A stretch of 64,000 bases of DNA from Chloroflexota bacterium. GTDB taxonomy: Bacteria > Chloroflexota > Limnocylindria > Limnocylindrales > CSP1-4. The translations under genes and the position numbers were made by a program. The notes below the pieces were generated by a model that saw only the letters and a list, made by a program, of their open reading frames with translations, did not search any database and was not told the DNA's origin. Where the stretch lies: NCBI GenBank assembly GCA_021785175.1, contig JAJYGH010000013.1:1-64000 (forward strand), in the 5' to 3' direction. Below are positions 1 through 64,000 of the stretch, piece after piece. Every line of letters starts with the position of its first letter. Within the stretch, counting starts at the first letter, position 1.

Positions 1-7
1 GTTCGGC

Positions 8-628
8 CTAGCCGACCTTCGCGCCGCAGTTTCCGCAGAACCGGGCCCCGGTGGCCAACTCCCCGCCGCACTGCGTGCAGTGGCTCGTCCCGAGGGCCGT
101 CCCGCAGTTCGCGCAGAACTTCTCGGAACCGACCGGCCGCCCGCAGCTCGGGCAGACCGTCTGCCGGGCGCTCGTGTCGCCCGAGAAGACCGTCCGGGTC
201 CGCATCGCCTCGCGCATCTGGTCGAGCTCGACGGACTGGCGCTCGGCTTCCATCTCGGCCGCGAGCTTCGGGGCGCACCCCACGCACAGGTTGCGCTGGT
301 CGTTCCAGCACGTCTCGTCCACCCACCGGTTGCACCGCGGGCAGCGCTGGAACAGCTGCATGATCTCGTTCGACGCCGTCTTCAGCGCCTCGTCCCGCGC
401 GCCGCGGTCGGCGACGTCGCGCGCCGTGTCGGCCACACGGCTCGCGCCCCACAGGCTGCCGAACAGGCCGGACGCGCCCGACAGGATCGTCCCGGCGGTC
501 CGCAGGTTCGACCGGATGAACTCGCTCCGGTACCCGCTCCCGCACACGTCGCAGCGGAACTCGAACTGGTAGCCGTTCGAATCGGACAGGTCCTGGTAGT
601 TCGACGTGAAGGGCGTGAACCCGGCCAT
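8..628 (-). CDS. Zinc-ribbon protein of unknown function
   Basis: This 206-residue protein carries four clusters of paired cysteines. One is N-terminal (CDVCGSG, near residue 25), one is central (CPRC then CVGC, either side of residue 105), and two are C-terminal double zinc ribbons (CPSC..CANCG and CTQC..CGNCG). A short glycine/alanine stretch lies between ribbons one and two, and a charged, probably helical segment follows the second. ATG at 628 is preceded by GGGAGGG at good spacing. The in-frame extension upstream has arginine-rich shadow composition, so I excluded it. Proteins of this kind usually bind zinc and act as adaptors. The sequence gives no substrate. It is a lone leftward gene ending at the window edge. 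Confidence 0.75.
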   Translation of the reverse strand: MAGFTPFTSNYQDLSDSNGYQFEFRCDVCGSGYRSEFIRSNLRTAGTILSGASGLFGSLWGASRVADTARDVADRGARDEALKTASNEIMQLFQRCPRCNRWVDETCWNDQRNLCVGCAPKLAAEMEAERQSVELDQMREAMRTRTVFSGDTSARQTVCPSCGRPVGSEKFCANCGTALGTSHCTQCGGELATGARFCGNCGAKVG

Positions 629-857
629 GCGACCCTCCCAGCGATGCTCCACCCGGAGCGCGAAGCTCGTCACCGTGCGATCAGGCGGCGCCGGCCGACA
701 GACCCACGCCGCGCCTCCCTCCGAACGCGGCCATGGTAGCCGCGAGCGACGGCCGCGGAGGGCCGAATCGGAACCGCAGTCAGGCGCGACGGGTCCGGCG
801 ACCGGTGCCGGGGCGATCCGGCGGCGGGATCCGAGCGCGCGGCGGACCCGGGAGGGG

Positions 858-1997
858 TCAGACCTTCGCCGGACCCTCGTGCCAGGCGCCGGCCCGCATG
901 ACCCGCCGGACCTCGAAGCCCTCGCCGAGCTCGACGAGGTCTGCTCGGAGCCCGGCCACGATCCGCCCTCGGTCGGACACGCCGAGCAGGGCGAGCGGGT
1001 TGGCGCTCGCGGCGGCCGACACCACCGGCAGTGGCACCCCGAAGCGGGCGAGGTTGCGGACCGCCGCATCGAGCGCGATGACCGAACCCGCCAGGGCGCC
1101 GTTCGACACGAGCCTGCACTCGTCTCCGTGCACCTCGACGTCGAGGCCCCCGAGCGTCCCGCGGCCGTCGCCCGTCCCCGCCAGGCTGACCGCGTCGCTG
1201 ACGAGCACGAGGCGGTGCGCGGGCTTCGTCCGCAGGATCAGCTGCCACAGCAGCCGGTCGATGTGATGCCCGTCGAAGACGACCTCGGTGTACACGTCGT
1301 CGCGCGACAGCGCCACGGTCGCCAGCCCGGGGGTGTGCTGATGCACGCCAGACATCGCATTGAACAGGTGCGTGGTGGTCCGTGCCCCGGCGTCGTAGCC
1401 GGCCATCGCCTCGCCCGCGGTCGCGACCGAGTGCCCGAGCGACGTCCACGTTCGGCGCTCGGCGAGCGCGCCGATCAGGTCGAGGGCGCCGGGCGTCTCC
1501 GGTGCGATCGTCGTCAGGCGGAACACGTTCGGCGTCGCGGCGAGCGGCTCGAGCTCGCGGAAGGGCACGTCGGCGGGGGCACGCACGAACGCCGGGTTCT
1601 GGGCGCCGATCCGCCGGGGCGAGATGAACGGGCCCTCGAGGTTGAAGCCGAGCGGATCGGCGCCGTCGGCGGGCGCCACGGGCATCCAGCGGCGCACGCA
1701 CTCGCCGAACTCGAGCAGGGCGTCGATCGGCGCGGTCACGGCCGTCGGCACGAACGAGGTGACCCCGCGCCGGAGCAGCGCGCGGGCCATGCCGTCCAGC
1801 GATCCGTCCGGCCCCATCGCGTCGTGGCCGCCCCAGCCGTGGACGTGCACGTCGACGAAGCCGGGCATGATCCAGGGCCCCGCTGACTCGGCCTCGTCGA
1901 GCTCGACCCGTGCGATCCGCCCGCGATCGACGACCACCCGCCCCGGCAGGACGCTGTCCTCGAGCACGAGCCTCCCGCGCGCGATCACCTCCGACAC
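858..1997 (-). CDS. nagA: N-acetylglucosamine-6-phosphate deacetylase-like amidohydrolase
   Basis: A 379-residue metal-dependent amidohydrolase of the NagA family, which removes acetate from GlcNAc-6-phosphate in the cytoplasm. The TIM-barrel motifs are in order: HVH at 51-53, metal-binding Glu in LEGPFIS at 121, SLGHS at 186-190, THLFNAM with His210, DGHH at 242-245 and the catalytic Asp in LVSDAV at 268. Length is normal for the family. It is the last gene of a leftward run behind a ROK sugar kinase, so a kinase plus deacetylase pair acting on an amino sugar is plausible. There is no glucosamine-6-phosphate deaminase nearby, and the molybdenum hydroxylase genes upstream are unusual neighbours, so the real substrate could be another N-acyl compound. 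Confidence 0.88.
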   Translation of the reverse strand: MSEVIARGRLVLEDSVLPGRVVVDRGRIARVELDEAESAGPWIMPGFVDVHVHGWGGHDAMGPDGSLDGMARALLRRGVTSFVPTAVTAPIDALLEFGECVRRWMPVAPADGADPLGFNLEGPFISPRRIGAQNPAFVRAPADVPFRELEPLAATPNVFRLTTIAPETPGALDLIGALAERRTWTSLGHSVATAGEAMAGYDAGARTTTHLFNAMSGVHQHTPGLATVALSRDDVYTEVVFDGHHIDRLLWQLILRTKPAHRLVLVSDAVSLAGTGDGRGTLGGLDVEVHGDECRLVSNGALAGSVIALDAAVRNLARFGVPLPVVSAAASANPLALLGVSDRGRIVAGLRADLVELGEGFEVRRVMRAGAWHEGPAKV

Positions 1998-2072
1998 GGG
2001 GCCACCTCCATCGCTTCCACGCTCCGAATCCCCCGGCGCTGGCCTCCGAGCCGGGCCCCGGGCTTCGTTCGA

Positions 2073-3014
2073 TCAGGCCGGGACGGCGACCGTCTTCGGC
2101 ATCGCCTGCCCGAGACCGGACGCCTCCGCCCCGAACACCGCGGCCCCGATCGCGCCCGCCAGCGTCCCGAGCTCGGCCCGGACGAGGCGCACGGCATCGG
2201 GCGACGTCATGTGGACGCGGGCCCGGAGCTCCTCGCGCACGGGTCCGAGCAGCAGGTCGCCCGCGTTCGCGACCCCACCACCGAACACGACGACGTCCGG
2301 GTTGAGCAGCGTCACGAGCCCCGAGACGGCGATCCCGAGGTATCGCCCGGCCTCGGCCAGGCCCGCCACGGCGCGGCCATCCCCGGCGCGCGCGGCCTCC
2401 ACGGCCTCCTCCGCCGTCTGGGTGCCACAGCCCGCGGCGATCGCCTGTGCCTGCGCGTACGTCTCCACGCAGCCCCGGCTGCCGCAGCCGCACCGCGGCC
2501 CATCGGGGTCGATCGTCAGGTGCCCGATCTCGCCAGCGGCGCCATCCAGCCCGAGGTGCAGCCGCCCGTCGACCGCGATTCCGCCGCCGATCCCGGTGCC
2601 GAGCGTGATCCCGACCATCGTCCGCGCGCCGCGCCCTGCGCCCAGTCGAAGCTCCGCGAGCGTGAAGGCGCGTGCGTCGTTGATGAGGTGCGCGGAGACG
2701 CCCAGCGCCGCGGCGACCGCGGGGGCCACCGGGACGCCGTCCCAGTCGACATGGATGTTCGGCGTGAACCGCACGGTGCCCGCGACCGGGTCGTACCGCC
2801 CCGGGACCGCGATCCCGGCGGACGCGACGGGGCCGAACCGCGCCCCGGCGTCGAGCGCGCAGCCGACCAGCTCGGCCACGATGGCACGCGCGCCGCCCTC
2901 GGCCCGCGTCGGCACCGAGCCGGAGTCCATGCACCGCCACTCCGCACCGTCGTGCCCGACGACGGTCCACTTCAGGAACGTGCCTCCCAGGTCGAGCCCG
3001 AGGTGAGACGTCAC
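2073..3014 (-). CDS. ROK family sugar kinase
   Basis: A 313-residue ROK kinase with no DNA-binding domain, so an enzyme rather than a repressor. The N-terminal phosphate-binding loop is DLGGTFLKW (8-16) and the catalytic Asp lies in INDA (111-114). The zinc site is His165 (GEIGH) with the CGCGSRGC cysteines at 175, 177 and 182. These proteins phosphorylate glucose, N-acetylglucosamine, N-acetylmannosamine or related hexoses with ATP. The GTG start at 3014 overlaps the upstream stop as GTGA, showing translational coupling to the molybdenum hydroxylase large subunit. The nagA-like gene follows after about 75 bases. Substrate is not fixed by sequence; with a NagA neighbour an amino sugar is the first guess. 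Confidence 0.9.
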   Translation of the reverse strand: MTSHLGLDLGGTFLKWTVVGHDGAEWRCMDSGSVPTRAEGGARAIVAELVGCALDAGARFGPVASAGIAVPGRYDPVAGTVRFTPNIHVDWDGVPVAPAVAAALGVSAHLINDARAFTLAELRLGAGRGARTMVGITLGTGIGGGIAVDGRLHLGLDGAAGEIGHLTIDPDGPRCGCGSRGCVETYAQAQAIAAGCGTQTAEEAVEAARAGDGRAVAGLAEAGRYLGIAVSGLVTLLNPDVVVFGGGVANAGDLLLGPVREELRARVHMTSPDAVRLVRAELGTLAGAIGAAVFGAEASGLGQAMPKTVAVPA

Positions 3015-5389
3015 GCCGTGCCTCCTCCCCCCGCCGCCTTCGGCCCGGCGTCCCTCCTCATCGCGCGCCAGACCCGTTCGGGCGAGAGCGGCAGCTCGCG
3101 GATCACCGCGCCGGTCGCGTCCCGCACCGCGGCCGCGACGGCCGGCGCCACGCACAGCAGGGCGCCCTCGCTCATCCCCTTCGCACCATACGGCCCCGGG
3201 CCATCCCCGTTCTCGACGGTCGCGCTCTCGAGCTCGAGCGGCAGGTCCATGCTCGTCGGGATGCGGTAGTCGATCGCGCCCAGGTTCCGGATCCGGCCGC
3301 CCTCGTCGAAGATGTACGTCTCCATCAGCGTGTGGCCGAGCCCCATGACCGCGGCACCCTCGTCCTGGGCGCGGACCTGGAGCGGGTTCACCGCGCGTCC
3401 CACGTCCGAGACCGTCACGTGGCGGAGCAGCGTGACGTCGCCCGTCTCCTCGTCGACCGTCGCCTCGACGGCGGTGCAGTTGAACTCCCAGAACGCCGCC
3501 GACCCGCCCAGCGGATGCCCCGGCTCGTCCTCCTTGCGCATCTCGCCGTTGCCGATGACCTCGCCGCCCAGCCGTCCCAGCCCTCGCTTCAGCACGTCGA
3601 GGATCGGCAGCTCGCGGTCCGGCAGTCGCAGCGTGCCATGCTCGACGACGATGGCCCCCTCGGGCACGTCCTCCAGGCGCGCGGCCATCGACCGGATCTT
3701 CGACTGCACGTCGCGGCACGCGCGCAGCACCGCCGTTCCCATCAGCACCGACGACCGGCTTGCCGACGTCTGCGCGTCGTAGGGGACGAGCCGCGTGTCG
3801 CCCATGACGACGGTCACCCAGTCGAGCGGTGCGCCGAGCTCCTCGGCTGCGATCTGCGCGAAGATCGTCCGCGCCCCCTGCCCCATGTCCGATGTCCCGG
3901 CGTAGACGACCACGCTGCCGTCCGCGAGGAGGCGGACCGTGGAGTACGACAGCCCGGTGGTCGGGCCGGACTTGATGCCGATGGCGAGGCCACGCCCGTG
4001 CCCCTTCGGCAGCGGCGCGCCCCACCCGATCGTGTCGGCGGCCTTCCGCACGGTCTGTTCCCACGCACCGTCGGCCGGAGTGTCGAGCGGGATGAACGCC
4101 TCGCCCTTCCGCGCGAGATTCCGGAGCCGGATCTCGAGCGGATCGATCCCGAGCAGCCGGGCCGCCTCGTCGATGTTGGACTCGACCGCCCAGTTGACCT
4201 GCGGATTCCCGAATCCTCGGAAGGCGGTGGACGGCGGCGTGTGCGACAGGATCCCACGGGCGACGATCCGCGCGGCCGGGACTCGATACGGCCCGCAGGC
4301 GGGGTAGCTGCCCTTGCTGACGACGCGATCGGCGATGTCGGCGTACGCGCCCACGAGGTAGTCGGCCGCGATGTCCTGGAAGGCGAACGTGCCGTCGCGG
4401 TGGACGCCCGTCCGGACGCGGACGCGTGCCGCCGCACGCCGCACCGCCTGGAACGTCTCCTCGAGTGTCAGCACGAGCCGGACGGGGCGCCCGGCGCGCA
4501 GCGCCATGAGCGCGACGAGCGGCTCGTACTTGGGGTGCTGCTTGCCGCCGAACCCACCGCCGGGGTCGGGCGCCACGACGCGCACCTTCGAGAGCGGCAG
4601 GCCGAGCATCTTCGCCAGCACGCGCTGGAGCCAGTACGGGTGCTGGATCGTGCTCCAGACGGTGATGCCGTCCTCGTCGGCCGCGGCCGCGAACGCGTGG
4701 GGCTCGATGGCGAACTGGGTCACCATGGGGAACGTGTACGCGTGGTCGACGACGACGATGGGCGCGCCGGGCTCCCGCGCCGCCGTCCCGGCCGGCTCGT
4801 CCCCCGTGGGCCTGGCCTGCCCGGCTGCAGGACGCGGCTCCGCCGCCTCGAACCCCCGGGTCCGGTCGGACGCGGCGTCGACGTCGCCCCACCCGAACCG
4901 GTGCTCGCGGAGGACGTTCGTGCCCGCGCACGGGTCCCCCGGCCGCAGCGCCGGCTCCTGGACGAGCGGCGCGCCCGGGGCGAGCGCCGCATCGATCGTG
5001 AAGAGCGCCGGCAGTTCCTCGTACTCCACCCGCACGAGCCGCACGGCCTCCTCCGCGGCCTCGCGCGTCTCGGCGGCCACGGCCGCGACGGGCTCGCCGT
5101 GGTACTTCGTCTCGCCGACGGCGAGCACGGGACGGTCCTGGAACTGTGGCCCGAACCGCGGGACGGGCTGCGGCAGGTCGGCGGCGGTCATGACGAGCCG
5201 GATGCCACGAACGCGGCACGCTTCCGACGTGTCGATCGAGACGATCCGGGCGCGCGCGCAGTCGAGCGTGACGAGCTTCGCGTGGAGCGCGTCCGGGATC
5301 GGGATGTCGGCGAGGTACGGCTGACGACCCGTCACACGCTCGCGTCCGCCGCCTCGCGGAGCCGCAGCGCCGACCCCGTCGCGCGTCAT
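3011..5389 (-). CDS. Xanthine dehydrogenase-family molybdopterin-binding subunit
   Basis: This 792-residue protein is the molybdenum cofactor subunit of a xanthine oxidase-family hydroxylase, which inserts water-derived oxygen into aldehydes or N-heterocycles. Family landmarks include the GGGFGGKQ loop, STAFRGFGNPQ and SDMGQGA. Near the C-terminus is GAKGMSEGAL, whose Glu occupies the place of the base catalyst. The form I CO-dehydrogenase signature (AYRCSFR) is absent, so it should not be called coxL. ATG at 5389 overlaps the preceding stop as ATGA, and its own stop overlaps the ROK gene. About 30 extra residues near 190-225, rich in Pro, Arg and Ala, look like a loop insertion. The substrate is unknown. 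Confidence 0.9.
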   Translation of the reverse strand: MTRDGVGAAAPRGGGRERVTGRQPYLADIPIPDALHAKLVTLDCARARIVSIDTSEACRVRGIRLVMTAADLPQPVPRFGPQFQDRPVLAVGETKYHGEPVAAVAAETREAAEEAVRLVRVEYEELPALFTIDAALAPGAPLVQEPALRPGDPCAGTNVLREHRFGWGDVDAASDRTRGFEAAEPRPAAGQARPTGDEPAGTAAREPGAPIVVVDHAYTFPMVTQFAIEPHAFAAAADEDGITVWSTIQHPYWLQRVLAKMLGLPLSKVRVVAPDPGGGFGGKQHPKYEPLVALMALRAGRPVRLVLTLEETFQAVRRAAARVRVRTGVHRDGTFAFQDIAADYLVGAYADIADRVVSKGSYPACGPYRVPAARIVARGILSHTPPSTAFRGFGNPQVNWAVESNIDEAARLLGIDPLEIRLRNLARKGEAFIPLDTPADGAWEQTVRKAADTIGWGAPLPKGHGRGLAIGIKSGPTTGLSYSTVRLLADGSVVVYAGTSDMGQGARTIFAQIAAEELGAPLDWVTVVMGDTRLVPYDAQTSASRSSVLMGTAVLRACRDVQSKIRSMAARLEDVPEGAIVVEHGTLRLPDRELPILDVLKRGLGRLGGEVIGNGEMRKEDEPGHPLGGSAAFWEFNCTAVEATVDEETGDVTLLRHVTVSDVGRAVNPLQVRAQDEGAAVMGLGHTLMETYIFDEGGRIRNLGAIDYRIPTSMDLPLELESATVENGDGPGPYGAKGMSEGALLCVAPAVAAAVRDATGAVIRELPLSPERVWRAMRRDAGPKAAGGGGTA

Positions 5390-6876
5390 CGCGCGTCCTC
5401 GTCCGCGACGCTGAGGATCGCCTCCTCGATCTGCCGGTATCCCCCGCAGCGGCACAGGTTGCCCGCCAGTGCCTCCTGCACCGCGGCGAGCGTGGGACGG
5501 GGATCGAGGTCGAGGAGTGAGCGCGCCGACATCAGCTGGCCGGGGATGCAGTACCCGCACTGTGCGGCGCCCTTCTCGAGGAACGCCTCCTGCAGCCGGC
5601 TGAGACGCCCGCCTTCCGCGAGGCCCTCGACCGTGCGCACGTCGGCGCCGTCCGCCTCGACCGTCAGCACGAGGCACGCGTCCACGGTCCTCCCGTCGAC
5701 GATCACGGTGCAGGCCCCGCACTCGCCGACGAGGCAGCACTCCTTCGCCCCTGTGAGCCCCAGGTCGTCCCGGAGGGCCTCGAGCAGCGTGCGGTGTGCC
5801 GGAACCTCGAGGCGACGTTCACGTCCATTGACGACCATCGCGATCGCCACGGGCGAGTCGTCGTCCGCGTCGGTCGAGGAGGGGGTCGCGGCCTCGGCTG
5901 GCAGAGTCCGCGGTCGGGCCGCCGGTGCCGGTCCGGCCGCAGGTGCCACCGCGTCCGCCGGTGCCGGCCCGGCCGCCGACGTCACGCGACGCGGCGGCGC
6001 TGCCGTGCTCGCGCGGCTCTGCTCCACCAGCCGCTCGGCCGCCCTCGCCACGGCCCGCGCGGCCAGCACCCGCAGCATCGCGAGCCGGTACTCGGGGCTT
6101 GCCCGCATCGAGCGCGGCGACGGGCTGGCCGCCGACAGCATCCGCTCGAGCCTCGCCGCACGAGCGTCGTCGCTCGACGACGGATCGGCGAGCACGCCGC
6201 TCTCGTCGATCGCGAGCACCGGCCGCGGCCCGACGCTCCCGTACGCGATCCGCACGACCCCGCGCCCGTCGACCGCGGACGACAGCGTGACCGAGGCGAG
6301 GTCGTGACCGCGCCGGCGGGTCCGGCGCAGGTGCGCCGCGCCCACGCGGCCGCCGGCCAGCGGCAGTTCGACCGCGGTCACGATCTCGCCCCGCAGCAGG
6401 GTCGTCGCGCCGGGACCGACGAAGAACTCGTCGATGGGGATCCGTCGGACCCCACCGCGTCCCGCGACGACGACGACCGCCCCGTACACGAGCAGGGGAG
6501 TGGCCGTGTCTGCCGCCGGCGACGCGTTGCAGATGTTCCCGCCGAGCGTGGCCCTGTTCCGGATCTGCACGGACCCGACGACGGCCGCCGCCTCCGCGAG
6601 CGCGACAAACCGGTCGCCAACGCGCGCATTCGCGGCGATGTCGGTCATCACCGTCGTCGCCGCGATCGCGAGCACTCCGTCCCGCTCCGCGATCCCCGGC
6701 CGCAGCTCCGCGACGTGCTTGACATCGACCACGACGCGCGCCGACTCGCTGCGGTCGCGGAGCCCGATGATCAGGTCCGTGCCGCCGGCGAGCAGCCGGG
6801 CATCCCCGCCGTGGCGCTCCAGCAGCGCGATCGCCTCGTCGAGCGTCGCCGGCCGCTCGTACCGGAACGGGTGCAT
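5386..6876 (-). CDS. Fused FAD-binding and 2Fe-2S subunit of molybdenum hydroxylase
   Basis: A 496-residue fusion. Residues 1-285 are a CoxM/XdhB-type FAD domain, with the pyrophosphate loop LLAGGTDLIIG and the isoalloxazine motif TLGGNICNASPAADT. A proline/alanine linker spans about 286-345. Residues 345-496 are the CoxS/XdhC iron-sulfur module, with the plant-type ferredoxin cluster CCLVGECGAC plus a distant Cys in DACL, and the second cluster CGYC..CRCGGYRQI. It passes electrons from the molybdenum site to FAD and an acceptor. The two modules are usually separate genes, and eukaryotic XDH has the opposite order (FeS then FAD). The ATGA overlap with the large subunit supports one complex. 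No cofactor insertion chaperone (XdhC/CoxF type) is adjacent. Confidence 0.92.
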   Translation of the reverse strand: MHPFRYERPATLDEAIALLERHGGDARLLAGGTDLIIGLRDRSESARVVVDVKHVAELRPGIAERDGVLAIAATTVMTDIAANARVGDRFVALAEAAAVVGSVQIRNRATLGGNICNASPAADTATPLLVYGAVVVVAGRGGVRRIPIDEFFVGPGATTLLRGEIVTAVELPLAGGRVGAAHLRRTRRRGHDLASVTLSSAVDGRGVVRIAYGSVGPRPVLAIDESGVLADPSSSDDARAARLERMLSAASPSPRSMRASPEYRLAMLRVLAARAVARAAERLVEQSRASTAAPPRRVTSAAGPAPADAVAPAAGPAPAARPRTLPAEAATPSSTDADDDSPVAIAMVVNGRERRLEVPAHRTLLEALRDDLGLTGAKECCLVGECGACTVIVDGRTVDACLVLTVEADGADVRTVEGLAEGGRLSRLQEAFLEKGAAQCGYCIPGQLMSARSLLDLDPRPTLAAVQEALAGNLCRCGGYRQIEEAILSVADEDAR

Positions 6877-6891
6877 CCCCGGTCGCCTCGC

Positions 6892-7779
6892 TCAGAGCAC
6901 CCGGTCCACCTCGTCCATCAGCGCCTGCGGCGTCGCTGCACGGACGAAGTAGAAGGGGCGCTCGCAGAACCGTGAGAGGAAGGCCGCACGCTTCCGCCGG
7001 AGCGGCTCGGCGTCGACGATCGGCATCACGAACCCCGGCGCGAGGAGCTCGTTGAGCAGGAAGTAGTTCTGCAGCGAGTGCAGCGCCTGGAACTGCCGCT
7101 CGAACTGGATCATCCCGGCCAGCGTCGCGTCGAAGTTGCCGTCGATCGCCGGGACGATCACGACGTCGACGTCGCTCGGCTCCGGGAAGATCTCCCAGGT
7201 CGGCATCCCGCCGAAGAACTTCTCGACGCCGCGCTCCGGGGCCGCCTTGTCGGCCCGCTCGGTCCCCTCGGTGCGCTTCTTGATGAACGGCGCCTTCGAG
7301 CCCACGACCGCGCACCCGTCCTCGTCGACGACCGTGGTCTCGGTCGAGACGAGCAGCCCGCCCCGGCGGCACGCCTCGATCTGCCCCATCGACTTGCCGT
7401 GGTTCGACTCGCCCCCGAGGAACATGACCGTGCGGCCCCGGTAGCGGGTGGCGGAGGCGTGGAATGGGTGGAGGCCCTTCTCTTCCATGCGGAGCGCCAG
7501 CAGCGCGACGATGACCTTCTGGAGCGGACCGGCGGGCCAGGGACCCGTGAACGTCATGCGGCGCCCGTCGTACGAGACGTTCTTGGCGCCATCCGCCTGC
7601 CACACGATGTCGGCGGCGGGGAGGGTGACCCCGGGTTCCAGCCGGACGTCGGCGAGCCGGTAGTTGAGGAAGTTCATGTCGTCGAGGACGTGCTCGCGCG
7701 GCTCGCCGCCCAGCACGTCGACACGCAGCCGCGCGCTGCCCGCGGACATCTCCTCCGACAACCGGAACCCGTCGCTCAT
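6892..7779 (-). CDS. HPr kinase-like P-loop protein
   Basis: A 295-residue soluble protein with a Walker A motif GESNHGKS at 123-130, preceded by beta-strand residues TVMFLG. The surrounding pattern recalls the C-terminal P-loop domain of HPr kinase/phosphorylase, including the upstream HASATRYRGR stretch where that family keeps a His near the nucleotide site. I see no second motif that proves HPr kinase activity, and the window has no HPr gene. ATG at 7779 follows a weak GGAAAGAGAG. It is 15 bases upstream of the molybdenum hydroxylase genes and presumably co-transcribed. Its job could be a kinase, or an NTP-dependent maturation factor for the molybdoenzyme. Both are inferences. Confidence 0.65.
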   Translation of the reverse strand: MSDGFRLSEEMSAGSARLRVDVLGGEPREHVLDDMNFLNYRLADVRLEPGVTLPAADIVWQADGAKNVSYDGRRMTFTGPWPAGPLQKVIVALLALRMEEKGLHPFHASATRYRGRTVMFLGGESNHGKSMGQIEACRRGGLLVSTETTVVDEDGCAVVGSKAPFIKKRTEGTERADKAAPERGVEKFFGGMPTWEIFPEPSDVDVVIVPAIDGNFDATLAGMIQFERQFQALHSLQNYFLLNELLAPGFVMPIVDAEPLRRKRAAFLSRFCERPFYFVRAATPQALMDEVDRVL

Positions 7780-7934
7780 GTGTCTCTCTTTCCAAACCGG
7801 AGCCGAGGCGCCGAGCGCCACGACCCCTGCCTTCCCCCGACTCTGCCGCGGCGCCGCGACGGACGCCGATGGCTCGTCGTGCCGCCCGATGGTGTGCGGT
7901 GCCGCGCCGGCCGGACCGCCCGCGTCGCGTGTCT

Positions 7935-8702
7935 CTACGCGCCTCCCCGCCCGCGGCGTGCGAGCAGTCCCGTGATCGGCTCCATGGGGAGCGTGGCTGC
8001 GTGCCCCGCGCTCCCGCCCGCACCGGCCCGCACCGACCCCGCGCCCGCGGCACCGGATCCCGGGAACGCGGCGTCGAAGCTGGAGCCGGCGATCTCGAAG
8101 TGGCGGCGGATGGCCGACACGGCGAGGTCCGGGTCGCGCAGGCGCAGCGCGTCCAGGATCGGCTGGTGGAGATCGGCTGCCGCGATGGCGTCGACGCCCG
8201 GCGCCGTCAGCGTGATGAACGTCCGCGCGACGGGCACGAGGTAGCGCCACACGCGCTCGAGTGTCCGGTTCCCCGTGATCCCGATGAGGCGGGCGTGGAA
8301 CTCACCGTCGACGACCGCCTCCTCGTGCGTGTCCCCGGCGGCTGCGGCACGGTGCATCGCATCGATGGATCGCTGGAGCGCGGCGAGGTCCGCGTCGGAC
8401 ACGCGCTTCAGCGCGAGCTGCGCGCCGTACGACTCGAGCTCCGCCCGGACGCCGTACGCCTCGAGCAGCTCGGCCTTGCTTGGGCTCCGGACGCTGGCCC
8501 CGCGGAACGCCGTGATCTCGACGACCCCGAGCGCCTCGAGGTCCCGGAGCGCCTCCCGGACCGGTGCCTGGCTGACGCCCAGCTCGCGCGCCACGCGCGA
8601 CTCGACGATCCGCGAGCCGGGCGGGTAGCGGCCGGACAGGATCGCCTGGAGCAGGTGGTCCTCGACCTGGTCGCTCAGGACGTCGCGGGTGATCTGGGCC
8701 AT
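7935..8702 (-). CDS. GntR family (FCD/FadR-type) transcriptional regulator
   Basis: A 255-residue repressor. Residues 8-75 form the GntR winged helix (PPGSRIVESRVARELGVSQ then PVREALRDLEALG). Residues 85-220 are the helical FCD ligand domain, whose Asp/His positions (VVDGEFHARL, later LHQPIL and RRHFEIA) usually bind a metal and a carboxylate metabolite. The last 30 residues are low-complexity Gly/Ala. It lies 9 bases downstream of the His-domain phosphotransferase gene and is co-directional with it. The two palindromes near 10545 and 10657 are its most likely operators. The effector is probably a small organic acid from the local pathway. Confidence 0.9.
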   Translation of the reverse strand: MAQITRDVLSDQVEDHLLQAILSGRYPPGSRIVESRVARELGVSQAPVREALRDLEALGVVEITAFRGASVRSPSKAELLEAYGVRAELESYGAQLALKRVSDADLAALQRSIDAMHRAAAAGDTHEEAVVDGEFHARLIGITGNRTLERVWRYLVPVARTFITLTAPGVDAIAAADLHQPILDALRLRDPDLAVSAIRRHFEIAGSSFDAAFPGSGAAGAGSVRAGAGGSAGHAATLPMEPITGLLARRGRGGA

Positions 8703-8711
8703 CGGTCGGAC

Positions 8712-10487
8712 CTACAGCCCGAGCAGGTCGTTCTTGAACTGCGCGGCCGCCTGCACGACCTCGACGAGGCCCGTCGTCCCGTTGACGCGGATCCGGTCGC
8801 CGTCGCGGATCATGCGGGTCGCGTTCGACGCCCCGACCACGGCCGGGATGCCGAACTCGCGCGAGAGGACCGCGGGGTGCGACGTGGTGCCCCCGGCGTC
8901 GGTCACGAGGCCGACGATCTTCGTGAACAGCACGACCCATGCCGGGTTCGTCATCTGGCACACCACGATCTCGCCCGCGCGGACCTCGTCGAACTGGTCC
9001 TCGCGCAGCACGACCCGCGCGACGCCCTCGACGACCCCCGGCGACCCGCCGATGCCGGTGACCTGGCCGACGACCTCGGACGGCTTCCGGTAGAACTTGT
9101 CCGGGAAGCCCCAGTTCACCCAGTACGGGAAGCCCAGCTGGCTTGGCGTCGCGGTGCCGATCCAGTCCCGGGGCCGGACCGCATACGCCGCCTCGCGCTC
9201 CGCCCGCCGCTCGGCGACGAGCGCGCGCGCATCGAACACCTCGCGGTTGCCGATGAGCTCGCGCAGCTCGTTGTACCGGAGGAACATGACATCGTCCTCG
9301 GTGCCGAGGGTGCCGTCCGCGACCAGCTTCTTCCCGATCGCGATGAGCACGAGCCGGACGTGCGCGTTGGCACCCTGGTCGATGTAGAAGTGGTGGTCGG
9401 GGGTCAGCGGAGCCATCTTCAGGTTGAGCTCGTTCGCCGCTCGCATCGCCTCCAGGTCCTCGCCCGCGAGCCCCTCCAGGATCTCCGCGGACGCCCGCTC
9501 GATGTCCGCCGCCATGGCGGCGATCGCGGAGGGATAGTCGTAGTCGGTGTCGATGTAGCCGCGCACGGTCTCGATCACCGGCTCCATGTGCTCCCGCACC
9601 GTCGGGAACACGAACTCGTGGCTCCAGACGGCGTGCCAGCCGAACTCGCGCTGGTACGGCTCCACGCGCTCCGCGATGAAGCGCCGCCCGCGCTCCGACG
9701 AGCGCAGCACGGCGATGATCTCGGGCGCGGTCTCGTGTCGGAACGCGCCCGAGAGGCCCGGATCCCCGACGACCTCCTGCTTCATGGTCCAGAGCGCCTC
9801 GATCGAGTCCCAGTTCCGGTCCCGGGCCGAGTTCTGGAGCCGGCCGAGCAGCGCCTCGTCGACCGCGCCGCGCGTCCGCTGCGCGACGGCCCTCAGGTTC
9901 AGCGTCGCCGACAGCTGCGCGAAGTTCAGCATCCAGTGGATCTTCCAGTGGCGGTCGTGGATGTCGATCGCGTCCTCGAGCAGGCACGCGAGGTCGGGCA
10001 GGTCCAGCTCCTCCTGGTGGTCCAGGCGCTCCTCGAGGTACGCGAAGTTGCGCCGCATCTCGGGCACGAGCCGGTCCCGCCACCAGTCCGCGAAGTGTGC
10101 GCCGTAGACCGGCAGCACGGTGTCGAGGTACGCCCCGATTCGCTCATCGTACGTGGGGTCGAGCGGCACGCGGGCACCGTAGCGGGCGCCGTACTCCATC
10201 GCGTCGACGCGCATCTCGGGGGAGGCGGGCACGGCGGCCGTGTAGAGGTAACCGTTGACCTTCTTCGTGATCCAGTCGCAGGCAAACGGGGTCCCGAAGC
10301 GCCGGAACATGTGGTCGCAGGTCAGCCACCAGCCGCCGACGTCGAAGAACATCGGGCTGAGGGGGTGCGGGCAGTGGAGGTCGTCGTAGACCCAGAAGAG
10401 CGATCGCTCCGCATCCGACGCCCATTCGACCGGGAAGTCGTCGTCGCCGAGGAACTGGCCCAGCACCTCTTCCGTGCTCACCGCCAT
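8712..10487 (-). CDS. PEP-utilizing His-domain protein without ATP-grasp or PEP barrel
   Basis: A 591-residue protein. Its C-terminal 90 residues are the swivelling phosphohistidine domain of PEP synthase and PPDK. The motif GGTTSHPAVLSREFGIPAVV places the phospho-His at 537. Residues 1-480 are rich in Trp, His and acidic residues and match neither the ATP-grasp nucleotide domain nor the PEP/pyruvate barrel. This layout resembles the large subunit of phenylphosphate synthase, in which a His-domain protein passes phosphate to a small-molecule acceptor and the ATP-binding domain sits on another chain. ATG at 10487 has GGGAG at good spacing. The promoter is TTGACG-16-TAGACT, with a GntR-type palindrome at the start site. 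The acceptor is unknown. Confidence 0.8.
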   Translation of the reverse strand: MAVSTEEVLGQFLGDDDFPVEWASDAERSLFWVYDDLHCPHPLSPMFFDVGGWWLTCDHMFRRFGTPFACDWITKKVNGYLYTAAVPASPEMRVDAMEYGARYGARVPLDPTYDERIGAYLDTVLPVYGAHFADWWRDRLVPEMRRNFAYLEERLDHQEELDLPDLACLLEDAIDIHDRHWKIHWMLNFAQLSATLNLRAVAQRTRGAVDEALLGRLQNSARDRNWDSIEALWTMKQEVVGDPGLSGAFRHETAPEIIAVLRSSERGRRFIAERVEPYQREFGWHAVWSHEFVFPTVREHMEPVIETVRGYIDTDYDYPSAIAAMAADIERASAEILEGLAGEDLEAMRAANELNLKMAPLTPDHHFYIDQGANAHVRLVLIAIGKKLVADGTLGTEDDVMFLRYNELRELIGNREVFDARALVAERRAEREAAYAVRPRDWIGTATPSQLGFPYWVNWGFPDKFYRKPSEVVGQVTGIGGSPGVVEGVARVVLREDQFDEVRAGEIVVCQMTNPAWVVLFTKIVGLVTDAGGTTSHPAVLSREFGIPAVVGASNATRMIRDGDRIRVNGTTGLVEVVQAAAQFKNDLLGL

Positions 10488-10538
10488 GTCGCTCTCCCTC
10501 GTCTCCGCGGGCCGACCGAGCCGCTCCGTCCAGCGCGC

Positions 10539-10552
10539 GATTATCGATAATC
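10539..10552. promoter_or_regulatory. Candidate GntR operator 1 (perfect palindrome)
   Basis: GATTATCGATAATC is a perfect 14-base palindrome in GC-rich surroundings. It covers the predicted start of the leftward transcript. Size and symmetry suit a GntR/FCD dimer, and such a regulator is encoded in the same operon. Confidence 0.6.
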
Positions 10553-10587
10553 CTGGCCGAGTCTACTCTCGCCCGAGCCCCCGTCAA
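10553..10587 (-). promoter_or_regulatory. Promoter of the leftward arm
   Basis: On the minus strand TTGACG (10587-10582) is followed by 16 bases and then TAGACT (10565-10560), which predicts transcription starting near 10553. The palindrome at 10539-10552 begins at about +1 or +2, the usual place for a repressor that blocks initiation. Confidence 0.65.
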
Positions 10588-10650
10588 GCGTTCTCTTGCG
10601 CGCACCTTGCAGGAGCGCCGCGACCGTGACAAACGGGTTGCGGTGCTGTC

Positions 10651-10664
10651 GATTATCGATTATC
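10651..10664. promoter_or_regulatory. Candidate GntR operator 2
   Basis: GATTATCGATTATC differs from operator 1 at a single position. It overlaps a possible rightward -10 (GATTAT), with GTGACA 19 bases upstream at 10626-10631. The two copies suggest joint control of both arms. Confidence 0.55.
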
Positions 10665-10770
10665 TTGGCGGACGTTCGACGCTGGACGGACGTCGACGAC
10701 ACGGGACGCCGGCGGGCCCCCGGCGTCAGACGTCGCGCGGGCGCGCGAGGGCAGGGAAGCGGAGGCTCCC

Positions 10771-11877
10771 ATGACGATGGTCGACGCTCCGGCGATGATC
10801 GACTCCCCGATGCTGCGGACCGCGCGCATCGGGCTCACCGACTACTGGAACGACTCGTGCGCGGTCGAGGAGCTGCGGTACGCGATCGAACGCGGGGCGG
10901 TCGGGGGCACGACGAACCCACCCATCGTGCTCGAGGTGCTCGACAAGGAGCGCGCGTACTGGGTGCCGCGTGTCCGCCAGCTGGCGGCGGCCAACCCGGC
11001 CTGGAGCGAGGTCGACCTGACCTGGGCGCTCGTCGAGGCGATGGCGGTGCGCGGCGCGGCGGAGCTCGCGCCGGTCCACGCACGCACGGCTGGGCGCAAG
11101 GGCTGGCAGTCGGTCCAGACGAATCCGCAGCACTACACGAACGCCGAGCGGATGGTCGAGCAGGCCGTCCACTTCACCGGCCTCGCGTCGAACATGCAGG
11201 TCAAGATCCCGGCCACGGCCGCAGGCATCGTTGCGATCGAGGAGGCCACTGCGCGCGGCGTGAACGTCAACGCCACGGTGTGCTTCACGGTCCCCCAGGC
11301 GCTCGCGGTCGCCGAGTCGCTCGAACGCGGCCTCCGCCGGCTGGCAGCCGCCGGCGGCGAGCCGGCGCGGCTGGCGCCGGTCGTGACGATCATGGTCGGG
11401 CGCCTGGACGACTGGATGAAGGCGATCGTCGAGCGCGACCAGCTGGCGATCGACCCGCGGGTGCTCGACTGGGCCGGCATCGCGGCGTTCAAGCGGGCCT
11501 ACGGGATCTTCCGCGAGCGGGGCTACCGCGGCCGACTGCTCGTGGCGGCGTTCCGGCACGTCCTTCACTGGACCGAGTTCGTCGGCGGCGACGTCGTGCT
11601 CACGATGCCCCACGCCTGGCAGGTCCGCTACAACACCAGCGGGATCGACCCGGTCTCGCGCATCGACGTGCCTGTCGAACCGGCCATCGTCGACGAGCTG
11701 TGCCGCCGCATCCCCGACTTCTCGCGCGCGTACGAGCCGGACGGCCTCGCGCCCGCCGAGTTCGACGCGTACGGCGCCACCGCCCGCACCCTTCGCCAGT
11801 TCATCGGCGCGTACCACGATCTCACGGCGAAGGTCCGAGACATCGTGCTGCCCAACCCGGACATCGCCGCGGCCTGA
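10771..11877 (+). CDS. Transaldolase-family protein
   Basis: A 368-residue class I aldolase-fold protein of the transaldolase family. The Schiff-base lysine is K145 in MQVKIPAT. GGTTNPP (45-51) and NVNATVCFTVPQAL are the expected strand-end motifs. Transaldolases move a dihydroxyacetone unit between sugar phosphates in the cytoplasm. This one diverges from TalB and has a C-terminal region (from about 250) with FVGGDVVLTMPHAWQ in place of the usual ending, so the donor may not be fructose-6-phosphate. ATG has GGAGG five bases upstream. It is the first gene of the rightward arm, presumably under operator 2. Confidence 0.8.
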   Translation: MTMVDAPAMIDSPMLRTARIGLTDYWNDSCAVEELRYAIERGAVGGTTNPPIVLEVLDKERAYWVPRVRQLAAANPAWSEVDLTWALVEAMAVRGAAELAPVHARTAGRKGWQSVQTNPQHYTNAERMVEQAVHFTGLASNMQVKIPATAAGIVAIEEATARGVNVNATVCFTVPQALAVAESLERGLRRLAAAGGEPARLAPVVTIMVGRLDDWMKAIVERDQLAIDPRVLDWAGIAAFKRAYGIFRERGYRGRLLVAAFRHVLHWTEFVGGDVVLTMPHAWQVRYNTSGIDPVSRIDVPVEPAIVDELCRRIPDFSRAYEPDGLAPAEFDAYGATARTLRQFIGAYHDLTAKVRDIVLPNPDIAAA

Positions 11878-11904
11878 CCGCGGCGGAGCGCAAGGAGCGA
11901 CACC

Positions 11905-12018
11905 ATGACCGCGCCCGTACCCGCCGAGCCGGCGACGCCGGCCGCGCTGCCGATCCTGTCGGACCGGACCGACGCTCGCCCCGTCGAGATCCTGCCCGGT
12001 CGTGCCCGCTCCGGATGA
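11905..12018 (+). CDS. Small ORF, 37 residues, unknown
   Basis: ATG at 11905 is preceded by AAGGAG at ideal spacing and opens a 37-codon frame that begins MTAPVPAEPATPAALPIL and ends in GRARSG. It lies between the transaldolase-family and SDR genes, in the only gap of that arm that has its own ribosome site. No domain is recognisable. It could be a real small protein, a leader whose translation couples to the SDR gene, or the remnant of a larger gene cut by a frameshift. Confidence 0.4.
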   Translation: MTAPVPAEPATPAALPILSDRTDARPVEILPGRARSG

Positions 12019-12064
12019 CGTCCCGGCAGCTGCCGGCGTCCCCTCGACACTCCTGGAGGCACCC

Positions 12065-12850
12065 ATGAACCCACTCGACACGTTCCGGCTCGACGGCCGC
12101 GTCGCCTTCGTCTCGGGCGGCGGGGGCGCGATCGGCGCCGCCCTCTCCGAGGCGCTGGCGACCGCCGGGGCCAGCGTCGTGGCCGCGGACCTGGACGAGG
12201 CACGCGCGAAGGAGACCGCGGATCGGATCTGCGCGGCGGGCGGCCAGGCGATCGGCGTTGGCGCCGACAGCACCCGTGAGGCCGACGCGGAGCGGGCCGT
12301 GGCAGCCGGCCGCGAGCGGTTCGGCCGGCTCGACATCCTCATCAACGCCGTCGGCGGGGGTGCCGGCGAGGTGCTCTTCGATGCGCAGGAGTACCCGCGC
12401 GACGCGTGGGACTGGATCATGGAGATCAACCTGCGGAGCACGCTGATCGCCACCCAGGCGAGCGTGCGCGAGATGATCCGCGAGGGGCACGGCGGGCGCG
12501 TCATCAACATCAGCTCCGTCCGCGCCACGCTCGGCATCAACGCGGGCTACTCGGCGTACGTGGCCGCCAAGGGCGCCGTCTCGTCGCTGACGCGCCAGTG
12601 GGCGACGGAGTTCGCGAAGCACGCGATCACGGTCAACGCGATCGCGCCGACGTTCGTCGACACGCCGCAGGTGGCGCGCCTGCTCGCGGATCCCGATTTC
12701 AAGTCCGGGCTCGTCAACCGCGTCCCGCTCCGCCGCATCGGCACCACCGACGACCTCGTCGGCCCGGTCATCTTCTTCGCCTCGGATGCGTCGTCATTCG
12801 TGACCGGGCAGATCCTTGGGATCGACGGCGGCCTCACCGCGACGCAGTAG
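12065..12850 (+). CDS. Short-chain dehydrogenase/reductase
   Basis: A 261-residue classical SDR. The Rossmann loop is SGGGGAIG (18-25), with Asp at the end of strand two favouring NAD(H). NAVGGG stands where NNAG is usual. The catalytic Ser is in INISSV and the Tyr/Lys pair in YSAYVAAKGA. The C-terminus IDGGLTATQ is typical. ATG at 12065 has GGAGG seven bases upstream; an in-frame start at 12002 lacks one. It oxidises or reduces an alcohol or ketone, probably a step of the pathway encoded by this arm. The family alone does not give the substrate. Confidence 0.88.
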   Translation: MNPLDTFRLDGRVAFVSGGGGAIGAALSEALATAGASVVAADLDEARAKETADRICAAGGQAIGVGADSTREADAERAVAAGRERFGRLDILINAVGGGAGEVLFDAQEYPRDAWDWIMEINLRSTLIATQASVREMIREGHGGRVINISSVRATLGINAGYSAYVAAKGAVSSLTRQWATEFAKHAITVNAIAPTFVDTPQVARLLADPDFKSGLVNRVPLRRIGTTDDLVGPVIFFASDASSFVTGQILGIDGGLTATQ

Positions 12851-13015
12851 CGGAAGCCCGCCCGCGTCCTGCCCGACGGGCGCACCACCGCCCGGCGCGG
12901 GTGCGTCGCGCGGCCGGCGCACCAGCCGCGCGACGAGGCAGCCGAGCGGCACGACCATGGCGGACGGCACGACGGCCACACCGAACGACCGCCGCTCGAC
13001 GAAGGGGCACGATCG

Positions 13016-13903
13016 ATGGAACAGCTCAGCCCGAACGCGTGGACCGAGACCCGCTGGCGCGGGTGCAACCCGAGCTTCGTGACCACCTCCGAAGGCGTGG
13101 TGGTCATCGACACGCCACAGCTGCCGACGAAGGCGGTCGAGATGCGGCGCGAGGCCGAGTCGCACGGGCCGATCCGGTACGTGATCAACACCGAGCACCA
13201 CGTCGACCATATCTTCGGAAACCACTGGTTCAGGGGCGCCGGGACCGTCGTCCACCACCAGGGCGTCCACGACAACTTCATGGTCGTGTTCCCGGAGCTC
13301 GACCCGTTCGAGTACGCCATGGAGGCGATCCCGACCGACGACCCCGAGGGGGGCGCGCTGGTGCCGGACCGCGAGACGTACTACGCCGGCCTGAACCGAA
13401 ACGGGATCGTGTTCAGCGGCGACCTCACGCTGCACGTCGGCGACCACACGTTCCGGCTGCTGTACACGCCCGGGCACACGCCCGGCCAGGTCGCGGTCCA
13501 CGTGCCGGAGGAGCGCATGGTCTTCACCGGTGACACGGTCTTCTCGGACTGCGCGACGTGGCTCATGTCGTCCGACGTCGACCAGTGGATCGCGTCGCTC
13601 GACCGGATCCGCGCGCTCGAGGACATCGACTTCCTCGTGCCCGGCCACGGCCCGGTGACCACGCTCGACTACCTCGCGACCCAGCGCGCGATGCTGCTCG
13701 AGTGGAAGGCCGCGGTGGCCGTCGCGGTGGCGAAGGGCTGGGGCCGCGAGGAGACCATGGAACGGGTCAGCTTCGCGAGCCGCTACCCGGTCGACGTCGG
13801 GCAGGAGTACATGATGGAGTACATCCAGACGCGGAACGCCGGGGCGCTCTGGGACAGGCTCACGGCGAAGCCGCCGGCCGGCCCGGCGGGCGCCGCGCGC
13901 TGA
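13016..13903 (+). CDS. Metallo-beta-lactamase-fold hydrolase with altered HxHxDH motif
   Basis: A 295-residue MBL-fold protein. Later metal ligands are normal: His in YTPGHTPGQ, Asp in VFTGDTVF and His in LVPGHGPV. The first motif reads E60-H61-H62-V-D64-H65, so the first His of HxHxDH is Glu. This could shift the enzyme to a different or single metal. The family includes glyoxalase II-like thioesterases, lactonases and oxygenases. About 70 helical residues follow the core, with aromatic and acidic residues (EYMMEYIQ). It sits between the SDR and PPDK-like genes with gaps of about 165 and 130 bases. No specific substrate can be assigned. Confidence 0.85.
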   Translation: MEQLSPNAWTETRWRGCNPSFVTTSEGVVVIDTPQLPTKAVEMRREAESHGPIRYVINTEHHVDHIFGNHWFRGAGTVVHHQGVHDNFMVVFPELDPFEYAMEAIPTDDPEGGALVPDRETYYAGLNRNGIVFSGDLTLHVGDHTFRLLYTPGHTPGQVAVHVPEERMVFTGDTVFSDCATWLMSSDVDQWIASLDRIRALEDIDFLVPGHGPVTTLDYLATQRAMLLEWKAAVAVAVAKGWGREETMERVSFASRYPVDVGQEYMMEYIQTRNAGALWDRLTAKPPAGPAGAAR

Positions 13904-14036
13904 GCGCCGGACGCGGCGAGCTCTGCACGCGCCGCGCGAGCGCGCCGCGCGCGAGCGCGTCGACCCGCGTTCTGCCGGAGGGACGCGGGGACCTCCCGTC
14001 CGTCACGCCAGGAGCACGAAAGGACGCCCTCGAACC

Positions 14037-16214
14037 GTGACGCTCGTCCACGACCTCGATCACCGCCACGACCTGCCGCCGGACGAGCTCACGCGCCTCG
14101 TCGGCGGCAAGGCGGCCAACCTCAACGTCATGTCGACCCAGCTCGGGTTGCCGGTGCCGCCCGGCTTCGTCATCGCGACCGCCGCCTGCCGCGCGTACCT
14201 CGGCGACGGCTGGCCGAACGGGCTCGACGAGGAGGTCCGGGCCCACCTGCGGGTCGTCGAGCAGCGAGTGGGCAGGCGGTTCGGGGACGCGTCGGATCCG
14301 CTGCTCGTCAGCGTCCGTTCGGGCGCGCCCGTGTCGATGCCCGGCATGATGGACACGATCCTCAACCTCGGGCTGTCCGGATCCGCGGTCGCCGGCCTCG
14401 CGGCCGTGGCCGGGGACGCGGCGTTCGCGGAGGACTGCCGGCGACGGTTCCGCGAGCAGTACGCGGCGATCGTCGGCATCGACCCGCCGGACGACCCGTG
14501 GCTCCAGCTCCGCGGAGCGATCGAGGCCGTGTTCCGGTCGTGGAACGGTGAGCGTGCCCGCGCGTACCGCGAGCGCGAGGCGATCCCGGACGATCTCGGG
14601 ACGGCCGTGACCGTCCAGGCGATGGTGTTCGGGAACCGCGGCGCGGATTCGGGGACGGGCGTGGCGTTCACGCGGAACCCTGCGACCGGCGAGCCGATGC
14701 TCTACGGGGACGTGCTGTTCGACGCACAGGGTGAGGATGTCGTCGCGGGCACCCACCGAACGGAGCCGCTCGCCGTGCTCGACGGGCGGCTGCCGGACGT
14801 CGCGCGCGAGTTCCGGGGCCACGCGGACCGGCTGGAACGCCACTACACCGACCTGTGCGACATCGAGTTCACGATCGAGCAGGGCCGGCTCTGGCTGTTG
14901 CAGGTGCGCGTCGGCAAGCGCAGCCCGCGGGCCGCGCTGCGGATCGCGCGCGACATGGCGGAGGACCCGTCGTTCCCGCTCACGCGCGCAGAGGCCGTCG
15001 GGCGCGTCGCCCGCATCCTGGAGCACCCGCCGCTCGTCGACATCCGGACGGCAGGCGAAGCGGGCCCGCCGATCACCGTGGGCCTTCCGGCGTCGCCCGG
15101 CGCGGGGTGCGGCGGGATCGAGACGTCGCCGGAGGCCGCGATCGCCGCCGCCGCGTCCGGCCGTCCGGTCGTGCTCGTCCGATCGGAGACGTCGCCCGAC
15201 GACGTCCCGGCGATGGCCCGCGCGGCCGCGGTGCTGACGGCCCGTGGCGGGCTCGCGAGCCACGCGGCCGTCGTGGCGAGGGGCTGGGGCATCCCCGCGG
15301 TGGTGGGGGCGCGCGGTCTCGAGGTCGGCGAGGACGGGATCGTCGCCGGCGGGCGGAAGCTCGCGTGCGGCGAGATCATCACGATCGACGGGACGAGCGG
15401 CGAGGTGTTCGCCGGCGAGGTCACGGGGCGGCGCGAGGTCGCGCCCGAGGCGGCCGAGCTGCTGCGGTGGGCCGCCGAGCTGGGGATCGCGATCGGGGAG
15501 GGGGCGGCGACCGGGCAGGCGGCGGTGGAGCCCTCAGCCGCTCCACCCACCCGGTCGCCGGAGCCCGACGCCGGCTCACAGCCGCCCGCCTCAGCCGGCC
15601 CGGACGACCTGCTCCGGACGATGCTCGTGAAGGGACCCGCGACGTCCGAGGCGCTTTCGGCCGCGCTCGGCGAGCCAGCCGACCGCGTCTCGGCGATGCT
15701 CGCGAACCTGCGCTCAGACGGCCTCGTCGAGACGGGGCCGGCCGGGCCGCGGCTGTCCGCCACGGGCAGGCTTCGTGCGCTCGAGACGTTCGCGGCGGAG
15801 ACGGGGCGCCTGGGAGGCGAGGCGACCTGCGGCGGGATGCTCGACGAGTTCCTCGCCTTCGACCGGCGGATGAAGGACGCGGTCACGGCGTGGCAGCTGC
15901 GGGATGTCGGCGGCGAGCAGGCGTTCAACGACCATTCCGACTCCGCCTACGATGCGGCGGTGCTCGACCGGCTGACCGTCCTGCACGCCGACACGACGGC
16001 CTGGCTGGCGTCCCGGACCGCCGGACTGCCGCGCCTCGACAGGTACCGGGCGCGGCTGGCGCGCGCGCTCGACCTTGCGCGCGGCGGCGACCAGCGATAC
16101 GTCGCGTCGCCGCGCGTGGACAGCTACCACGGCGTCTGGTTCGAGCTGCACGAGGACCTGATCCGGCTCGCGGGCCGGCGCCGGTCCGAGGAAGCAGCGG
16201 CGAGCCGGGCGTAG
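14037..16214 (+). CDS. PPDK-like ATP-grasp/His-domain phosphotransferase with novel C-terminus
   Basis: A 725-residue protein from a GTG start. Residues 1-505 follow pyruvate, phosphate dikinase closely: GGKAANLNVM (23-32), VRSGAPVSMPGMMDT, GTGVAFTRNPATGE, DIEFTIEQGRLWLLQ, then the swivelling domain with phospho-His409 in GGLASHAAVVARGWG. PPDK would continue into a PEP/pyruvate barrel of about 360 residues. Here a Pro/Ala linker (505-520) leads instead to a winged-helix-like segment (about 522-590, LLRTMLVKGPATSEAL) and a helical tail with many charged and aromatic residues. The ATP side of the reaction looks intact while the pyruvate site is gone, so the phosphate acceptor must differ. Last gene of the rightward arm. 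Rifampin phosphotransferase and phenylphosphate synthase are precedents for such re-use. Confidence 0.85.
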   Translation: MTLVHDLDHRHDLPPDELTRLVGGKAANLNVMSTQLGLPVPPGFVIATAACRAYLGDGWPNGLDEEVRAHLRVVEQRVGRRFGDASDPLLVSVRSGAPVSMPGMMDTILNLGLSGSAVAGLAAVAGDAAFAEDCRRRFREQYAAIVGIDPPDDPWLQLRGAIEAVFRSWNGERARAYREREAIPDDLGTAVTVQAMVFGNRGADSGTGVAFTRNPATGEPMLYGDVLFDAQGEDVVAGTHRTEPLAVLDGRLPDVAREFRGHADRLERHYTDLCDIEFTIEQGRLWLLQVRVGKRSPRAALRIARDMAEDPSFPLTRAEAVGRVARILEHPPLVDIRTAGEAGPPITVGLPASPGAGCGGIETSPEAAIAAAASGRPVVLVRSETSPDDVPAMARAAAVLTARGGLASHAAVVARGWGIPAVVGARGLEVGEDGIVAGGRKLACGEIITIDGTSGEVFAGEVTGRREVAPEAAELLRWAAELGIAIGEGAATGQAAVEPSAAPPTRSPEPDAGSQPPASAGPDDLLRTMLVKGPATSEALSAALGEPADRVSAMLANLRSDGLVETGPAGPRLSATGRLRALETFAAETGRLGGEATCGGMLDEFLAFDRRMKDAVTAWQLRDVGGEQAFNDHSDSAYDAAVLDRLTVLHADTTAWLASRTAGLPRLDRYRARLARALDLARGGDQRYVASPRVDSYHGVWFELHEDLIRLAGRRRSEEAAASRA

Positions 16215-16350
16215 CGCGACCGGCCCGCAGCATGTGCGGCCGACGATGCGCGATCGCCGGTCCGGGAGCGCCGTCGGGTGTGGCGCGGCCGGATGAAGAA
16301 GCGCGGCCGAGCCGGGGGCGCCGCCGGGTGTGCCGGCGCGGCAGGCCGGG

Positions 16351-17208
16351 TCAGTACCCGACCGACGGCATGTACGCGCCGCGCGGCTCCTGGTAGAGCC
16401 CCACGGTCAGCATGTTCAGGACGAAGAACACGCGCAGCCCGTGGTGCAGGCACCAGCGGAACAGCTCGGTGTTCGCCAGCGGGACGAGGAAGCCCGGGGT
16501 GCCGTAGTCGCGGGCCGCGCCGATCAGCGCGGCGAGATCGTCGCTGGTCTCCGCGACGGAGTGCGTGAAGTACGTGACGCCGGTCGTGTAGGCGGTGATC
16601 CGCCCCAGCCGCTCGACGACCATCGCGCCGCCCGACTCGATCGCATCGCTCACCTCGCCCGCCCGGGTGTGCCCGTGCACGCGCAGGCAGAGGTCGTTCA
16701 TCGCCGGCTCGTCGTCGCACGTCGCCGCCCGCACGTCGTAGCCGGGCAGCGCGACGCCCACGGGCTCGCCGTACATCGCGGCGAACGAGCCCCGCACGTC
16801 CATCCCGAGCTTCGCGTACAGGCTCAGCGAACGGTTGTGGTACGCGAGCTGGAGCAGGCGCACGCCGGCCGCCCGGCGCTCGGCCGCCCGATCGAGCATC
16901 GCCGCCATCAGCGCGTGGCCGACCTGCCGGTTCTGGGCTCCGGGGTCGACGCTGACCGGCCCGATCGCCGAGATGATCGAGCGTTCGTCCATGAAGCTGC
17001 TGCCCACGATCCGGCCGCCGTCCTCCGCCACCACCCCGTGGAACTGCGGATGGTTGATCATCCAGCGGATCGGCTCCGCCGCCGCGGCCACGGTGGGGAA
17101 GTCGTGCGGGAAGCCGTGCGCGTCCGCCAGCGTCGCGAACGCGTCGTAGCAGATCCTGCCGGCCTCCTCCCAGTCGGCGTCGACGGCCTCGCGGATCGTG
17201 ACGGTCAT
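16351..17208 (-). CDS. GNAT family acetyltransferase with two domains
   Basis: A 285-residue protein. Residues 1-140 form a recognisable GNAT fold, with VSVDPGAQNRQVGHALMAAML matching the acetyl-CoA pyrophosphate loop in degenerate form (usual Q/RxxGxG/A, here QNRQVGHA) and NRSLSLYAKLGM as the final strand-helix. Residues 150-285 look like a second, degenerate GNAT half. Substrate unknown. It converges with the PPDK-like gene; the 136-base gap holds only GC-rich imperfect repeats. ATG at 17208 follows an AGGAGG-like sequence (GGAGGAGCCGACCAG). Confidence 0.8.
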   Translation of the reverse strand: MTVTIREAVDADWEEAGRICYDAFATLADAHGFPHDFPTVAAAAEPIRWMINHPQFHGVVAEDGGRIVGSSFMDERSIISAIGPVSVDPGAQNRQVGHALMAAMLDRAAERRAAGVRLLQLAYHNRSLSLYAKLGMDVRGSFAAMYGEPVGVALPGYDVRAATCDDEPAMNDLCLRVHGHTRAGEVSDAIESGGAMVVERLGRITAYTTGVTYFTHSVAETSDDLAALIGAARDYGTPGFLVPLANTELFRWCLHHGLRVFFVLNMLTVGLYQEPRGAYMPSVGY

Positions 17209-17302
17209 CTGGTCGGCTCCTCCTGCCCCCCGTTTCCCCGTTTCCGCCCCGTGCCCCGGCCCGCCCCGGGCGTCGCCCTCGAGCGGACGCGGCTGCCCGC
17301 TG

Positions 17303-18292
17303 TCAGGATTCCGACGTCACCCTCGTGTAGGCGGCGGCCACGATCACGATGATCGAGCCGAAGACGACCTGGTTCGTCGGCTCCGGCATCCCGAGGACCG
17401 TGATCAGCGCCGAGAGGACCGTGAGGATCAGCGCGCCGACCATCGTGCCGCCGAAGCCGCCCCGGCCGCCGAAGATCGAGGTCCCGCCGATGACCGCGGC
17501 CGCCACGGACGGCAGGAGCGAGGTGTCCACGAGCGTGACGCTGGCCGTGTTCGTGAGCCCCGAGATCAGCAATCCGGCGATGGCGGCCATGAGTGCCGAG
17601 ATGACGTACAGCACGACGAGGACCTGCCAGGAGCGGACACCGGACAGTCGTGCGGCGACGGGGTTGTCGCCGATCGCGAACAGCAGGCGACCGTATCCCG
17701 TGCGCCGCAGCCCGAGCATGATGGCCGCCGCGAGCGGGACGAAGACCACCAGGCTGTACGGCACGACGTCGCCGACGATGCCGCTGCCCATGGTGCGGAG
17801 CACCGGCGGGACTCCGGCGCCCGTCTGGACCGTCTGCAATTGCCAGACGTTCGCGAGGCCATCCACGACGAAGCTCATGCCGAGGGTCGTGATCAGCGGG
17901 TGGACCCTGAAGACGCCCACGCCGACGCCGTTGACCAGGCCGACCAACGCGGCCGCGACGAGCACGACGACGATTCCCTGCGCGACGCCTCCCGGGCTGT
18001 TGACCAGAGTTGCCGTCACGAAGCCCGCCATCGACGCGACCGAGGCGACCGAAAGGTCGATCCCGCCGGTCAGCATCGTGAGGGTCTGGCAACCGGCGAG
18101 GATTGCGAGAGGAATGGAGGCGCGGACGATCACGCCCGCCCATTCCGGCGTGACGATCCCGAAATCCGCCGCCTCGATGGCCAGCACGAGGAGGGCGAGC
18201 AGGCCGATCAACGGGATGATCGGCCGGTCCCGCAGCGTTGTGCGCCATGCCGCGGCCGCGTGTCCGCGACCGCTTGCCGCCACGACCGCCAT
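17303..18292 (-). CDS. Ribose-type sugar ABC transporter permease 2
   Basis: A 329-residue integral membrane protein of the RbsC family with 8-10 hydrophobic segments. Family motifs include GGIDLSVASVASMAGF near residue 75 and FGGRGGFGGTMVGALIL near 265. It pairs with the permease encoded immediately upstream to make the membrane pore. Its ATG shares one base with the upstream stop (TGATG). The first 20 residues are cytoplasmic and Ala/Arg-rich. No other gene follows before the convergent-side acetyltransferase, so it closes the operon. Confidence 0.93.
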   Translation of the reverse strand: MAVVAASGRGHAAAAWRTTLRDRPIIPLIGLLALLVLAIEAADFGIVTPEWAGVIVRASIPLAILAGCQTLTMLTGGIDLSVASVASMAGFVTATLVNSPGGVAQGIVVVLVAAALVGLVNGVGVGVFRVHPLITTLGMSFVVDGLANVWQLQTVQTGAGVPPVLRTMGSGIVGDVVPYSLVVFVPLAAAIMLGLRRTGYGRLLFAIGDNPVAARLSGVRSWQVLVVLYVISALMAAIAGLLISGLTNTASVTLVDTSLLPSVAAAVIGGTSIFGGRGGFGGTMVGALILTVLSALITVLGMPEPTNQVVFGSIIVIVAAAYTRVTSES

Positions 18293-19281
18293 CAGCCTGC
18301 CCTCCGGCTCTCGAGAAGGCTGCCGAGGATCAGCACGCCGACGAGGATGACGCCCTGCACGACCAGGGCGTAGTTGGGGTCGATCCCAAGGAACGTCGTG
18401 TCGTTCTGGATGAGCTGCAGGACGATGACCGCGACGAGCGGGCCGAAGACGCCGCCGCGGCCCCCTGCCAGGCTGACGCCTCCGAGCACGACGGCCGCGA
18501 CGCTCTGCAGCGTGTACGGCCCGGGAACCGGCGTCCCGATGCCGGTGCTTGCGGTGAGCGACAGACCGGCCAGGCCGCCGAAGAGACCGGCGATGGCGTA
18601 CGCGATCACTTTCGTGCGGCCGATCGCGACCCCGCTCCGGAAGGCGGCCAGCTGGTCGCTGCCCACGGCGTAGAGCGAGACCCCGAGTCGTGACCTGGAA
18701 AGGGGGATCCAGATGGCGGCGACGATCACCACGAGCACGATGGCCGCCTTGGGCAGCCAGTCGCTCAGGAATGCCCCCGTCGTCAGGCTCATCAGCCAGG
18801 GCGCCGCCGCTCCTCCGGGAGCGGCCGTGACGAGCAGAGCCAGGCCAGCCCACACGAACGACGTGGCCAGGGTGACGATGATATCGGGGACGCGCGTGGC
18901 CACGACGAGCGCGCCGTTGAGGGCGCCGAGGGCGATCCCCAGGAGCAGCACGCCGGCAACGACCGCGACGCCGAAGGTGCCGCTCTGGCCCTCCATCTGG
19001 GTCGCCGCGACGACGCTGGTCAGCGCCATCATCGACCCGATCGACAGGTCGATTCCGCCGGCGATCACGACGATCGCCTGCGCGACCGCGGCGAACGCCA
19101 GGGGCATGATCGAGATCCCGAGACCCTGGATCCCGAAGGCGCCGTAGTTCGGCTGGATGAGCTTGGTGAAGCCGAGCAGGAGTGCGAGCAGGACCATGAG
19201 CCCGATCGTCCAGGAGTCGCGACGAGCCCACTCGGCAAGGTCGGGATTGTGCCGTCGGGTCGTGACGGCCAGCGCGGTCAT
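18292..19281 (-). CDS. Ribose-type sugar ABC transporter permease 1
   Basis: A 329-residue RbsC-family permease with the hallmark GGIDLSIGSMMALTS near residue 75 and SLAGGRGGVFGPLVAV near 280. It is similar in length and topology to its neighbour but clearly diverged, so the pore is probably a heterodimer. ATG overlaps the ATPase stop by four bases (ATGA), tying its translation to the ATPase gene. Confidence 0.93.
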   Translation of the reverse strand: MTALAVTTRRHNPDLAEWARRDSWTIGLMVLLALLLGFTKLIQPNYGAFGIQGLGISIMPLAFAAVAQAIVVIAGGIDLSIGSMMALTSVVAATQMEGQSGTFGVAVVAGVLLLGIALGALNGALVVATRVPDIIVTLATSFVWAGLALLVTAAPGGAAAPWLMSLTTGAFLSDWLPKAAIVLVVIVAAIWIPLSRSRLGVSLYAVGSDQLAAFRSGVAIGRTKVIAYAIAGLFGGLAGLSLTASTGIGTPVPGPYTLQSVAAVVLGGVSLAGGRGGVFGPLVAVIVLQLIQNDTTFLGIDPNYALVVQGVILVGVLILGSLLESRRAG

Positions 19282-20855
19282 GCGGGAACCTCCGGCTCGT
19301 GAGTCGCGGCGGCCGGTTCTTCGCCGCCGGTCGCTTCGACGGCAGTCGCGGCCAGCTCCTGCGGCAGCGCCGCCCCGGACTGGAGGTGGTAGGCAGCGTG
19401 CAGGAGGGTCGCTTCATCCGCGTCGGCGCGATCGATCTCGGCCACGACCTGCCCGCCGAAGATCACGATCGCACGGTCGCAGACGAGCTGGACCTCCTTG
19501 AGTTCGGACGTGTACAGGAGAACCGCGGCGCCGGCCTCCGCCAGCTCGCGGAGCAGCACGTAGATCTGCTGCTTCGTCCGGATGTCGATGCCGCGCGTCG
19601 GGTCGAAGCAGAGCATGGTGTGGACGCCACCCGCGACCCAGCGTGCGATCGTCACCTTCTGCTGGTTGCCGCCCGACAGCCGGCGGACCTCGTTGCCCGC
19701 CCGGGCGTCGATCTGCAGGCGCGAGACGGCTTCGTCCACCGTGCGGCCTTCACGATGCAGGTCGATCAGTCCCCACCTGCCGATGCGCGCGATGAACGGG
19801 AGGGCGATGTTCTCCCGCACGGAGCGCTGCATGAGGAGCGCCTCGGCGCGGTCGGCGGCGACGTAGACGAGTCCGGCCCGGATGGCATCTGCCGGATGCC
19901 GGAAGGAGACGCTCGTGCCGTCGACGACGATCTGGCCGCTGCTCGGGCGCCTCGCCCCGGAGAGGATCTGGAAGAGCTCGTCCTGGCCCTGCCCCTCGAG
20001 CGCCACCACCCCCAGGACCTCACCGGGATGGACGTCGAACGAGACGTCGTGCAGCCTGGTGCCCTGGCTCAGGCCCTGCACCGACATCCTGGGCGGGAGC
20101 GTCTCGTCGCGCGCGGCGGCGTGCTCCGCCTGCGGGATGACCTGCTCGACGATCTGGCCGAGCATGAGGTCGACGATCCGCTCCTCGGATCCCGCGGTCA
20201 CGTCGACCACGCCGACGGTCTCGCCTTCGCGCAGGACGGTCGCGCGATCGCAGACCGAGCCGATCTCGCTCATCCGGTGCGAGATGAACACGACGGAGCG
20301 GTCGCCGCCCCGCATGCCGCCGATCACCTCGAGCACGCGCTCGGTCAGGTTCGCGGGGAGCGCGGCCGTCATCTCGTCGAGCATCAGGACGTCCGGCTCG
20401 ATCGCGAGCGCCCGGGCGAGGTCGATGATCCGGAGCGAGGCGAGCGGCAGGCGCCGCGCCAGGCTCGACAGATCGAGGTCCGCGAGGCCGAACTCCGCGA
20501 GCCAGTGCCGGAACGGCTCGAGCCGGGTCTCGGTCAGGCGGAGGTTCGCGCGGATGTCGAGGTCGGGGATGATCGCGGGGTCCTGGTACACGGACACCAG
20601 GCCGCCGTGTCGCGCCTCGGCCGGCGAGTGGACGGTTCGCTGGCGCCCGCGCACGGCGATGCTGCCGCCATCGGGCCGGACGGCCCCCGTCAGGATCTTG
20701 ACGAGCGTGCTCTTGCCGGCGCCGTTGGCCCCCATGAGGGCGTGCACCTCGCCCGGGCGTACGGCCAGCGAAGCGGACTTCAGCGCCACCACGGCGCCGT
20801 ACGTCTTCGAGATTCCGGTCGCCTCGAGCACGAGGCCGGTGGTGGCGATCGTCAT
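19278..20855 (-). CDS. Sugar ABC transporter ATPase (RbsA-type, two ATP-binding domains)
   Basis: A 525-residue tandem ATPase. Domain 1 has Walker A GANGAGKST, Q-loop VYQDP, Walker B LMLDEMTAAL and His switch FISHR, while its signature is degenerate. Domain 2 lacks a clear Walker A (ALEGQGQDE, usual for this family), keeps LSGGNQQK, and has Walker B CFDPTRGID without the catalytic Glu. So only one composite ATP site is likely to hydrolyse. I chose ATG at 20855, with GGGAG five bases upstream, over in-frame starts further up. The last 25 residues are an acidic Pro/Glu tail. It powers import of the sugar bound by the neighbouring lipoprotein. Confidence 0.92.
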   Translation of the reverse strand: MTIATTGLVLEATGISKTYGAVVALKSASLAVRPGEVHALMGANGAGKSTLVKILTGAVRPDGGSIAVRGRQRTVHSPAEARHGGLVSVYQDPAIIPDLDIRANLRLTETRLEPFRHWLAEFGLADLDLSSLARRLPLASLRIIDLARALAIEPDVLMLDEMTAALPANLTERVLEVIGGMRGGDRSVVFISHRMSEIGSVCDRATVLREGETVGVVDVTAGSEERIVDLMLGQIVEQVIPQAEHAAARDETLPPRMSVQGLSQGTRLHDVSFDVHPGEVLGVVALEGQGQDELFQILSGARRPSSGQIVVDGTSVSFRHPADAIRAGLVYVAADRAEALLMQRSVRENIALPFIARIGRWGLIDLHREGRTVDEAVSRLQIDARAGNEVRRLSGGNQQKVTIARWVAGGVHTMLCFDPTRGIDIRTKQQIYVLLRELAEAGAAVLLYTSELKEVQLVCDRAIVIFGGQVVAEIDRADADEATLLHAAYHLQSGAALPQELAATAVEATGGEEPAAATHEPEVPA

Positions 20856-20883
20856 GGCTCCCATTCGAGAATCCGTGCGGATA

Positions 20884-20915
20884 CGAGGGATGCCGGCCTG
20901 GGCCGGCATCCCTCG
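20884..20915 (-). terminator. Intercistronic hairpin between binding protein and ATPase genes
   Basis: A 15-bp perfect inverted repeat, with arms CGAGGGATGCCGGCC and GGCCGGCATCCCTCG separated by two bases, lies in the gap between the binding-protein stop and the ATPase start. There is no U-tract, so it is probably an mRNA-stabilising or partly attenuating hairpin. Such hairpins keep binding-protein message more abundant than that of the membrane components. Confidence 0.6.
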
Positions 20916-20936
20916 GAGTCGTCACCCGGGGTCCGG

Positions 20937-22163
20937 TCAGCCGCCGCTGCAGGTGGCAGGCACCGTGTTCGGATCGTACGTTGTCCAGCCCGGGATAGAA
21001 AGGCTGAGTGGCCACAGTGCGTTCAGGCCGGGCACCGAGACCCACTTCTGCAGGTCGGCACGGCCCTGCGCGGTCGTGTTGTCGAGGATCTGGGGGGTCA
21101 GGAGAACCGTGTTGGGGTGACCCGCATTCGGGTCGGCCTGCACGGGCTGATGGTTGAGGAGCTTCAGCGCCAGCGTGATGCCCGCGCCGCCGACGGCCGC
21201 CGTGTTGCTCACGGCTGCCCCCGTGAGGCCCGGGAAGTCCTTGGTGTCGAGGAGCTGGTTGACGAACCCGCCGATGTCGGCGTCTGCGATCGGCACGTAC
21301 TTCTTGCCGGCCGCCTTGATCGCGTCGACGATCTGCTTGCCCATGCCGGACGCCCAGATGCCGTTGATCTTGTCGTACTGGCCGCTCTGGATGAAGTCGT
21401 TGGTGATCCGGGTGGTGGTGGCCGGATCCCAGCCCGTGAAGACGCCCTGGTCGTTCGGGACGACCTTGATGCCCGGGTACTGCTTGAGGACGGTCTGGAA
21501 GCCCTCGTTACGGTCGTCGTCCGCCGGGTTACCGGCGAGGCCGCGGGTGTACCAGACGGTGCCCTTGCCGCCGAGCTGTTCGAACAGCCACTTCGCGCCG
21601 AGCTCCGCGTACATCACCTGGTTGTTGTACAGGTTCCAGGTGTTCGGATCGGTCACATAGGAGTCGACGGAGACGGTGACGATGCCGGCCGAGTGCGCTT
21701 CCGCGAGGGCCGGGTTGAGGGCGCTCGGGTCGTTCGGGTTGAAGACGATCGCGTTGACGCCCTTGGCGATGAGGCTGCGGATGTCGGATGCCTGGCCCGC
21801 GGCGTCAGTGTTGCGGTGGATGACGGTGAGGGCGGACGGAGAGCCGCCGTACGCCTTCCACTGGGCCTTCGCGGTGCAGACCTGCTCCTCCCGGAACCCG
21901 TTGCCGACACCGGCCGCGTTCGAGTAGCCGATCTTGTAGCTACCGGCCGAGAGGGCGGCAGCGCTGGCGGCACCGGTCGAGGCGGCGGCGGTCGCCGCGG
22001 CAGAAGCCGGCGCAACCGACGGGGCCGCCTGCGACGCAGCCGCCGCCGACGCCTGAGCCGCCGCCGTCGGGGCCGTCGAGGCGCCGGCGGAGGAGCACGC
22101 TCCGATGATGGAGGTGACCGCGAGGATCGCGGCCAACCTTCTTGCCACTTGGTCTCGTTTCAT
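20937..22163 (-). CDS. Sugar ABC transporter substrate-binding lipoprotein
   Basis: A 408-residue RbsB-family periplasmic-binding-fold protein anchored as a lipoprotein. The signal peptide ends in lipobox IIGAC with Cys23. A 50-residue Ala/Ser/Thr/Pro linker (25-75) leads to the mature domain. The two-lobe fold follows, with GVNAIVFNPNDPSALNPAL and a hinge near residues 180 and 310. Several Trp/Tyr/Asp residues (YSNAAGVGNGF, NPADDDRNEGF) suit sugar binding. ATG at 22163 lacks a nearby Shine-Dalgarno; GGAGG is 15 bases up and belongs better to a 7-codon leader frame whose TGA overlaps this ATG. Ligand probably a pentose, hexose or polyol. Confidence 0.9.
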   Translation of the reverse strand: MKRDQVARRLAAILAVTSIIGACSSAGASTAPTAAAQASAAAASQAAPSVAPASAAATAAASTGAASAAALSAGSYKIGYSNAAGVGNGFREEQVCTAKAQWKAYGGSPSALTVIHRNTDAAGQASDIRSLIAKGVNAIVFNPNDPSALNPALAEAHSAGIVTVSVDSYVTDPNTWNLYNNQVMYAELGAKWLFEQLGGKGTVWYTRGLAGNPADDDRNEGFQTVLKQYPGIKVVPNDQGVFTGWDPATTTRITNDFIQSGQYDKINGIWASGMGKQIVDAIKAAGKKYVPIADADIGGFVNQLLDTKDFPGLTGAAVSNTAAVGGAGITLALKLLNHQPVQADPNAGHPNTVLLTPQILDNTTAQGRADLQKWVSVPGLNALWPLSLSIPGWTTYDPNTVPATCSGG

Positions 22164-22380
22164 GAACCGGAACCATCCTCCATTGACTGCGATCTCCCCG
22201 CTGGGAACGGTCGGCCAAGGATCGCCGCCTGCTGTTCGGTCAATCGCCTGTGAGCCACCTCCTGTCCGGGACGACCGGCCGATGCGCGCACGTTCCCCAT
22301 CCCAGTCTCGCGGTCGGCGCCGGCCGCCAGCAATGGCAATTGCGGCTGAGAAACTGACAGGAGCGGCGGCCGGCTGCGCG

Positions 22381-22401
22381 GCCCGGTCGGGACGACCGGG
22401 C
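22381..22401. promoter_or_regulatory. Perfect 9-bp dyad downstream of deoC
   Basis: Arms GCCCGGTCG and CGACCGGGC flank GGA, about 50 bases past the deoC stop and 220 bases upstream of the binding-protein gene. A partial copy (CGGGACGACCGG) recurs at 22267-22278. It may be a rho-independent-like hairpin without U-tract, or an operator for the local ROK repressor. The gap from 22164 to 22451 otherwise shows only a possible TTGACC element around 22250 on the minus strand. Confidence 0.45.
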
Positions 22402-22451
22402 GGGCGTCGCGCCGGAGCGATCCGGGCAGACGCGGGCCGCGTTTCCCGCGA

Positions 22452-23195
22452 TCAATGGCCGCCCTCCCGGCCGCCGCCGGCGGCGGGCGCCACCTCGAGC
22501 CCGGCCTTGCGCGCCCGGAAGTCGTCCAGCATGGGCTTCGTCTGCGTGGCGCCGACGCGGCTGACACCGAGATCGAGGACGGCCAGCAGCGCGTCGAGCG
22601 TGCGGACGCCGCCCGCGGCCTTGACACGGATGTGCGGCGAGACGGATCGGCGCATGAGCGCCAGGTCCGCGTGCGTCGCCCCCCCTGGTGCGAACCCCGT
22701 CGACGTCTTCACGAAGTCCGCCCCGGCCGTCTCCGACAGGTGACACGCGCGGACCTTCTCGTCGTCGGTGAGGTAGGCGTTCTCGAAGATCACCTTCACG
22801 AGCGCGCCGGCGTCGTGGGCGACGCGCACGACCGCCTCGATGTCGGCCTGCACGTCGGCGTCCCGCCCGGACTTGAGCGCGGCGATCTGGAGCACCATGT
22901 CGAGCTCGACCGCTCCGTCCCGCAGGGCGCGCTCCGCCTCGAACACCTTGGTCCCGGTGAGGTGGTTGCCGTGCGGAAAGCCGATCGTGGCGCCGACTGC
23001 CACGTCCGTGCCGGCGAGGATCGCCGCGGCCCGCCGGATGTCCGCCGGCCGGCAGCAGACCGAGGCCACGTCGTACTCCGCGGCCAGCCGGCACCCCGCC
23101 TCGACGAACGCATCGTCGAGCTCGGGCTTCAGCAGGGAGTGGTCGATCGTCTTCGCGACGTCGCGGTAGGAGAGCTGGTCGATCGTCAGTGTCAT
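22452..23195 (-). CDS. deoC: Deoxyribose-phosphate aldolase
   Basis: A 247-residue class I aldolase, close to the usual DeoC length. The Schiff-base Lys is K163 in FVKTSTGF. KVIFENAYL and RVKAAGGVRT supply the other active-site lysines and phosphate loop. DeoC splits 2-deoxyribose-5-phosphate to glyceraldehyde-3-phosphate and acetaldehyde. Here its partners are a TIM-barrel isomerase, a Gfo/Idh/MocA dehydrogenase and a sugar ABC importer, with no nucleoside phosphorylase. It may therefore act on a related keto-deoxy phosphate. ATG at 23195; the tail is Gly/Ala-rich. Confidence 0.92.
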   Translation of the reverse strand: MTLTIDQLSYRDVAKTIDHSLLKPELDDAFVEAGCRLAAEYDVASVCCRPADIRRAAAILAGTDVAVGATIGFPHGNHLTGTKVFEAERALRDGAVELDMVLQIAALKSGRDADVQADIEAVVRVAHDAGALVKVIFENAYLTDDEKVRACHLSETAGADFVKTSTGFAPGGATHADLALMRRSVSPHIRVKAAGGVRTLDALLAVLDLGVSRVGATQTKPMLDDFRARKAGLEVAPAAGGGREGGH

Positions 23196-23224
23196 CGCAT
23201 CCTCACGCCATTCGCCGCGCGGCC

Positions 23225-24139
23225 TCACACGACCCACGGTCGCAGCACGTCGCGCGCCAGCAGGAACCCGCGCTTCACGAGCTCGTCGGACCCCTCGAAC
23301 GCGCGGTCCTCGTGCTCGACACAGATCACGCCGTCGTAGCCGACCCGGTAGAGGGCGGAGAAGAGACGTGCCCAGGGGACGTCGCCGAGGCCGGGCAGGC
23401 GCGGGACCTGCCAGCCCATGCCGAGCGAGAGAATGCCGTGCTCGTACAGCCCCTCGCGGTCGATCTGCAGGTCCTTGGCGTGGACGTGCCAGATCCGCGG
23501 GCCGAACTCCCGAACGACCCGCTCGATGTCGATCATCTGCCAGACGAGGTGCGACGGATCGAGGTTCAGTCCGACCGTCTCGCCGAACGCCTCGAACATG
23601 CGGCGCCAGATGCGCGGCGAGTACGCGAGGTTGTGCCCGCTCGGCCACTCGTCGTAGCTGAAGATCATCGGGCAGTTCTCGATCGCGATCCGCACCCCCC
23701 GGTCCTGCGCCCGCCGGACGATGTCCGGCCAGACCGTCAGCGCCGTCTCCCAGTTCTGGTCCTGCGTCTTCGACGCGTCCGCGCCGATGAACGTGTTGAC
23801 GACCGGCACGCCCATGAGGCCGGCGGCATCGATCACCTTGCCCAGGTGGTCGACGACGACGGCCCGGTGGCCGACGTCCGGGTGCAGCGGGTTCGGGTAG
23901 TAGCCGAGCCCGCTGATCGAGATGCCCTTCGAGGCGAGCTCGTCGACGATCTCTCGCGCACGCTCCGGCGACAGCCCGGCCACGTCGATGTGGGACGTTC
24001 CGGCGTAGCGTCGCTGCGCGCCTTCGCTCGCCGGCCAGCAGGCGACCTCGAGCGCCTCGAAGCCGTTCGTCGCGGCCCAGCCGGCCACCTCCACGAGCGG
24101 CGTCTGCGGGAACGGCGCGGTGAGCAGGCCGAGTTTCAC
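23225..24139 (-). CDS. Sugar phosphate isomerase/epimerase (xylose isomerase-like TIM barrel)
   Basis: A 304-residue AP-endonuclease-2-type TIM barrel. Likely metal ligands include Glu in IAIENCP, Asp/His in LNLDPSHLVWQ, His in WHVHAKD and Glu in ICVEHED. Members include inosose dehydratase, L-ribulose-phosphate 3-epimerase and tagatose epimerase. The GTG start at 24139 has GGAGG seven bases upstream and overlaps the upstream dehydrogenase stop as GTGA. Together with the dehydrogenase it suggests oxidation then epimerisation or dehydration of a polyol or rare sugar. Confidence 0.88.
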   Translation of the reverse strand: MKLGLLTAPFPQTPLVEVAGWAATNGFEALEVACWPASEGAQRRYAGTSHIDVAGLSPERAREIVDELASKGISISGLGYYPNPLHPDVGHRAVVVDHLGKVIDAAGLMGVPVVNTFIGADASKTQDQNWETALTVWPDIVRRAQDRGVRIAIENCPMIFSYDEWPSGHNLAYSPRIWRRMFEAFGETVGLNLDPSHLVWQMIDIERVVREFGPRIWHVHAKDLQIDREGLYEHGILSLGMGWQVPRLPGLGDVPWARLFSALYRVGYDGVICVEHEDRAFEGSDELVKRGFLLARDVLRPWVV

Positions 24140-25353
24140 GCGTGTCCTCCCAATGCGGCGGCCGTCTCCGCCTCGCGAGCGAGCTCGGCGGCGGGTCCCG
24201 CGCGCCGGACCTCCACCCAGCGCCCCGTGCGGGCGCTCTCCGCGATCGCGTCGCCCACGAGCATCTCGTCGTGTCCGTCGGCGAACGTCGCGTACGCAGG
24301 TCGCTCGGACGGCCGCCCCGCAGCGACGTCGGCATAGATCGCCGCGAAGTGGGCCCGGAACGTCTCGCCGAAGCCCTCGACGTGGCCGCCCGGGAGCCGC
24401 GCCGCCGCCCGACCGGCCGCGTTCATCAGGGCCGGGTTGCGCAGCAGCAGCTCGTTCGGGCGCTCGCGGTGCCCGATCCACAGCTCGTCGGGCTGTTCCG
24501 AGTTCCAGGCCGCCGCGGCCAGCGATCCATCGATCTCGTAGCGCAGGGAGTTCTTCCGCCCGTGGCTGATCTGGGAGATCGCGACCACGCCCCGTGCCCC
24601 GTTCTCGAAGCGCAGCAGGATCGTGGCCGCGTCCTCGGTGCTGATCTCGCGCGCGACGGTCTCGCTCGCACGCTCGCTGGAGAACGTCAGCACCGGTCCG
24701 CGCGGTTCCCGGCGGACGGGGATGAACGTCGCGAGGTCGGCCATGACCGACACGATGCGTTGCCCGGAAAGGAACGTGGCGAGGTCGAGGAAGTGCGATC
24801 CGATGTCGCCGACGGCGCGCAGCGCCCCCCCACGTGCCGGCTCGAGGCGCCAGTTCCAGTCCGTCTCGAGCGCCAGCCAGTCCTGCAGGTAGTGACCGCT
24901 CACCAGGCGCACCTCGCCCAGGGCGCCGGCCTCGGCCTCGGCCGCGAGGTGCTGGTTGAGCGGGTAGAACCGGATGTTGAAGTTGACGGCGTTGACGAGC
25001 CCGGTCGATGCGGCGAGCGCGACGAGCTCGGCCGACTCGCCGGACGTCATCGCGAGCGGCTTCTCGCACACCACGTGCCGGCCGCTGGCGAGGATCTCAC
25101 GCACCTGCGCGTGGTGCAGGTGGTTCGGTGACGTGACGTGGACGACCTGGACGGCATCGTCCGACAGCAGCGCTGTGAGCGACGCGTACGCGCGCGGCAG
25201 GCCCAGCTCGGTCGCGCGCGCGGCACCGTGCTCCGGCGTGTCCTCGAGGATGCCCAGCACGTCGACCCCGAGCCGGCGCAGGGCCTCGACGTGCACGCTC
25301 CCGATGAACCCGGTCCCGATGACCGCGGTGCCGATGTCGCTGGCGGCCGCCAT
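24136..25353 (-). CDS. Gfo/Idh/MocA family NAD(P)-dependent oxidoreductase
   Basis: A 405-residue dehydrogenase. The Rossmann loop is VIGTGFIGSVH (11-21), and CEKPLA (near 95-100) holds the catalytic Lys. DWNWRLEPARGGALRAVGDIGSHFLDL carries the Asp/His pair typical of the C-terminal alpha/beta domain. Such enzymes oxidise a sugar or polyol hydroxyl, for instance myo-inositol. ATG at 25353 has a strong GGAGGAGG. It is the first gene of the leftward trio, with a TTGACA element at 25515-25510 (minus strand) but no convincing -10 behind it. Confidence 0.9.
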   Translation of the reverse strand: MAAASDIGTAVIGTGFIGSVHVEALRRLGVDVLGILEDTPEHGAARATELGLPRAYASLTALLSDDAVQVVHVTSPNHLHHAQVREILASGRHVVCEKPLAMTSGESAELVALAASTGLVNAVNFNIRFYPLNQHLAAEAEAGALGEVRLVSGHYLQDWLALETDWNWRLEPARGGALRAVGDIGSHFLDLATFLSGQRIVSVMADLATFIPVRREPRGPVLTFSSERASETVAREISTEDAATILLRFENGARGVVAISQISHGRKNSLRYEIDGSLAAAAWNSEQPDELWIGHRERPNELLLRNPALMNAAGRAAARLPGGHVEGFGETFRAHFAAIYADVAAGRPSERPAYATFADGHDEMLVGDAIAESARTGRWVEVRRAGPAAELAREAETAAALGGHA

Positions 25354-25526
25354 CGTTCCGCGCCTCCTCCCCCGCTGCGCGGCCCCGCCGTCGGGCCGCC
25401 GGCGTCACCGCCGAACCGTCTCGAACCCACGCGCGTCGAGCCCGCGTGCGAACGCCGTCTTCCCCATCGGGCCGGCGCCGCTTCGTCTGATCGGGATACT
25501 ACTTCAGCCTGTCAAGTGCAAAAGGG

Positions 25527-25554
25527 TTGTCACTCCGGGCAGATGCCGTATGAT
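25527..25554 (+). promoter_or_regulatory. Promoter of the ROK repressor, predicting a leaderless mRNA
   Basis: TTGTCA (25527-25532), 16 bases, TATGAT (25549-25554). The expected start, seven bases beyond the -10, is 25561, exactly the G of an in-frame GTG. On the other strand TTGACA at 25510-25515 points toward the sugar operon. The two promoters are thus nearly back to back over the less GC-rich stretch 25500-25560. Confidence 0.75.
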
Positions 25555-25560
25555 CGCCGG

Positions 25561-26886
25561 GTGACATTCCCGCCGCCCGCTCGCCCAGGCCAGCGGCCCG
25601 ACGACCGCGCGTCTGCCCGCCCCCACGGTGGCGTCGACGAGTCGCTCGACACTCTGCTGCCCGTCCTCGACGAGGTCCGGCTGCGCGGCGCGCGCTCGCG
25701 CAGCGAGGTGATGGCGGTCACGGGCCTCGGGCGCAACGTCGTGTCGGAGCGGGTCACGCAGCTGCTCGAGCGCGGGCTGCTCGTGGAGGGGCCGCTGCGG
25801 CCGAGCACGGGCGGGCGGCCACCGAGGAGCCTGACGTTCAACGAGGACGCCGGGCACCTCCTCGTCGCCGACCTCGGCGCGAGCAGCGTCGACGTCGCCG
25901 TCACGTCGCTCGCGGGGCGCCTCATCCGGCACCGGGCGGCCGTCGCCCGTATCGACGCCGGCCCCGAACTGGTGCTCGAACAGGTCGACGGCCTGTTCGA
26001 CGACATCCTCGCAGCCGGCGGGACGCCGCCGGGACGGCTGTGGGGGATCGGGATCGGCGTGCCGGGGCCGGTCGAGTTCCGGACGGGACGTCCCGTCTCA
26101 CCGCCGATCATGCCGGGCTGGGACGGATACCCGGTCCGCGAGCACTTCAGCGGGCGGCATGACGTGCCGGTCTGGGTCGACAACGACGTGAACATCATGG
26201 CGCTCGGCGAGATGCGCGCGGGCATCGCGGGCGGGCACGCGAACGTCGTCGTGATCAAGATCGGCACCGGGATCGGCGCAGGCATCATCTCGGAGGGCCG
26301 GCTGCACCGCGGCGCGCAGGGCAGCGCGGGCGACGTCGGCCACATCCAGGTGTCCGACGATCCCAGCGTGGTGTGCCGGTGCGGGAACCGCGGCTGTCTC
26401 GAGGCGCTCGCGGGAGGCGCCGCGATCGCGCGGGCCGGCGAAGTCGCGGGCCGCAACGGAAGCAGCAGCCGGCTGGCGGCGCTCGTCGCGGGCGGGCGGG
26501 AGATCACCGCCAAGGACGTCGCGCGCGAGGCGGTGCACGGGGACCCTGTCGCGGTCGACATCCTCCAGTCCGCCGGACGGCACGTTGGGGCGATGCTTGC
26601 GAGCATCGTGAACTTCTTCAACCCCTCGCTGATCGTCCTCGGCGGCGGTGTGTCGAGGAGCGGCGACCAGTTGCTCGCCGCGATCCGCGAGACGGTCTAC
26701 GGGCGTTCGCTCCCGCTCGCCACGCGCGATCTCGTGATCCAGCGCTCGTCGCTCGGGGACCGCGCCGGCGTCATCGGCGCGTCGGCGATGGTCGTCGACC
26801 AGCTCTTCTCCCGTGAGGTGCTCCCGCGGTGGTTCGATCGGGGGACCCCGGCGGGCCTGCGCGAAGCGGTCGAGCCCGCGGCCTGA
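25561..26886 (+). CDS. ROK family transcriptional repressor (NagC/XylR type)
   Basis: A 441-residue regulator. Residues 35-95 are a winged helix (RSEVMAVTGLGRNVVSERV). The ROK sugar-binding domain follows, with DLGASSVDVAV, GIGVPGPV, DNDVN, IGTGIGAGI and zinc cluster CRCGNRGCLEA. The kinase catalytic Asp is present, but the N-terminal loop DLGASS departs from DxGGT, consistent with a sensor rather than a kinase. The start is GTG 25561, because the promoter -10 ends seven bases before it and the in-frame ATG at 25543 lies between -35 and -10. It is divergent from the sugar operon, which it probably represses until the sugar or its phosphate binds. Confidence 0.9.
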   Translation: MTFPPPARPGQRPDDRASARPHGGVDESLDTLLPVLDEVRLRGARSRSEVMAVTGLGRNVVSERVTQLLERGLLVEGPLRPSTGGRPPRSLTFNEDAGHLLVADLGASSVDVAVTSLAGRLIRHRAAVARIDAGPELVLEQVDGLFDDILAAGGTPPGRLWGIGIGVPGPVEFRTGRPVSPPIMPGWDGYPVREHFSGRHDVPVWVDNDVNIMALGEMRAGIAGGHANVVVIKIGTGIGAGIISEGRLHRGAQGSAGDVGHIQVSDDPSVVCRCGNRGCLEALAGGAAIARAGEVAGRNGSSSRLAALVAGGREITAKDVAREAVHGDPVAVDILQSAGRHVGAMLASIVNFFNPSLIVLGGGVSRSGDQLLAAIRETVYGRSLPLATRDLVIQRSSLGDRAGVIGASAMVVDQLFSREVLPRWFDRGTPAGLREAVEPAA

Positions 26887-26927
26887 GACCTGGCGGAGAC
26901 GGGCGGAGACGGGGCCCAGGGCGCGTC

Positions 26928-27608
26928 CTAGACCGGCGCCTGATCCTCGTGTTCGCCGATCAGGAGCCGCCGGACGTCGTCCTGGCAATCCATCCGGCTC
27001 AGCGCAACGAGCTTGTCCCCGGCCTCGATCGTCGTGTCGGGCCGGACCGCCTGGGCCACGTCGCCGCGGATGACCACGAACAGCATGCAGCCCTCGGGAA
27101 GCGGCAGGTCGCGCGCCGCGCGACCGGCGGCCGGCGAGCCGGGCTCGATCTGCGCCTCGACGAGCTCGAGCTCGCCCGTCGACAGCTGGGCGAGGTGCAG
27201 CAGGTCGTGGACCGGGATGTCCTGCTCGATCGCGCCGAGCGCCATCCGCGTGGGGTTGATGACCTCGTCGACGCCGAGCTTCCGGAACAGCGCCTCGTTC
27301 CGGGGGCTGTTCACGCGGGCGATCGTGCGCGGCACGTCGAAGTGGTGCTTGGCCATCTGGCACACGACCAGGTTGTCCTCGTCGTCGCCCGTGACCGCGG
27401 CCACGATCGATGCACGGTTTGCGCCCGCCTCGGCAAGGTGCTTGCCCTCGCAGCCGTCGCGGTTCAGCACGACGCTGCCGATCTCGTGCGCAATCTCCGC
27501 CGCGCGCCGCGGGTCCTTCTCGAGCAGCACGACCTCGTGGCCCGAGGCGAGCAGCTCGCGCGTCAGGTAGTACCCGACCTTGCCACCGCCGACGACGACG
27601 ATGAACAT
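26928..27608 (-). CDS. trkA: TrkA-type potassium channel/transporter gating protein (RCK_N + RCK_C)
   Basis: A 226-residue cytosolic RCK protein. The N-terminal Rossmann domain has VVVGGGKVGYYLTREL (nucleotide loop) with acidic Glu30 for NAD or ADP ribose. VTGDDEDNLVVCQMAK follows in the middle. A C-terminal RCK_C domain (about 140-220) ends the protein. It regulates potassium transport by binding nucleotides. Its ATG shares a base with the stop of the second RCK gene, so the pair is co-translated. No TrkH/KtrB pore is adjacent; the nearest transporter is the KimA-like protein. Confidence 0.88.
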   Translation of the reverse strand: MFIVVVGGGKVGYYLTRELLASGHEVVLLEKDPRRAAEIAHEIGSVVLNRDGCEGKHLAEAGANRASIVAAVTGDDEDNLVVCQMAKHHFDVPRTIARVNSPRNEALFRKLGVDEVINPTRMALGAIEQDIPVHDLLHLAQLSTGELELVEAQIEPGSPAAGRAARDLPLPEGCMLFVVIRGDVAQAVRPDTTIEAGDKLVALSRMDCQDDVRRLLIGEHEDQAPV

Positions 27609-28057
27609 CAGCGTGCCTCCACCGGCTCGGCCGTCAGAACCCCGGCATCCGGGTCGCCCGGCAGGCCCAGCGCGCGCGAGAGCACGTCGACCATCATCGA
27701 CGTGCGGCACACCACGGCGAGGCCCATCGTGCGGTAGGCGGCCGCCCGGACCGGGTCGTTGATCTTCGCGACGACGTGCGGAATGCGCAGCGTGTCGCGG
27801 GCGACCTGCGCCGCGAGCGCGTTGCGGTTGTCGCCCTCGGTGAGCGCGAAGAACCAGTCGGCCGTTTCCGCCCCCGCCCGATGCAGCACGTCCTCGTCCG
27901 TCCCGTCGCCGCGGACCGCCTGCCCGCGGAAATCCCCGTTGAGACGGTTGAATGCCCGGGACGTGACGTCGATGATCGTGACGTCGTGTCCGGCCCGGGA
28001 CAGTGCGTCGGCGAGGCCCGCCCCGACTCGACCGCACCCCACGATGATCGCGCGCAC
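27608..28057 (-). CDS. Short RCK_N (TrkA-N) protein
   Basis: A 149-residue protein consisting of a single RCK N-terminal Rossmann domain: IIVGCGRVGAGLADAL at the start, IIDV at the acidic position, FFALTEGDNRNALAAQVA in the middle. The C-terminal ligand domain is missing, so it probably works as a heteromer with the full-length RCK protein encoded directly after it. GTG at 28057 has GGAG seven bases upstream. The tail ends in Pro/Glu/Ala residues. Confidence 0.85.
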   Translation of the reverse strand: MRAIIVGCGRVGAGLADALSRAGHDVTIIDVTSRAFNRLNGDFRGQAVRGDGTDEDVLHRAGAETADWFFALTEGDNRNALAAQVARDTLRIPHVVAKINDPVRAAAYRTMGLAVVCRTSMMVDVLSRALGLPGDPDAGVLTAEPVEAR

Positions 28058-28068
28058 CGATCGCTCCT

Positions 28069-28563
28069 TCAGTCGCGGCCGACGGCATGCCGCTCGCCGC
28101 CGCCTGCAGTGTCCCCGGGAATGGCGCTCCGCACGACGAGCACGGCCATCGGCGCGTTCTGCAGCACGTACGGGACCACGCTGCCCATCGCGAACTCGCC
28201 GCCGAACTTCGTCCGGTACGGCAGCCCCGTGACGACCAGGTCGGCGCCGATCGCCGCCGCCTCGTCCACGATCGCCGCACCCACGTCGCGCGCCTGGAGC
28301 AGGGTCGTCTTGAGCGACACTCCCGTCCGCTCGGCCTGCGCCTCGGCGCGATCGAGCACCTCGGATGCGCGCTGCTGACTCCCCGGGACGACGTCGCCCA
28401 GGTCGTGGGTCCAGTCGACCTCGATCACGTGGACTGCGACGACTTCGGTCTTGGCGCGTCCCGCAAACTTCGCCGCGGCCCCGACCACGAGCGCGTCCGT
28501 GGGCCCCCCGTTCAGCGCGAGCACGACGCGCGCGAAATGCCCCTGTCCGCTGCTCTCTCCCAT
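28069..28563 (-). CDS. Universal stress protein (UspA family)
   Basis: A 164-residue UspA-fold protein. VVLALNGGPTDALVV opens the fold. The ATP-binding signature near the C-terminus is approximate: LVVTGLPYRTKFGGEFAMGSV in place of GxxGxxxxxxxxxGS, with the last GS kept as MGSV. AVLVVR forms the last strand. It sits between the KimA-like transporter and the RCK proteins, and USP domains often regulate cation transporters. So a role in potassium or c-di-AMP sensing is a fair inference. Confidence 0.85.
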   Translation of the reverse strand: MGESSGQGHFARVVLALNGGPTDALVVGAAAKFAGRAKTEVVAVHVIEVDWTHDLGDVVPGSQQRASEVLDRAEAQAERTGVSLKTTLLQARDVGAAIVDEAAAIGADLVVTGLPYRTKFGGEFAMGSVVPYVLQNAPMAVLVVRSAIPGDTAGGGERHAVGRD

Positions 28564-28688
28564 CGGGGCACAGCGTATCACCGCCGATCGGGCCCGAGCG
28601 GCGCCGCGTGGCCGCGTGCCCGAGCACCGGAGCCCGCACACCATGCCGCCCGGGACCGCTCGCGGCGACGGCGCGCGGGGCGCCGCCG

Positions 28689-30713
28689 TCAGTGCGTCAG
28701 CGCGTGTTCCTTCCGGTACGGCACGAGCGCGACCACCGTGTTCGGCCGGCCGATCAGGACCTGGCGGAGGCGGGCCGCCGTGCGATTGTGCAGGACGCGC
28801 TCCCACCAGTGGCGGACGACGAACTCCGGCACGACGACGATCGTGATCGCGTCCGGGTCGGGTTCCATGACGTCGAGGTACGTGACGAGCGGGCCGATCA
28901 GCTGGCGGTACGGCGATTCGACGATGACGAGCGGGATGCCGGGCAGCTGTCGGGAGAACCGCTCCCGAAGCCGCTCGCCTTCCTCGATGTCGTCCGTCAC
29001 GTAGATGGCGCGAACGTCGGGCGAGAGCGTCCGACCGAAGGCGATCGCCCGGACGACGGCCCGGGTCATCCCGGGCACGGGCACGACGACACGCTGACGC
29101 CGATGCGGTTGTCCGAACACCAGGTCGTCGCGGACCTTCAGTTCCTCGGCCTCGCGGGCGTACTCGCGATGGATGAACAGCATCGTCGCGACGATGATGG
29201 GCACGAGCACGACGACCATCCACGCGCCGGCCGTGAACTTCACGCTCGCGACGACGACGGCGACGACGCCGGTGAGGACCGCGCCGATGCCGTTCGTGAC
29301 CAGCCGTGTCGGCCACCCGCGTCCCCTGGCGTTCCACCAGTGCCGGACCATGCCGGTCTGCGAGATCGTGAAGCTCACGAACACGCCCACCGAGTACAGC
29401 GGGATCAGCGCGGCGGTGTCGGCGTCGAAGGCGACGAGCAGGACGCAGGCCATCACCGCGAGCACGACGATCCCGGTCGAGAACGCAAGCCGGTCGCCGC
29501 GGAACGCGAACGCCCGCGGGAAATAGTCGTCCTGGGCGAGGATCGCGGCGAGCCGCGGGAACGCGTTGAAGCTCGTGTTCGAGGCAAGGATCAGGATCAG
29601 GGCCGCGGAGGCCTGGAACACGTAGAACATCGGTCCTGTGCCGACGGACGCGCGCGCGACCAGGGCCGGGACGGACTCCGTCCCGCCCGGGAGGATCCCG
29701 TACGACACGGCCACGGCGGTCACGCCGACGAAGATGATCGCGAGCAGGGCCGCCATCATGAGCAGCGTGCGGGCGGCGTTCCGGGGTTCCGGCGGCTGGA
29801 AGGCCGGGACGCCGTTGGCGATCGCCTCGGTGCCGGTCAGCGCCACCGAACCACCCGCGAACGCCCGGAGCACGAGCAGGATCGTCAGCGCCTCGAAACC
29901 GCCGGACGGGGTCGGCACGTTGGCGGCGTGGTAGCCGGTGGCCGCGACGTCGTGGAACACGAACGCCTTGAGCAGTCCCGACGCGACGACGAACAGGGCG
30001 GAGCCGATGTAGATGTACGTGGGCAGGGCGAAGATGTTGCCCGACTCGCGCAGCCCGCGCATGTTCCCGAGCAGGATCAGGGCGACGGCGAGCACCGAGA
30101 CCTCGACGCGGAGCGGATAGAGCGGCGGGAACGCGGAGTAGATCTGCTCGATCGCGGACGAGGTCGACACCGCGACGGTCATCACGTAGTCGATGAGCAG
30201 CGCCGCCGCTGCGATCAGCGCGAAGATCTTGGGCAGGTTCGCGCTGCCGACCGCGTACGCCCCGCCGCCTGAGGGGTAGGCGTAGCCGATCTGGCGGTAG
30301 CTGATGGCGACCACGGCGAGCAGCGCCGAGATCGCGATCGCGATCGGCAGCGTCAGCGACAGCGCCGCGGCGCCCGCCAGCACCAGGATGTTGAGGATCT
30401 CCTCTGAGGCGTACGCGCTCGACGAGATCGCGTCCGAGCTCATGATCGCGAGCGCCTTCTTCTTCGAGAGGCGTTCCTCGGACTCCTGCTCGGTCGCCAG
30501 CGGTGCGCCGATGAGGACCCGGCGGACGCGCCCGTACGCGCGCCCGACCTGCGTGGTCGGTGCGCTCGCCTTGGGCTTCGCGCGGATGATGCCGGGGCCG
30601 GCGTAGCGGAAGTACTCCGCCTGCGGCCGGGCCACGCGCACCCGCTGATCGCCCAGCTTTCGCCCGCGCAGCGGCGCGGCGCGCTTCGGCTCGGTCTGGT
30701 GCTGCTCGTCCAG
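28689..30713 (-). CDS. kimA: KimA-like high-affinity potassium importer (APC superfamily)
   Basis: A roughly 674-residue protein with a cytoplasmic N-terminus, about 12 membrane segments and a C-terminal soluble domain (about 525-674). It resembles Bacillus KimA (formerly YdaO) along its length. LSKKKALAIMSSDAISSSAY, SYRQIGYAYPSGGGAY, the FRGDRLAFS loop and SPYRQLIGPL..RVLHNRTA in the C-terminal half match that family better than amino-acid permeases. KimA is a proton-coupled potassium importer, controlled in Firmicutes by c-di-AMP. No ATG or GTG suits the ribosome site: AGGAGG (30723-30728) precedes an in-frame CTG at 30713 by 10 bases, which I take as start. The next GTG choices would remove about 25 residues. 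Confidence 0.82.
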   Translation of the reverse strand: MDEQHQTEPKRAAPLRGRKLGDQRVRVARPQAEYFRYAGPGIIRAKPKASAPTTQVGRAYGRVRRVLIGAPLATEQESEERLSKKKALAIMSSDAISSSAYASEEILNILVLAGAAALSLTLPIAIAISALLAVVAISYRQIGYAYPSGGGAYAVGSANLPKIFALIAAAALLIDYVMTVAVSTSSAIEQIYSAFPPLYPLRVEVSVLAVALILLGNMRGLRESGNIFALPTYIYIGSALFVVASGLLKAFVFHDVAATGYHAANVPTPSGGFEALTILLVLRAFAGGSVALTGTEAIANGVPAFQPPEPRNAARTLLMMAALLAIIFVGVTAVAVSYGILPGGTESVPALVARASVGTGPMFYVFQASAALILILASNTSFNAFPRLAAILAQDDYFPRAFAFRGDRLAFSTGIVVLAVMACVLLVAFDADTAALIPLYSVGVFVSFTISQTGMVRHWWNARGRGWPTRLVTNGIGAVLTGVVAVVVASVKFTAGAWMVVVLVPIIVATMLFIHREYAREAEELKVRDDLVFGQPHRRQRVVVPVPGMTRAVVRAIAFGRTLSPDVRAIYVTDDIEEGERLRERFSRQLPGIPLVIVESPYRQLIGPLVTYLDVMEPDPDAITIVVVPEFVVRHWWERVLHNRTAARLRQVLIGRPNTVVALVPYRKEHALTH

Positions 30714-30727
30714 GGTGGGGTTTCCTC

Positions 30728-31450
30728 CTAGAAGCCCTGCTCGAGCCGGTCGATGAGCCGCTGCGGGAGGCCCGCGGCGCGCATGGCCTGCTGCGTCACG
30801 CTGATCTGGTACGGCACGCGCCGCCACGTGACGGTCCGGGCGTCCGTGTCGAGCAGTGCCGCGGCCGCCCGCGGGTCGCCGTCCCGGGGCTGTCCGACGC
30901 CCCCCGGGTTCAGGATCGCGCGACGACCGTCGAGTTCGAGGACCGTCCCGTCCCGCGGCACGATCGCCTCGATCCGCCCGTCGGTCTCGCGGAACGCGAC
31001 CGGCACGTGCGTGTGCCCGACGAGGCAGTACGGGCTCGTGAACGCGTCGACGTTGGCGCGCGCGAGCGAGGTCGAGAAGAGGTACTCCCACAGCGGATCG
31101 CGCGGCGAACCGTGCGCGAACGTGAAGTCCCCCTCGACGCGGGACCTCGGGTTGGACGCCAGCCACTCGACCGCGGCCGGCGTGAGCTGCCCCGTCGTCC
31201 ACTCCACGGCCGTGCGGGCGGCGTCATTGAACCACTCCGTCGAGATCTCTCCGAGGGCCGCGGCGTCGTGGTTCCCGCGCACGCCCACCGCACCGGCCGA
31301 CTGGAGCCGGCGGATGACGGCGACCGGCTCGGGCCCGTAGCCGACGACGTCGCCGAGCTGCCAGACGGCGTCGAACGGCTCGAGAGCCGACAGGACGGCA
31401 TCGAGCGCGGCCAGGTTCCCGTGGACGTCGGAGATCAGCGCAATGCGCAC
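30728..31450 (-). CDS. Metallophosphoesterase (calcineurin-like, YfcE/MJ0936 type)
   Basis: A 240-residue phosphoesterase. The dimetal motifs are ISDVHGN (6-12), LGDVVGYGP (32-40), GNHDA, FAHGSP and GHTHVP, the full set for phosphodiesterase activity. The substrate is unknown; relatives hydrolyse small phosphodiesters. Its TAG stop is part of the Shine-Dalgarno of the kimA-like gene, and it begins four bases after rsmG. It therefore belongs to a single leftward transcription unit. Confidence 0.9.
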   Translation of the reverse strand: MRIALISDVHGNLAALDAVLSALEPFDAVWQLGDVVGYGPEPVAVIRRLQSAGAVGVRGNHDAAALGEISTEWFNDAARTAVEWTTGQLTPAAVEWLASNPRSRVEGDFTFAHGSPRDPLWEYLFSTSLARANVDAFTSPYCLVGHTHVPVAFRETDGRIEAIVPRDGTVLELDGRRAILNPGGVGQPRDGDPRAAAALLDTDARTVTWRRVPYQISVTQQAMRAAGLPQRLIDRLEQGF

Positions 31451-31454
31451 CCGG

Positions 31455-32270
31455 TCAGGGTAGCAAACGGCGCCGCCGCGGAGGCCGGCGCGGCCAGCGT
31501 TCGGGCGTTGGTCGCCGCTTCGTCACCACGACGAGTCGGTGGTCGGCCAGCCCCTCCAGCGTCACTGCCTGGATCTCCGGTTCCGGGTCCGCGCCCATCT
31601 CATCGAGGAGTGGACGTGCGGCGTCGAGTTCGGCGGTGAAGGCGCCGTCGCCCGCGTCGCGCTTCCAGGCGACGAAGCACCCCCCGGGCCGGACGAGCGG
31701 CAGCGCGAGCTCGAGCAGCCACGGCAGCCCGGAGACGGCGCGGGCGGTGACGATGTCCCATCGGTCCCGCTGCCCCGCCCGTCGGGCCAGCTCCTCGCCG
31801 CGCGCCGTCACCACGTGCATGCGGACCGGCTCCTCGTCGCGCTGGCGGAACGCGGCGGTCGTCGCGGCGGCGGCCACGTCGAGGAAGGCCGTCTTCCGCG
31901 CGACCGAGTCGACGAGGGTTGCCGTCGAGGCGGGGATCGCGACCGAGACGGGGATCCCGGGGAACCCCGCCCCGCTCCCGAGGTCGAGCACGCCGGTGGG
32001 CCGGCGGCGCCGCGAAGCGAGCCGGTCGAGCAGGAGTGGAACCGCGGCGAGGCTGTCGGCGACGTGCTCGCGGGCGATCGCGGCCGGCTCGCGGATGGCC
32101 GTCAGGTTCACGTGCGGGCTCCACGCGAGCAGCAGCCGGGCGTGCGCGTCGATCGCGGCGCGCATGCCGGGAGTCAGGTCGAGGTCGAGGGTCGCGAGCG
32201 CGCGATCGAGGACGGCATCGAACTCCGCTCCGGGTGCCGGGAGCGTCGACGCGTCGCGCGGGAGCGGCAC
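31455..32270 (-). CDS. rsmG: 16S rRNA (guanine-527 N7) methyltransferase RsmG
   Basis: A SAM-dependent methyltransferase that modifies G527 of 16S rRNA. The fold begins HARLLLAWSPHVNLTAIREP. The SAM loop is VLDLGSGAGFPGIP, followed by LVDSVARKTAFLD and TARAVSGLPWLLELA, all diagnostic. The C-terminus ends with an Arg/Pro-rich extension not usual for RsmG. The start is uncertain: the frame stays open for 590 bases upstream with repetitive composition. GTG at 32270 gives 271 residues with about 25 before the conserved core, nearest to the family's 210-240. Loss of this enzyme gives low-level streptomycin resistance in many bacteria. Confidence 0.88.
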   Translation of the reverse strand: MPLPRDASTLPAPGAEFDAVLDRALATLDLDLTPGMRAAIDAHARLLLAWSPHVNLTAIREPAAIAREHVADSLAAVPLLLDRLASRRRRPTGVLDLGSGAGFPGIPVSVAIPASTATLVDSVARKTAFLDVAAAATTAAFRQRDEEPVRMHVVTARGEELARRAGQRDRWDIVTARAVSGLPWLLELALPLVRPGGCFVAWKRDAGDGAFTAELDAARPLLDEMGADPEPEIQAVTLEGLADHRLVVVTKRRPTPERWPRRPPRRRRLLP

Positions 32271-32873
32271 GCGGACGGACTGGCCGGGCCCGGCGGGTGG
32301 GGTCGGCTCCCCCGGTGGAAACGGGGCCAGCCCCGGCCCATGGTGGTCGCTGTCCGAGTCCACAGGCGGGAGGGCTCCCGCCGTCGCGAGGCCGTCCGTC
32401 GCGGGCGGCAAGCTCGCAGCCGCGAGCCCGCCGTCCGCAGGCGACCGGTCGTGGGCGGCGCGGAGCGGCCGGCTCGCGGGGCACCGCGAAGCCGGAAGGG
32501 AGCGCGCGATGTCCGGCTGCGGCCCTCTCCGTGGCTCGCTTCGGACTCCAGTCGGCTCGACCTTCCGGCGTCGCGAATTCGAGGGCACCTTCCGCCTTTC
32601 AGTCTTCCGCCGCCAGTCAGGACCTCCGGCCGGTTTCCCGGCCCCCTCGCGGGCGGCGTTACCGTACTCGGCCTGCGGTGCACGGGGAATCTCGCGCCGG
32701 ACGGCCGGCGATATCAAGCGGCTTATCCACCAATCGGCGTACGCCCCGGGGCGGAGTGTGGAAAACCGCTGGGACGCGCGAGAACGAGGCCTGCGCGAGG
32801 GCCGTGCCCATGGCCGCGCCGGTACTCCCTGCCCGTGCTCGTACGAGCGTGGCGAGCGCACCGCGGCCGCCGC
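32271..32873. other. 603-base gap with DnaA-box-like sites
   Basis: No convincing gene. The open frame continuous with rsmG has Pro/Ala/Arg-rich shadow composition. The part from about 32540 to 32800 is less GC-rich than the rest and contains GATATC and two DnaA-box-like sequences, listed separately. Leftward rsmG transcription and expression of the histidine kinase operon end and begin on either side. Confidence 0.5.
32723..32765. promoter_or_regulatory. Pair of DnaA-box-like sequences
   Basis: TTATCCACC at 32723-32731 matches 8 of 9 of the box TTATCCACA. TGTGGAAAA at 32757-32765 is TTTTCCACA on the minus strand and fits TTWTNCACA exactly. They face each other 25 bases apart. rsmG is a common origin neighbour, but dnaA, dnaN and parAB are not in view. 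Confidence 0.4.
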
Positions 32874-34154
32874 CTACGAGGGCCCGGCTCCGGCTTCCTC
32901 CGGGCGGAGCGCGCGTTCGAGCGCCGCCAGCACCGTCGCGCGGTCGGTCGCCTCGGTGGCGGGAAGAGCCACCACGAACAGCGAGCCGGGTCCCGGCGTA
33001 GACGAGATGCCGACGTCCCCGCCCATGCGGCGCGCCAGGTCGCGCGCGATCGGCAGCCCCAGCCCCGTCCCAGCCACGCGCTCGGCCCCGGCCGCCCGGT
33101 GGAACGGCTCGAAGATCCGCTCGCGCTCCTCCGGCGCGACCCCGGGTCCGTCGTCGCGGATCGCGTAGAGGGCGACTCCGCCGTCGAACCGCAGCGAGAT
33201 CGCGATCCGTCCGCCCACGTGCGAGAACTTCACGGCGTTGGCGAGCAGGTTGACGAGCACCTGCTGCACGCGGCGCCGGTCCGCATAGACGGTCCGCAGC
33301 CGGCCGCCGAGCGCGGGCTGGAGGACGATCCCGCGCTGGAGCGCGAGCGGCGCGACATCGTGCATCGCGGTCTGCGCCGCCTCCGCCGCCGAGAAGCGCG
33401 CCAGCTCGAGATGCAGCTGACCGGCCCCGAGCCGGCTGAGCTCGAGCAGGTCGGCGACGAGCGTCGACATGCCCGCCACGAGATCCCTCGACCGGGACAG
33501 GAACTGCCCGTCGGAGTCCGCGGTGAGCAGGTCGAGGTAGCCGGTCAGGGCCGCGAGCGGTGTCCGGAGCTCGTGGGCGACGACACTCACGAACGTGCGC
33601 TGCTCCTCGTCGGCACGCCGGAGCATCGCCAGCTCGCGCTCCGTCCCGATTTCCCGAACCAGGCGCCCGCCCAGCCCGGCCGCAGCGCGGGACACGGACA
33701 CGGGGAAGCGTCGTTCGAGGTCTCCGGCGGCGCGCAGCGTCCGAAACCGCAGCCCGATCATCGCTCGTCCGGGACCTTCGACGGTGCGTGTGCGGCCGTC
33801 CTCGTCTCCGGCCTCGATGGCGGCCACCTCGCCAGCCTGCCCGAGATCCTCGCCGTCCGCGCTCCCCAGCACCAGGAACGACGTGCGCGATCCGTCGTCG
33901 CCCCGCCGGCCACGGGTCTTCGCGTCGAGCCAGCCGCCGGTGATCGCGGCGTCATCGCCGTCCACCTGGCGCCACGCCACGGTGCGCCGCTCCCCGTCGT
34001 CGACGAACACCACCGCGCACGCGGCGCCGGCGGTGCGTGCGATCAGCCGCAGGAGACGGTCCAGGCGGACCGACGGGCGAGCGTCCGAAACGCCGATCTC
34101 GAGGAGCCGCGAGAGGACGTCCCGGTGGCCGCGCGCCCTGCCCTCGTCCGCCAT
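32874..34154 (-). CDS. Sensor histidine kinase (soluble, GAF-like N-terminus)
   Basis: A 426-residue kinase with no membrane segment. Residues 10-160 look like a GAF-type sensor domain with two loop insertions. The HisKA dimerisation domain has H194 in VVAHELRTPL. The ATPase domain has N-box NLLANAVKFS, DDGPG and GTGLGLPIA. It should phosphorylate a response regulator, but none is adjacent; the nearest regulator-like gene, at 56.9 kb, lacks the acceptor Asp. It follows the CsoR-like gene by seven bases and is presumably induced with it. Confidence 0.9.
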   Translation of the reverse strand: MADEGRARGHRDVLSRLLEIGVSDARPSVRLDRLLRLIARTAGAACAVVFVDDGERRTVAWRQVDGDDAAITGGWLDAKTRGRRGDDGSRTSFLVLGSADGEDLGQAGEVAAIEAGDEDGRTRTVEGPGRAMIGLRFRTLRAAGDLERRFPVSVSRAAAGLGGRLVREIGTERELAMLRRADEEQRTFVSVVAHELRTPLAALTGYLDLLTADSDGQFLSRSRDLVAGMSTLVADLLELSRLGAGQLHLELARFSAAEAAQTAMHDVAPLALQRGIVLQPALGGRLRTVYADRRRVQQVLVNLLANAVKFSHVGGRIAISLRFDGGVALYAIRDDGPGVAPEERERIFEPFHRAAGAERVAGTGLGLPIARDLARRMGGDVGISSTPGPGSLFVVALPATEATDRATVLAALERALRPEEAGAGPS

Positions 34155-34161
34155 TCGCTCC

Positions 34162-34671
34162 CTACCCCGGCCCTGTGGCCCGTGGCGCCCGGACCGGTCT
34201 CCCGATCGTCCGCCGGACCACGTCCATGACCTCCTCTGTATACGCCGTCGCGTCCCCGGTCTCCACGGCCGTCCGCAGGCAGCCGGCCACGTGGTCCTCG
34301 AGCACGAGCAGCGAGATCGCGTCGACCGCGGCCCGCAGGGCGGCCGTCTGCTGAAGGATGTCGATGCAGTATTCGTCGCGCTCGATCATCCGCGCGATGC
34401 CGCGGACCTGCCCCTCGACGCGCGAGAGCCGGCGCAGCAGTTGCTGCCGATCCTTGTCGTAGCTGTGCCGGAAGTGCGGGTCGGCCGTCGCGCGCGACCC
34501 CGCGCGGTCGGCGTCCGCCTCATCCGTTCCCTCGCCGGTCGCCGTCTCGCGCGTCCCGCCGTCCGCGCCGTTGGCAGCCTCCGCGCCCCGGCCTGCGACG
34601 TGGCCCCCGGCCGCGTCATCCGTGCCGTACGTGCCCTCGTCCTGGTCGTTCGTGTCGATGTCCTCCGCCAC
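34162..34671 (-). CDS. CsoR/FrmR-family metal-sensing repressor with acidic N-terminal extension
   Basis: A 169-residue protein. Residues 72-160 form the CsoR four-helix domain, with Cys102 (EYCIDILQQ), His127 and Cys131 (EDHVAGC). This Cys-His-Cys set is the copper(I) ligand set of CsoR, but also fits other thiol-reactive members. Residues 1-70 are a Gly/Asp/Glu-rich, probably disordered extension not usual in the family. GTG at 34671 has GGGAG nine bases upstream. The upstream ACACTGG repeats are a likely self-operator. No copper ATPase is nearby, so copper as the signal is not proven. Confidence 0.85.
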   Translation of the reverse strand: MAEDIDTNDQDEGTYGTDDAAGGHVAGRGAEAANGADGGTRETATGEGTDEADADRAGSRATADPHFRHSYDKDRQQLLRRLSRVEGQVRGIARMIERDEYCIDILQQTAALRAAVDAISLLVLEDHVAGCLRTAVETGDATAYTEEVMDVVRRTIGRPVRAPRATGPG

Positions 34672-34695
34672 CGCCCGGGCTCCCGATACTCCCCC

Positions 34696-34714
34696 CCAGT
34701 GTGTTGCCAGTGTA
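34696..34714 (-). promoter_or_regulatory. Candidate csoR-type operator and -10
   Basis: ACACTGG occurs twice on the minus strand, at 34713-34707 and 34702-34696, with an 11-base period. A G-tract of seven follows immediately. TACACT (34714-34709), overlapping the first copy, matches the -10 used elsewhere in the window. CsoR-family operators commonly have GC tracts with flanking repeats. No -35 is evident. Confidence 0.45.
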
Positions 34715-34783
34715 CTGCCGGCGAGGCGATCCGGGCCCGTCCGGCGACTCCGCGTGCGCGCCGGAGCGGGTAGACTGGGGCCG

Positions 34784-35497
34784 ATGCACGTCGATCCGAG
34801 GCCGCGGGCCGTCCCGTTTGCGCATGCGAGCGAGGCGGAGCTGGCGCGGATCCTCGACTACTACGGGATCGCGTGGGAGTACGAGCCGCGACCGTTCCCG
34901 ATCCTGTGGAATCTCGACGGGGCCGTCGTCGAGAGCTTCACGCCCGACTTCCACCTCCCGGAGCTCGACCTGTACATCGAGCTCACGACGCTCCGACAGA
35001 GCCTGGTCCGGAAGAAGAACCGGAAGCTCAGGCGGCTGCGCGAGCTGTACCCGGACGTGCGGATCAAGCTGTTCTACGCGCGGGACTTCCGGGCCCTCAT
35101 GCTGAAGTACGGCCGGATCGGGCTGCTGGATTCGCTGTCCGGGGCCGAGGGGCAGGCGACACGGCCGCGGATCGAGGCCGAGCCGGAATCCGGACGAGGG
35201 CGGGCGGAGTCCGCGTCGCCGGCTGCCGCCTCCGCCCCACCGGCTGCTGACGCCGTGATCGGCTCGTTCGGCGAGACCCCGGCCGGTGCCGCGTCGGCGG
35301 GCGACGAAGCGGATGCCCGATCTGGAGATCCGATCGCTCGATCTGCGGCCGGGATCCGAACTGCGGCGTGCGAGCCCGTCGGCGCCGACGGGGACGGGGA
35401 TCGGGCGGGCAATCCGCCGCCGAGGGCGGCACGTGGAGGAGGGGATCGACGCCGCGGGGCCCGGCGAGCCCGTGCTCCGCAGGCGTCGCGGGCATGA
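34784..35497 (+). CDS. Possible PD-(D/E)XK nuclease-fold protein with disordered tail
   Basis: A 237-residue protein whose first 115 residues are well structured. A helix (EAELARILDYYGI) is followed by WEYEP, then FTPDFHLPELDLYIELTT with P54-D55 and E66-L-T68. A basic helix (RKKNRKLRRLRELYP), then IKLFYARDF, follow. This order resembles the restriction-endonuclease fold, with Thr in place of the usual Lys. It may therefore be inactive or use a migrated Lys (77/78). Residues 120-237 are Ala/Pro/Gly/Arg-rich. TAGACT at 34771-34776 predicts a start at 34783, so the message is effectively leaderless. hpt follows after 23 bases. Confidence 0.65.
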   Translation: MHVDPRPRAVPFAHASEAELARILDYYGIAWEYEPRPFPILWNLDGAVVESFTPDFHLPELDLYIELTTLRQSLVRKKNRKLRRLRELYPDVRIKLFYARDFRALMLKYGRIGLLDSLSGAEGQATRPRIEAEPESGRGRAESASPAAASAPPAADAVIGSFGETPAGAASAGDEADARSGDPIARSAAGIRTAACEPVGADGDGDRAGNPPPRAARGGGDRRRGARRARAPQASRA

Positions 35498-35520
35498 CCT
35501 GTCGGAGGGGCTGAGAGCGA

Positions 35521-36081
35521 ATGCGCATGCCGGACCTCGTCGCCGACGTCGCGAGCATCCTGCTGACCGAGGAGCAGATCCATCAGCGGGTGCTCGAGCT
35601 GGGCAGCGTCATCTCGACGGACTACCAGGGCCGCGAGGTGACGCTGGTGAGCGTGCTCAAGGGCTCCCTCCCGTTCATGGCCGACCTCATGCGCGCGATC
35701 TCGATTCCGGTTTCGATCGACCTCATGGAGGTCAGCTCGTACGGCGGCACGACCACGGAATCGTCCGGGCTCGTGCGGATCCTGAAGGACCTCAGCAAAC
35801 CGATCGAAGGGCGTCACGTGCTCGTCGTCGAGGACATCATCGACACGGGGCTCACGCTGAACTACCTGTCCGGCTACCTGCGCGGCAAGAACCCGAGCTC
35901 GCTCCACATCTGCACCCTGCTCGACAAGCCCGCACGCCGGCTGGTCGACATCCCGATCGACTACCTGGGGTTCACCATTCCCGACCAGTTCGTCATCGGG
36001 TACGGCCTCGACTACGGCGAGTACTACCGGAACCTGCCGTTCATCGGCGTGCTGCGGCCCGAGGTCTACACGACGCCATGA
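35521..36081 (+). CDS. hpt: Hypoxanthine phosphoribosyltransferase
   Basis: A 186-residue purine salvage enzyme that converts hypoxanthine and guanine with PRPP to IMP and GMP. The PRPP loop VLVVEDIIDTGLTL (about residues 100-113) is intact, with SVLKGSLPFMADL earlier and a flexible-loop region SSYGGTTTESSG. DYLGFTIPDQFVIGYGLDY is the typical C-terminal half. GGAGGGG precedes the ATG. The stop overlaps the next ATG (ATGA). Confidence 0.95.
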   Translation: MRMPDLVADVASILLTEEQIHQRVLELGSVISTDYQGREVTLVSVLKGSLPFMADLMRAISIPVSIDLMEVSSYGGTTTESSGLVRILKDLSKPIEGRHVLVVEDIIDTGLTLNYLSGYLRGKNPSSLHICTLLDKPARRLVDIPIDYLGFTIPDQFVIGYGLDYGEYYRNLPFIGVLRPEVYTTP

Positions 36082-36494
36082 ACCGTCGATCGCTCGGGCG
36101 CGGCCGGCTCGTCATCGGGGCTGGGGCGGTCCTCGCGCTCGTTGGCTGCCTGTTCCCCTGGGGTCAGACGGCCGGCGTCGGGCTGCCGCCCGAGTCCACC
36201 GGCGCCTTCGACGGCTTCGGCATCCTCGTGTTCGTGGCCGCCATCGGCCTGCTCGCCCTGATCGCGCTGCCGTATGCCGCGGGCGATCAGCCGATCGGGC
36301 TCGATCGACCCCTGGCGTTCGTGATCGTCGGCGCCGTCGGGGTGATCGGGTTCCTGCTGAAGCTCATCCAGATCCTCGGAGCCGGCCTGCTCGCGTTGCC
36401 GGACAAGGGGCTCGGGCTCTGGGTCGCCGCCGTGGGGCTCGTCATCGTCATCTGGGGCCTTGCCGAGATGGCCGCGGAGCACCCGCGGGCCTGA
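36078..36494 (+). CDS. Small membrane protein, four predicted helices
   Basis: A 138-residue hydrophobic protein with membrane segments at roughly 12-28, 45-64, 78-97 and 112-128. The first segment contains GCLFPWG. It has no recognised domain. ATG overlaps the hpt stop, so it is translationally coupled, a link probably due to packing rather than function. Confidence 0.75.
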   Translation: MNRRSLGRGRLVIGAGAVLALVGCLFPWGQTAGVGLPPESTGAFDGFGILVFVAAIGLLALIALPYAAGDQPIGLDRPLAFVIVGAVGVIGFLLKLIQILGAGLLALPDKGLGLWVAAVGLVIVIWGLAEMAAEHPRA

Positions 36495-36538
36495 TCCGTC
36501 TGGCCATCCGCGGCGCTGGTGCCGGACGGGGAGAGCCA

Positions 36539-36904
36539 TCACCAGGGCTTCACGATCGCGACCAGGATCAGGACCGCGGCGACGATCGTGACCACCAGTG
36601 GCTGACGGCTGGTCGAGGTGCGGCCGACGTGGAGGCGCGCGGCGAGCGGCCGTCGATCGTCGCTCCCAGCAGCGGCGGACGCCGCGAGCGACGAGACGAG
36701 GTCGGCGAGGCCGCCACCGGCCAAGGGCGATTCCGTGGGTGCCGCCCACGCCTCCAGGGGATCGATGGCGGCGTCGTCGGGGTGCCCGCGTGCGGCCTGC
36801 TCGCGGCGCTCGAAACCTCGGAACCGCCGCGCCCCGAGGCGCGTGACGGTGACCGGTTGCGCGGCAACGGCGTCTGGGCCGTGGAGGTCGGCGGGGTCGG
36901 GCAA
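36539..36904 (-). CDS. Putative tail-anchored small protein
   Basis: A 121-residue frame from a TTG start with GAGG upstream. The N-terminal 95 residues are Ala/Pro/Arg-rich and weakly informative. Residues 100-118 (PLVVTIVAAVLILVAIV) form one clear membrane helix, followed by KPW. A clean C-terminal helix is unlikely in a GC-rich shadow frame, which is my main support. It converges with the preceding gene. Function unknown. Confidence 0.45.
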   Translation of the reverse strand: MPDPADLHGPDAVAAQPVTVTRLGARRFRGFERREQAARGHPDDAAIDPLEAWAAPTESPLAGGGLADLVSSLAASAAAGSDDRRPLAARLHVGRTSTSRQPLVVTIVAAVLILVAIVKPW

Positions 36905-37111
36905 TGGGAACCTCGCGGGCGTCTCTGAGGAATGCCCGCAAGGTGCGCCGGCGGATGAAGCCAGACCGTAAAGCGTTGCGCTGGGCGCCTATCAGGTGTC
37001 TCGGCACGCGTGGAGGCACCGCGGGCCGGCGGCCCGCCGCACGACACGGCCGGCAGCGCCCGGCGCATTCCCGCCGTTCGCGGCCCCGCGGCGTCGGGGC
37101 CCCCTCCGCGG

Positions 37112-37462
37112 TCAGATCTCCCCGAGGTACGCCTTCCGCACGGTCTCGTTCTGCCGCAGCTCGGATGCCGTGCCCGACAGCACCACCCGCCCGGTCTGCA
37201 GCACGTAGCCGCGGTTCGCCACGGACAGGGCCTGCAGCGCGTTCTGCTCGACGAGCAGGATCGTCATGCCCTGCTGGTTGATCTCGCGGATGATCCCGAA
37301 GATCTGCTGGACGAGCAGCGGCGACAGGCCGAGCGAGGGCTCGTCGAGGAGCAGGACCCGCGGCCGACACATGAGCGCGCGCCCGATCGCGAGCATCTGC
37401 TGCTCACCGCCCGAGAGCGTGCCCCCGTTCTGCCGCGCCCGTTCCTTCAGCCGGGGGACCAC
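37112..37462 (-). pseudogene. livF: C-terminal fragment of a branched-chain amino acid ABC ATPase (livF)
   Basis: About 117 residues read as the second half of LivF: PRLKERARQNGGTLSGGEQQ, then Walker B VLLLDEPSLGLSP, His switch LLVEQN and the usual C-terminus AYLGEI. The Walker A loop, Q-loop and first 115 residues are missing. The sequence upstream of 37462 is unrelated in every frame I could read. No other liv genes are in the window. It is most likely a remnant of a deletion or rearrangement; an assembly join is the alternative. Confidence 0.8.
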
Positions 37463-37732
37463 GCGTGAGGCCACAAGACCGCGCCGCCGGGGGACCCGAC
37501 GCCGAACGGAGGAGGAGTGAGGCCGCGGGCAAGCAACGCTCGCGCCGCGGGGCCCGCTCCTCATCGAGCCCAGCTTCGAGACGACCGACCACTCGCGGCC
37601 TTGATGCCATCAATCGATGGGTTAGCGTAGGATATGGAAAGGCGGCAGTAATGCAAGTCCGAGCGCCCCGGTGGCTGGCTGCAGGCCGGCCGAGCCGGTG
37701 CGGCGCCCGGGGCCGAAGTCGGAGCAGCGGCC

Positions 37733-38245
37733 TTGGCCACTGCGGTCGACGCCGAACGCCACCTCGAGGTATCGCTCGCCATCGTGCAGTACCAGGTCCG
37801 CACAGCCCGGATCACGGACGTCGACCGCATCGTGGACATGCTCGGCGCCGCGCTCCGATGCCCGGACGACGGTCGGCCAGCCCCGCGCTCGTCCGACCTG
37901 CTCCGGCAGATGATCGATCTTCCGCACGCCGTCGTCGTCGTCGCCGAGTCGGGCCGCCGCGTGACGGGCGCCGGCATCATGGCGCTGCGGCCCAGCGTTT
38001 CGCTCGGCGGCATGGTCGGCACGATCGACGTGCTGCCCGTCGATCCGGCATCGCCGCCCGCAGCGGTCCGCGAGACGCTCCTGGAGGAGCTGCTCCGGTC
38101 GGCACGGAACAAGGGCTGCGTGGCGGTCGAGGGGGTATCTCCGGACGATCCGGTGGAGCGGGAGCGCTGGGTCGAACACGGCTTTGTCGAATCCGAGTCC
38201 CGCATGGTCCGGTCCCTCGCGCCCGTCGGCGCGCGCCCGGCATGA
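37733..38245 (+). CDS. GNAT-like acetyltransferase
   Basis: A 170-residue protein. The core reads YQVRTARITDVDRIVDML (beta1-alpha1 of GNAT) and GTIDVLPVDPASPPAAVRETLLEELL (beta4 and acetyl-CoA loop, poorly conserved). It ends with RWVEHGFVES. Start is uncertain: TTG 37733 has GGAG at eight bases, while GTG 37784 would remove 17 residues and begin right at the core. Substrate unknown. The less GC-rich stretch 37595-37655 upstream probably holds its promoter, though I see no clean hexamer pair. Confidence 0.65.
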   Translation: MATAVDAERHLEVSLAIVQYQVRTARITDVDRIVDMLGAALRCPDDGRPAPRSSDLLRQMIDLPHAVVVVAESGRRVTGAGIMALRPSVSLGGMVGTIDVLPVDPASPPAAVRETLLEELLRSARNKGCVAVEGVSPDDPVERERWVEHGFVESESRMVRSLAPVGARPA

Positions 38246-38333
38246 CATCGTCTCCCGTCGCCTCGCACGTTCATGTGCACGGCACGGGCATCCGGCCCGC
38301 TGCGGTGGAGCCGGAACTGAACAGGAGACTTGC

Positions 38334-40496
38334 GTGAGCAAGAACGTCGCCGTCTTCGTCGACGTCGCGAACATCTTCTACGCCGCCAAGGCGGCTGGCG
38401 TGGACATCGACTACGTGACCCTGCTGAAGGCGGCGAGCGCCGGCCGGGACCTCGTCCGGGCGTACGCGTACACCGGGCTCGATCCGGAGAACGAGAACCA
38501 GCGGCAGTTCCACGCGTTCCTCAACCGGAACGGGTACAAGGTCGTCAGCAAGGACATCCGGAAGTACGGCGACGGGAAGGTCAAGGCGAACCTCGACATC
38601 GAGCTCGTGGTCGACCTGATGCGGACCTCCGGGAACCTCGACATCGCGGTCGTGGTGTCAGGCGACGGGGATTTCGCGCCCGCCATCCGCGCCGTGCAGC
38701 AGACCGGCGTCCGAGTCGAGGTCATCAGCTTTCGCGGCAACACGAGCTCCGACCTCATCGACGTGGCCGATGTCTTCACCGACATCACCCAGATCGCACG
38801 CGTCGAGCGATCGTCGCGCAGCGGCCGGCGGGTCGCCGCCGAGGAAGAGGATCTCTCGATGACCGAGGTGCCCGACAAGGAGACCGAGGGTGCCTCCCGC
38901 CGGCGACGTGGACGCCGCGGCGAGTGGCGTGAGGGTCGCGAGGGATACGGGCGCGAGGAGCGCAGGCGGGAGCGCCCCGCCGCTGCCGCTGCCGTCGCGG
39001 CTCCGGTGGCCGCTGCGGCGAGCGGTGCCGCGGGTGGCGCGCTCGTCGTGCTTCCCGGCGAGAAGCTCAGCAAGGCGGCCGTCGTCGTGCCGCCTGCGCT
39101 CGACGAGGACGTCGAGGCCGCCGAGGAGGTCGAGGGCGTCGCGACGGTGGCGGAAGCCGCCGAGGAGGCTGCCGGCCAGGGCCAGGAGGGCGGCCGTCGC
39201 CGCCGCCGGCGGCGCGGCGGTCGCGGTCGCGGTCGGGGTCGCGGCCAGGAAGGGGCTGCCGAGGCAGGGGTCCCGGGCGAAGAGGTCGAGTCCGAGGCCG
39301 AGGAGACGCTCGAGGCCGAGGCGCCGCGGGTGCCCCAGCACTCCACGTTCGGCTCCGTGTGGGACAGCCAGCTCGGGATGCCGAGCGCTCCGGTCGCCGC
39401 GTCCGGCGAGCTTTCCGACGAGGAGCTCGAGGAGCCCGAGATCCCGGAGTACCTGCTGACGGAGCGCCGCCAGCGCGGGTCGCGTGGCGCACGGCCGATG
39501 GGCGGGCGCGGCGGCCGAGGGCCGCGCGGCACATACCAGCAGGCGATCGAACGCGAGCGCTTCGGTCGCGGCGGGATGCAGACGGGGCGCCCGATGCGCG
39601 GCGGCGAGCGCGGCCCTCGGCCGCAGTTCGAGCGGCCGGAGCGGAACCGGCCGGCGCGTCAGCCGCAGATCGAGGAACGGCCCGAGGCAGTGACCTCGGG
39701 CGGAGGCGCCGAGCCGTGGAGCGAGGTGCCGCCGGAGGTGGCCGAGCTGCTGCGTGCCGAGATGGCCCGCCGGACCGGACGACCGCAGGGCGAGGCCGGG
39801 GCGCGGCGAGAGCCCACCCAGTCGACCGGCGGACCGGCGGCGATCGGCGAGACTGCCGCGGCGCAGCCTGTGCCCGAGGCGGTGACGCCCGCGCCGGGAC
39901 ACGACAATGGTGCCGCAGCACCGGCCGGGGAGCTCGCTGCCCGAGCCGTGACCGCCGGACGTGGGCGGGGCCGCGGAGGACGCACTCGTCGTGTCGAGGC
40001 CGAGCCCGCAGGCGAGGCCGGGACGCCCGGGGCCGTCCTCGCCTCCGAGGCCGAGCCCGGCACGGTGGAGCAGGCATCTGCTCGGGCGGATTCCGCGCCG
40101 GCTCGCCGCACCCGCCGGCGGACGGCTCCCGCGGAGGCAGGCGCTGCCGACGCCGAGGGCGGAGCCGCGGAGGCCGCGCCCGCTCGCCGAGGCCGGCGAA
40201 CGGCAGCCGGTGAAACGGCAGCGGCGGCTTCGGGCGAGACGGGGGCTGCCGGCGCAGAGCCCGTGAGGCGCCGCGGACGGCGAGCGGCCGGTGAAGCGGG
40301 CACGGCTGCCGGAGTCGAAACGGAGGGCGCACCCGCCGCGACCGCAGCCGCTGCCGGTGAGAAGACGGCGGCCCCGCGACGCCGGGCGCGGCGCGCCGCT
40401 GCCGCCACCGAGACAGAGCCGGGGGCCCAGCCCGAGCCGGGGGTGGAGCCGGCGCCGCGCCGGCGCACGCGGCGCACGAGCGCCGAGGAGGCCTGA
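38334..40496 (+). CDS. NYN-domain (LabA-like) putative ribonuclease with long R/G-rich disordered tail
   Basis: A 720-residue protein from GTG 38334 (AGGAG eight bases upstream). Residues 1-155 are a NYN/PIN-like nuclease domain with the acidic residues expected for metal binding: AVFVDVANIFY, KANLDIELVVDLM and VVVSGDGDFAPAI. The rest is low complexity. There is an acidic block (about 240-285), basic RGG/RGRG clusters (about 285-300 and 375-435), and alternating Ala/Glu stretches with RRRGRR-type repeats to the end. Such tails bind RNA and scaffold proteins, as in the C-terminus of RNase E. A role in RNA turnover is the best inference. It is followed at nine bases by holB. Confidence 0.85.
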   Translation: MSKNVAVFVDVANIFYAAKAAGVDIDYVTLLKAASAGRDLVRAYAYTGLDPENENQRQFHAFLNRNGYKVVSKDIRKYGDGKVKANLDIELVVDLMRTSGNLDIAVVVSGDGDFAPAIRAVQQTGVRVEVISFRGNTSSDLIDVADVFTDITQIARVERSSRSGRRVAAEEEDLSMTEVPDKETEGASRRRRGRRGEWREGREGYGREERRRERPAAAAAVAAPVAAAASGAAGGALVVLPGEKLSKAAVVVPPALDEDVEAAEEVEGVATVAEAAEEAAGQGQEGGRRRRRRRGGRGRGRGRGQEGAAEAGVPGEEVESEAEETLEAEAPRVPQHSTFGSVWDSQLGMPSAPVAASGELSDEELEEPEIPEYLLTERRQRGSRGARPMGGRGGRGPRGTYQQAIERERFGRGGMQTGRPMRGGERGPRPQFERPERNRPARQPQIEERPEAVTSGGGAEPWSEVPPEVAELLRAEMARRTGRPQGEAGARREPTQSTGGPAAIGETAAAQPVPEAVTPAPGHDNGAAAPAGELAARAVTAGRGRGRGGRTRRVEAEPAGEAGTPGAVLASEAEPGTVEQASARADSAPARRTRRRTAPAEAGAADAEGGAAEAAPARRGRRTAAGETAAAASGETGAAGAEPVRRRGRRAAGEAGTAAGVETEGAPAATAAAAGEKTAAPRRRARRAAAATETEPGAQPEPGVEPAPRRRTRRTSAEEA

Positions 40497-40505
40497 CCGG
40501 CCGCG

Positions 40506-41750
40506 ATGGGCGAGTGGCGGACGCGAGGCCAGCCGCTCGCGCTCGAGACCATCGAGCGAATCGCGTCGCGCGGGAACCTGCCGAACGCGCTGCTGCTCGT
40601 CGGCCCGGCCGGCGCCGGGAAGACGACGCTCGCCCTCGATCTCGCCGCGGTGCTGCTGTGCGGCGCGGCGGATCCCCGCGCGCGGCCGTGCCGCATGTGC
40701 GCCGCGTGCCGGCGCCTCGATCACGGCAATCACCCGGACGTCCACCGGCTCGTGCCCTCGGGTGCGGGCCGGCAGGTCCGGATCGGGGACCGGGTCGCGC
40801 CGGAGCCCGGCACCGTCCGCTCGCTGATCCACGAGCTCGCGCTCGCCCCTTCGGAGGGCGGGTGGCGCATCGCGATCGTCGAGGAGGCGGAGCGCATCAA
40901 CGAGGACGCCCAGAACGCCCTGCTGAAGCTCCTCGAGGAGCCGCCGGAGCGAACGGTGCTCGTCCTCTGCGCCGCGGACGAGGATCGCCTTCTGCCGACC
41001 GTGCGATCGCGCGGCTTCCGTGTCCGGCTGGGCCCCGTGCCCGCGGACGCGATCGCGGCTCTGCTGGTCGAGCGCGGTGCCGCCGACGCGTCACGTGCGA
41101 CGGCGCTGGCCCGGCGCTCGCGCGGTCGTCCCGGTGTCGCGCTCTCACTTGCCGCCTCGCCCGACACGGTCCTGCTCGAGCAGCGGCTCGAGCGCGAGAT
41201 CCTCGACCTCGCACGGCAGGGCCCGTCGGTGCGGCTTGCCGCGGCCGCGGACCTGTTCCGGTCCGGCGATCAGCTCGCGTCCGGGCTCCTGCCGGCCCAG
41301 GCCCCGGGCGTGGGCGGGTCGATGGCGGCGTCCGCCGGCGCCTCGAGTGCCTCCGGCGGCGAGGGAGATGCGGGCCTGGCCGCGGGAGGGCGGGGTGCCC
41401 GCGTCTCGCGGACCCGGACCCCGAGGGATCCGCAGGACGAGGTCACCGGCGAAGGGGCGCGTGACCGGCAGGCGCCTGCCGCTCGCCGGGCCGCGCTGCT
41501 CGCCCTGGGGGAGATCTGGCGCGCGGTCGCGCGGGACCTTGCGCTGGCGTCGCACGGCTGCCGTGCGGAGCTCGCGCACGTCGACCTGCTGGAGGAGATC
41601 GTGGCGCTCTCGGCCTGTCTGCCCGCCGGGGCGGCCGAACGCTTCCTCGCCCGCCTCGACGCCACCCTCGACGCCGCGCAGCGGAACGCGAACCCGGAGA
41701 TCGCCCTCGACGTCCTGCTGCTCGCGTGGCCGAGCGCACGCGCCGCGTGA
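40506..41750 (+). CDS. holB: DNA polymerase III subunit delta prime
   Basis: A 414-residue clamp-loader subunit. Walker A is VGPAGAGKTTLA (32-43). A zinc module uses Cys residues around CRMCAACRRLDHGNHPD, and ALLKLLEEPP forms the sensor region. SRGFRVRL stands where the SRC motif of active clamp-loader ATPases would be. Delta prime is the stator and need not hydrolyse ATP. A Gly/Ser/Ala-rich insertion (about 255-315) separates it from the C-terminal collar domain. It acts in loading the sliding clamp at the replication fork. Confidence 0.92.
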   Translation: MGEWRTRGQPLALETIERIASRGNLPNALLLVGPAGAGKTTLALDLAAVLLCGAADPRARPCRMCAACRRLDHGNHPDVHRLVPSGAGRQVRIGDRVAPEPGTVRSLIHELALAPSEGGWRIAIVEEAERINEDAQNALLKLLEEPPERTVLVLCAADEDRLLPTVRSRGFRVRLGPVPADAIAALLVERGAADASRATALARRSRGRPGVALSLAASPDTVLLEQRLEREILDLARQGPSVRLAAAADLFRSGDQLASGLLPAQAPGVGGSMAASAGASSASGGEGDAGLAAGGRGARVSRTRTPRDPQDEVTGEGARDRQAPAARRAALLALGEIWRAVARDLALASHGCRAELAHVDLLEEIVALSACLPAGAAERFLARLDATLDAAQRNANPEIALDVLLLAWPSARAA

Positions 41751-41757
41751 GCGAACC

Positions 41758-42054
41758 ATGACGACCCGATCCGTCGAGGCGACCGTGCGTGGCGTCGTCC
41801 AGGGCGTCGGGTTCCGCTGGTTCGCCGCGCGCGCCGCGAGCGCGGCGCGCGTCTCCGGCTGGGTGCAGAACCAGCCTGACGGGTCGGTGCTCGTGGTGGC
41901 GGAGGGCGACGTGGCGGCGATCGAATCGCTCCTCGAGGCGCTGCGAGAGGGGCCGCCCGGAGCCTGGGTGTCGGACGTGGACGTTACCGAGATGCCGGAG
42001 CGCGGCATCCGGGGCGGCTTCGAGATCCGGGCCGGGGCACACCGCGGCGACTGA
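41758..42054 (+). CDS. acyP: Acylphosphatase
   Basis: A 98-residue acylphosphatase, the usual size. The phosphate loop GVVQGVGFRWF has the essential Arg (residue 20), and GWVQNQPDGSV has the essential Asn. It hydrolyses carboxyl phosphates such as acetyl phosphate and 1,3-bisphosphoglycerate. ATG lies eight bases past the holB stop, without a strong Shine-Dalgarno. Confidence 0.95.
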   Translation: MTTRSVEATVRGVVQGVGFRWFAARAASAARVSGWVQNQPDGSVLVVAEGDVAAIESLLEALREGPPGAWVSDVDVTEMPERGIRGGFEIRAGAHRGD

Positions 42055-42183
42055 CGCCGTCTCGACCTCCCCCGAAGCGGATGACGCGCCATCTCGATCG
42101 TCCGCGGCGGCGACTGAAGCTCGCGCGAAAGCAGCGCGCGCCCCGCGCCCGCGCACGCGACACGCCCCATCGGGTACTTATCG

Positions 42184-42759
42184 GTGTGGAGGTGGTCCAC
42201 GGACGGGTTCGTACGCAGCTGGTGGGTGCTCGCCCTGCGCGGCATCCTCGCGATCGTCTTCGGCATCGCCGCGCTCTTCTGGCCCGGGCTCACGCTCGTC
42301 GTCCTCGTGACGCTGTTCGGCCTGTACGCGATCGTCGACGGCGTCGCGGCGATCGCGTCTGTCGCGACGCATCGCGAGCGGGGCCGCTGGTGGGTCGTGC
42401 TTGCGGAGGGGATTCTCGGGATCGGCGCCGGGGTCGTCGCGCTGCTCGTGCCGGGAATCACCGCCGTCGCGCTGGTGCTGCTGATCGGTGCCTGGGCGAT
42501 CCTGACGGGGGTCATGGAGGTCGCGGCGGCGTTCCGGCTCCGGCTCGAGATGGAGGACGAGTGGCTGCTGGGTCTGGCCGGCATCCTCTCCGTCGTGTTC
42601 GGTGCCGGCCTCGTGATCTTCCCCGGTGCAGGCGCACTCGCACTGGTCGTGGTCATCGGCGCCTACTCGATCCTGTTCGGGATCGCGATGCTGCTGCTCG
42701 GCCTCAGGATGCGGGCGCTCGGCCGGATCGGGGGCCCCGGACTCGGGCTCCCGATCTAG
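42184..42759 (+). CDS. HdeD family membrane protein
   Basis: A 191-residue protein with six membrane helices in three pairs. The internal repeat GILAIVFGIAALFWPG, GILGIGAGVVALLVPG, GILSVVFGAGLVIFPG is typical of HdeD, linked to acid resistance in enteric bacteria but of unknown role elsewhere. The GTG start at 42184 follows GGGTACTTATCG closely, which leaves no room for a Shine-Dalgarno and suggests a short or absent leader. Confidence 0.88.
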   Translation: MWRWSTDGFVRSWWVLALRGILAIVFGIAALFWPGLTLVVLVTLFGLYAIVDGVAAIASVATHRERGRWWVVLAEGILGIGAGVVALLVPGITAVALVLLIGAWAILTGVMEVAAAFRLRLEMEDEWLLGLAGILSVVFGAGLVIFPGAGALALVVVIGAYSILFGIAMLLLGLRMRALGRIGGPGLGLPI

Positions 42760-42825
42760 CGCTTCCTCTCGGGAGCGGGGACCGGGACCCGGGTGTCGAC
42801 CACGCGCCCGCGACGGGCACAGCGG

Positions 42826-43341
42826 TCAGCGCGGATTCCGGTATCGGAACCGCCTGGGCCGCCGTCCCGTCTGGCCTCCGCTCTTCGGGACGACGCTGAT
42901 CGACCCGTCCTGTTCCAGCACCACGAGCTGCGCGTCCTGAACGCGCGCGACCCCATGCTCTCGCAGCGCGGTCTCGAGGTCCCCGTCGTCCAGCTCCTCC
43001 GCGTCGATCGCGCGCCGGATCCACTTGCCGCCCCGCGCGAGGACGGTCGGCTCCGACTCGAGCAGGCGCCGCACGATCGGGACGCGCTCCCGGGTCCACG
43101 ACACCCCCAGGTTCAGCACGAAGATCGTGCCGATGATGATGGCCGCACCGGGGATGGAGCTGTCCGGCCCCGTGATCGCAGGCTGCAGCGCGTTCGCTGC
43201 GAGCAGCACGAGCGCCAGGTCGAACAGCGTGAACTGCCCGATCTCGCGCTTGCCGAAGACGCGCAGCGCGACGATGAACATGAGATAGACGATGGCGGTC
43301 CGCGCCACCAGCTCGAGGGGCGGGGTCCCGAGATGCCACAT
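42826..43341 (-). CDS. DUF421 (YetF-like) membrane protein
   Basis: A 171-residue protein with three N-terminal membrane helices (to about residue 80). A small cytoplasmic alpha/beta domain follows, containing the family sequence SWTRERVPIVRRLLESEP and later VVLEQDGSISVV. The family is widespread and of uncertain function. The basic tail ends RRFRYRNPR. It lies downstream of tRNA-Arg on the same strand. Confidence 0.85.
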   Translation of the reverse strand: MWHLGTPPLELVARTAIVYLMFIVALRVFGKREIGQFTLFDLALVLLAANALQPAITGPDSSIPGAAIIIGTIFVLNLGVSWTRERVPIVRRLLESEPTVLARGGKWIRRAIDAEELDDGDLETALREHGVARVQDAQLVVLEQDGSISVVPKSGGQTGRRPRRFRYRNPR

Positions 43342-43385
43342 GGGTGCACCGGACGTGAAGGGGCGCGACCGCCGTCAGGGAACGC

Positions 43386-43461
43386 TGGCGCGCCCGGCGG
43401 GACTCGAACCCACGGCCTTCTGCTCCGGAGGCAGACGCTCTATCCACTGAGCTACGGGCGC
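43386..43461 (-). tRNA. tRNA-Arg (anticodon CCG)
   Basis: 76 bases including an encoded CCA. The acceptor arms GCGCCCG/CGGGCGC pair perfectly, the D-arm is GCTC..GAGC, and the anticodon arm TCTGC-CTCCGGA-GCAGA reads CCG. The T-arm is GTGGG-TTCGAGT-CCCGC. TACGAT at 43475-43470 on the minus strand is a plausible -10. Confidence 0.97.
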
Positions 43462-43543
43462 ACGTGCGCATCGTACAGGATGGCGGCCCGGCGCCCCGGG
43501 ACGGCGGCTGCGCGGTGCGCGAGCGCGAATGCCCCGACAATGC

Positions 43544-43571
43544 GGAAGGCCCCTCCGAAGAGGAGCCTTCC
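43544..43571 (-). terminator. Hairpin terminator of the small RNA
   Basis: GGAAGGCTCCTC, loop TTCG, GAGGGGCCTTCC: 12 pairs including one G-U. The bases that follow (GCATTGTC) are only weakly T-rich, so release may be incomplete and some transcripts may read into tRNA-Arg. Confidence 0.65.
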
Positions 43572-43719
43572 GACACTGTCCCGGTGAAGTCTCCGATCAC
43601 CTCACGATGACACGGAGCTTCTGCCACGCTGCAAGGGCATCTATCACGCCGGCTGCACCGGCTACCCTAACCCGACCTTCCCATGACCCTGCTGCTGGGG
43701 CAGTTGCTGACGAGCAGCG
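43544..43719 (-). ncRNA. Structured small RNA candidate, about 176 nt
   Basis: On the minus strand four hairpins follow one another. H1 is 43718-43691 (GCTGCT with AGCAGC). H2 is 43667-43635 (GGGTA and GCCGG with CCGGC and TGCCC). H3 is 43621-43586 (GAAG, CTCCG, TCATC closed by a GTGA GNRA-type loop). H4 is 43571-43544, a 12-bp stem with a TTCG loop that should act as terminator. A promoter is positioned exactly upstream. No open frame of note runs through it. Both tetraloops are stable types only on this strand. I could not match it to SRP RNA, tmRNA or RNase P, and 6S RNA is possible but lacks an obvious closing stem between the ends. Confidence 0.65.
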
Positions 43720-43725
43720 AGGTAG

Positions 43726-43754
43726 AGTGTACCCGCGGGCATGGTCCGGCTCAA
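43726..43754 (-). promoter_or_regulatory. Promoter of the small RNA
   Basis: TTGAGC (43754-43749), 17 bases, TACACT (43731-43726), giving a start near 43719. An unusually AT-rich segment with the palindrome CCGTAA-TC-TTACGG lies at 43784-43797, around -65 to -78. It could be an activator site or UP-like element. Confidence 0.65.
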
Positions 43755-43958
43755 GGGATACACATAGCAGGCTGGTGAATATTCCGTAATCTTACGGTAC
43801 TTGCGCACTGCAGCGGCATTGCGGCGCCTGGCGGAGCCGCGAACGACCGGGGCCCGAGATTCCTCGCGGGCGTCACGACGGCCGGCCGGCGACCGCCGAC
43901 TCGTCGGGCGGGGCCGCGTCCCAGCGGCGGGCTCAGCGAGCGCTCTGCTCCAGCACCG

Positions 43959-44432
43959 TCACGCCGACGGTGCGTCGTCGACCACCACGCGGGTCATCTT
44001 CACGTCCTCGGCCGGTCGGTCGCCCGGCCCCGTGCGGACCTGCCCGATCCGGTCCACCACGTCCGTGCCTTCGGTGACGCGCCCGAAGATCGTGTAGTTC
44101 TTCGGCAGCCGCCCGCGCAGGTCGCTCAGGCACACGAACCACTGGCTGCCGTTCGTGTTCGGCCCGGCGTTCGCCATCGCCACGGTGTACTTCGCGTAAT
44201 CGAGGTCGCGTCCGGGCAGTTCGTCGGCGAACGTGTAGCCCGGGCCGCCGCGCCCGGTGCCGGTCGGGTCTCCGCCCTGGATGACGAACCCCGGCACGAC
44301 ACGATGGAACAGCACGCCGTCGTAGAACCCCTGCCGGGCGAGCTTGTCGAAGTTCGCGACGGCGTTCGGCGCGGCCGAGCGCTCGAACTCGATGTGGAAC
44401 GTCCCCAGGGTCGTGTCAACGGTCGCGCCCAT
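43959..44432 (-). CDS. Peptidylprolyl isomerase (cyclophilin), cytoplasmic
   Basis: A 157-residue bacterial cyclophilin. FHRVVPGFVIQGGDPTGTG contains the catalytic Arg and the Phe/Met-equivalent pocket. ANAGPNTNGSQWF and NYTIFGRV are the other family motifs. It has no signal peptide, so it is cytoplasmic. It is followed on the same strand at 160 bases by nothing related, and preceded by a secreted paralogue. Confidence 0.93.
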   Translation of the reverse strand: MGATVDTTLGTFHIEFERSAAPNAVANFDKLARQGFYDGVLFHRVVPGFVIQGGDPTGTGRGGPGYTFADELPGRDLDYAKYTVAMANAGPNTNGSQWFVCLSDLRGRLPKNYTIFGRVTEGTDVVDRIGQVRTGPGDRPAEDVKMTRVVVDDAPSA

Positions 44433-44593
44433 GGTCCTCCTGCTGTCCCTCCGTGGCGTCGCGCAACGCTATCACAGGGCGGCCGAATGGGCGGCGCGAG
44501 GGGCCCGGCCGAGCGGGGTTCGCGGCGACGACGGCGCGGGTTCCGCCGCTGAGGTCGGCAGGCCCGACGATGCCCCCGCGCGGCCGATCGCGC

Positions 44594-45346
44594 TCAGACC
44601 GATGGCGATGGCACGGCCGACGACGGGCCGGAGATGGCGACCGACAGGATCCGCACCGGCTGCAGCGCCTGGTCGTCCTGTGGACCGCCACGCGGTCCCG
44701 CCGCGATCTGCTCGGCGACGCCGAGGCCGGACGTGACGGTTCCGAAGATCGTGTAGGCGTGCGGGAGAGCCGCCGCCTGCGGCCCGACCACGATGAAGAA
44801 CTGTGACCCGTTCGTGTTCGGCCCGGCGTTCGCCATCGCGACGGTCCCCGGCGTGTATGAGCCGGCGAACGGCTCGTCGGGGAACGTGTAGCCCGGGCCG
44901 CCGTACCCGGTCCCGGTCGGGTCGCCGCCCTGGATCATGAAGCCCGGGACGATGCGGTGGAACGGCGTGCCGTCGTAGAAGCCGGCGCGGGCGAGGTCCA
45001 GGAAGTTCTGCGCGGCGACCGGCGCGCTGTTCGTGAAGATCGCGATCACGATGTCGCCCTTCGCCGTGCGGAGCGTCACCGTCGTGCCGTTGCCGCTGGG
45101 CTGCGCCGGGGCGGAGACCAGCGGGGTCGCTGTGGGCGGGCGGACGGACGGCACGGGGTGCGACAGGGCCGATTGGGCCGCGCCGGGGGCCCCGCCGGAC
45201 GGCGCGGCTCCGGCCGCCGAGCCCGCGGCGCCGGGCGTCGACGTCCCGCCGCATCCCGAGAGGAGGGCAGCGGCCAGCGCGAGGCCGAAGAGCCACGCCG
45301 CCCTGGGCCCGTGGGCACCTGGCCGGCCGTTCACGTCACCCGACAT
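44594..45346 (-). CDS. Peptidylprolyl isomerase (cyclophilin), lipoprotein
   Basis: A 250-residue cyclophilin exported as a lipoprotein. The lipobox is LLSGC with Cys32. A Pro/Ala/Ser/Gly linker (35-85) precedes a full domain with FHRIVPGFMIQGGDPTGTG and ANAGPNTNGSQFFI. It probably helps folding outside the membrane. Its start overlaps the end of the hisA-like gene by 11 bases. It and the cytoplasmic paralogue downstream share long identical motifs, suggesting an old tandem duplication. Confidence 0.9.
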   Translation of the reverse strand: MSGDVNGRPGAHGPRAAWLFGLALAAALLSGCGGTSTPGAAGSAAGAAPSGGAPGAAQSALSHPVPSVRPPTATPLVSAPAQPSGNGTTVTLRTAKGDIVIAIFTNSAPVAAQNFLDLARAGFYDGTPFHRIVPGFMIQGGDPTGTGYGGPGYTFPDEPFAGSYTPGTVAMANAGPNTNGSQFFIVVGPQAAALPHAYTIFGTVTSGLGVAEQIAAGPRGGPQDDQALQPVRILSVAISGPSSAVPSPSV

Positions 45347-46049
45347 CGTTCGCCGCCTCCACCGCCTCCCGGTAGTCCACCCGTCCGGACAGCAGCGCCT
45401 CGCCGAGGATGACGGCCACGACGCCGGACTGCGCGAGCCGCCGGATCGCGTCGAGCGACGCGACGCCTCCGGCCACCGAGAACTCGGCATCTGCCGCCGC
45501 GGTCAGCGCCGCGAGCAGCCCTCGATCCGGCTCCTCGCCGCCGTGGGACAGCACGAACCGCTGCACGCCCTCGCCCGCCAGCCGCTCGACGAGCTGCGCC
45601 ACCGTCGGTGGGGTCCCGCTCTGCCAGCGGTATTCGCGCATCCGCTCGGGGCGTGGGTCGAGGCCCACCGCGAGCCAGCTCCCGGCCACGTCGAGACAGG
45701 CACGCAGCCTGCGCGCGTCCTCGGCCACGGCGAGGAGTGGCATCACGACGCGCGTGGCGCCGGCCGCGAACAGCAGCTGGATCTGCTCGGGGCCGTCGGC
45801 GCCGCCGGCCACCTGGAGCGGCGCGGCGACCTCGGACGCGGTCCGGCTCACGACCTCGAGCGCGACGGGCCTGCCGCGGCGCGCGCCGTCCATGTCAACG
45901 AGATGGATCGCCGGCGCTCCGAGCTCGACGAACTGCCGGGCGATCCGCTCGGGCCGGTCCGTCGGCGCCCCCCTGCCGGTCGAGGCGCCCGGCCAGAACA
46001 CCAGCCGCGAGCGCCCCTCCGTGACGTCGATGCTCGGGATGACCTGCAT
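45336..46049 (-). CDS. HisA-like phosphoribosylformimino-AICAR-P isomerase
   Basis: A 237-residue TIM barrel of the HisA/HisF family. The N-terminal Asp in PSIDV and the second-half Asp in VGLDPR match the catalytic pair of HisA. VDMDGA, GGADG and SVAGGVASLDAI are phosphate-loop regions. It is shorter and less conserved than most HisA, and no other his gene is present, so it might serve histidine synthesis from a scattered pathway or have another isomerase role. ATG shares a base with the DUF885 stop. Confidence 0.75.
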   Translation of the reverse strand: MQVIPSIDVTEGRSRLVFWPGASTGRGAPTDRPERIARQFVELGAPAIHLVDMDGARRGRPVALEVVSRTASEVAAPLQVAGGADGPEQIQLLFAAGATRVVMPLLAVAEDARRLRACLDVAGSWLAVGLDPRPERMREYRWQSGTPPTVAQLVERLAGEGVQRFVLSHGGEEPDRGLLAALTAAADAEFSVAGGVASLDAIRRLAQSGVVAVILGEALLSGRVDYREAVEAANDVG

Positions 46050-47884
46050 CAGTCGTTCCGCGCAGCCCGCCCGATCTTGCCGCCGTCCCGCGCCGCGGAC
46101 GCGCCGCTCGCGCCCCGCCCCGCCTCCGTTCGGGTGGGCTCTGTTCTCGGAGCGGTCGCTCCCGGCGCGCCCGTGCTCGCCGTCCGAACCCGCGCCTGCA
46201 TCGCCTCGCCGGTCGGGTCGAGGTCGGCGGGCGGCAGCGTCGCGCCGCCGCCTTCGCCAGCGAGCAGCCGGCGATGGAACGAGATCGGGAGGCTGCCCGA
46301 GTACAGCAGCTGGTCGTGGAAGCGCCGGAGCGAGAAGTCGGGCCCCAGCCGGCGGCGCTCGTCCTCGCGCAGCCGGAGCAGCAGGACCTTGCCGACGAGG
46401 TAGCTGAGCTGGTACGTCGGCGTGTAGGTGTAGCGGAACACCTCCGCCTGCGCGTTTGCCCGCTCGAACCCGGTCTGCTCGACGAGGAAGTCCGTCGCCT
46501 GTTCGACCGTCAGATCGCCGCGGTGGAGGCGGACGTCGAGCACGACCCGGCAGGACCGCCAGATGGCGTCGGTGTACATCGCCACCATGTGTTCCGGGCT
46601 CGCGTCGAAGCCCTGCTCGCGCATCATCTGCTCGCTGTACATGCCCCAGCCCTCGCAGAACTCCGGGGCGTCGACGAGCGCGCGGACGAGGCTCGGGTGC
46701 GTGATCGCCGCCGACAGCTGGAGATGGTGGCCCGGGTACGCCTCGTGCACGCTCGTGTTGCTGATCGACGCGAAGTTGTGCTCGCGCATCGCGTCGGGGT
46801 TGTCGCCGACCGACGGGGTCACGACGTAGATGCCGTCCGGCTGCGGGTCGAACCGCGGCGGCTCGAAGTACGCGGCGAACGGGACCGACGCGTTCCGCAG
46901 GTACTCCGGCGTGGCCTGCACGTGCAGCCGCTCCCCGGCCGGCATCGTCGCGAGGTCGTGGTCGATGATGTGCTGCCGCGCGCGGAACATGGCGTCGCGG
47001 TACGCGTCGAGCGCCTCGTCGAACGTCACCGGGTGATCGTTCTTGATGCGGTCGACGACCTCGGCCTCGGATGCGCGGCGGTCGACGTCGCGCGCCGCCC
47101 GCCGGCGCGCCTCGCGGTTCTCGCGAAGCTGCTCCTCGCCGATCGCGAGGATGTCGTCCGGCGTGAGCCCGTCGAGGGCACGGAGCCGGATGAGCTGCTC
47201 GTACCGCTCGCGACCGAGCGGCCAGTCGTCGGTCGCGTCCGCGAGCCGGGCGCGAAGCCACTCCTCGTACGCGTCGACCGCCTCCGACGCGCGCGCCACC
47301 GCGGCGTCGAGCCGTCGCGCCGCCTGGCTTCCCTCGGGCCACTCGCGCCGTCCGGCGTTGACCACCTCCGCGAACAGTCCTGGCATCTCGGCGCCCGTCG
47401 CGAGGTCGATCTCATTCCAGAGCCGCACGGGGCGACCGGTGAGCCGGGACCGGTGCTCGCGGAGCCAGGTCGGGACCCCCTCCAGCCGCGCGGTGATGGA
47501 CCCGAGCCGGTCGGGGAGGGGCGCGAAGTCGCGCGCGAGGATCGAGAACACGGCGTCCCCGATCTCCTCCAGCGCCGACGACCGCCGCTCCCACGTGCGC
47601 TCCTCGCCGAGCGTGAACAGGTCGAGCCGCGACGCGTGCAGCGCGAGATCGCGTTCGAACCGTGCCTCCTCCGAGAGCCCCGCTGCGTCGAGGCCCTCGA
47701 GCGCCGACATGAACGCGCGCTCGTGGTCGAGCCGGTCGAGCACGGCGTCCCGCGAGCCGTCGCCGAGGCGATGATCCTCCGAGTGGATCCCGACGAAGGT
47801 GGCGAACACCGGCATGGTCCGGACGAGGTACCGGAAGTGGTCCTCGACGAGTGGCCAGAACCGGGCGTCGAGCGGTGCGCTCAT
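46049..47884 (-). CDS. DUF885 family putative metallopeptidase
   Basis: A 611-residue, largely helical protein. The sequence SVHEAYPGHHLQ (His near residue 379) gives the HExxxGHH pattern of this family, and downstream EFCEGWGMYSEQM supplies a third ligand candidate (Glu). It has no signal peptide, and residues 560-611 are a disordered Ala/Arg/Gly tail. Members are annotated as carboxypeptidase-like zinc proteins; substrate unknown. First gene of the DUF885-hisA-cyclophilin run. Confidence 0.85.
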   Translation of the reverse strand: MSAPLDARFWPLVEDHFRYLVRTMPVFATFVGIHSEDHRLGDGSRDAVLDRLDHERAFMSALEGLDAAGLSEEARFERDLALHASRLDLFTLGEERTWERRSSALEEIGDAVFSILARDFAPLPDRLGSITARLEGVPTWLREHRSRLTGRPVRLWNEIDLATGAEMPGLFAEVVNAGRREWPEGSQAARRLDAAVARASEAVDAYEEWLRARLADATDDWPLGRERYEQLIRLRALDGLTPDDILAIGEEQLRENREARRRAARDVDRRASEAEVVDRIKNDHPVTFDEALDAYRDAMFRARQHIIDHDLATMPAGERLHVQATPEYLRNASVPFAAYFEPPRFDPQPDGIYVVTPSVGDNPDAMREHNFASISNTSVHEAYPGHHLQLSAAITHPSLVRALVDAPEFCEGWGMYSEQMMREQGFDASPEHMVAMYTDAIWRSCRVVLDVRLHRGDLTVEQATDFLVEQTGFERANAQAEVFRYTYTPTYQLSYLVGKVLLLRLREDERRRLGPDFSLRRFHDQLLYSGSLPISFHRRLLAGEGGGATLPPADLDPTGEAMQARVRTASTGAPGATAPRTEPTRTEAGRGASGASAARDGGKIGRAARND

Positions 47885-48050
47885 TTCACTCCGTTTCCTG
47901 CTGGGCGGCAGGGCCCAGGTGCGCGTCGAGCGTCGGCGCCGGCGCGGCCGGTTGCGGGCGGTGCGACATCAGGCCGGCTGGTGGGACCGGCTGGTCCCCC
48001 TGCTGCGTCGCGTCGTGGCCGAGCGCCCGCCCGTGCCGCTCCCCGTCCCG

Positions 48051-49175
48051 TCAGTTGACCGGCGTTGCGGGTGCCGGCGCGGCCCCGCAGGCGGCGAGGG
48101 CCCTCCGGCACGCCTGCACGACCCGGTCCACGTCCTCGATGTCCACGCCGTAGTGCGTCACGGCGCGGACCGTGTCGTGCGCGTAGCTCACCATCAGGAC
48201 GCCCTCGGCGCGCAGCTCTTCGAGGAAGCGTTCCCGGAGCTCCCACCGCGAGAGCCGGGCCGCCTCGCCGCCGGGATCCGTGGCCGCGATACCGAAGATC
48301 ACGAAGTTGGTGGTCGCGCGCGTCGGGTCGAGGCCGACGATCCCCGGCATCGATGCGAGCCCCTCCGCCAGCCGGCGCGCGTTCACGTGGTCCTCGGCCA
48401 GCCGTTCGATCATCCCGTCGGGCCCGTCGCTCAGCGCGACCAGCCCTGCCGCCGCCAGCACCCCGACCTGCCGCATGCCGCCGCCGACGAGCTTGCGCGC
48501 GCGCCGGGCGCGGGCAACGAAGCCCGCCGATCCGACGACGACGGAACCGACCGGGCACGCGAGGCCCTTCGAGAGGCAGAACGTCGCGGAGTCGGCGTGT
48601 TCGAGCAGCTCCGCGGCGCTGACCCCCAGGGCAACCGCCGCGTTGAACAGGCGCGCCCCGTCGACGTGGAGGGGCACCCCGCGCCCGTGCGCGATCGCCG
48701 CGATCTCCGCGGTGTACGCCGGTCTCAGCGGCTGGCCCATCGAATGGGCGTGGGTGTTCTCGAGCACGACGAGGGAGGTCCGCGGCTCGTGAAGGTCGAG
48801 CGGATCGCGGAACGCCGCCGCGACGAGAGCCGGATCGATCGTCCCGTCCGGCCGGGCCGGGATCCCGCGGGCCGACGCGCCGACGATGACGGCGTGGCCT
48901 GCCTGCTCGTCGATGATCGTGTGAGACTCGGCTTCGGCGATGATCTCGCCGCCGCGCGGCACGTGCGCGATGAGCGAGACGAGGTTTCCCATGGTGCCCG
49001 ACGCGACGAACACACCGGCCTCCATGCCGGTGATCTCCGCTGCGCGCGCCTCGAGCGCGTTGACGGTCGGGTCGTCGCCGAAGACATCGTCACCGACCTC
49101 GGCCTCGGCCATCGCGCGACGCATGGCGGGCGTGGGGTGGGTGACGGTATCCGAGCGCAGGTCGATGGGGGGCAT
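48051..49175 (-). CDS. ltaE: Low-specificity L-threonine aldolase
   Basis: A 374-residue PLP enzyme that cleaves threonine or allo-threonine to glycine and acetaldehyde. DLRSDTVTHPTPAMRRAM opens the protein. LHVDGARLFNAAVALG holds the Asp that contacts PLP, and FCLSKGLACPVGSV holds the PLP Lys (near residue 200). Length is slightly over the usual 340 because of a 20-residue Ala-rich tail. Its ATG is eight bases from a TATACT -10, so the message should be leaderless or nearly so. Confidence 0.93.
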   Translation of the reverse strand: MPPIDLRSDTVTHPTPAMRRAMAEAEVGDDVFGDDPTVNALEARAAEITGMEAGVFVASGTMGNLVSLIAHVPRGGEIIAEAESHTIIDEQAGHAVIVGASARGIPARPDGTIDPALVAAAFRDPLDLHEPRTSLVVLENTHAHSMGQPLRPAYTAEIAAIAHGRGVPLHVDGARLFNAAVALGVSAAELLEHADSATFCLSKGLACPVGSVVVGSAGFVARARRARKLVGGGMRQVGVLAAAGLVALSDGPDGMIERLAEDHVNARRLAEGLASMPGIVGLDPTRATTNFVIFGIAATDPGGEAARLSRWELRERFLEELRAEGVLMVSYAHDTVRAVTHYGVDIEDVDRVVQACRRALAACGAAPAPATPVN

Positions 49176-49183
49176 CGCCGGGC

Positions 49184-49189
49184 AGTATA
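49184..49189 (-). promoter_or_regulatory. -10 element of ltaE (leaderless)
   Basis: TATACT on the minus strand. The predicted start, near 49177, is two bases before the ATG at 49175. No -35 of the TTGACA type is seen. Confidence 0.55.
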
Positions 49190-49241
49190 GGGCGCGGGCC
49201 GATCCGCGGCCTGCCGGTCAGCGGTGGCCTGCCGTACCTGC

Positions 49242-49247
49242 TACACT
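49242..49247 (+). promoter_or_regulatory. -10 element of tRNA-Asp
   Basis: TACACT, 14 bases upstream of the mature 5' end. The same hexamer is used by the small RNA promoter. No clear -35. Confidence 0.5.
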
Positions 49248-49261
49248 CCGCCGCGCCGCAC

Positions 49262-49338
49262 GGACCCGTGGTGTAGCGGCCCAACATGCCAGCCTGTCAC
49301 GCTGGAGATCGCCGGTTCGAATCCGGTCGGGTCCGCCA
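49262..49338 (+). tRNA. tRNA-Asp (anticodon GTC)
   Basis: 77 bases including encoded CCA. Acceptor GGACCCG/CGGGTCC, anticodon arm CCAGC-CTGTCAC-GCTGG reading GTC, T-loop GTTCGAATC. It lies between the divergent ltaE and cydA genes. Confidence 0.97.
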
Positions 49339-49624
49339 TCGCGCCCTCTCTCCCCTCCCGTCCCGTGATCGACCACGTCTTCGTCGTCTCCGCGGGCGCC
49401 GGCAGACGGGTACCGTCCGGGCGCCGCCGTGGTCGCCGATCGTTACGCGCGTTGCACCCATGCGCGTCGGCCCGCGTTTCCGGTGCGTTCGCACCATGCT
49501 TCGGCCTGCCCGACCGGGTAGCGTTGGCGCGCCGAAGGCGGGGGCCGGTTCGACCGGGCCGCCCGGCCTCAGGCTTCGCGCGGACACGATGCAGAGCGCG
49601 CCCGATTCGGGAGGACAGTCGCCG
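49339..49624. other. Gap between tRNA-Asp and cydA
   Basis: I see no gene or RNA here. It contains the cydA ribosome site GGAGG at its end and must contain the cyd promoter. TAGCGT near 49519 is a weak -10 candidate. Confidence 0.4.
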
Positions 49625-51016
49625 ATGGATGCCCTGGACCTCGCCCGGTGGCAATTCGGGATCACCACCGTCTACCACTTCCTGTTCGTCCCGCTGACGA
49701 TCGGTCTGGCGTTCGTCGTGGCCGGCCTGCAGACGGCGTGGGTCCGGACCGGAAACGAGCGATGGCTCCGCCTGACGCGGTTCTACGGCGAGCTGTTCCT
49801 CATCAACTTCGCGCTCGGCGTGGTCACCGGCATCGTCCAGGAGTTCCAGTTCGGCATGAACTGGAGCGACTACAGCCGGTACGTCGGAGACATCTTCGGC
49901 GCGCCGCTGGCGATCGAGGGGTTGCTCGCGTTCTTCCTCGAGTCGACGTTCCTCGGCCTGTGGATCTTCGGCTGGGGCCGCCTCCCGCGCCGCGTGCATC
50001 TCGCGACGATCTGGCTGACGGCGATCGGCACCATGCTGTCGGCCTACTTCATCCTCGTCGCAAACTCGTGGATGCAGGATCCCGTCGGCTACACGTACAA
50101 CGCGGCGGCGGGTCGGGCGCAGCTCACCGACTTCCTCGCGGTCCTCACCAGCCCGGTCGCGATCGTCACGTTCCTGCACACGATCTTCGCCGCGTTCCTG
50201 ACGGCTGGGGCGTTCGTGGCCGGCGTCGCGCTGTGGCGGCTCGCACGCGGTGCCGGTGAGGACGAGTCGGTGTTCCGGACGGCGGCCCGCGTCGGCGCCG
50301 TCACGGTGCTGGTCGCCGCCGTGCTCGTCGTCGTTTCAGGCGACCAGCAGGGCAAGCAGATGACGGCCATGCAGCCCATGAAGATGGCGGCGGCCGAGGC
50401 GCTGTACAACACGAGCCAGCCCGCCGGACTCAGCCTCTTCACGGTCGGCACGCTCGACGGCAGCCGCGAGCTCTTCTCGATCCGCGTCCCCGACATCCTC
50501 TCGTTCCTCGCGACCGGGAGCTTCGACGGGAAGGTCGAGGGGATCAACCAGCTGCAGGCACAGTACGCAGCGACCTACGGGCCCGGCGACTACCGTCCGA
50601 TCATCCCGGTCAGCTACTGGTCGTTCCGGCTCATGATCGGCACGGGCGGTCTCGCGGCCATCGCGGCGCTCTGGATGCTGTGGGCGCTCCGGCGCGGTCT
50701 CCGACCGAATCGGTGGGTCGTTGCCGCGGGCATGGTCCTCCCGCTCCTGCCCCTCGCGGCCAACTCGTTCGGCTGGATCCTGACCGAGATGGGCCGGCAG
50801 CCGTGGATCGTCTTCGGCCTCATGCAGACCTCGTCCGGCGTCTCGCCCAGCACCGCCCCGTGGGAGGTGCTCGTGACGCTCGTCGGTTTCACGGTGCTGT
50901 ACGGCGCACTCGCCGTCGTCGAGGTCGGGCTGCTCGTGCGACGCATCCGCGCCGGGCTTCCGGCGCCGGCGGAGACCGGCGAGGAGTCCGAGCGGCCGAT
51001 CGCGTTCGCGTACTAG
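49625..51016 (+). CDS. cydA: Cytochrome bd ubiquinol oxidase subunit I
   Basis: A 463-residue membrane protein with about nine helices. Heme b595 axial ligand His18 is in TVYHFLF. GIVQEFQFGMNW, EGLLAFFLESTFLGLWIFGW (with the conserved Glu pair) and NSWMQDPVG are signature regions, as is LTEMGRQPW. The Q-loop is the short type. ATG at 49625 has GGAGG ten bases upstream; an in-frame ATG at 49590 is less well placed. It oxidises quinol and reduces oxygen at low oxygen tension. Confidence 0.95.
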   Translation: MDALDLARWQFGITTVYHFLFVPLTIGLAFVVAGLQTAWVRTGNERWLRLTRFYGELFLINFALGVVTGIVQEFQFGMNWSDYSRYVGDIFGAPLAIEGLLAFFLESTFLGLWIFGWGRLPRRVHLATIWLTAIGTMLSAYFILVANSWMQDPVGYTYNAAAGRAQLTDFLAVLTSPVAIVTFLHTIFAAFLTAGAFVAGVALWRLARGAGEDESVFRTAARVGAVTVLVAAVLVVVSGDQQGKQMTAMQPMKMAAAEALYNTSQPAGLSLFTVGTLDGSRELFSIRVPDILSFLATGSFDGKVEGINQLQAQYAATYGPGDYRPIIPVSYWSFRLMIGTGGLAAIAALWMLWALRRGLRPNRWVVAAGMVLPLLPLAANSFGWILTEMGRQPWIVFGLMQTSSGVSPSTAPWEVLVTLVGFTVLYGALAVVEVGLLVRRIRAGLPAPAETGEESERPIAFAY

Positions 51017-51029
51017 GAGGATCACGGAG

Positions 51030-52049
51030 ATGGCCCTCACGGACATCTGGTTCGGCCTCATCGCGGTCCTCTGGGTCGGGTACCTCGTCCTCGACGGGTT
51101 CGACTTCGGCGTCGGGATCCTGCTGCCCGTGCTCGGCAGGTCCGAGGGGGAGCGACGCCTGATGCTGCGCACGATCGGGCCGGTGTGGGATGGCAACGAG
51201 GTGTGGGTGCTGGTCGCCGGCGGCGCGACCTTCGCGGCATTCCCGGCCTGGTACGCCTCGCTGTTCTCGGGCTTCTACCTGGCACTGTTCCTGGTCCTCG
51301 TCGGGCTGATCCTGCGCGGCGTCGCGATCGAGTACCGGAACAAGCGCCCGGAGCCGACGTGGCGGACGCGCTGGGACCGGGCGGTCTTCGTCGGGTCGCT
51401 GCTCCCCGCGATCCTGTGGGGCGTGGCGTTCGCGAACATCGTCGCGGGCGTGCCGCTCGACGCGCACCACGACTACACGGGCACGCTGCTCACGCTGCTC
51501 AACCCGTTCGGGCTGCTCGGCGGGCTCACGACGCTCGGCCTGTTCGTCACCCACGGGGCGACGTTCCTGGCGCTCAAGACCGAGGGCGACATCCGGACAC
51601 GCGCGAACCGTCTGGCCGGGCAGACCGGGCTCGTGACGGCCGTTCTCGCCGTCGCATTCCTCGCCTGGACGCAGGTCCAGCGCGGCGACGCGGCCTCGCT
51701 CGCAGTCTCGGTGCTCGCCGCGGTCGCGTTCGTGGGCGCCCTCGTCGCCAACCGGCTCGGCCGGGAGGGCTGGAGCTTCATCGGCACGGCCGCGACGATC
51801 GCGCTCGCGGTCGTGGCGCTGTTCGCGGCGCTCTACCCCGACGTCCTGCCCTCGACGACGAACGCGGCGTACAGCCTGACAACGACGAATGCGGCGTCGA
51901 CGGACTACACGCTCTCGATCATGACGGTCGTCGCGGTGGTCTTCACACCGATCGTCCTGATCTACCAGGGGTGGACGTACTGGGTCTTCCGGAAGCGGCT
52001 CTCGATGCAGCTGGTGGGGGACGAGGAGCCGGCGGCGCACGGCGCCTGA
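51030..52049 (+). CDS. cydB: Cytochrome bd ubiquinol oxidase subunit II
   Basis: A 339-residue membrane protein, the right length for CydB. GFDFGVGILLP, IGPVWDGNEVWVLV and FPAWYASLFSGFYLALFLVL are conserved. About eight helices. It packs against CydA. Thirteen bases separate it from cydA, with AGGAGG. It is followed by 180 bases without a gene. Confidence 0.95.
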   Translation: MALTDIWFGLIAVLWVGYLVLDGFDFGVGILLPVLGRSEGERRLMLRTIGPVWDGNEVWVLVAGGATFAAFPAWYASLFSGFYLALFLVLVGLILRGVAIEYRNKRPEPTWRTRWDRAVFVGSLLPAILWGVAFANIVAGVPLDAHHDYTGTLLTLLNPFGLLGGLTTLGLFVTHGATFLALKTEGDIRTRANRLAGQTGLVTAVLAVAFLAWTQVQRGDAASLAVSVLAAVAFVGALVANRLGREGWSFIGTAATIALAVVALFAALYPDVLPSTTNAAYSLTTTNAASTDYTLSIMTVVAVVFTPIVLIYQGWTYWVFRKRLSMQLVGDEEPAAHGA

Positions 52050-52230
52050 CCCGGGGACTGCCGGCGCGGGTGCCGGCTGGCAACTCCGGCGCGCTCCGGC
52101 AGACGCGATCGCGCCGTGCGGCCCATGATTCCCGAGTGCCTCGATCCTGCGCGACCCGAGCCTGCATGACTCGATCCCCGGTGACTGGCTGTCGGCGCCA
52201 TCGGCAGGCGTCACCCGGCACGCTGCGGCG

Positions 52231-53889
52231 GTGAGGCGCCTCGACCCGCGCCTGCTCCGGCGCGCCCGGGATGCGCGCGCTCCGATCGCGCTCGTGGTCG
52301 TGCTCGGGTTCGCGGCCGCGGCGCTCGCGATCGCGCAGGCGGCCCTCCTTGCCGACGCCATCAGCGCCGCCGTCGAGCGCGGGGCGAGCGTCGCCGATCT
52401 CGGTGGCGTCCTGGCCTCGCTGGCCGTCGTCCTCGCCGGCCGGGCCCTCGTCGCCTGGGCGAACGAGTCGGCCGCCCATCGCGCGTCGGCCGGGATCAAG
52501 TCGAGCATCCGGATGGATCTTCTGCGGAGGCTCGTCGAGCTCGGCCCGCGGTGGGCCGCCGGGGCGCAGTCCGGCGCTCTCGTTGCGCTGGCCACCCGCG
52601 GCATCGACGCGCTCGACGGGTACTTCGCGCGGTACCTGCCGCAGCTCGTGCTCGCGGCCGTGCTCCCGGTGGCCGTGGTGCTGACGATCATTCCCGCGGA
52701 TCCGCTCTCGGCGTTGATCGTCGCGCTGACCATCCCCGTGATCGTGCTGTTCCTCGTGCTCATCGGCATGGCGACCGTGGCCCAGCGGAAGCGGCGATGG
52801 CACGCGCTCGCCCGTCTCTCCCACCACTTCCTCGACGTCGTCACGGGGTTGCCGACGCTGCGCGCGTTCGGCCGGTCGCGGGCGCAGATGGCATCCCTGG
52901 AGCGAGCCACGGACGCCTACCGGCGCGAGACGCTGCGCGCGCTGCGCGTGGCGTTCCTGTCGGCGTTCGTGCTCGAGATGGGCGCCACGCTCTCCGTGGC
53001 GCTCGTGGCAGTGGGGATCGGGCTGCGGCTCGTCGACGGCCTGCTCGATCTTCGGACCGGGCTGTTCGTGCTGATCCTCGCCCCGGAGGCGTACCTGCCG
53101 CTCCGCGCGCTCGGTGCGCAGTTCCACGCGAGCGAGGAGGGGCTCGAGGCCGCCGAGTCCGCGTTCCGGGTGATCGAGACGCCGCTCCCGCTCGGCGGAA
53201 GCCGGACCGACGTGCCGGATCTCCGGTCCGGAGAGCTGCGCATCGAGAGGGTGACCGTCCGGCAGCCGGGGCGCGGCCTCGCCGCCCCGTGCGACGTCTC
53301 GTTCGCGGTCCGAGGCGGAGAGATGGTGGCGATCGCGGGTCCCAGCGGCGCGGGGAAGACGACGCTGCTCGAGGTGCTCGCCGGGCTCATCGCCCCCGAC
53401 GAGGGAAGGGTGCTCGCCACGGGTCGCGATGGCGCGATCGCCGTCGCCGACCTCGATCCGGCCGCGTGGCGTCCGAACCTCGCGTACGTCGCGCAGGAGC
53501 CGTACCTGTTCCCCGGCACCGTCGCCGAGAACGTCCGCCTCGCGGCCCCGTCGGCGACCGACGACCAGGTGGCCGGCGCGCTCGCGTCGGTCGGGCTCGG
53601 GGAGCTCGACCCGCTGACGCCGCTGGGCGAGGGCGGGTCGGGCCTGTCGACCGGGCAGCGCCGGCGGATCGCCATCGCGCGCGCCGTGGTTCGCGACGCG
53701 GCCCTGCTCCTTCTGGACGAGCCGACGGCCGGGCTCGACGAGGCGAGCGAGTGCCAGGTGCTGGCCACGGTGAAGGCGCTGGCGAGGCGGGATCGGCGGG
53801 CGGTCGTGGTCGTGGCGCACCGGTCGGCTGCGCTGGCGTCGGCGGACCGCGTCGTCGACGTGGTTGCGGCCGGCGGAGCGGTGGCATGA
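52231..53889 (+). CDS. cydD: Thiol reductant ABC exporter, CydD subunit
   Basis: A 552-residue half-transporter: six-helix membrane domain (to about 320), then an ATPase domain. Walker A is GPSGAGKTTL, Q-loop AQEPYLFP, signature LSTGQRRR (Ser-Thr-Gly in place of Ser-Gly-Gly) and Walker B LLLLDEPTAGLD. With CydC it exports glutathione or cysteine and haem-related ligands needed for cytochrome bd assembly. GTG start. Confidence 0.92.
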   Translation: MRRLDPRLLRRARDARAPIALVVVLGFAAAALAIAQAALLADAISAAVERGASVADLGGVLASLAVVLAGRALVAWANESAAHRASAGIKSSIRMDLLRRLVELGPRWAAGAQSGALVALATRGIDALDGYFARYLPQLVLAAVLPVAVVLTIIPADPLSALIVALTIPVIVLFLVLIGMATVAQRKRRWHALARLSHHFLDVVTGLPTLRAFGRSRAQMASLERATDAYRRETLRALRVAFLSAFVLEMGATLSVALVAVGIGLRLVDGLLDLRTGLFVLILAPEAYLPLRALGAQFHASEEGLEAAESAFRVIETPLPLGGSRTDVPDLRSGELRIERVTVRQPGRGLAAPCDVSFAVRGGEMVAIAGPSGAGKTTLLEVLAGLIAPDEGRVLATGRDGAIAVADLDPAAWRPNLAYVAQEPYLFPGTVAENVRLAAPSATDDQVAGALASVGLGELDPLTPLGEGGSGLSTGQRRRIAIARAVVRDAALLLLDEPTAGLDEASECQVLATVKALARRDRRAVVVVAHRSAALASADRVVDVVAAGGAVA

Positions 53890-55730
53890 GCGGTGGCATG
53901 AGCGGTGGAGTGGCACGCCGCGTGGGGGACGGCGGAGCGTCCGGGGGGGCCGTGCGCCGACTCGGCGGTGCGCCGTCCGGACGGCCAGGCGGCGGCGGTG
54001 TGTTCCAGGCCGCGAATCTCGTCGCATGGGCGCGCACGCTTGCGCGTCCCGCTCGCGGCCGCCTCGGGCTCGGCATCCTCGCCGGGGTCGCCGCCGCGGT
54101 GTCCGCGGTTGGCCTGACGGCCGTCTCCGCGTGGCTGATCTCGCGCGCGGCGGAACGGCCGCCCGTGCTCGCACTGATGGTCGCGATCGTCGGCGTGCGG
54201 ACGTTCGGGATCGGACGCGGCGCGTTCCGGTACGCCGAGCGGCTCGTCTCCCACGACGCCGCGTTCCGGATCCTCGCGGGCGTCCGAAGCACGGCCTACG
54301 CGCGCCTCGAGCGCCTCGCCCCGGCGGGCCTCGCCGAGCTCCGGAGCGGCGACCTCCTGACGCGGCTCGTCGTGGACATCGACGGGCTCGCCGACGTCTG
54401 GCTCCGCGTGCTCGAGCCGTACGCGATCGCCGCGATCGTGGGGGGAGGCGCCGTCCTGCTCGTCGGCGCGCTCGTCCCCGCGGCAGGACTGGCGCTCGGC
54501 GCGACGCTCCTCGCCGTCGCGCTCGGGGGGCCGCTCGCCGCCTCATACGTCGCGGCCGCCGCCGAGCGCCGCGTGTCCCCGGCGCGTGGCGCGGTCGCTT
54601 CCGCCGCGCTCGAGCTGCTCCGCGGGGCCCCGGAGCTCGTCGTGCACGGGGCGGCCGACAGCCGCCTGGCTGCGCTCGCGGGCCTCGACGGCGACCTCCG
54701 TGCGATCGAGGCGCGCTCGGCGAGGGGCTCGGGGATCGGCTCGCTCGTCGCGGGCCTGGGCGCGGGCGCCGGGATCTGGCTCGCGCTGGTCGCCGGCCTC
54801 CTCGCGCTGCGGTCCGGCTCGCTGCCAGGGGTCGCGCTCGCGGTCGTGGTGCTCACACCGATCGCCGCCCACGAGCTGGTCGCCGGGCTCGCTCCCGCGG
54901 CGCAGCAGCTGCCGCGACTCCGATCCGCCGCCCGGCGCGTCACGGAGGTGCTCGAGCGTCCCGATCCGGTTCGCGAGCCGGAGATGCCGGAGCCGCTGCC
55001 GCACGGTCCCTACGGCATCCGGATCCGCGGCCTCCGCGCCCGATACGGCGACGGTCCCGAGGTACTCGGCGGCGTCGACCTCGACCTGCCCGCCGGCGGC
55101 ATCGCGCTCGTGACGGGCCAGAGCGGCGCGGGAAAGACGACGCTTGCGTCCGTCCTGCTGCGCTTTCTCGAGCCTTCCGCCGGCACCGTCGAACTCATGG
55201 GCGTGGACGGCAGCGTGGCCCTGGCCGACCTGTCGGATGACGACGTCCGCCGCGTCGTGGGCGTCTGTGCGCAGGACGTGCACGTCTTCGACACGACGAT
55301 CCTCGACAACGTCCGGCTGGCCCGACCGGCGGCGACGCCCGAGGACGTGGATCGGGCGCTGCGCGCCGCGCGGCTCGACACGTGGGTCGCGTCGCTCCCC
55401 GACGGCGGCGGGACGCTCGTCGGCGAGCACGGCGCGCGGCTTTCGGGCGGCCAGCGACAGCGGCTCGGGCTTGCTCGTGCGCTCCTGGCCGACCCACCGA
55501 TCCTCGTCCTCGACGAGCCGACGGAGCACCTCGACGAAGCAACGGCGGCGGCGCTGGCGTCCGACCTGCTCGCTGCCACCGCGGGACGCACCGCGATCTT
55601 CATCACGCATCGGCCGGAGCTGATCCGGATGGTCGAGGGTCGGGGCGTGGCCCGGCTCGACCTGGGGAGGTGGGCGGACGGGGAGGAGCGGATCCCCTCC
55701 GTCGCGGCGGTTGGCGCCGCGGGGGCCTGA
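53886..55730 (+). CDS. cydC: Thiol reductant ABC exporter, CydC subunit
   Basis: A 614-residue half-transporter. The first 45 residues are a Gly-rich cytoplasmic lead. The membrane domain runs to about 340, including TLARPARGRLGLGILAG and ERLVSHDAAFRILAGVR. The ATPase has Walker A GQSGAGKTTL, signature LSGGQRQR and Walker B LVLDEPTEHLD. ATG overlaps the cydD stop as ATGA. The start region contains a 12-base tandem repeat (GCATGAGCGGTG twice), so initiation could occur at either ATG. Confidence 0.92.
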   Translation: MSGGMSGGVARRVGDGGASGGAVRRLGGAPSGRPGGGGVFQAANLVAWARTLARPARGRLGLGILAGVAAAVSAVGLTAVSAWLISRAAERPPVLALMVAIVGVRTFGIGRGAFRYAERLVSHDAAFRILAGVRSTAYARLERLAPAGLAELRSGDLLTRLVVDIDGLADVWLRVLEPYAIAAIVGGGAVLLVGALVPAAGLALGATLLAVALGGPLAASYVAAAAERRVSPARGAVASAALELLRGAPELVVHGAADSRLAALAGLDGDLRAIEARSARGSGIGSLVAGLGAGAGIWLALVAGLLALRSGSLPGVALAVVVLTPIAAHELVAGLAPAAQQLPRLRSAARRVTEVLERPDPVREPEMPEPLPHGPYGIRIRGLRARYGDGPEVLGGVDLDLPAGGIALVTGQSGAGKTTLASVLLRFLEPSAGTVELMGVDGSVALADLSDDDVRRVVGVCAQDVHVFDTTILDNVRLARPAATPEDVDRALRAARLDTWVASLPDGGGTLVGEHGARLSGGQRQRLGLARALLADPPILVLDEPTEHLDEATAAALASDLLAATAGRTAIFITHRPELIRMVEGRGVARLDLGRWADGEERIPSVAAVGAAGA

Positions 55731-55739
55731 GCGCCCCTG

Positions 55740-56090
55740 TCAGCGCAGACCGCGCGCCGGGGGCACGCGGTGGTATCGCTCCATCAGGCGTGCGAGCGCG
55801 GCTCTTGCCTCGGCCCACTCGAGCTGGTCCCCGACGAGCACGACATCGGGCCCGAACGGCGCGACCTGGCTCATCGCCATGAGCAGCGACTCGAACCGGC
55901 CGTCGTCCGCGGCGTCGCGGTAGCAGATCGGGCACGTCGGCGCCATGTACGCGCGGGGCGCCTCGCCGTACGGCAACCCGCACCGCCGGCAGAACGTCGC
56001 GCCGCTCCCCGTCGACTGGACGCCGCACTGGAGGCAGACCGGCAGCGAGGGCTGCGCCGGGGCAGGGCGGCCGACGAAGAGCGGGCTCAC
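55740..56090 (-). CDS. Small zinc-ribbon protein
   Basis: A 116-residue frame from a GTG without a clear Shine-Dalgarno. CLQCG..CRRCG and CPICY give one and a half zinc ribbons. A helical C-terminal segment follows (QLEWAEARAALARLMERYHRV). No further domain. It converges with cydC, which ends ten bases away. Function unknown. Confidence 0.6.
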   Translation of the reverse strand: MSPLFVGRPAPAQPSLPVCLQCGVQSTGSGATFCRRCGLPYGEAPRAYMAPTCPICYRDAADDGRFESLLMAMSQVAPFGPDVVLVGDQLEWAEARAALARLMERYHRVPPARGLR

Positions 56091-56302
56091 GGGAGACCGA
56101 CAGGACCGCGCGGCCGGACGGCGGAACCGAGCGCGCCGCGCGCTCCGGTGGGATTGGACCCGCGCTCCGCGGGCGTGTTCGGCATGCGCCCCTCTCTCCT
56201 GCACCGATCTCCCGGCCCGCCCGACGGGTCCGCGAATCGCCCCTGGCTCGTCCGCAGGCCCGCGGGACCTGATGGCGCGCGTCTGTCGAGAGGACCCGGG
56301 AC

Positions 56303-56794
56303 CTACTCCTGCCGGTCCGCGGGCCAGGTGCCCATCACCTGTCGCAGGATCGCGAACTCGCCGATGTGGTAGGCGTTGTGGTCGCCGAGCAGCCGGACCT
56401 CGCGCACGAGCGTGTGCCCGGCCGTCCCCGGAATGATCGCCAGCAGGTCGGTCGCCTCGTCGGCCACGAGATCGTGCAGTGCCGCGCGATCTGCCTTGAA
56501 TGCCGCCACGGTCGACGCGAACTGCTCGGGCGTCGCCGCCGTGTCGCGCGCTGGCCAGTACTCCTCCGGCCAGTTTGGGGCGATGTACGCGCGGTTCCGG
56601 ATGTAGTCGAGGATGTCCCACTGGGCGATGCGGATGTGCTCCAGCAGGTGCCACGGCGTGTACGGCACGTTCGGTGGCCGGCGGTTGATCGCACCGGCCG
56701 GGAAACTGGCCACGGCGGCGTCGAACGGCATGTGAGCCCCGCGCCCGTCCACCAGTTCCAGGAGCTGCCGCCGCAGGATGTCCGTGTCGGTCAT
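56303..56794 (-). CDS. DinB-like four-helix protein
   Basis: A 163-residue protein resembling the DinB/YfiT superfamily. PYTPWHLLEHIRIAQWDILDYI places one His of the metal triad, and GDHNAYHIGEFAILRQ the other two. Members include mycothiol- or bacillithiol-dependent S-transferases and proteins of unknown function. ATG at 56794 has GGAGG with good spacing. Given the PIG-L deacetylase at 61.7 kb, a link to low-molecular-weight thiols is possible but unproven. Confidence 0.8.
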   Translation of the reverse strand: MTDTDILRRQLLELVDGRGAHMPFDAAVASFPAGAINRRPPNVPYTPWHLLEHIRIAQWDILDYIRNRAYIAPNWPEEYWPARDTAATPEQFASTVAAFKADRAALHDLVADEATDLLAIIPGTAGHTLVREVRLLGDHNAYHIGEFAILRQVMGTWPADRQE

Positions 56795-56920
56795 CGTCTC
56801 CTCCGTGTCCTCGGACGATGGTACGTCCGCGTGACCGGCGCCTCGTGTCGCCGATCCGTCCGCGCGGAGACGGGCACGGCCGACCGACGGGCTTGCCCGT
56901 GGCCGTACCCTCCGTTCGTC

Positions 56921-57643
56921 ATGACGTCGCAGCGCCCCGACCGGCTCGATCCCCGCCTCCGCGCCCTCATCTGTGACGGCGACCCGCGGGTGGTCGGCGC
57001 GATCGCGCACGCGCTGGGCGAGGCGGGGCTCGAGGTGATCACGCTCTACCGGGCCGACGCGGCCGCGAGCCGCCTTGTGGAGGAGCGTCCGGACGTCGTG
57101 GTCCTGGGTCCCAGCCGGGAGACCGATCCGCTGCTCCTGATCCCGAGGCTCCTCGGCCGGGCCGCGATCCCGATCCTCGCCATCTCGTTCGCCCGTGACG
57201 AGGCGTCGATCGTCGCGATCCTCGAGGCCGGGGCGGACGACGTCCTCGACTCGGCCTTTCGACCCCTCGAGCTGGTGGCGCGGGTCCGCGGGCTGCTGCG
57301 ACGGCGGACGGCCGCTCCCGCTCCTGCCGAGTCGGCATTGCCGGACGGGCTTCGCATCGACAGCGGCCGCCGCGAGGCCAGCGTGGACGGACGACGCATG
57401 GATCTGACGCCGATCGAGTTCGAGCTGCTCTGCGTGATCGGGTCCCGGCGTGGGGACGTGGTCGACCACCGGACGCTGCTGCGCGCGGGGTGGCCCGGAC
57501 GATCGGACGTGGATCCCGACCTGCTCCGGACTCACCTGACGCACCTGAACGGCAAGCTCGTCGCGGCCGGTCACCCCGGCCTGCGCAATGTCCGCTCGAT
57601 CGGCTACGCCCTGCGGGTGGAAGGCGGCGTCGCTCCGGCCTGA
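56921..57643 (+). CDS. OmpR-like winged-helix regulator with degenerate receiver
   Basis: A 240-residue protein. The receiver-like domain (13-125) keeps the fold (LRALICDGDP, ISFARDEASIVAILEAGADD) but has Gly63 (VVVLGPS) where the phospho-Asp should be. So it is not regulated by Asp phosphorylation. Residues 140-235 are an OmpR-type winged helix with LTPIEFELLCVIGSRRGDVV and RNVRSIGYALR. It is a lone gene. TACCCT at 56906 suggests a nearly leaderless transcript. Target genes unknown. Confidence 0.85.
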   Translation: MTSQRPDRLDPRLRALICDGDPRVVGAIAHALGEAGLEVITLYRADAAASRLVEERPDVVVLGPSRETDPLLLIPRLLGRAAIPILAISFARDEASIVAILEAGADDVLDSAFRPLELVARVRGLLRRRTAAPAPAESALPDGLRIDSGRREASVDGRRMDLTPIEFELLCVIGSRRGDVVDHRTLLRAGWPGRSDVDPDLLRTHLTHLNGKLVAAGHPGLRNVRSIGYALRVEGGVAPA

Positions 57644-57942
57644 CCCGGTCGCGGCCGCGGCGCCGGCCGGAACGTCGGCCGGTCCGAGTCGATCCGGCCA
57701 TGCCGCCGACGAGCACGACTCCGGCCCGACCGGCCCGTCGACGAATCGTCACCGTCTCGCAACCGGGCCTCCATGGAACCTCCCTGTGCCCCTCCGGCTC
57801 CGGCACATAGCGTGCGGTGGGTGGCGGAGGCGGCCGGCCGCCCTCGCCCGGCAGATGGCATCGCCGGCTGACGCGTCGCAGCACCGCGTGACACGGGGCC
57901 GCGGGGCGGCATGCCCGTGGCGGGACGAGAACGAGGACAGGC
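57644..57942. other. Gap upstream of the APC permease
   Basis: No gene seen. A possible stem (TGTGCC..GGCACA) lies near 57784-57806. The permease Shine-Dalgarno (GAGGACA) is at the end. No convincing promoter hexamers. Confidence 0.4.
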
Positions 57943-59502
57943 GTGGCAGAGACCAGCGAAGACGGCATGAAGCGGACGCTCGGCCTCACCGGGCTGACGA
58001 TCAACGCGATGGCGCTCATCGCACCGGGCGCGTTCCTCTGGACCACCTTCCAGTCGCAGGCGCTCCAGTCGAATGGCGGCCATACCACCGCCTTCGACAT
58101 GGTCCCGGGTCTCCTCTTCGCGCTCCTGCTCGCTTTCCTGACCGCCTGGTCGTACTCGGAGCTCTCCGACCTGTACCCGGACGCCGGCGCCGGATCCTCC
58201 TACTACTTCGCCCAGGCCGCCTTCCTGGAGCGCGAGGAGGCGTTCCACTACAGGTTCGCCAGGCTTGCGAAGTTCGTTGTCGGCTGGATCTCGCACCTCT
58301 ACTACTGGATCTACCCGGGAATCATGGTCGCGTTCAGCGGCACCCTGGTGGTCTACATCCTCGGCCTGTTCGGCATCACGCTCACCACGCCCTTCGAGAT
58401 CCTCGCGGCGGTCCTGTTCGCCATCCTGACCGGGCTGATCGCGTTCCGCGGGATCGTCGCCTCGACGATGACCGCCGTCGTGATCAACGTGATCCAGCTC
58501 ACGGCACTGGTCGCGTTCAGCGTGCTGGCGATCGTGTTCCGCCTTGCGCACCCCGAGCTCGCGTACGCGCAGCACGACGTGGCGGCGGTGGTCCTGCCCC
58601 ACAACGTCATGAACGTCCTCTTCCAGGGGACCATCGCGATCCTGCTGCTCGTCGGCTTCGAGTCCGTCACGGCGCTCGGAGCCGAGGCCGTGAACCCCAG
58701 GCGCGACATCCGCCGCGCGATCCTGCTCTCGCTGGCGATCCAGGGCGGCCTCGCCTACATCCTCGAATACGTCTCGGCCAACCTGTTCGTGAACTCGGGT
58801 GTCACGGCCCAGGTCACGGGCGCCGGCGGCAGAGTGTCAACGGTGGGCGGGTACGCCGCGGCGGCCGCCTCCAGCGCCCCGATCGGCGACATGGTCCGGT
58901 TCATCGGCGACACGATGCTCGGCGGCACGGGCCTTGCCCTGAGCCTGATCCTGGCGGTCACCGTCCTCGTGGCGCTCACCGGCACGACGCTCGCCTGCCT
59001 CAACAGCGGGGTGCGCATCACGTACGTCATGGGACGCGATCGCGAGGTGCCCGGCATCCTCGGCCTGCTCCACGGCCGGTATGCGACCCCGCACTACGGG
59101 ATACTCGCGCTCGCGGCCATCTCGGCGCTGCTCGGCGCATACGGCGTCCTCTCGGCCGACAACCTGCTGCAGATCATCCTTGCCGCGAACGCCGGCACGT
59201 TCCTCGTCTACGGCATGACGAACGCGATCGTGGTCGTCGCGTTCTGGCACCGGGCCGAGCGGAGCGCCCTCAGGCACGTCGTCATCCCGGGGATCGGGCT
59301 CCTTGCCAACCTCGCCATGCTCGCGGCCGTCGTCTTCCTCAGCTTCTCCGGGGGCGGATCGACCCAGTCCGACACGCTGATCGCCCTCGGGATCGTCGCG
59401 GCGTGGATCGTCGTCGGCGTGGCGTGGCTGCTGACCAACTCCCGCTCGAGCCGGCGGTCGCTCCTCGTCAGGTCCGTCGCGGACCGGGGCGCCGCGTCGT
59501 AG
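57943..59502 (+). CDS. APC family amino acid permease
   Basis: A 519-residue transporter with 12 predicted helices. INAMALIAPGAFLWTTF matches the first helix substrate loop (GxGxI/A type) of the amino acid-polyamine-organocation family. FESVTALGAEAVNPRRDIRRAILLS matches the GxE..NP segment after helix six. It lacks the cytoplasmic domain of the KimA-like protein. GTG start with GAGG. Substrate probably an amino acid or amine. Confidence 0.88.
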   Translation: MAETSEDGMKRTLGLTGLTINAMALIAPGAFLWTTFQSQALQSNGGHTTAFDMVPGLLFALLLAFLTAWSYSELSDLYPDAGAGSSYYFAQAAFLEREEAFHYRFARLAKFVVGWISHLYYWIYPGIMVAFSGTLVVYILGLFGITLTTPFEILAAVLFAILTGLIAFRGIVASTMTAVVINVIQLTALVAFSVLAIVFRLAHPELAYAQHDVAAVVLPHNVMNVLFQGTIAILLLVGFESVTALGAEAVNPRRDIRRAILLSLAIQGGLAYILEYVSANLFVNSGVTAQVTGAGGRVSTVGGYAAAAASSAPIGDMVRFIGDTMLGGTGLALSLILAVTVLVALTGTTLACLNSGVRITYVMGRDREVPGILGLLHGRYATPHYGILALAAISALLGAYGVLSADNLLQIILAANAGTFLVYGMTNAIVVVAFWHRAERSALRHVVIPGIGLLANLAMLAAVVFLSFSGGGSTQSDTLIALGIVAAWIVVGVAWLLTNSRSSRRSLLVRSVADRGAAS

Positions 59503-59524
59503 CGAGCATCCGCACGCGATCGCC

Positions 59525-60595
59525 GTGACGGAGTCCGCCGCGGATGGGCGCCGGGTGTCGCAGGCGGTGATGGCTTCGCTGCAGAAACGGCACGCCCGGC
59601 AGATCCGCCTGCGATCCTGGCCCGAGCTTTCGCCCGCGCACGCGGAGGCGGCCGCCGTCCGGGCCGAGGTCGCCGGCCTCTCCCTGACGGGTCCCGTCCG
59701 GAGACGCAACGAGGACCGCCTCGGCTGGGCCGTGCCGGGGGATCGCGTGTGGGTGCCCGGGCACGCGGGTGACGAGTGGCTGCCGAAGGTCCGGCTGTCC
59801 GGCCCGATCGTGGTCGTGGCCATCGCCGACGGCCTGGGCGGGCATGCCGACGGCGACCTTGCGAGCCGTTTCGCGATCACGACCCTCCTCGAGCGTATGG
59901 CGCCGCCCGGCGCACTCGGGCGCATCGCCGACGTCCTGCGGGGGACGTTCGAGGAGGTGAACGGCCGCCTGCTGACGGGAGACGCGTGGGAGGACGCGGG
60001 CACGGCGAGGGGAAGCGGTGGCCCCGGCTCTGACGGCCAGGGCGACAGGCGCGACGCGCGCCAGGGCGCCGAGTCGCATCGGCGTCGCGGCTCCCAGACC
60101 ACCCTCACGGCCGTTGCGATCACAGCGACCTCCGCCTGGATTGCACATGTGGGCGACTGCAGGGTCTACCGCCTGCGTGATCAGACGCTCGAGCTGCTGA
60201 CCACGGATCACTCGCAGGCAATGGACCTGCTGCGGATGCGGCTGATCCGGCCCGAGCAGGCGGCGACGCATCCCGGACGCCACCTCCTGACACGGTCGCT
60301 GGGTGGCGACATCACCGTGCGCGTGGACGTGCGGTCCGGTGAGATCCGCGATGACGACGTGTTTCTGCTCTGCACGGACGGCGCCTGGAGCGGGATCCCG
60401 TCGGGCGACATGATCGCGGCGATGGAGGGCGATCTGGAGCGCGGCGTGCGCGACCTCGTCGATCGTTCGATCGCGAGGGGCGCCGACGATAATGCGAGCG
60501 TGATCGCGCTGCGGATCCTGGGGACCGGGACGGCCCGCTCACCCGACGGGACTTCCGGCCGGCGCCCCCTCTGGCGCCGCGTGCTCGGCCCGTGA
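59525..60595 (+). CDS. PP2C-type serine/threonine phosphatase
   Basis: A 356-residue soluble phosphatase. Metal ligands are present in the standard order: RRRNEDR, VAIADGLGGHADGD, VGDCRVYRL, FLLCTDGAW and GADDNAS. Two insertions (about residues 75-95 and 160-190) lengthen it beyond the usual 240-260. It is 13 bases upstream of the Hanks-type kinase, a classic antagonistic pair. GTG start. Confidence 0.93.
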   Translation: MTESAADGRRVSQAVMASLQKRHARQIRLRSWPELSPAHAEAAAVRAEVAGLSLTGPVRRRNEDRLGWAVPGDRVWVPGHAGDEWLPKVRLSGPIVVVAIADGLGGHADGDLASRFAITTLLERMAPPGALGRIADVLRGTFEEVNGRLLTGDAWEDAGTARGSGGPGSDGQGDRRDARQGAESHRRRGSQTTLTAVAITATSAWIAHVGDCRVYRLRDQTLELLTTDHSQAMDLLRMRLIRPEQAATHPGRHLLTRSLGGDITVRVDVRSGEIRDDDVFLLCTDGAWSGIPSGDMIAAMEGDLERGVRDLVDRSIARGADDNASVIALRILGTGTARSPDGTSGRRPLWRRVLGP

Positions 60596-60608
60596 TCCGG
60601 CCCGCATC

Positions 60609-61592
60609 GTGAGCCCCGAGCCCAATCCCGGCGACACCCTGGACCGGTTCCACATCCTGGAGGCGATCGGGCACGGCGCGTTCAGCGACGTCTACCTCGC
60701 CACCGACGCCACGGGTCGCCGCGTGGTGCTGAAGTGCCCACACGAATCGCAGATGGGCGACGTGTCCGCCTTCGATCGCTTCCGGCGGGAGCTCGAGATC
60801 GTGCAGCGCCTGGACCATCCTGGCATCCAGCGCTCGTTCGACCTGGGCGAGGACCGCAGCAGGCCCTACCTGGTCATGGAGTACATCGAGGGCGAGACAC
60901 TGCGCGCGCGGCTCAGGCGGGTCGGGCGCCTGCCTGTCGCAGAGGCGGTCGACGTCGCCGAGCAGCTGGCCCGGGCGATGGCCTCGGCGCACCGGCTCGG
61001 CATTCACCATCGCGACCTGAAGCCGGAGAACGTCCTGGTCGCGCCGGAAGGCCGGGTCGTGGTCACCGACTTCGGCATCGCCCTGATGACCGGTGCTCGC
61101 AGGCTCACGTGGCGCTGGCTGACGTCGACGATCGGGACGCCGGACTACATGGCCCCCGAACAGGTCGAGGGCCGGCGCGGAGACGCCCGGACCGACGTCT
61201 ACGCGCTGGGCGTGGTGCTGTTCGAGATGCTGGCGGGGCGGGTGCCGTGGGAAGGCGACAATCCGCTGGCGGTCATGAGCCAGCACGTGAACGCGCCGGT
61301 GCCGTCGCTGCGCGAGATCGACGCGGCGATCCCGCCGCCGCTCGAGGCCATCGTGCGGAAGGCGCTCCGCAAGGACCCAAAGGAGCGGTACGCGGATGCG
61401 GGCGCGATGCTGCGGGACCTGGAGTCGTGGCAGGACCTCGACCTCTCCGAGTTCGTCTTCGGCGAGGAGCGGCCGGTCGCCGTGGACTCGCGCCGCGGGC
61501 TGTGGCTGCTGGTGGCGGGGATCAGCGTCGGTTTCCTGGCGGCATGCACGATCTTCGTCGTCGCCGTGTACCTGCTGCAGCACGCGCGTTGA
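60609..61592 (+). CDS. Membrane-anchored Hanks-type serine/threonine protein kinase
   Basis: A 327-residue kinase: Gly loop GHGAFSDVYLA, K42, HRDLKPEN with Asp136, DFG at 154-156 and GTPDYMAPE. The kinase domain ends near 275. One helix at about 300-322 anchors it with almost nothing outside, so there is no PASTA or other sensor. The activation segment contains an unusual Trp/Arg run (RRLTWRWLTS). It probably phosphorylates cytoplasmic targets, reversed by the adjacent PP2C. GTG start. Confidence 0.93.
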   Translation: MSPEPNPGDTLDRFHILEAIGHGAFSDVYLATDATGRRVVLKCPHESQMGDVSAFDRFRRELEIVQRLDHPGIQRSFDLGEDRSRPYLVMEYIEGETLRARLRRVGRLPVAEAVDVAEQLARAMASAHRLGIHHRDLKPENVLVAPEGRVVVTDFGIALMTGARRLTWRWLTSTIGTPDYMAPEQVEGRRGDARTDVYALGVVLFEMLAGRVPWEGDNPLAVMSQHVNAPVPSLREIDAAIPPPLEAIVRKALRKDPKERYADAGAMLRDLESWQDLDLSEFVFGEERPVAVDSRRGLWLLVAGISVGFLAACTIFVVAVYLLQHAR

Positions 61593-61681
61593 CGACGGCG
61601 CCTGCCGGCCCCGGTTCGTCCGGGCAGACCGCTCGCGGTTCGTCGGGGGAGACCTGGCCGCGCACGGCGGCGAGCCGGTGT

Positions 61682-62599
61682 CTACCGGCCGCGCACCCCC
61701 GCGAACAGGTCCGTCTCGGGAATCTGCGTCGGCACCACCCACGATTCGCGCAGCGTGAAATCCTCGCTCGGCGCGAAGCGGGCCCATTCCTGCGGTCCGA
61801 GCGCGACGAACGGATTGTCCGCCGCCATCTGCGTCACGTGCTCACGCAGCGCGGCGTGCTTCGCCGACAGGTACGCGCGGACGTCGATGCGGGTCGTCGT
61901 CGGCCCGGTCGCCGCGCCCATCCGCTCCATGAACTGCTCGCGTTCCGCGCGCTGCTCATCCGTCTCGTCCGGATGTGGCGCCCACCACGAATCGAGGCCT
62001 CGTTCCTTCAGTAGCGCCGCGAGTTCGTCACGCCGCTCGATGTCGAAGACGGACTCGTAGAACTTCAGCGGCCGCCACGGCTCGAGCGCGTCGCGTCCTT
62101 CGAGCTGTTCCGGGTACCAGATCGGGTCGCCGGCCCGCGCGAACGCCGCCTTCGCCACGAGCGCGGCGCGGATGTGGTCGGGGTGACCGTACCCGCCGAA
62201 GTCGTTGTAGCTGACCATCACGTGCGGCCGGTCCTCCCGCACGTGCCGCACGAGCCGGCCTGCCGCCTCGTCCATGTCGGCCTGCCAGAACGCGCGCGGA
62301 TCCGTGTTCTCCGGGTCGCCCATCATCCCCGAGTCGCGGTAGCCGAGCCATCGGTGCTCGATCGCCCCGAGGTGCGCGAGGGCACGGGCCAGCTCGATTT
62401 CGCGGATCTCGGCAAGGCGGGCGTGGTTCTCCGGCGTATCGAGCTCGGGGACGAAGATCTTCCCGTTCTCCCCCTTGTTCGACGTGACGCAGACGACACG
62501 GACGCTCTCCGCGGCGTACTTCGCCATGATCCCGCCCGTCGTGATCGTCTCGTCGTCGGGGTGGGCATGGACGGTCATGAGGGTCAGGCGGTCGCTCAT
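61682..62599 (-). CDS. PIG-L family deacetylase (Mca/MshB-like)
   Basis: A 305-residue zinc hydrolase. HAHPDDE (11-17) supplies His13 and Asp16, and GHPDH supplies the third ligand. NDFGGYGHPDHI and the Trp-rich C-terminal half (DSWWAPHPDE, SWVVPTQIP) resemble mycothiol S-conjugate amidase. It could detoxify mycothiol-like conjugates or deacetylate a GlcNAc-inositol. I see no mshA or mshC nearby. ATG at 62599; a second Met eight codons later lacks a ribosome site. Confidence 0.85.
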   Translation of the reverse strand: MSDRLTLMTVHAHPDDETITTGGIMAKYAAESVRVVCVTSNKGENGKIFVPELDTPENHARLAEIREIELARALAHLGAIEHRWLGYRDSGMMGDPENTDPRAFWQADMDEAAGRLVRHVREDRPHVMVSYNDFGGYGHPDHIRAALVAKAAFARAGDPIWYPEQLEGRDALEPWRPLKFYESVFDIERRDELAALLKERGLDSWWAPHPDETDEQRAEREQFMERMGAATGPTTTRIDVRAYLSAKHAALREHVTQMAADNPFVALGPQEWARFAPSEDFTLRESWVVPTQIPETDLFAGVRGR

Positions 62600-62651
62600 G
62601 CCGCCCATGGTATCGGGGAGCGGGCGCAGCGCCCGCGGCCGGCACGACCGG

Positions 62652-62741
62652 CCTCCTGTCCAGGCTCGCGAGGACCCCGGTTCTGGCGCGTCGACGCCTG
62701 GGGCTTCTCGTTCCTCCCGTCCAGGCTCGCGAGGACCCCGG
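62652..62741. repeat. Pair of 29-base direct repeats
   Basis: Copies at 62652-62680 and 62713-62741 differ by a single base, with a 61-base period. Each contains the palindrome CTCGCGAG followed by GACCCC. They lie between the divergent PIG-L and SDR genes, so they may be a two-site operator or a REP-like element. Confidence 0.6.
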
Positions 62742-62852
62742 GACAGCGTGCGCACGGCACCCCGCTTCCCGGCCAGCACACCGACGAGGTGCCGGGGAGC
62801 CCCGAGCTGCGGACCGGACGAGGTGAGGCGGATGGGGGCCTCCGGGGTGATC

Positions 62853-62858
62853 TAGACT
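62853..62858 (+). promoter_or_regulatory. -10 element of the SDR operon
   Basis: TAGACT, the same hexamer as at 10560 and 34771. The predicted start is near 62865, leaving a 26-base leader that contains GGAGGAG. No -35 seen. Confidence 0.45.
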
Positions 62859-62890
62859 CGGCCGGATCAGGGGTGGCAGGGAGGAGCACG

Positions 62891-63709
62891 GTGGCGGACG
62901 AACGCGAGCGGTGGGCGCTGATCCTCGGCGCCAGCAGTGGCTTCGGGGAGGCGGCGGCTCTGGCCCTCGCGAAGGACGGCTACCACATCGCCGGCGTCCA
63001 CCTGGACCGGCGCTCCGGGATGCGGCACGTGGATGAGATCTGCGCCCGGATCCGGGCGCTCGGGCGCGAGGCGCACTTCTTCAACGTGAACGCGGCCGAC
63101 GACGACCAGCGAGCGGGCGTTCTTCGCTCCATCCGCGAGCGGTTCGACCAGACCGAGTCGGCGGGCGGCCACGCGTACGTGCGCGTGCTCCTGCACTCGC
63201 TCGCGTTCGGGACGCTCAAGCCGTTCCTGGCTGCGGATGCGGCGAACGCGATCAGCCGCAAGAACATGGAAATGACGCTCGACGTGATGGCCAACAGCCT
63301 CGTGTACTGGGCGCAGGACCTGGTGCGGGAGCGGTTCATCGAGGCCGGGTCGCACATCTACGCCATGACCAGCGAGGGGTCCAGCCGCGTGGTCGAGAGC
63401 TACGGGGCCGTCAGCGCGGCGAAGGCCGCGCTCGAGTCGCACTGCCGGCAGCTTGCGACCGAGCTGGCCCGGCTTGGGATGGGGGCGACCTGCAACGCGA
63501 TCCGGGCCGGCGTGACGATGACCCACGCGCTCATGCAGATCCCCGAGCACGACGCCCTCGTGCGCGAGGCCGGCCGGCGCAACCCGAGCGGCCGCCTGAC
63601 CACGACGGAGGACGTCGCCCGTGCGATCGTCACGCTCTCGTGCGAAGGCACCGAGTGGATGACAGGCAACGTCCTTGGGATCGATGGCGGGGAGTTCGTG
63701 ACCGGATGA
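62891..63709 (+). CDS. SDR family oxidoreductase (enoyl-ACP reductase-like)
   Basis: A 272-residue SDR. The nucleotide loop is LGASSGFGEAAAL, close to the classical TGxxxGIG. The catalytic region reads AMTSEGSSRVVESYGAVSAAKAAL, with Tyr and Lys spaced YxxxxxK (YGAVSAAK gives Tyr-x6-Lys), as in FabI/FabL-type enoyl reductases rather than YxxxK. Ending GNVLGIDGGEFVTG is typical. GTG at 62891 with GGAGGAG upstream. It may reduce enoyl or ketoacyl thioesters. Confidence 0.82.
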   Translation: MADERERWALILGASSGFGEAAALALAKDGYHIAGVHLDRRSGMRHVDEICARIRALGREAHFFNVNAADDDQRAGVLRSIRERFDQTESAGGHAYVRVLLHSLAFGTLKPFLAADAANAISRKNMEMTLDVMANSLVYWAQDLVRERFIEAGSHIYAMTSEGSSRVVESYGAVSAAKAALESHCRQLATELARLGMGATCNAIRAGVTMTHALMQIPEHDALVREAGRRNPSGRLTTTEDVARAIVTLSCEGTEWMTGNVLGIDGGEFVTG

Positions 63710-63921
63710 CCGCCGCGGAAGCGCGGGGCGACGATCGGTCGTCGGCGGGCGACGCCAGGGTGTCGGGCGGCGCGCTCGCGACTGGGCTGGCCGAGGGGCG
63801 GCTGTTCGTCGAGACGGTCAGGCGCGGTCGCAGCGCCGGCGGGCTCGCGGCGCAGCGGCCGGGAGCGCGGGAAGGGATGCCGGCGCGCGCCCAGGCCCAC
63901 CACGCGAAGGAGCCGCGATGA
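63706..63921 (+). CDS. Small hypothetical protein, translationally coupled
   Basis: A 71-residue frame whose ATG overlaps the SDR stop (ATGA) and whose own stop overlaps the next ATG in the same manner. The sequence is Ala/Gly/Arg-rich with no domain. The double overlap is the main support. It could be a small partner protein or a coupling frame. Confidence 0.45.
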   Translation: MTAAEARGDDRSSAGDARVSGGALATGLAEGRLFVETVRRGRSAGGLAAQRPGAREGMPARAQAHHAKEPR

Positions 63922-64000
63922 GTGGATCGCTGCCCCCGACACGCCTGGGCGCGGTGCCCGATTTCGAGCTCGAACGGTTCTTCGACCGCTTCGAGTTCGA
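63918..64000 (+). CDS. 5' end of a gene cut by the window edge
   Basis: ATG at 63918 overlaps the previous stop (ATGA). The 27 visible residues begin MSGSLPPTRLGAVPDFELER and continue FFDRFEFE. This start resembles the N-terminus of some PLP-dependent aminotransferases, but too little is visible to be sure. Confidence 0.5.
   Translation, partial: MSGSLPPTRLGAVPDFELERFFDRFEF

Follow-up and report, generated by a model that had tools for sequence, protein, structure and literature searches.

Actinobacteria without 6S RNA use Ms1, an RNA included in Rfam whose central bubble lies between two short hairpins, one at either end (PMC9130861), or alternatively the CoRP RNA, which is encoded among tRNA genes (PMC11077062), with one abundant RNA polymerase-associated RNA type per species in this phylum (PMC9130861, PMC11077062). 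Orphan structured RNAs have also come from intergenic pipelines (e.g. PMC11109978, PMC6429828), on the same kind of evidence as that given below, namely a GC-rich intergenic region, covariation and synteny; the small RNA described here differs from these in that no curated Rfam 15 family matches it.

The gene of this RNA was found on the minus strand of the window, a 64,000-nt stretch of a Limnocylindrales (Chloroflexota) contig, and its features are collected in Table 1. Comparative analysis shows it to be an unclassified, structured non-coding RNA gene that is predicted to be independently transcribed. An earlier note on this DNA had proposed a coherent transcription unit of about 176 nt just before tRNA-Arg, with a start at 43719 and a promoter with 17-base spacing, and these proposals agree with our data: TTGAGC-17-TACACT is present in the sequence and recurs in relatives, transcription is predicted to start at ca. 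43718 on the minus strand for a unit of ca. 178 nt, tRNA-Arg(CCG) lies at 43461-43386 on the same strand, and the unit has a conserved promoter, strong covariation and synteny. A simple consensus scanner reported neither promoter nor terminator for the gene; the promoter was missed because it scores 8 of 12 consensus positions with a threshold of 9, and the terminator because its tail is poor in U. The promoter is nonetheless taken as real because it is conserved in relatives.

Table 1. Features of the small RNA locus and its two neighbours in the window (f1, f2 and f4, families of Limnocylindria; see text)
Feature	Position	Strand	Evidence or remark
Small RNA gene, about 178 nt	43540..43718	-	Ends inferred; homologues by blast, pattern and covariance model
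-35 box TTGAGC	43749..43754	-	Sequence; TTG core kept across families
-10 box TACACT, 17-nt spacer	43726..43731	-	Sequence; consensus TAnAnT (f1), TATCCT-like (f2, f4)
Upstream element ATTACGGAATATTCACC (family consensus GTTAnGGAATnTTnACC)	43774..43790	-	Imperfect dyad, ~20 bases 5' of -35 box
Cyclophilin-type peptidyl-prolyl isomerase gene, upstream neighbour	43959..44432	-	Pfam PF00160, E=1.7e-40
tRNA-Arg (CCG), downstream neighbour	43386..43461	-	Same strand as small RNA
5' hairpin GCUG-CUCGU-CAGC	43706..43718	-	Detectable in 78/79 f1 loci, many different stem sequences
Conserved core	43617..43707	-	Covariance model match, 104.9 bits
P1, CUGCC (5' strand) against GGCAG (43625-43621)	43699..43703	-	3/3 scored pairs compensatory; 90% of cells paired
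P2, ..CAGGGUCAU (5' strand) against AUGCCCUUGCAGC (43640-43628)	43683..43695	-	9/12 pairs compensatory; 94.9% of cells paired
Internal loop, G-rich 5' side GGGAAGGUCGGGUUAGGGUA	43663..43682	-	Four invariant G tracts
Internal loop, 3' side GUGAUAG (GUGAAAG in f4)	43641..43647	-	Conserved column block
P3 hairpin GCCGGU-GCA-GCCGGC	43648..43662	-	5/6 pairs compensatory; 100% of cells paired
3' hairpin P4 (CUCCG..GUCAUC-GUGA-GGUGAU..CGGAG)	43591..43617	-	Hairpin preserved among f1 relatives, with 63 different stem/loop sequences
Linker CACCGGGACAGU 5' of terminator stem	43574..43585	-	Conserved, pattern CCGG(GA)CAGC
Terminator-like stem, 13 bp, UUCG loop	43543..43572	-	Poor U-run in window copy (CAUUGU)

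The structure was assessed by covariation. In a core alignment of 34 sequences, RNAalifold returned 21 pairs, 10 of which show double changes, and a covariance model then gathered 100 core copies, 81 of them distinct. Among these 81 sequences, whose alignment was fitted to the covariance model so that the figures lean towards the structure, 95.7% of cells pair versus 81.4% after shuffling and 29-47% when partners are slid, while the covariation score is 0.416 versus 0.161 +/- 0.008 for shuffles (none of 500 reaching the observed value) and 0.04-0.09 for slid partners. Compensatory (double) changes, the absence of which from relatives had been put forward in the earlier note as a ground for rejection, occur at 17 of the 21 pairs, so that the structure stands; several are visible by eye, as in UCGCAAGG...CCUUGCGG, UCGCAGGG...CCCCAGCGA and GGGAUCAU...AUGAUCC. 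The view that the locus holds only chance hairpins in a GC-rich spacer and no RNA would draw on the ease with which GC-rich DNA folds and on the simple scanners reporting no promoter or terminator, but it is refuted by the covariation together with the class-wide conservation, and virtually no weight is given to it.

The window copy folds 3.5 sd more stably than its dinucleotide shuffles (z = -3.5), none of 200 being as stable. Its single-sequence minimum-energy fold is partly wrong in the centre when compared with the covariation structure. Four consecutive hairpins had been drawn in the earlier note; covariation resolves them better into a 5' hairpin, a rod in the centre made of P1, P2, a G-rich asymmetric internal loop and P3, a GUGA-looped 3' hairpin and the terminator hairpin. 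Since ca. 15% of shuffles also give a 5' hairpin, support for this element comes from replacement of its stem rather than from its presence: stems are swapped wholesale among relatives (GCUG/CAGC, ACUGCG/CGCAGU, CGUCGC/GCGACG, AUGUCGCG/CGUGGCAU) and this happens irrespective of the 3' CAGC segment. The full-length alignment had also shown weak closing pairs, GCUG/CAG[CU], which were dropped because the 5' hairpin covaries alone. P2 has one fixed internal mismatch, and the loop of P3 is UNNAG in f1 and f2 and of GNRA type in f4.

The internal loop is asymmetric (~20:7), and on its 5' side G26-28, G31-32, GGG and GGG are invariant in both the 34- and the 81-sequence alignments, with a consensus across relatives of GGG-WA-GG-U(N0-2)-GGG-UNA-GGG-UA; 193 matches have 0-3 bases between AGGT and GGGT. 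The 1-, 2- and 3-base indels found in this loop are incompatible with a conserved reading frame, which rules out a coding function.

On the 3' side, the linker takes the form ACCGGGACAG in 72 of 79 f1 loci and CCGGCAGCA in 17 of 17 f4 loci. The 12-bp terminator of the earlier note corresponds to a 13-bp stem with a UUCG loop; that part of the proposal holds, stems of 12-14 bp with mostly UUCG loops being kept in relatives (with 2-8 T in 10 in their tails), but the window copy has almost no U-run. The long stem with nearly no U-run at 43543-43572 is a trait of the source genus, other genera having T-rich tails, and either termination differs in this genus or the 3' end would be made by processing.

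Gene neighbourhood was further used to define the status of the gene. At 104 of the 107 loci with enough sequence, a cyclophilin gene of the same orientation ends shortly before the small RNA, and tRNA-Arg(CCG) is found at most 700 bases downstream in 13/13 f2, 11/16 f4 and 19/75 f1 loci. The upstream gene is thus constant while the downstream neighbour varies, the promoter recurs and a terminator stem stands between, from which we conclude that the gene is a stand-alone one; this organization argues strongly for an RNA that would act in trans and not on its neighbouring gene. A riboswitch or cis-regulatory leader was rejected, as the downstream neighbour varies in f1 and is preceded by the terminator stem. 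More broadly, the presence of tRNA-Arg(CCG) behind the gene, in the same orientation, at every f2 locus and at most f4 loci might suggest a leader, attenuator or processing signal of this tRNA or of the next gene; this is very improbable, given the low proportion of f1 loci with a tRNA in range, the intervening stem and the -10-like sequences that the tRNA has of its own. That the locus encodes a real, trans-acting structured RNA is, on the data compared here, close to certain. In the window, a second cyclophilin-type prolyl isomerase gene is found in tandem with the first (43959-44432 and 44594-45490, both minus strand), and a gene for a DUF421/YetF-like membrane protein (42826-43341, minus strand) lies downstream of tRNA-Arg.

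When searched against Rfam 15 (4227 families) at the gathering threshold and at E<=10, the window copy gave no match, and the f2 and f4 copies gave chance-level matches only. RNase P RNA and tmRNA, which are separate genes elsewhere in the source genome, were ruled out, as was SRP RNA, which occurs elsewhere in 10 of the 12 genomes tested; SRP RNA was undetected in the incomplete source genome, where its absence is likely an assembly gap. In one genome (G006), two equally scoring SRP RNA matches were observed (C35, C55). Targeted literature searches, confined to open-access published papers, found no paper on this small RNA in Limnocylindrales or Aquidulcis. The earlier note could not assign the RNA to a known family and considered a new class, a view consistent with the lack of an Rfam match, the covariation, the conserved promoter and the synteny. 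By every test used here, this is a new RNA family, of a broad kind that is known, i.e. lineage-restricted, independently transcribed structured RNAs. Being absent from Rfam, it is probably unannotated.

In the genomes searched by covariance model, the RNA is confined to part of one class. A blast search with 231 bases matched 50 of 61 related genomes, with 88-96% identity for same-genus copies and a shrinking core in other families. With the covariance model of the core, matches were obtained in 79 of the 117 Limnocylindria genomes that are at least 80% complete, corresponding to three families (57 genomes in f1, 10 in f2 and 12 in f4), and in 38 of the 53 best-quality genomes of the class; most of the f1 genomes gave a match, and each matching genome has one, except for three in one contaminated bin. 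No covariance-model match was found for families f3 and f5 among the genomes listed, and the best cyclophilin homologues in these two families have neither a recognisable RNA copy nor a tRNA-Arg behind them. In a phylum sample of 400 Chloroflexota genomes, 40 matched, all in f1, f2 or f4, and none outside these families. Finally, bacteria and archaea were scanned by pattern with one genome for each species, which gave at least 119 matching stretches; among the 80 matches listed, all are Chloroflexi/Chloroflexota, Candidatus Aquidulcis or Candidatus Limnocylindrales records with the exception of two contigs. The NCBI taxonomy assigns Aquidulcis to class Candidatus Limnocylindria. For the genomes covered, these comparisons show that most Limnocylindria carry the RNA as a single copy, transmitted vertically. 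A widespread, single-copy, tightly conserved RNA of a large uncultured class of soil and freshwater bacteria behaves as a housekeeping rather than an accessory one.

The two exceptional contigs (L058 and L117) belong to the "Steroidobacteraceae" MAG JAICUY01 and carry an f4-type RNA behind a cyclophilin gene, followed by tRNA-Arg in L058 only; they are probably misbinned Chloroflexota. Three RNA copies in genome G511 (8% contamination) and two RNA-bearing contigs in MAG WY3.bin12 likewise suggest mixed bins; being single-copy, the RNA might be used to detect contamination.

The RNA resembles 6S RNA in size, single copy, own promoter, a rod with an internal loop and, possibly, role. The divergent 6S RNA considered in the earlier note is nevertheless not supported as a family assignment: the Rfam 6S model (RF00013) has no match in 43450-43860 at E<=10 and none in 151 Limnocylindria genomes, although its failure does not prove that 6S is absent, and the 5' end of the small RNA is engaged in a local covarying hairpin instead of the closing stem that 6S RNA has. 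The controls were recovered with the same model, which detected 6S in no more than 30 of 121 Chloroflexota genomes, so that unrecognised RNAs of the 6S or 6S-like kind may also exist in other classes of the phylum. 6S RNA itself binds the sigma70-type RNA polymerase holoenzyme and templates pRNA. The 6S bubble, which resembles an open promoter, is weakly conserved; a P1-P2-loop-P3 rod is present in the small RNA, but its ~20:7 loop is asymmetric, G-rich and invariant. Genomic context differs as well, since none of nine Chloroflexota 6S loci inspected has a cyclophilin or tRNA gene nearby.

With Ms1, the small RNA shares a restriction to a lineage where the 6S model finds nothing and a central bubble with end hairpins (PMC9130861). 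Ms1 is however ca. 300 nt long and neighbours an HAD hydrolase gene, as compared with ca. 180 nt, cyclophilin and tRNA-Arg flanks and no Rfam match here; synteny with an HAD-IB hydrolase was not observed, the upstream neighbour being the cyclophilin gene at nearly all loci. Ms1 binds the core RNA polymerase without sigma. The CoRP RNA of Corynebacterium is likewise clade-specific, intergenic and located beside tRNA genes, but it is 516 nt long and has been found in one genus only (PMC11077062).

Across families, sequence is frozen only in the internal loop and the two helices that bound it, the rest keeping its shape. A frozen loop on a scaffold conserved in shape alone points to a protein (or ligand) site, and the rod P1-P2-P3 would present its large asymmetric G-rich internal loop as a protein docking site. 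The best explanation of the whole is a protein-binding, trans-acting RNA whose likeliest partner would be RNA polymerase, a reading to which we give somewhat less than even confidence. RNA polymerase comes first among possible partners by analogy with Ms1 and CoRP in Actinobacteria without 6S, and on that analogy a polymerase-binding regulator is proposed only tentatively. As such, it might be a counterpart of 6S, Ms1 or CoRP, and might tune transcription with growth state. Against this count the loop, which is unlike an open promoter, the transcript, which as a whole is not one rod, and families f3 and f5, in which the models detect neither the small RNA nor 6S, so that a substitute for 6S would not account for the class as a whole. 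The extended proposal, in which 6S, Ms1 and CoRP would be joined by a fourth, independent kind of abundant regulatory RNA that binds RNA polymerase, in a class without detectable 6S, and whose loop, invariant, asymmetric, rich in G and possibly a quadruplex, would replace the open-promoter-like bubble, is speculative and on the doubtful side.

The same loop can be read in other ways. It may bind or titrate a different protein, not RNA polymerase, by way of repeated GGGUA-type motifs, as CsrB/RsmY-type RNAs titrate CsrA; repeated G tracts within one single-stranded stretch of invariant sequence and variable, scaffold-like surrounding hairpins are in line with this, but each RNA has one motif cluster rather than many separate loops, and we regard it as possible though rather unlikely. 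A conserved, exposed single-stranded stretch is also seed-like, and a base-pairing RNA could use it on C-rich mRNA sites. Besides the RNA gene itself, however, complements of the loop (<=3 mismatches, ten genomes) are as rare as a reversed-pattern control, a lack of surplus sites that weakens such a role, and a seed would not need the conserved three-dimensional context formed by P2, P3 and GUGAUAG, which makes base pairing unlikely. Lastly, all four G tracts are invariant, but of the loops that connect them the second differs in length among copies (U, UN, UUU, UUA) and the third differs in sequence (UUA/UCA/UAA), as would suit a G-quadruplex of two tiers, held by P2 and P3 and acting as a structural or ligand-binding element; yet quadruplex-aware folding predicts none in the 81 sequences, and several A and U residues of the loop are invariant too, for which a plain quadruplex has no need, so that its likelihood appears small. 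Should RNA polymerase binding hold, it would mean that other RNAs have taken on this task more than once in lineages without recognisable 6S, and the small RNA offers a well-specified structure and loop with which to test it.

A further feature of the promoter is the AT-rich upstream element, which is conserved among the 79 loci of the f1 upstream alignment, altered to GTAAAGGAnTCTTA in f4 (17 loci) and not seen in the f2 upstream alignment. Its use as a regulon marker was rejected since there is no common second site, most genomes having 1-2 matches that are usually the small-RNA promoter itself. At <=2 mismatches it matches the source genome once and relatives once or a few times, which suggests an activator or UP-type site belonging to the small-RNA promoter.
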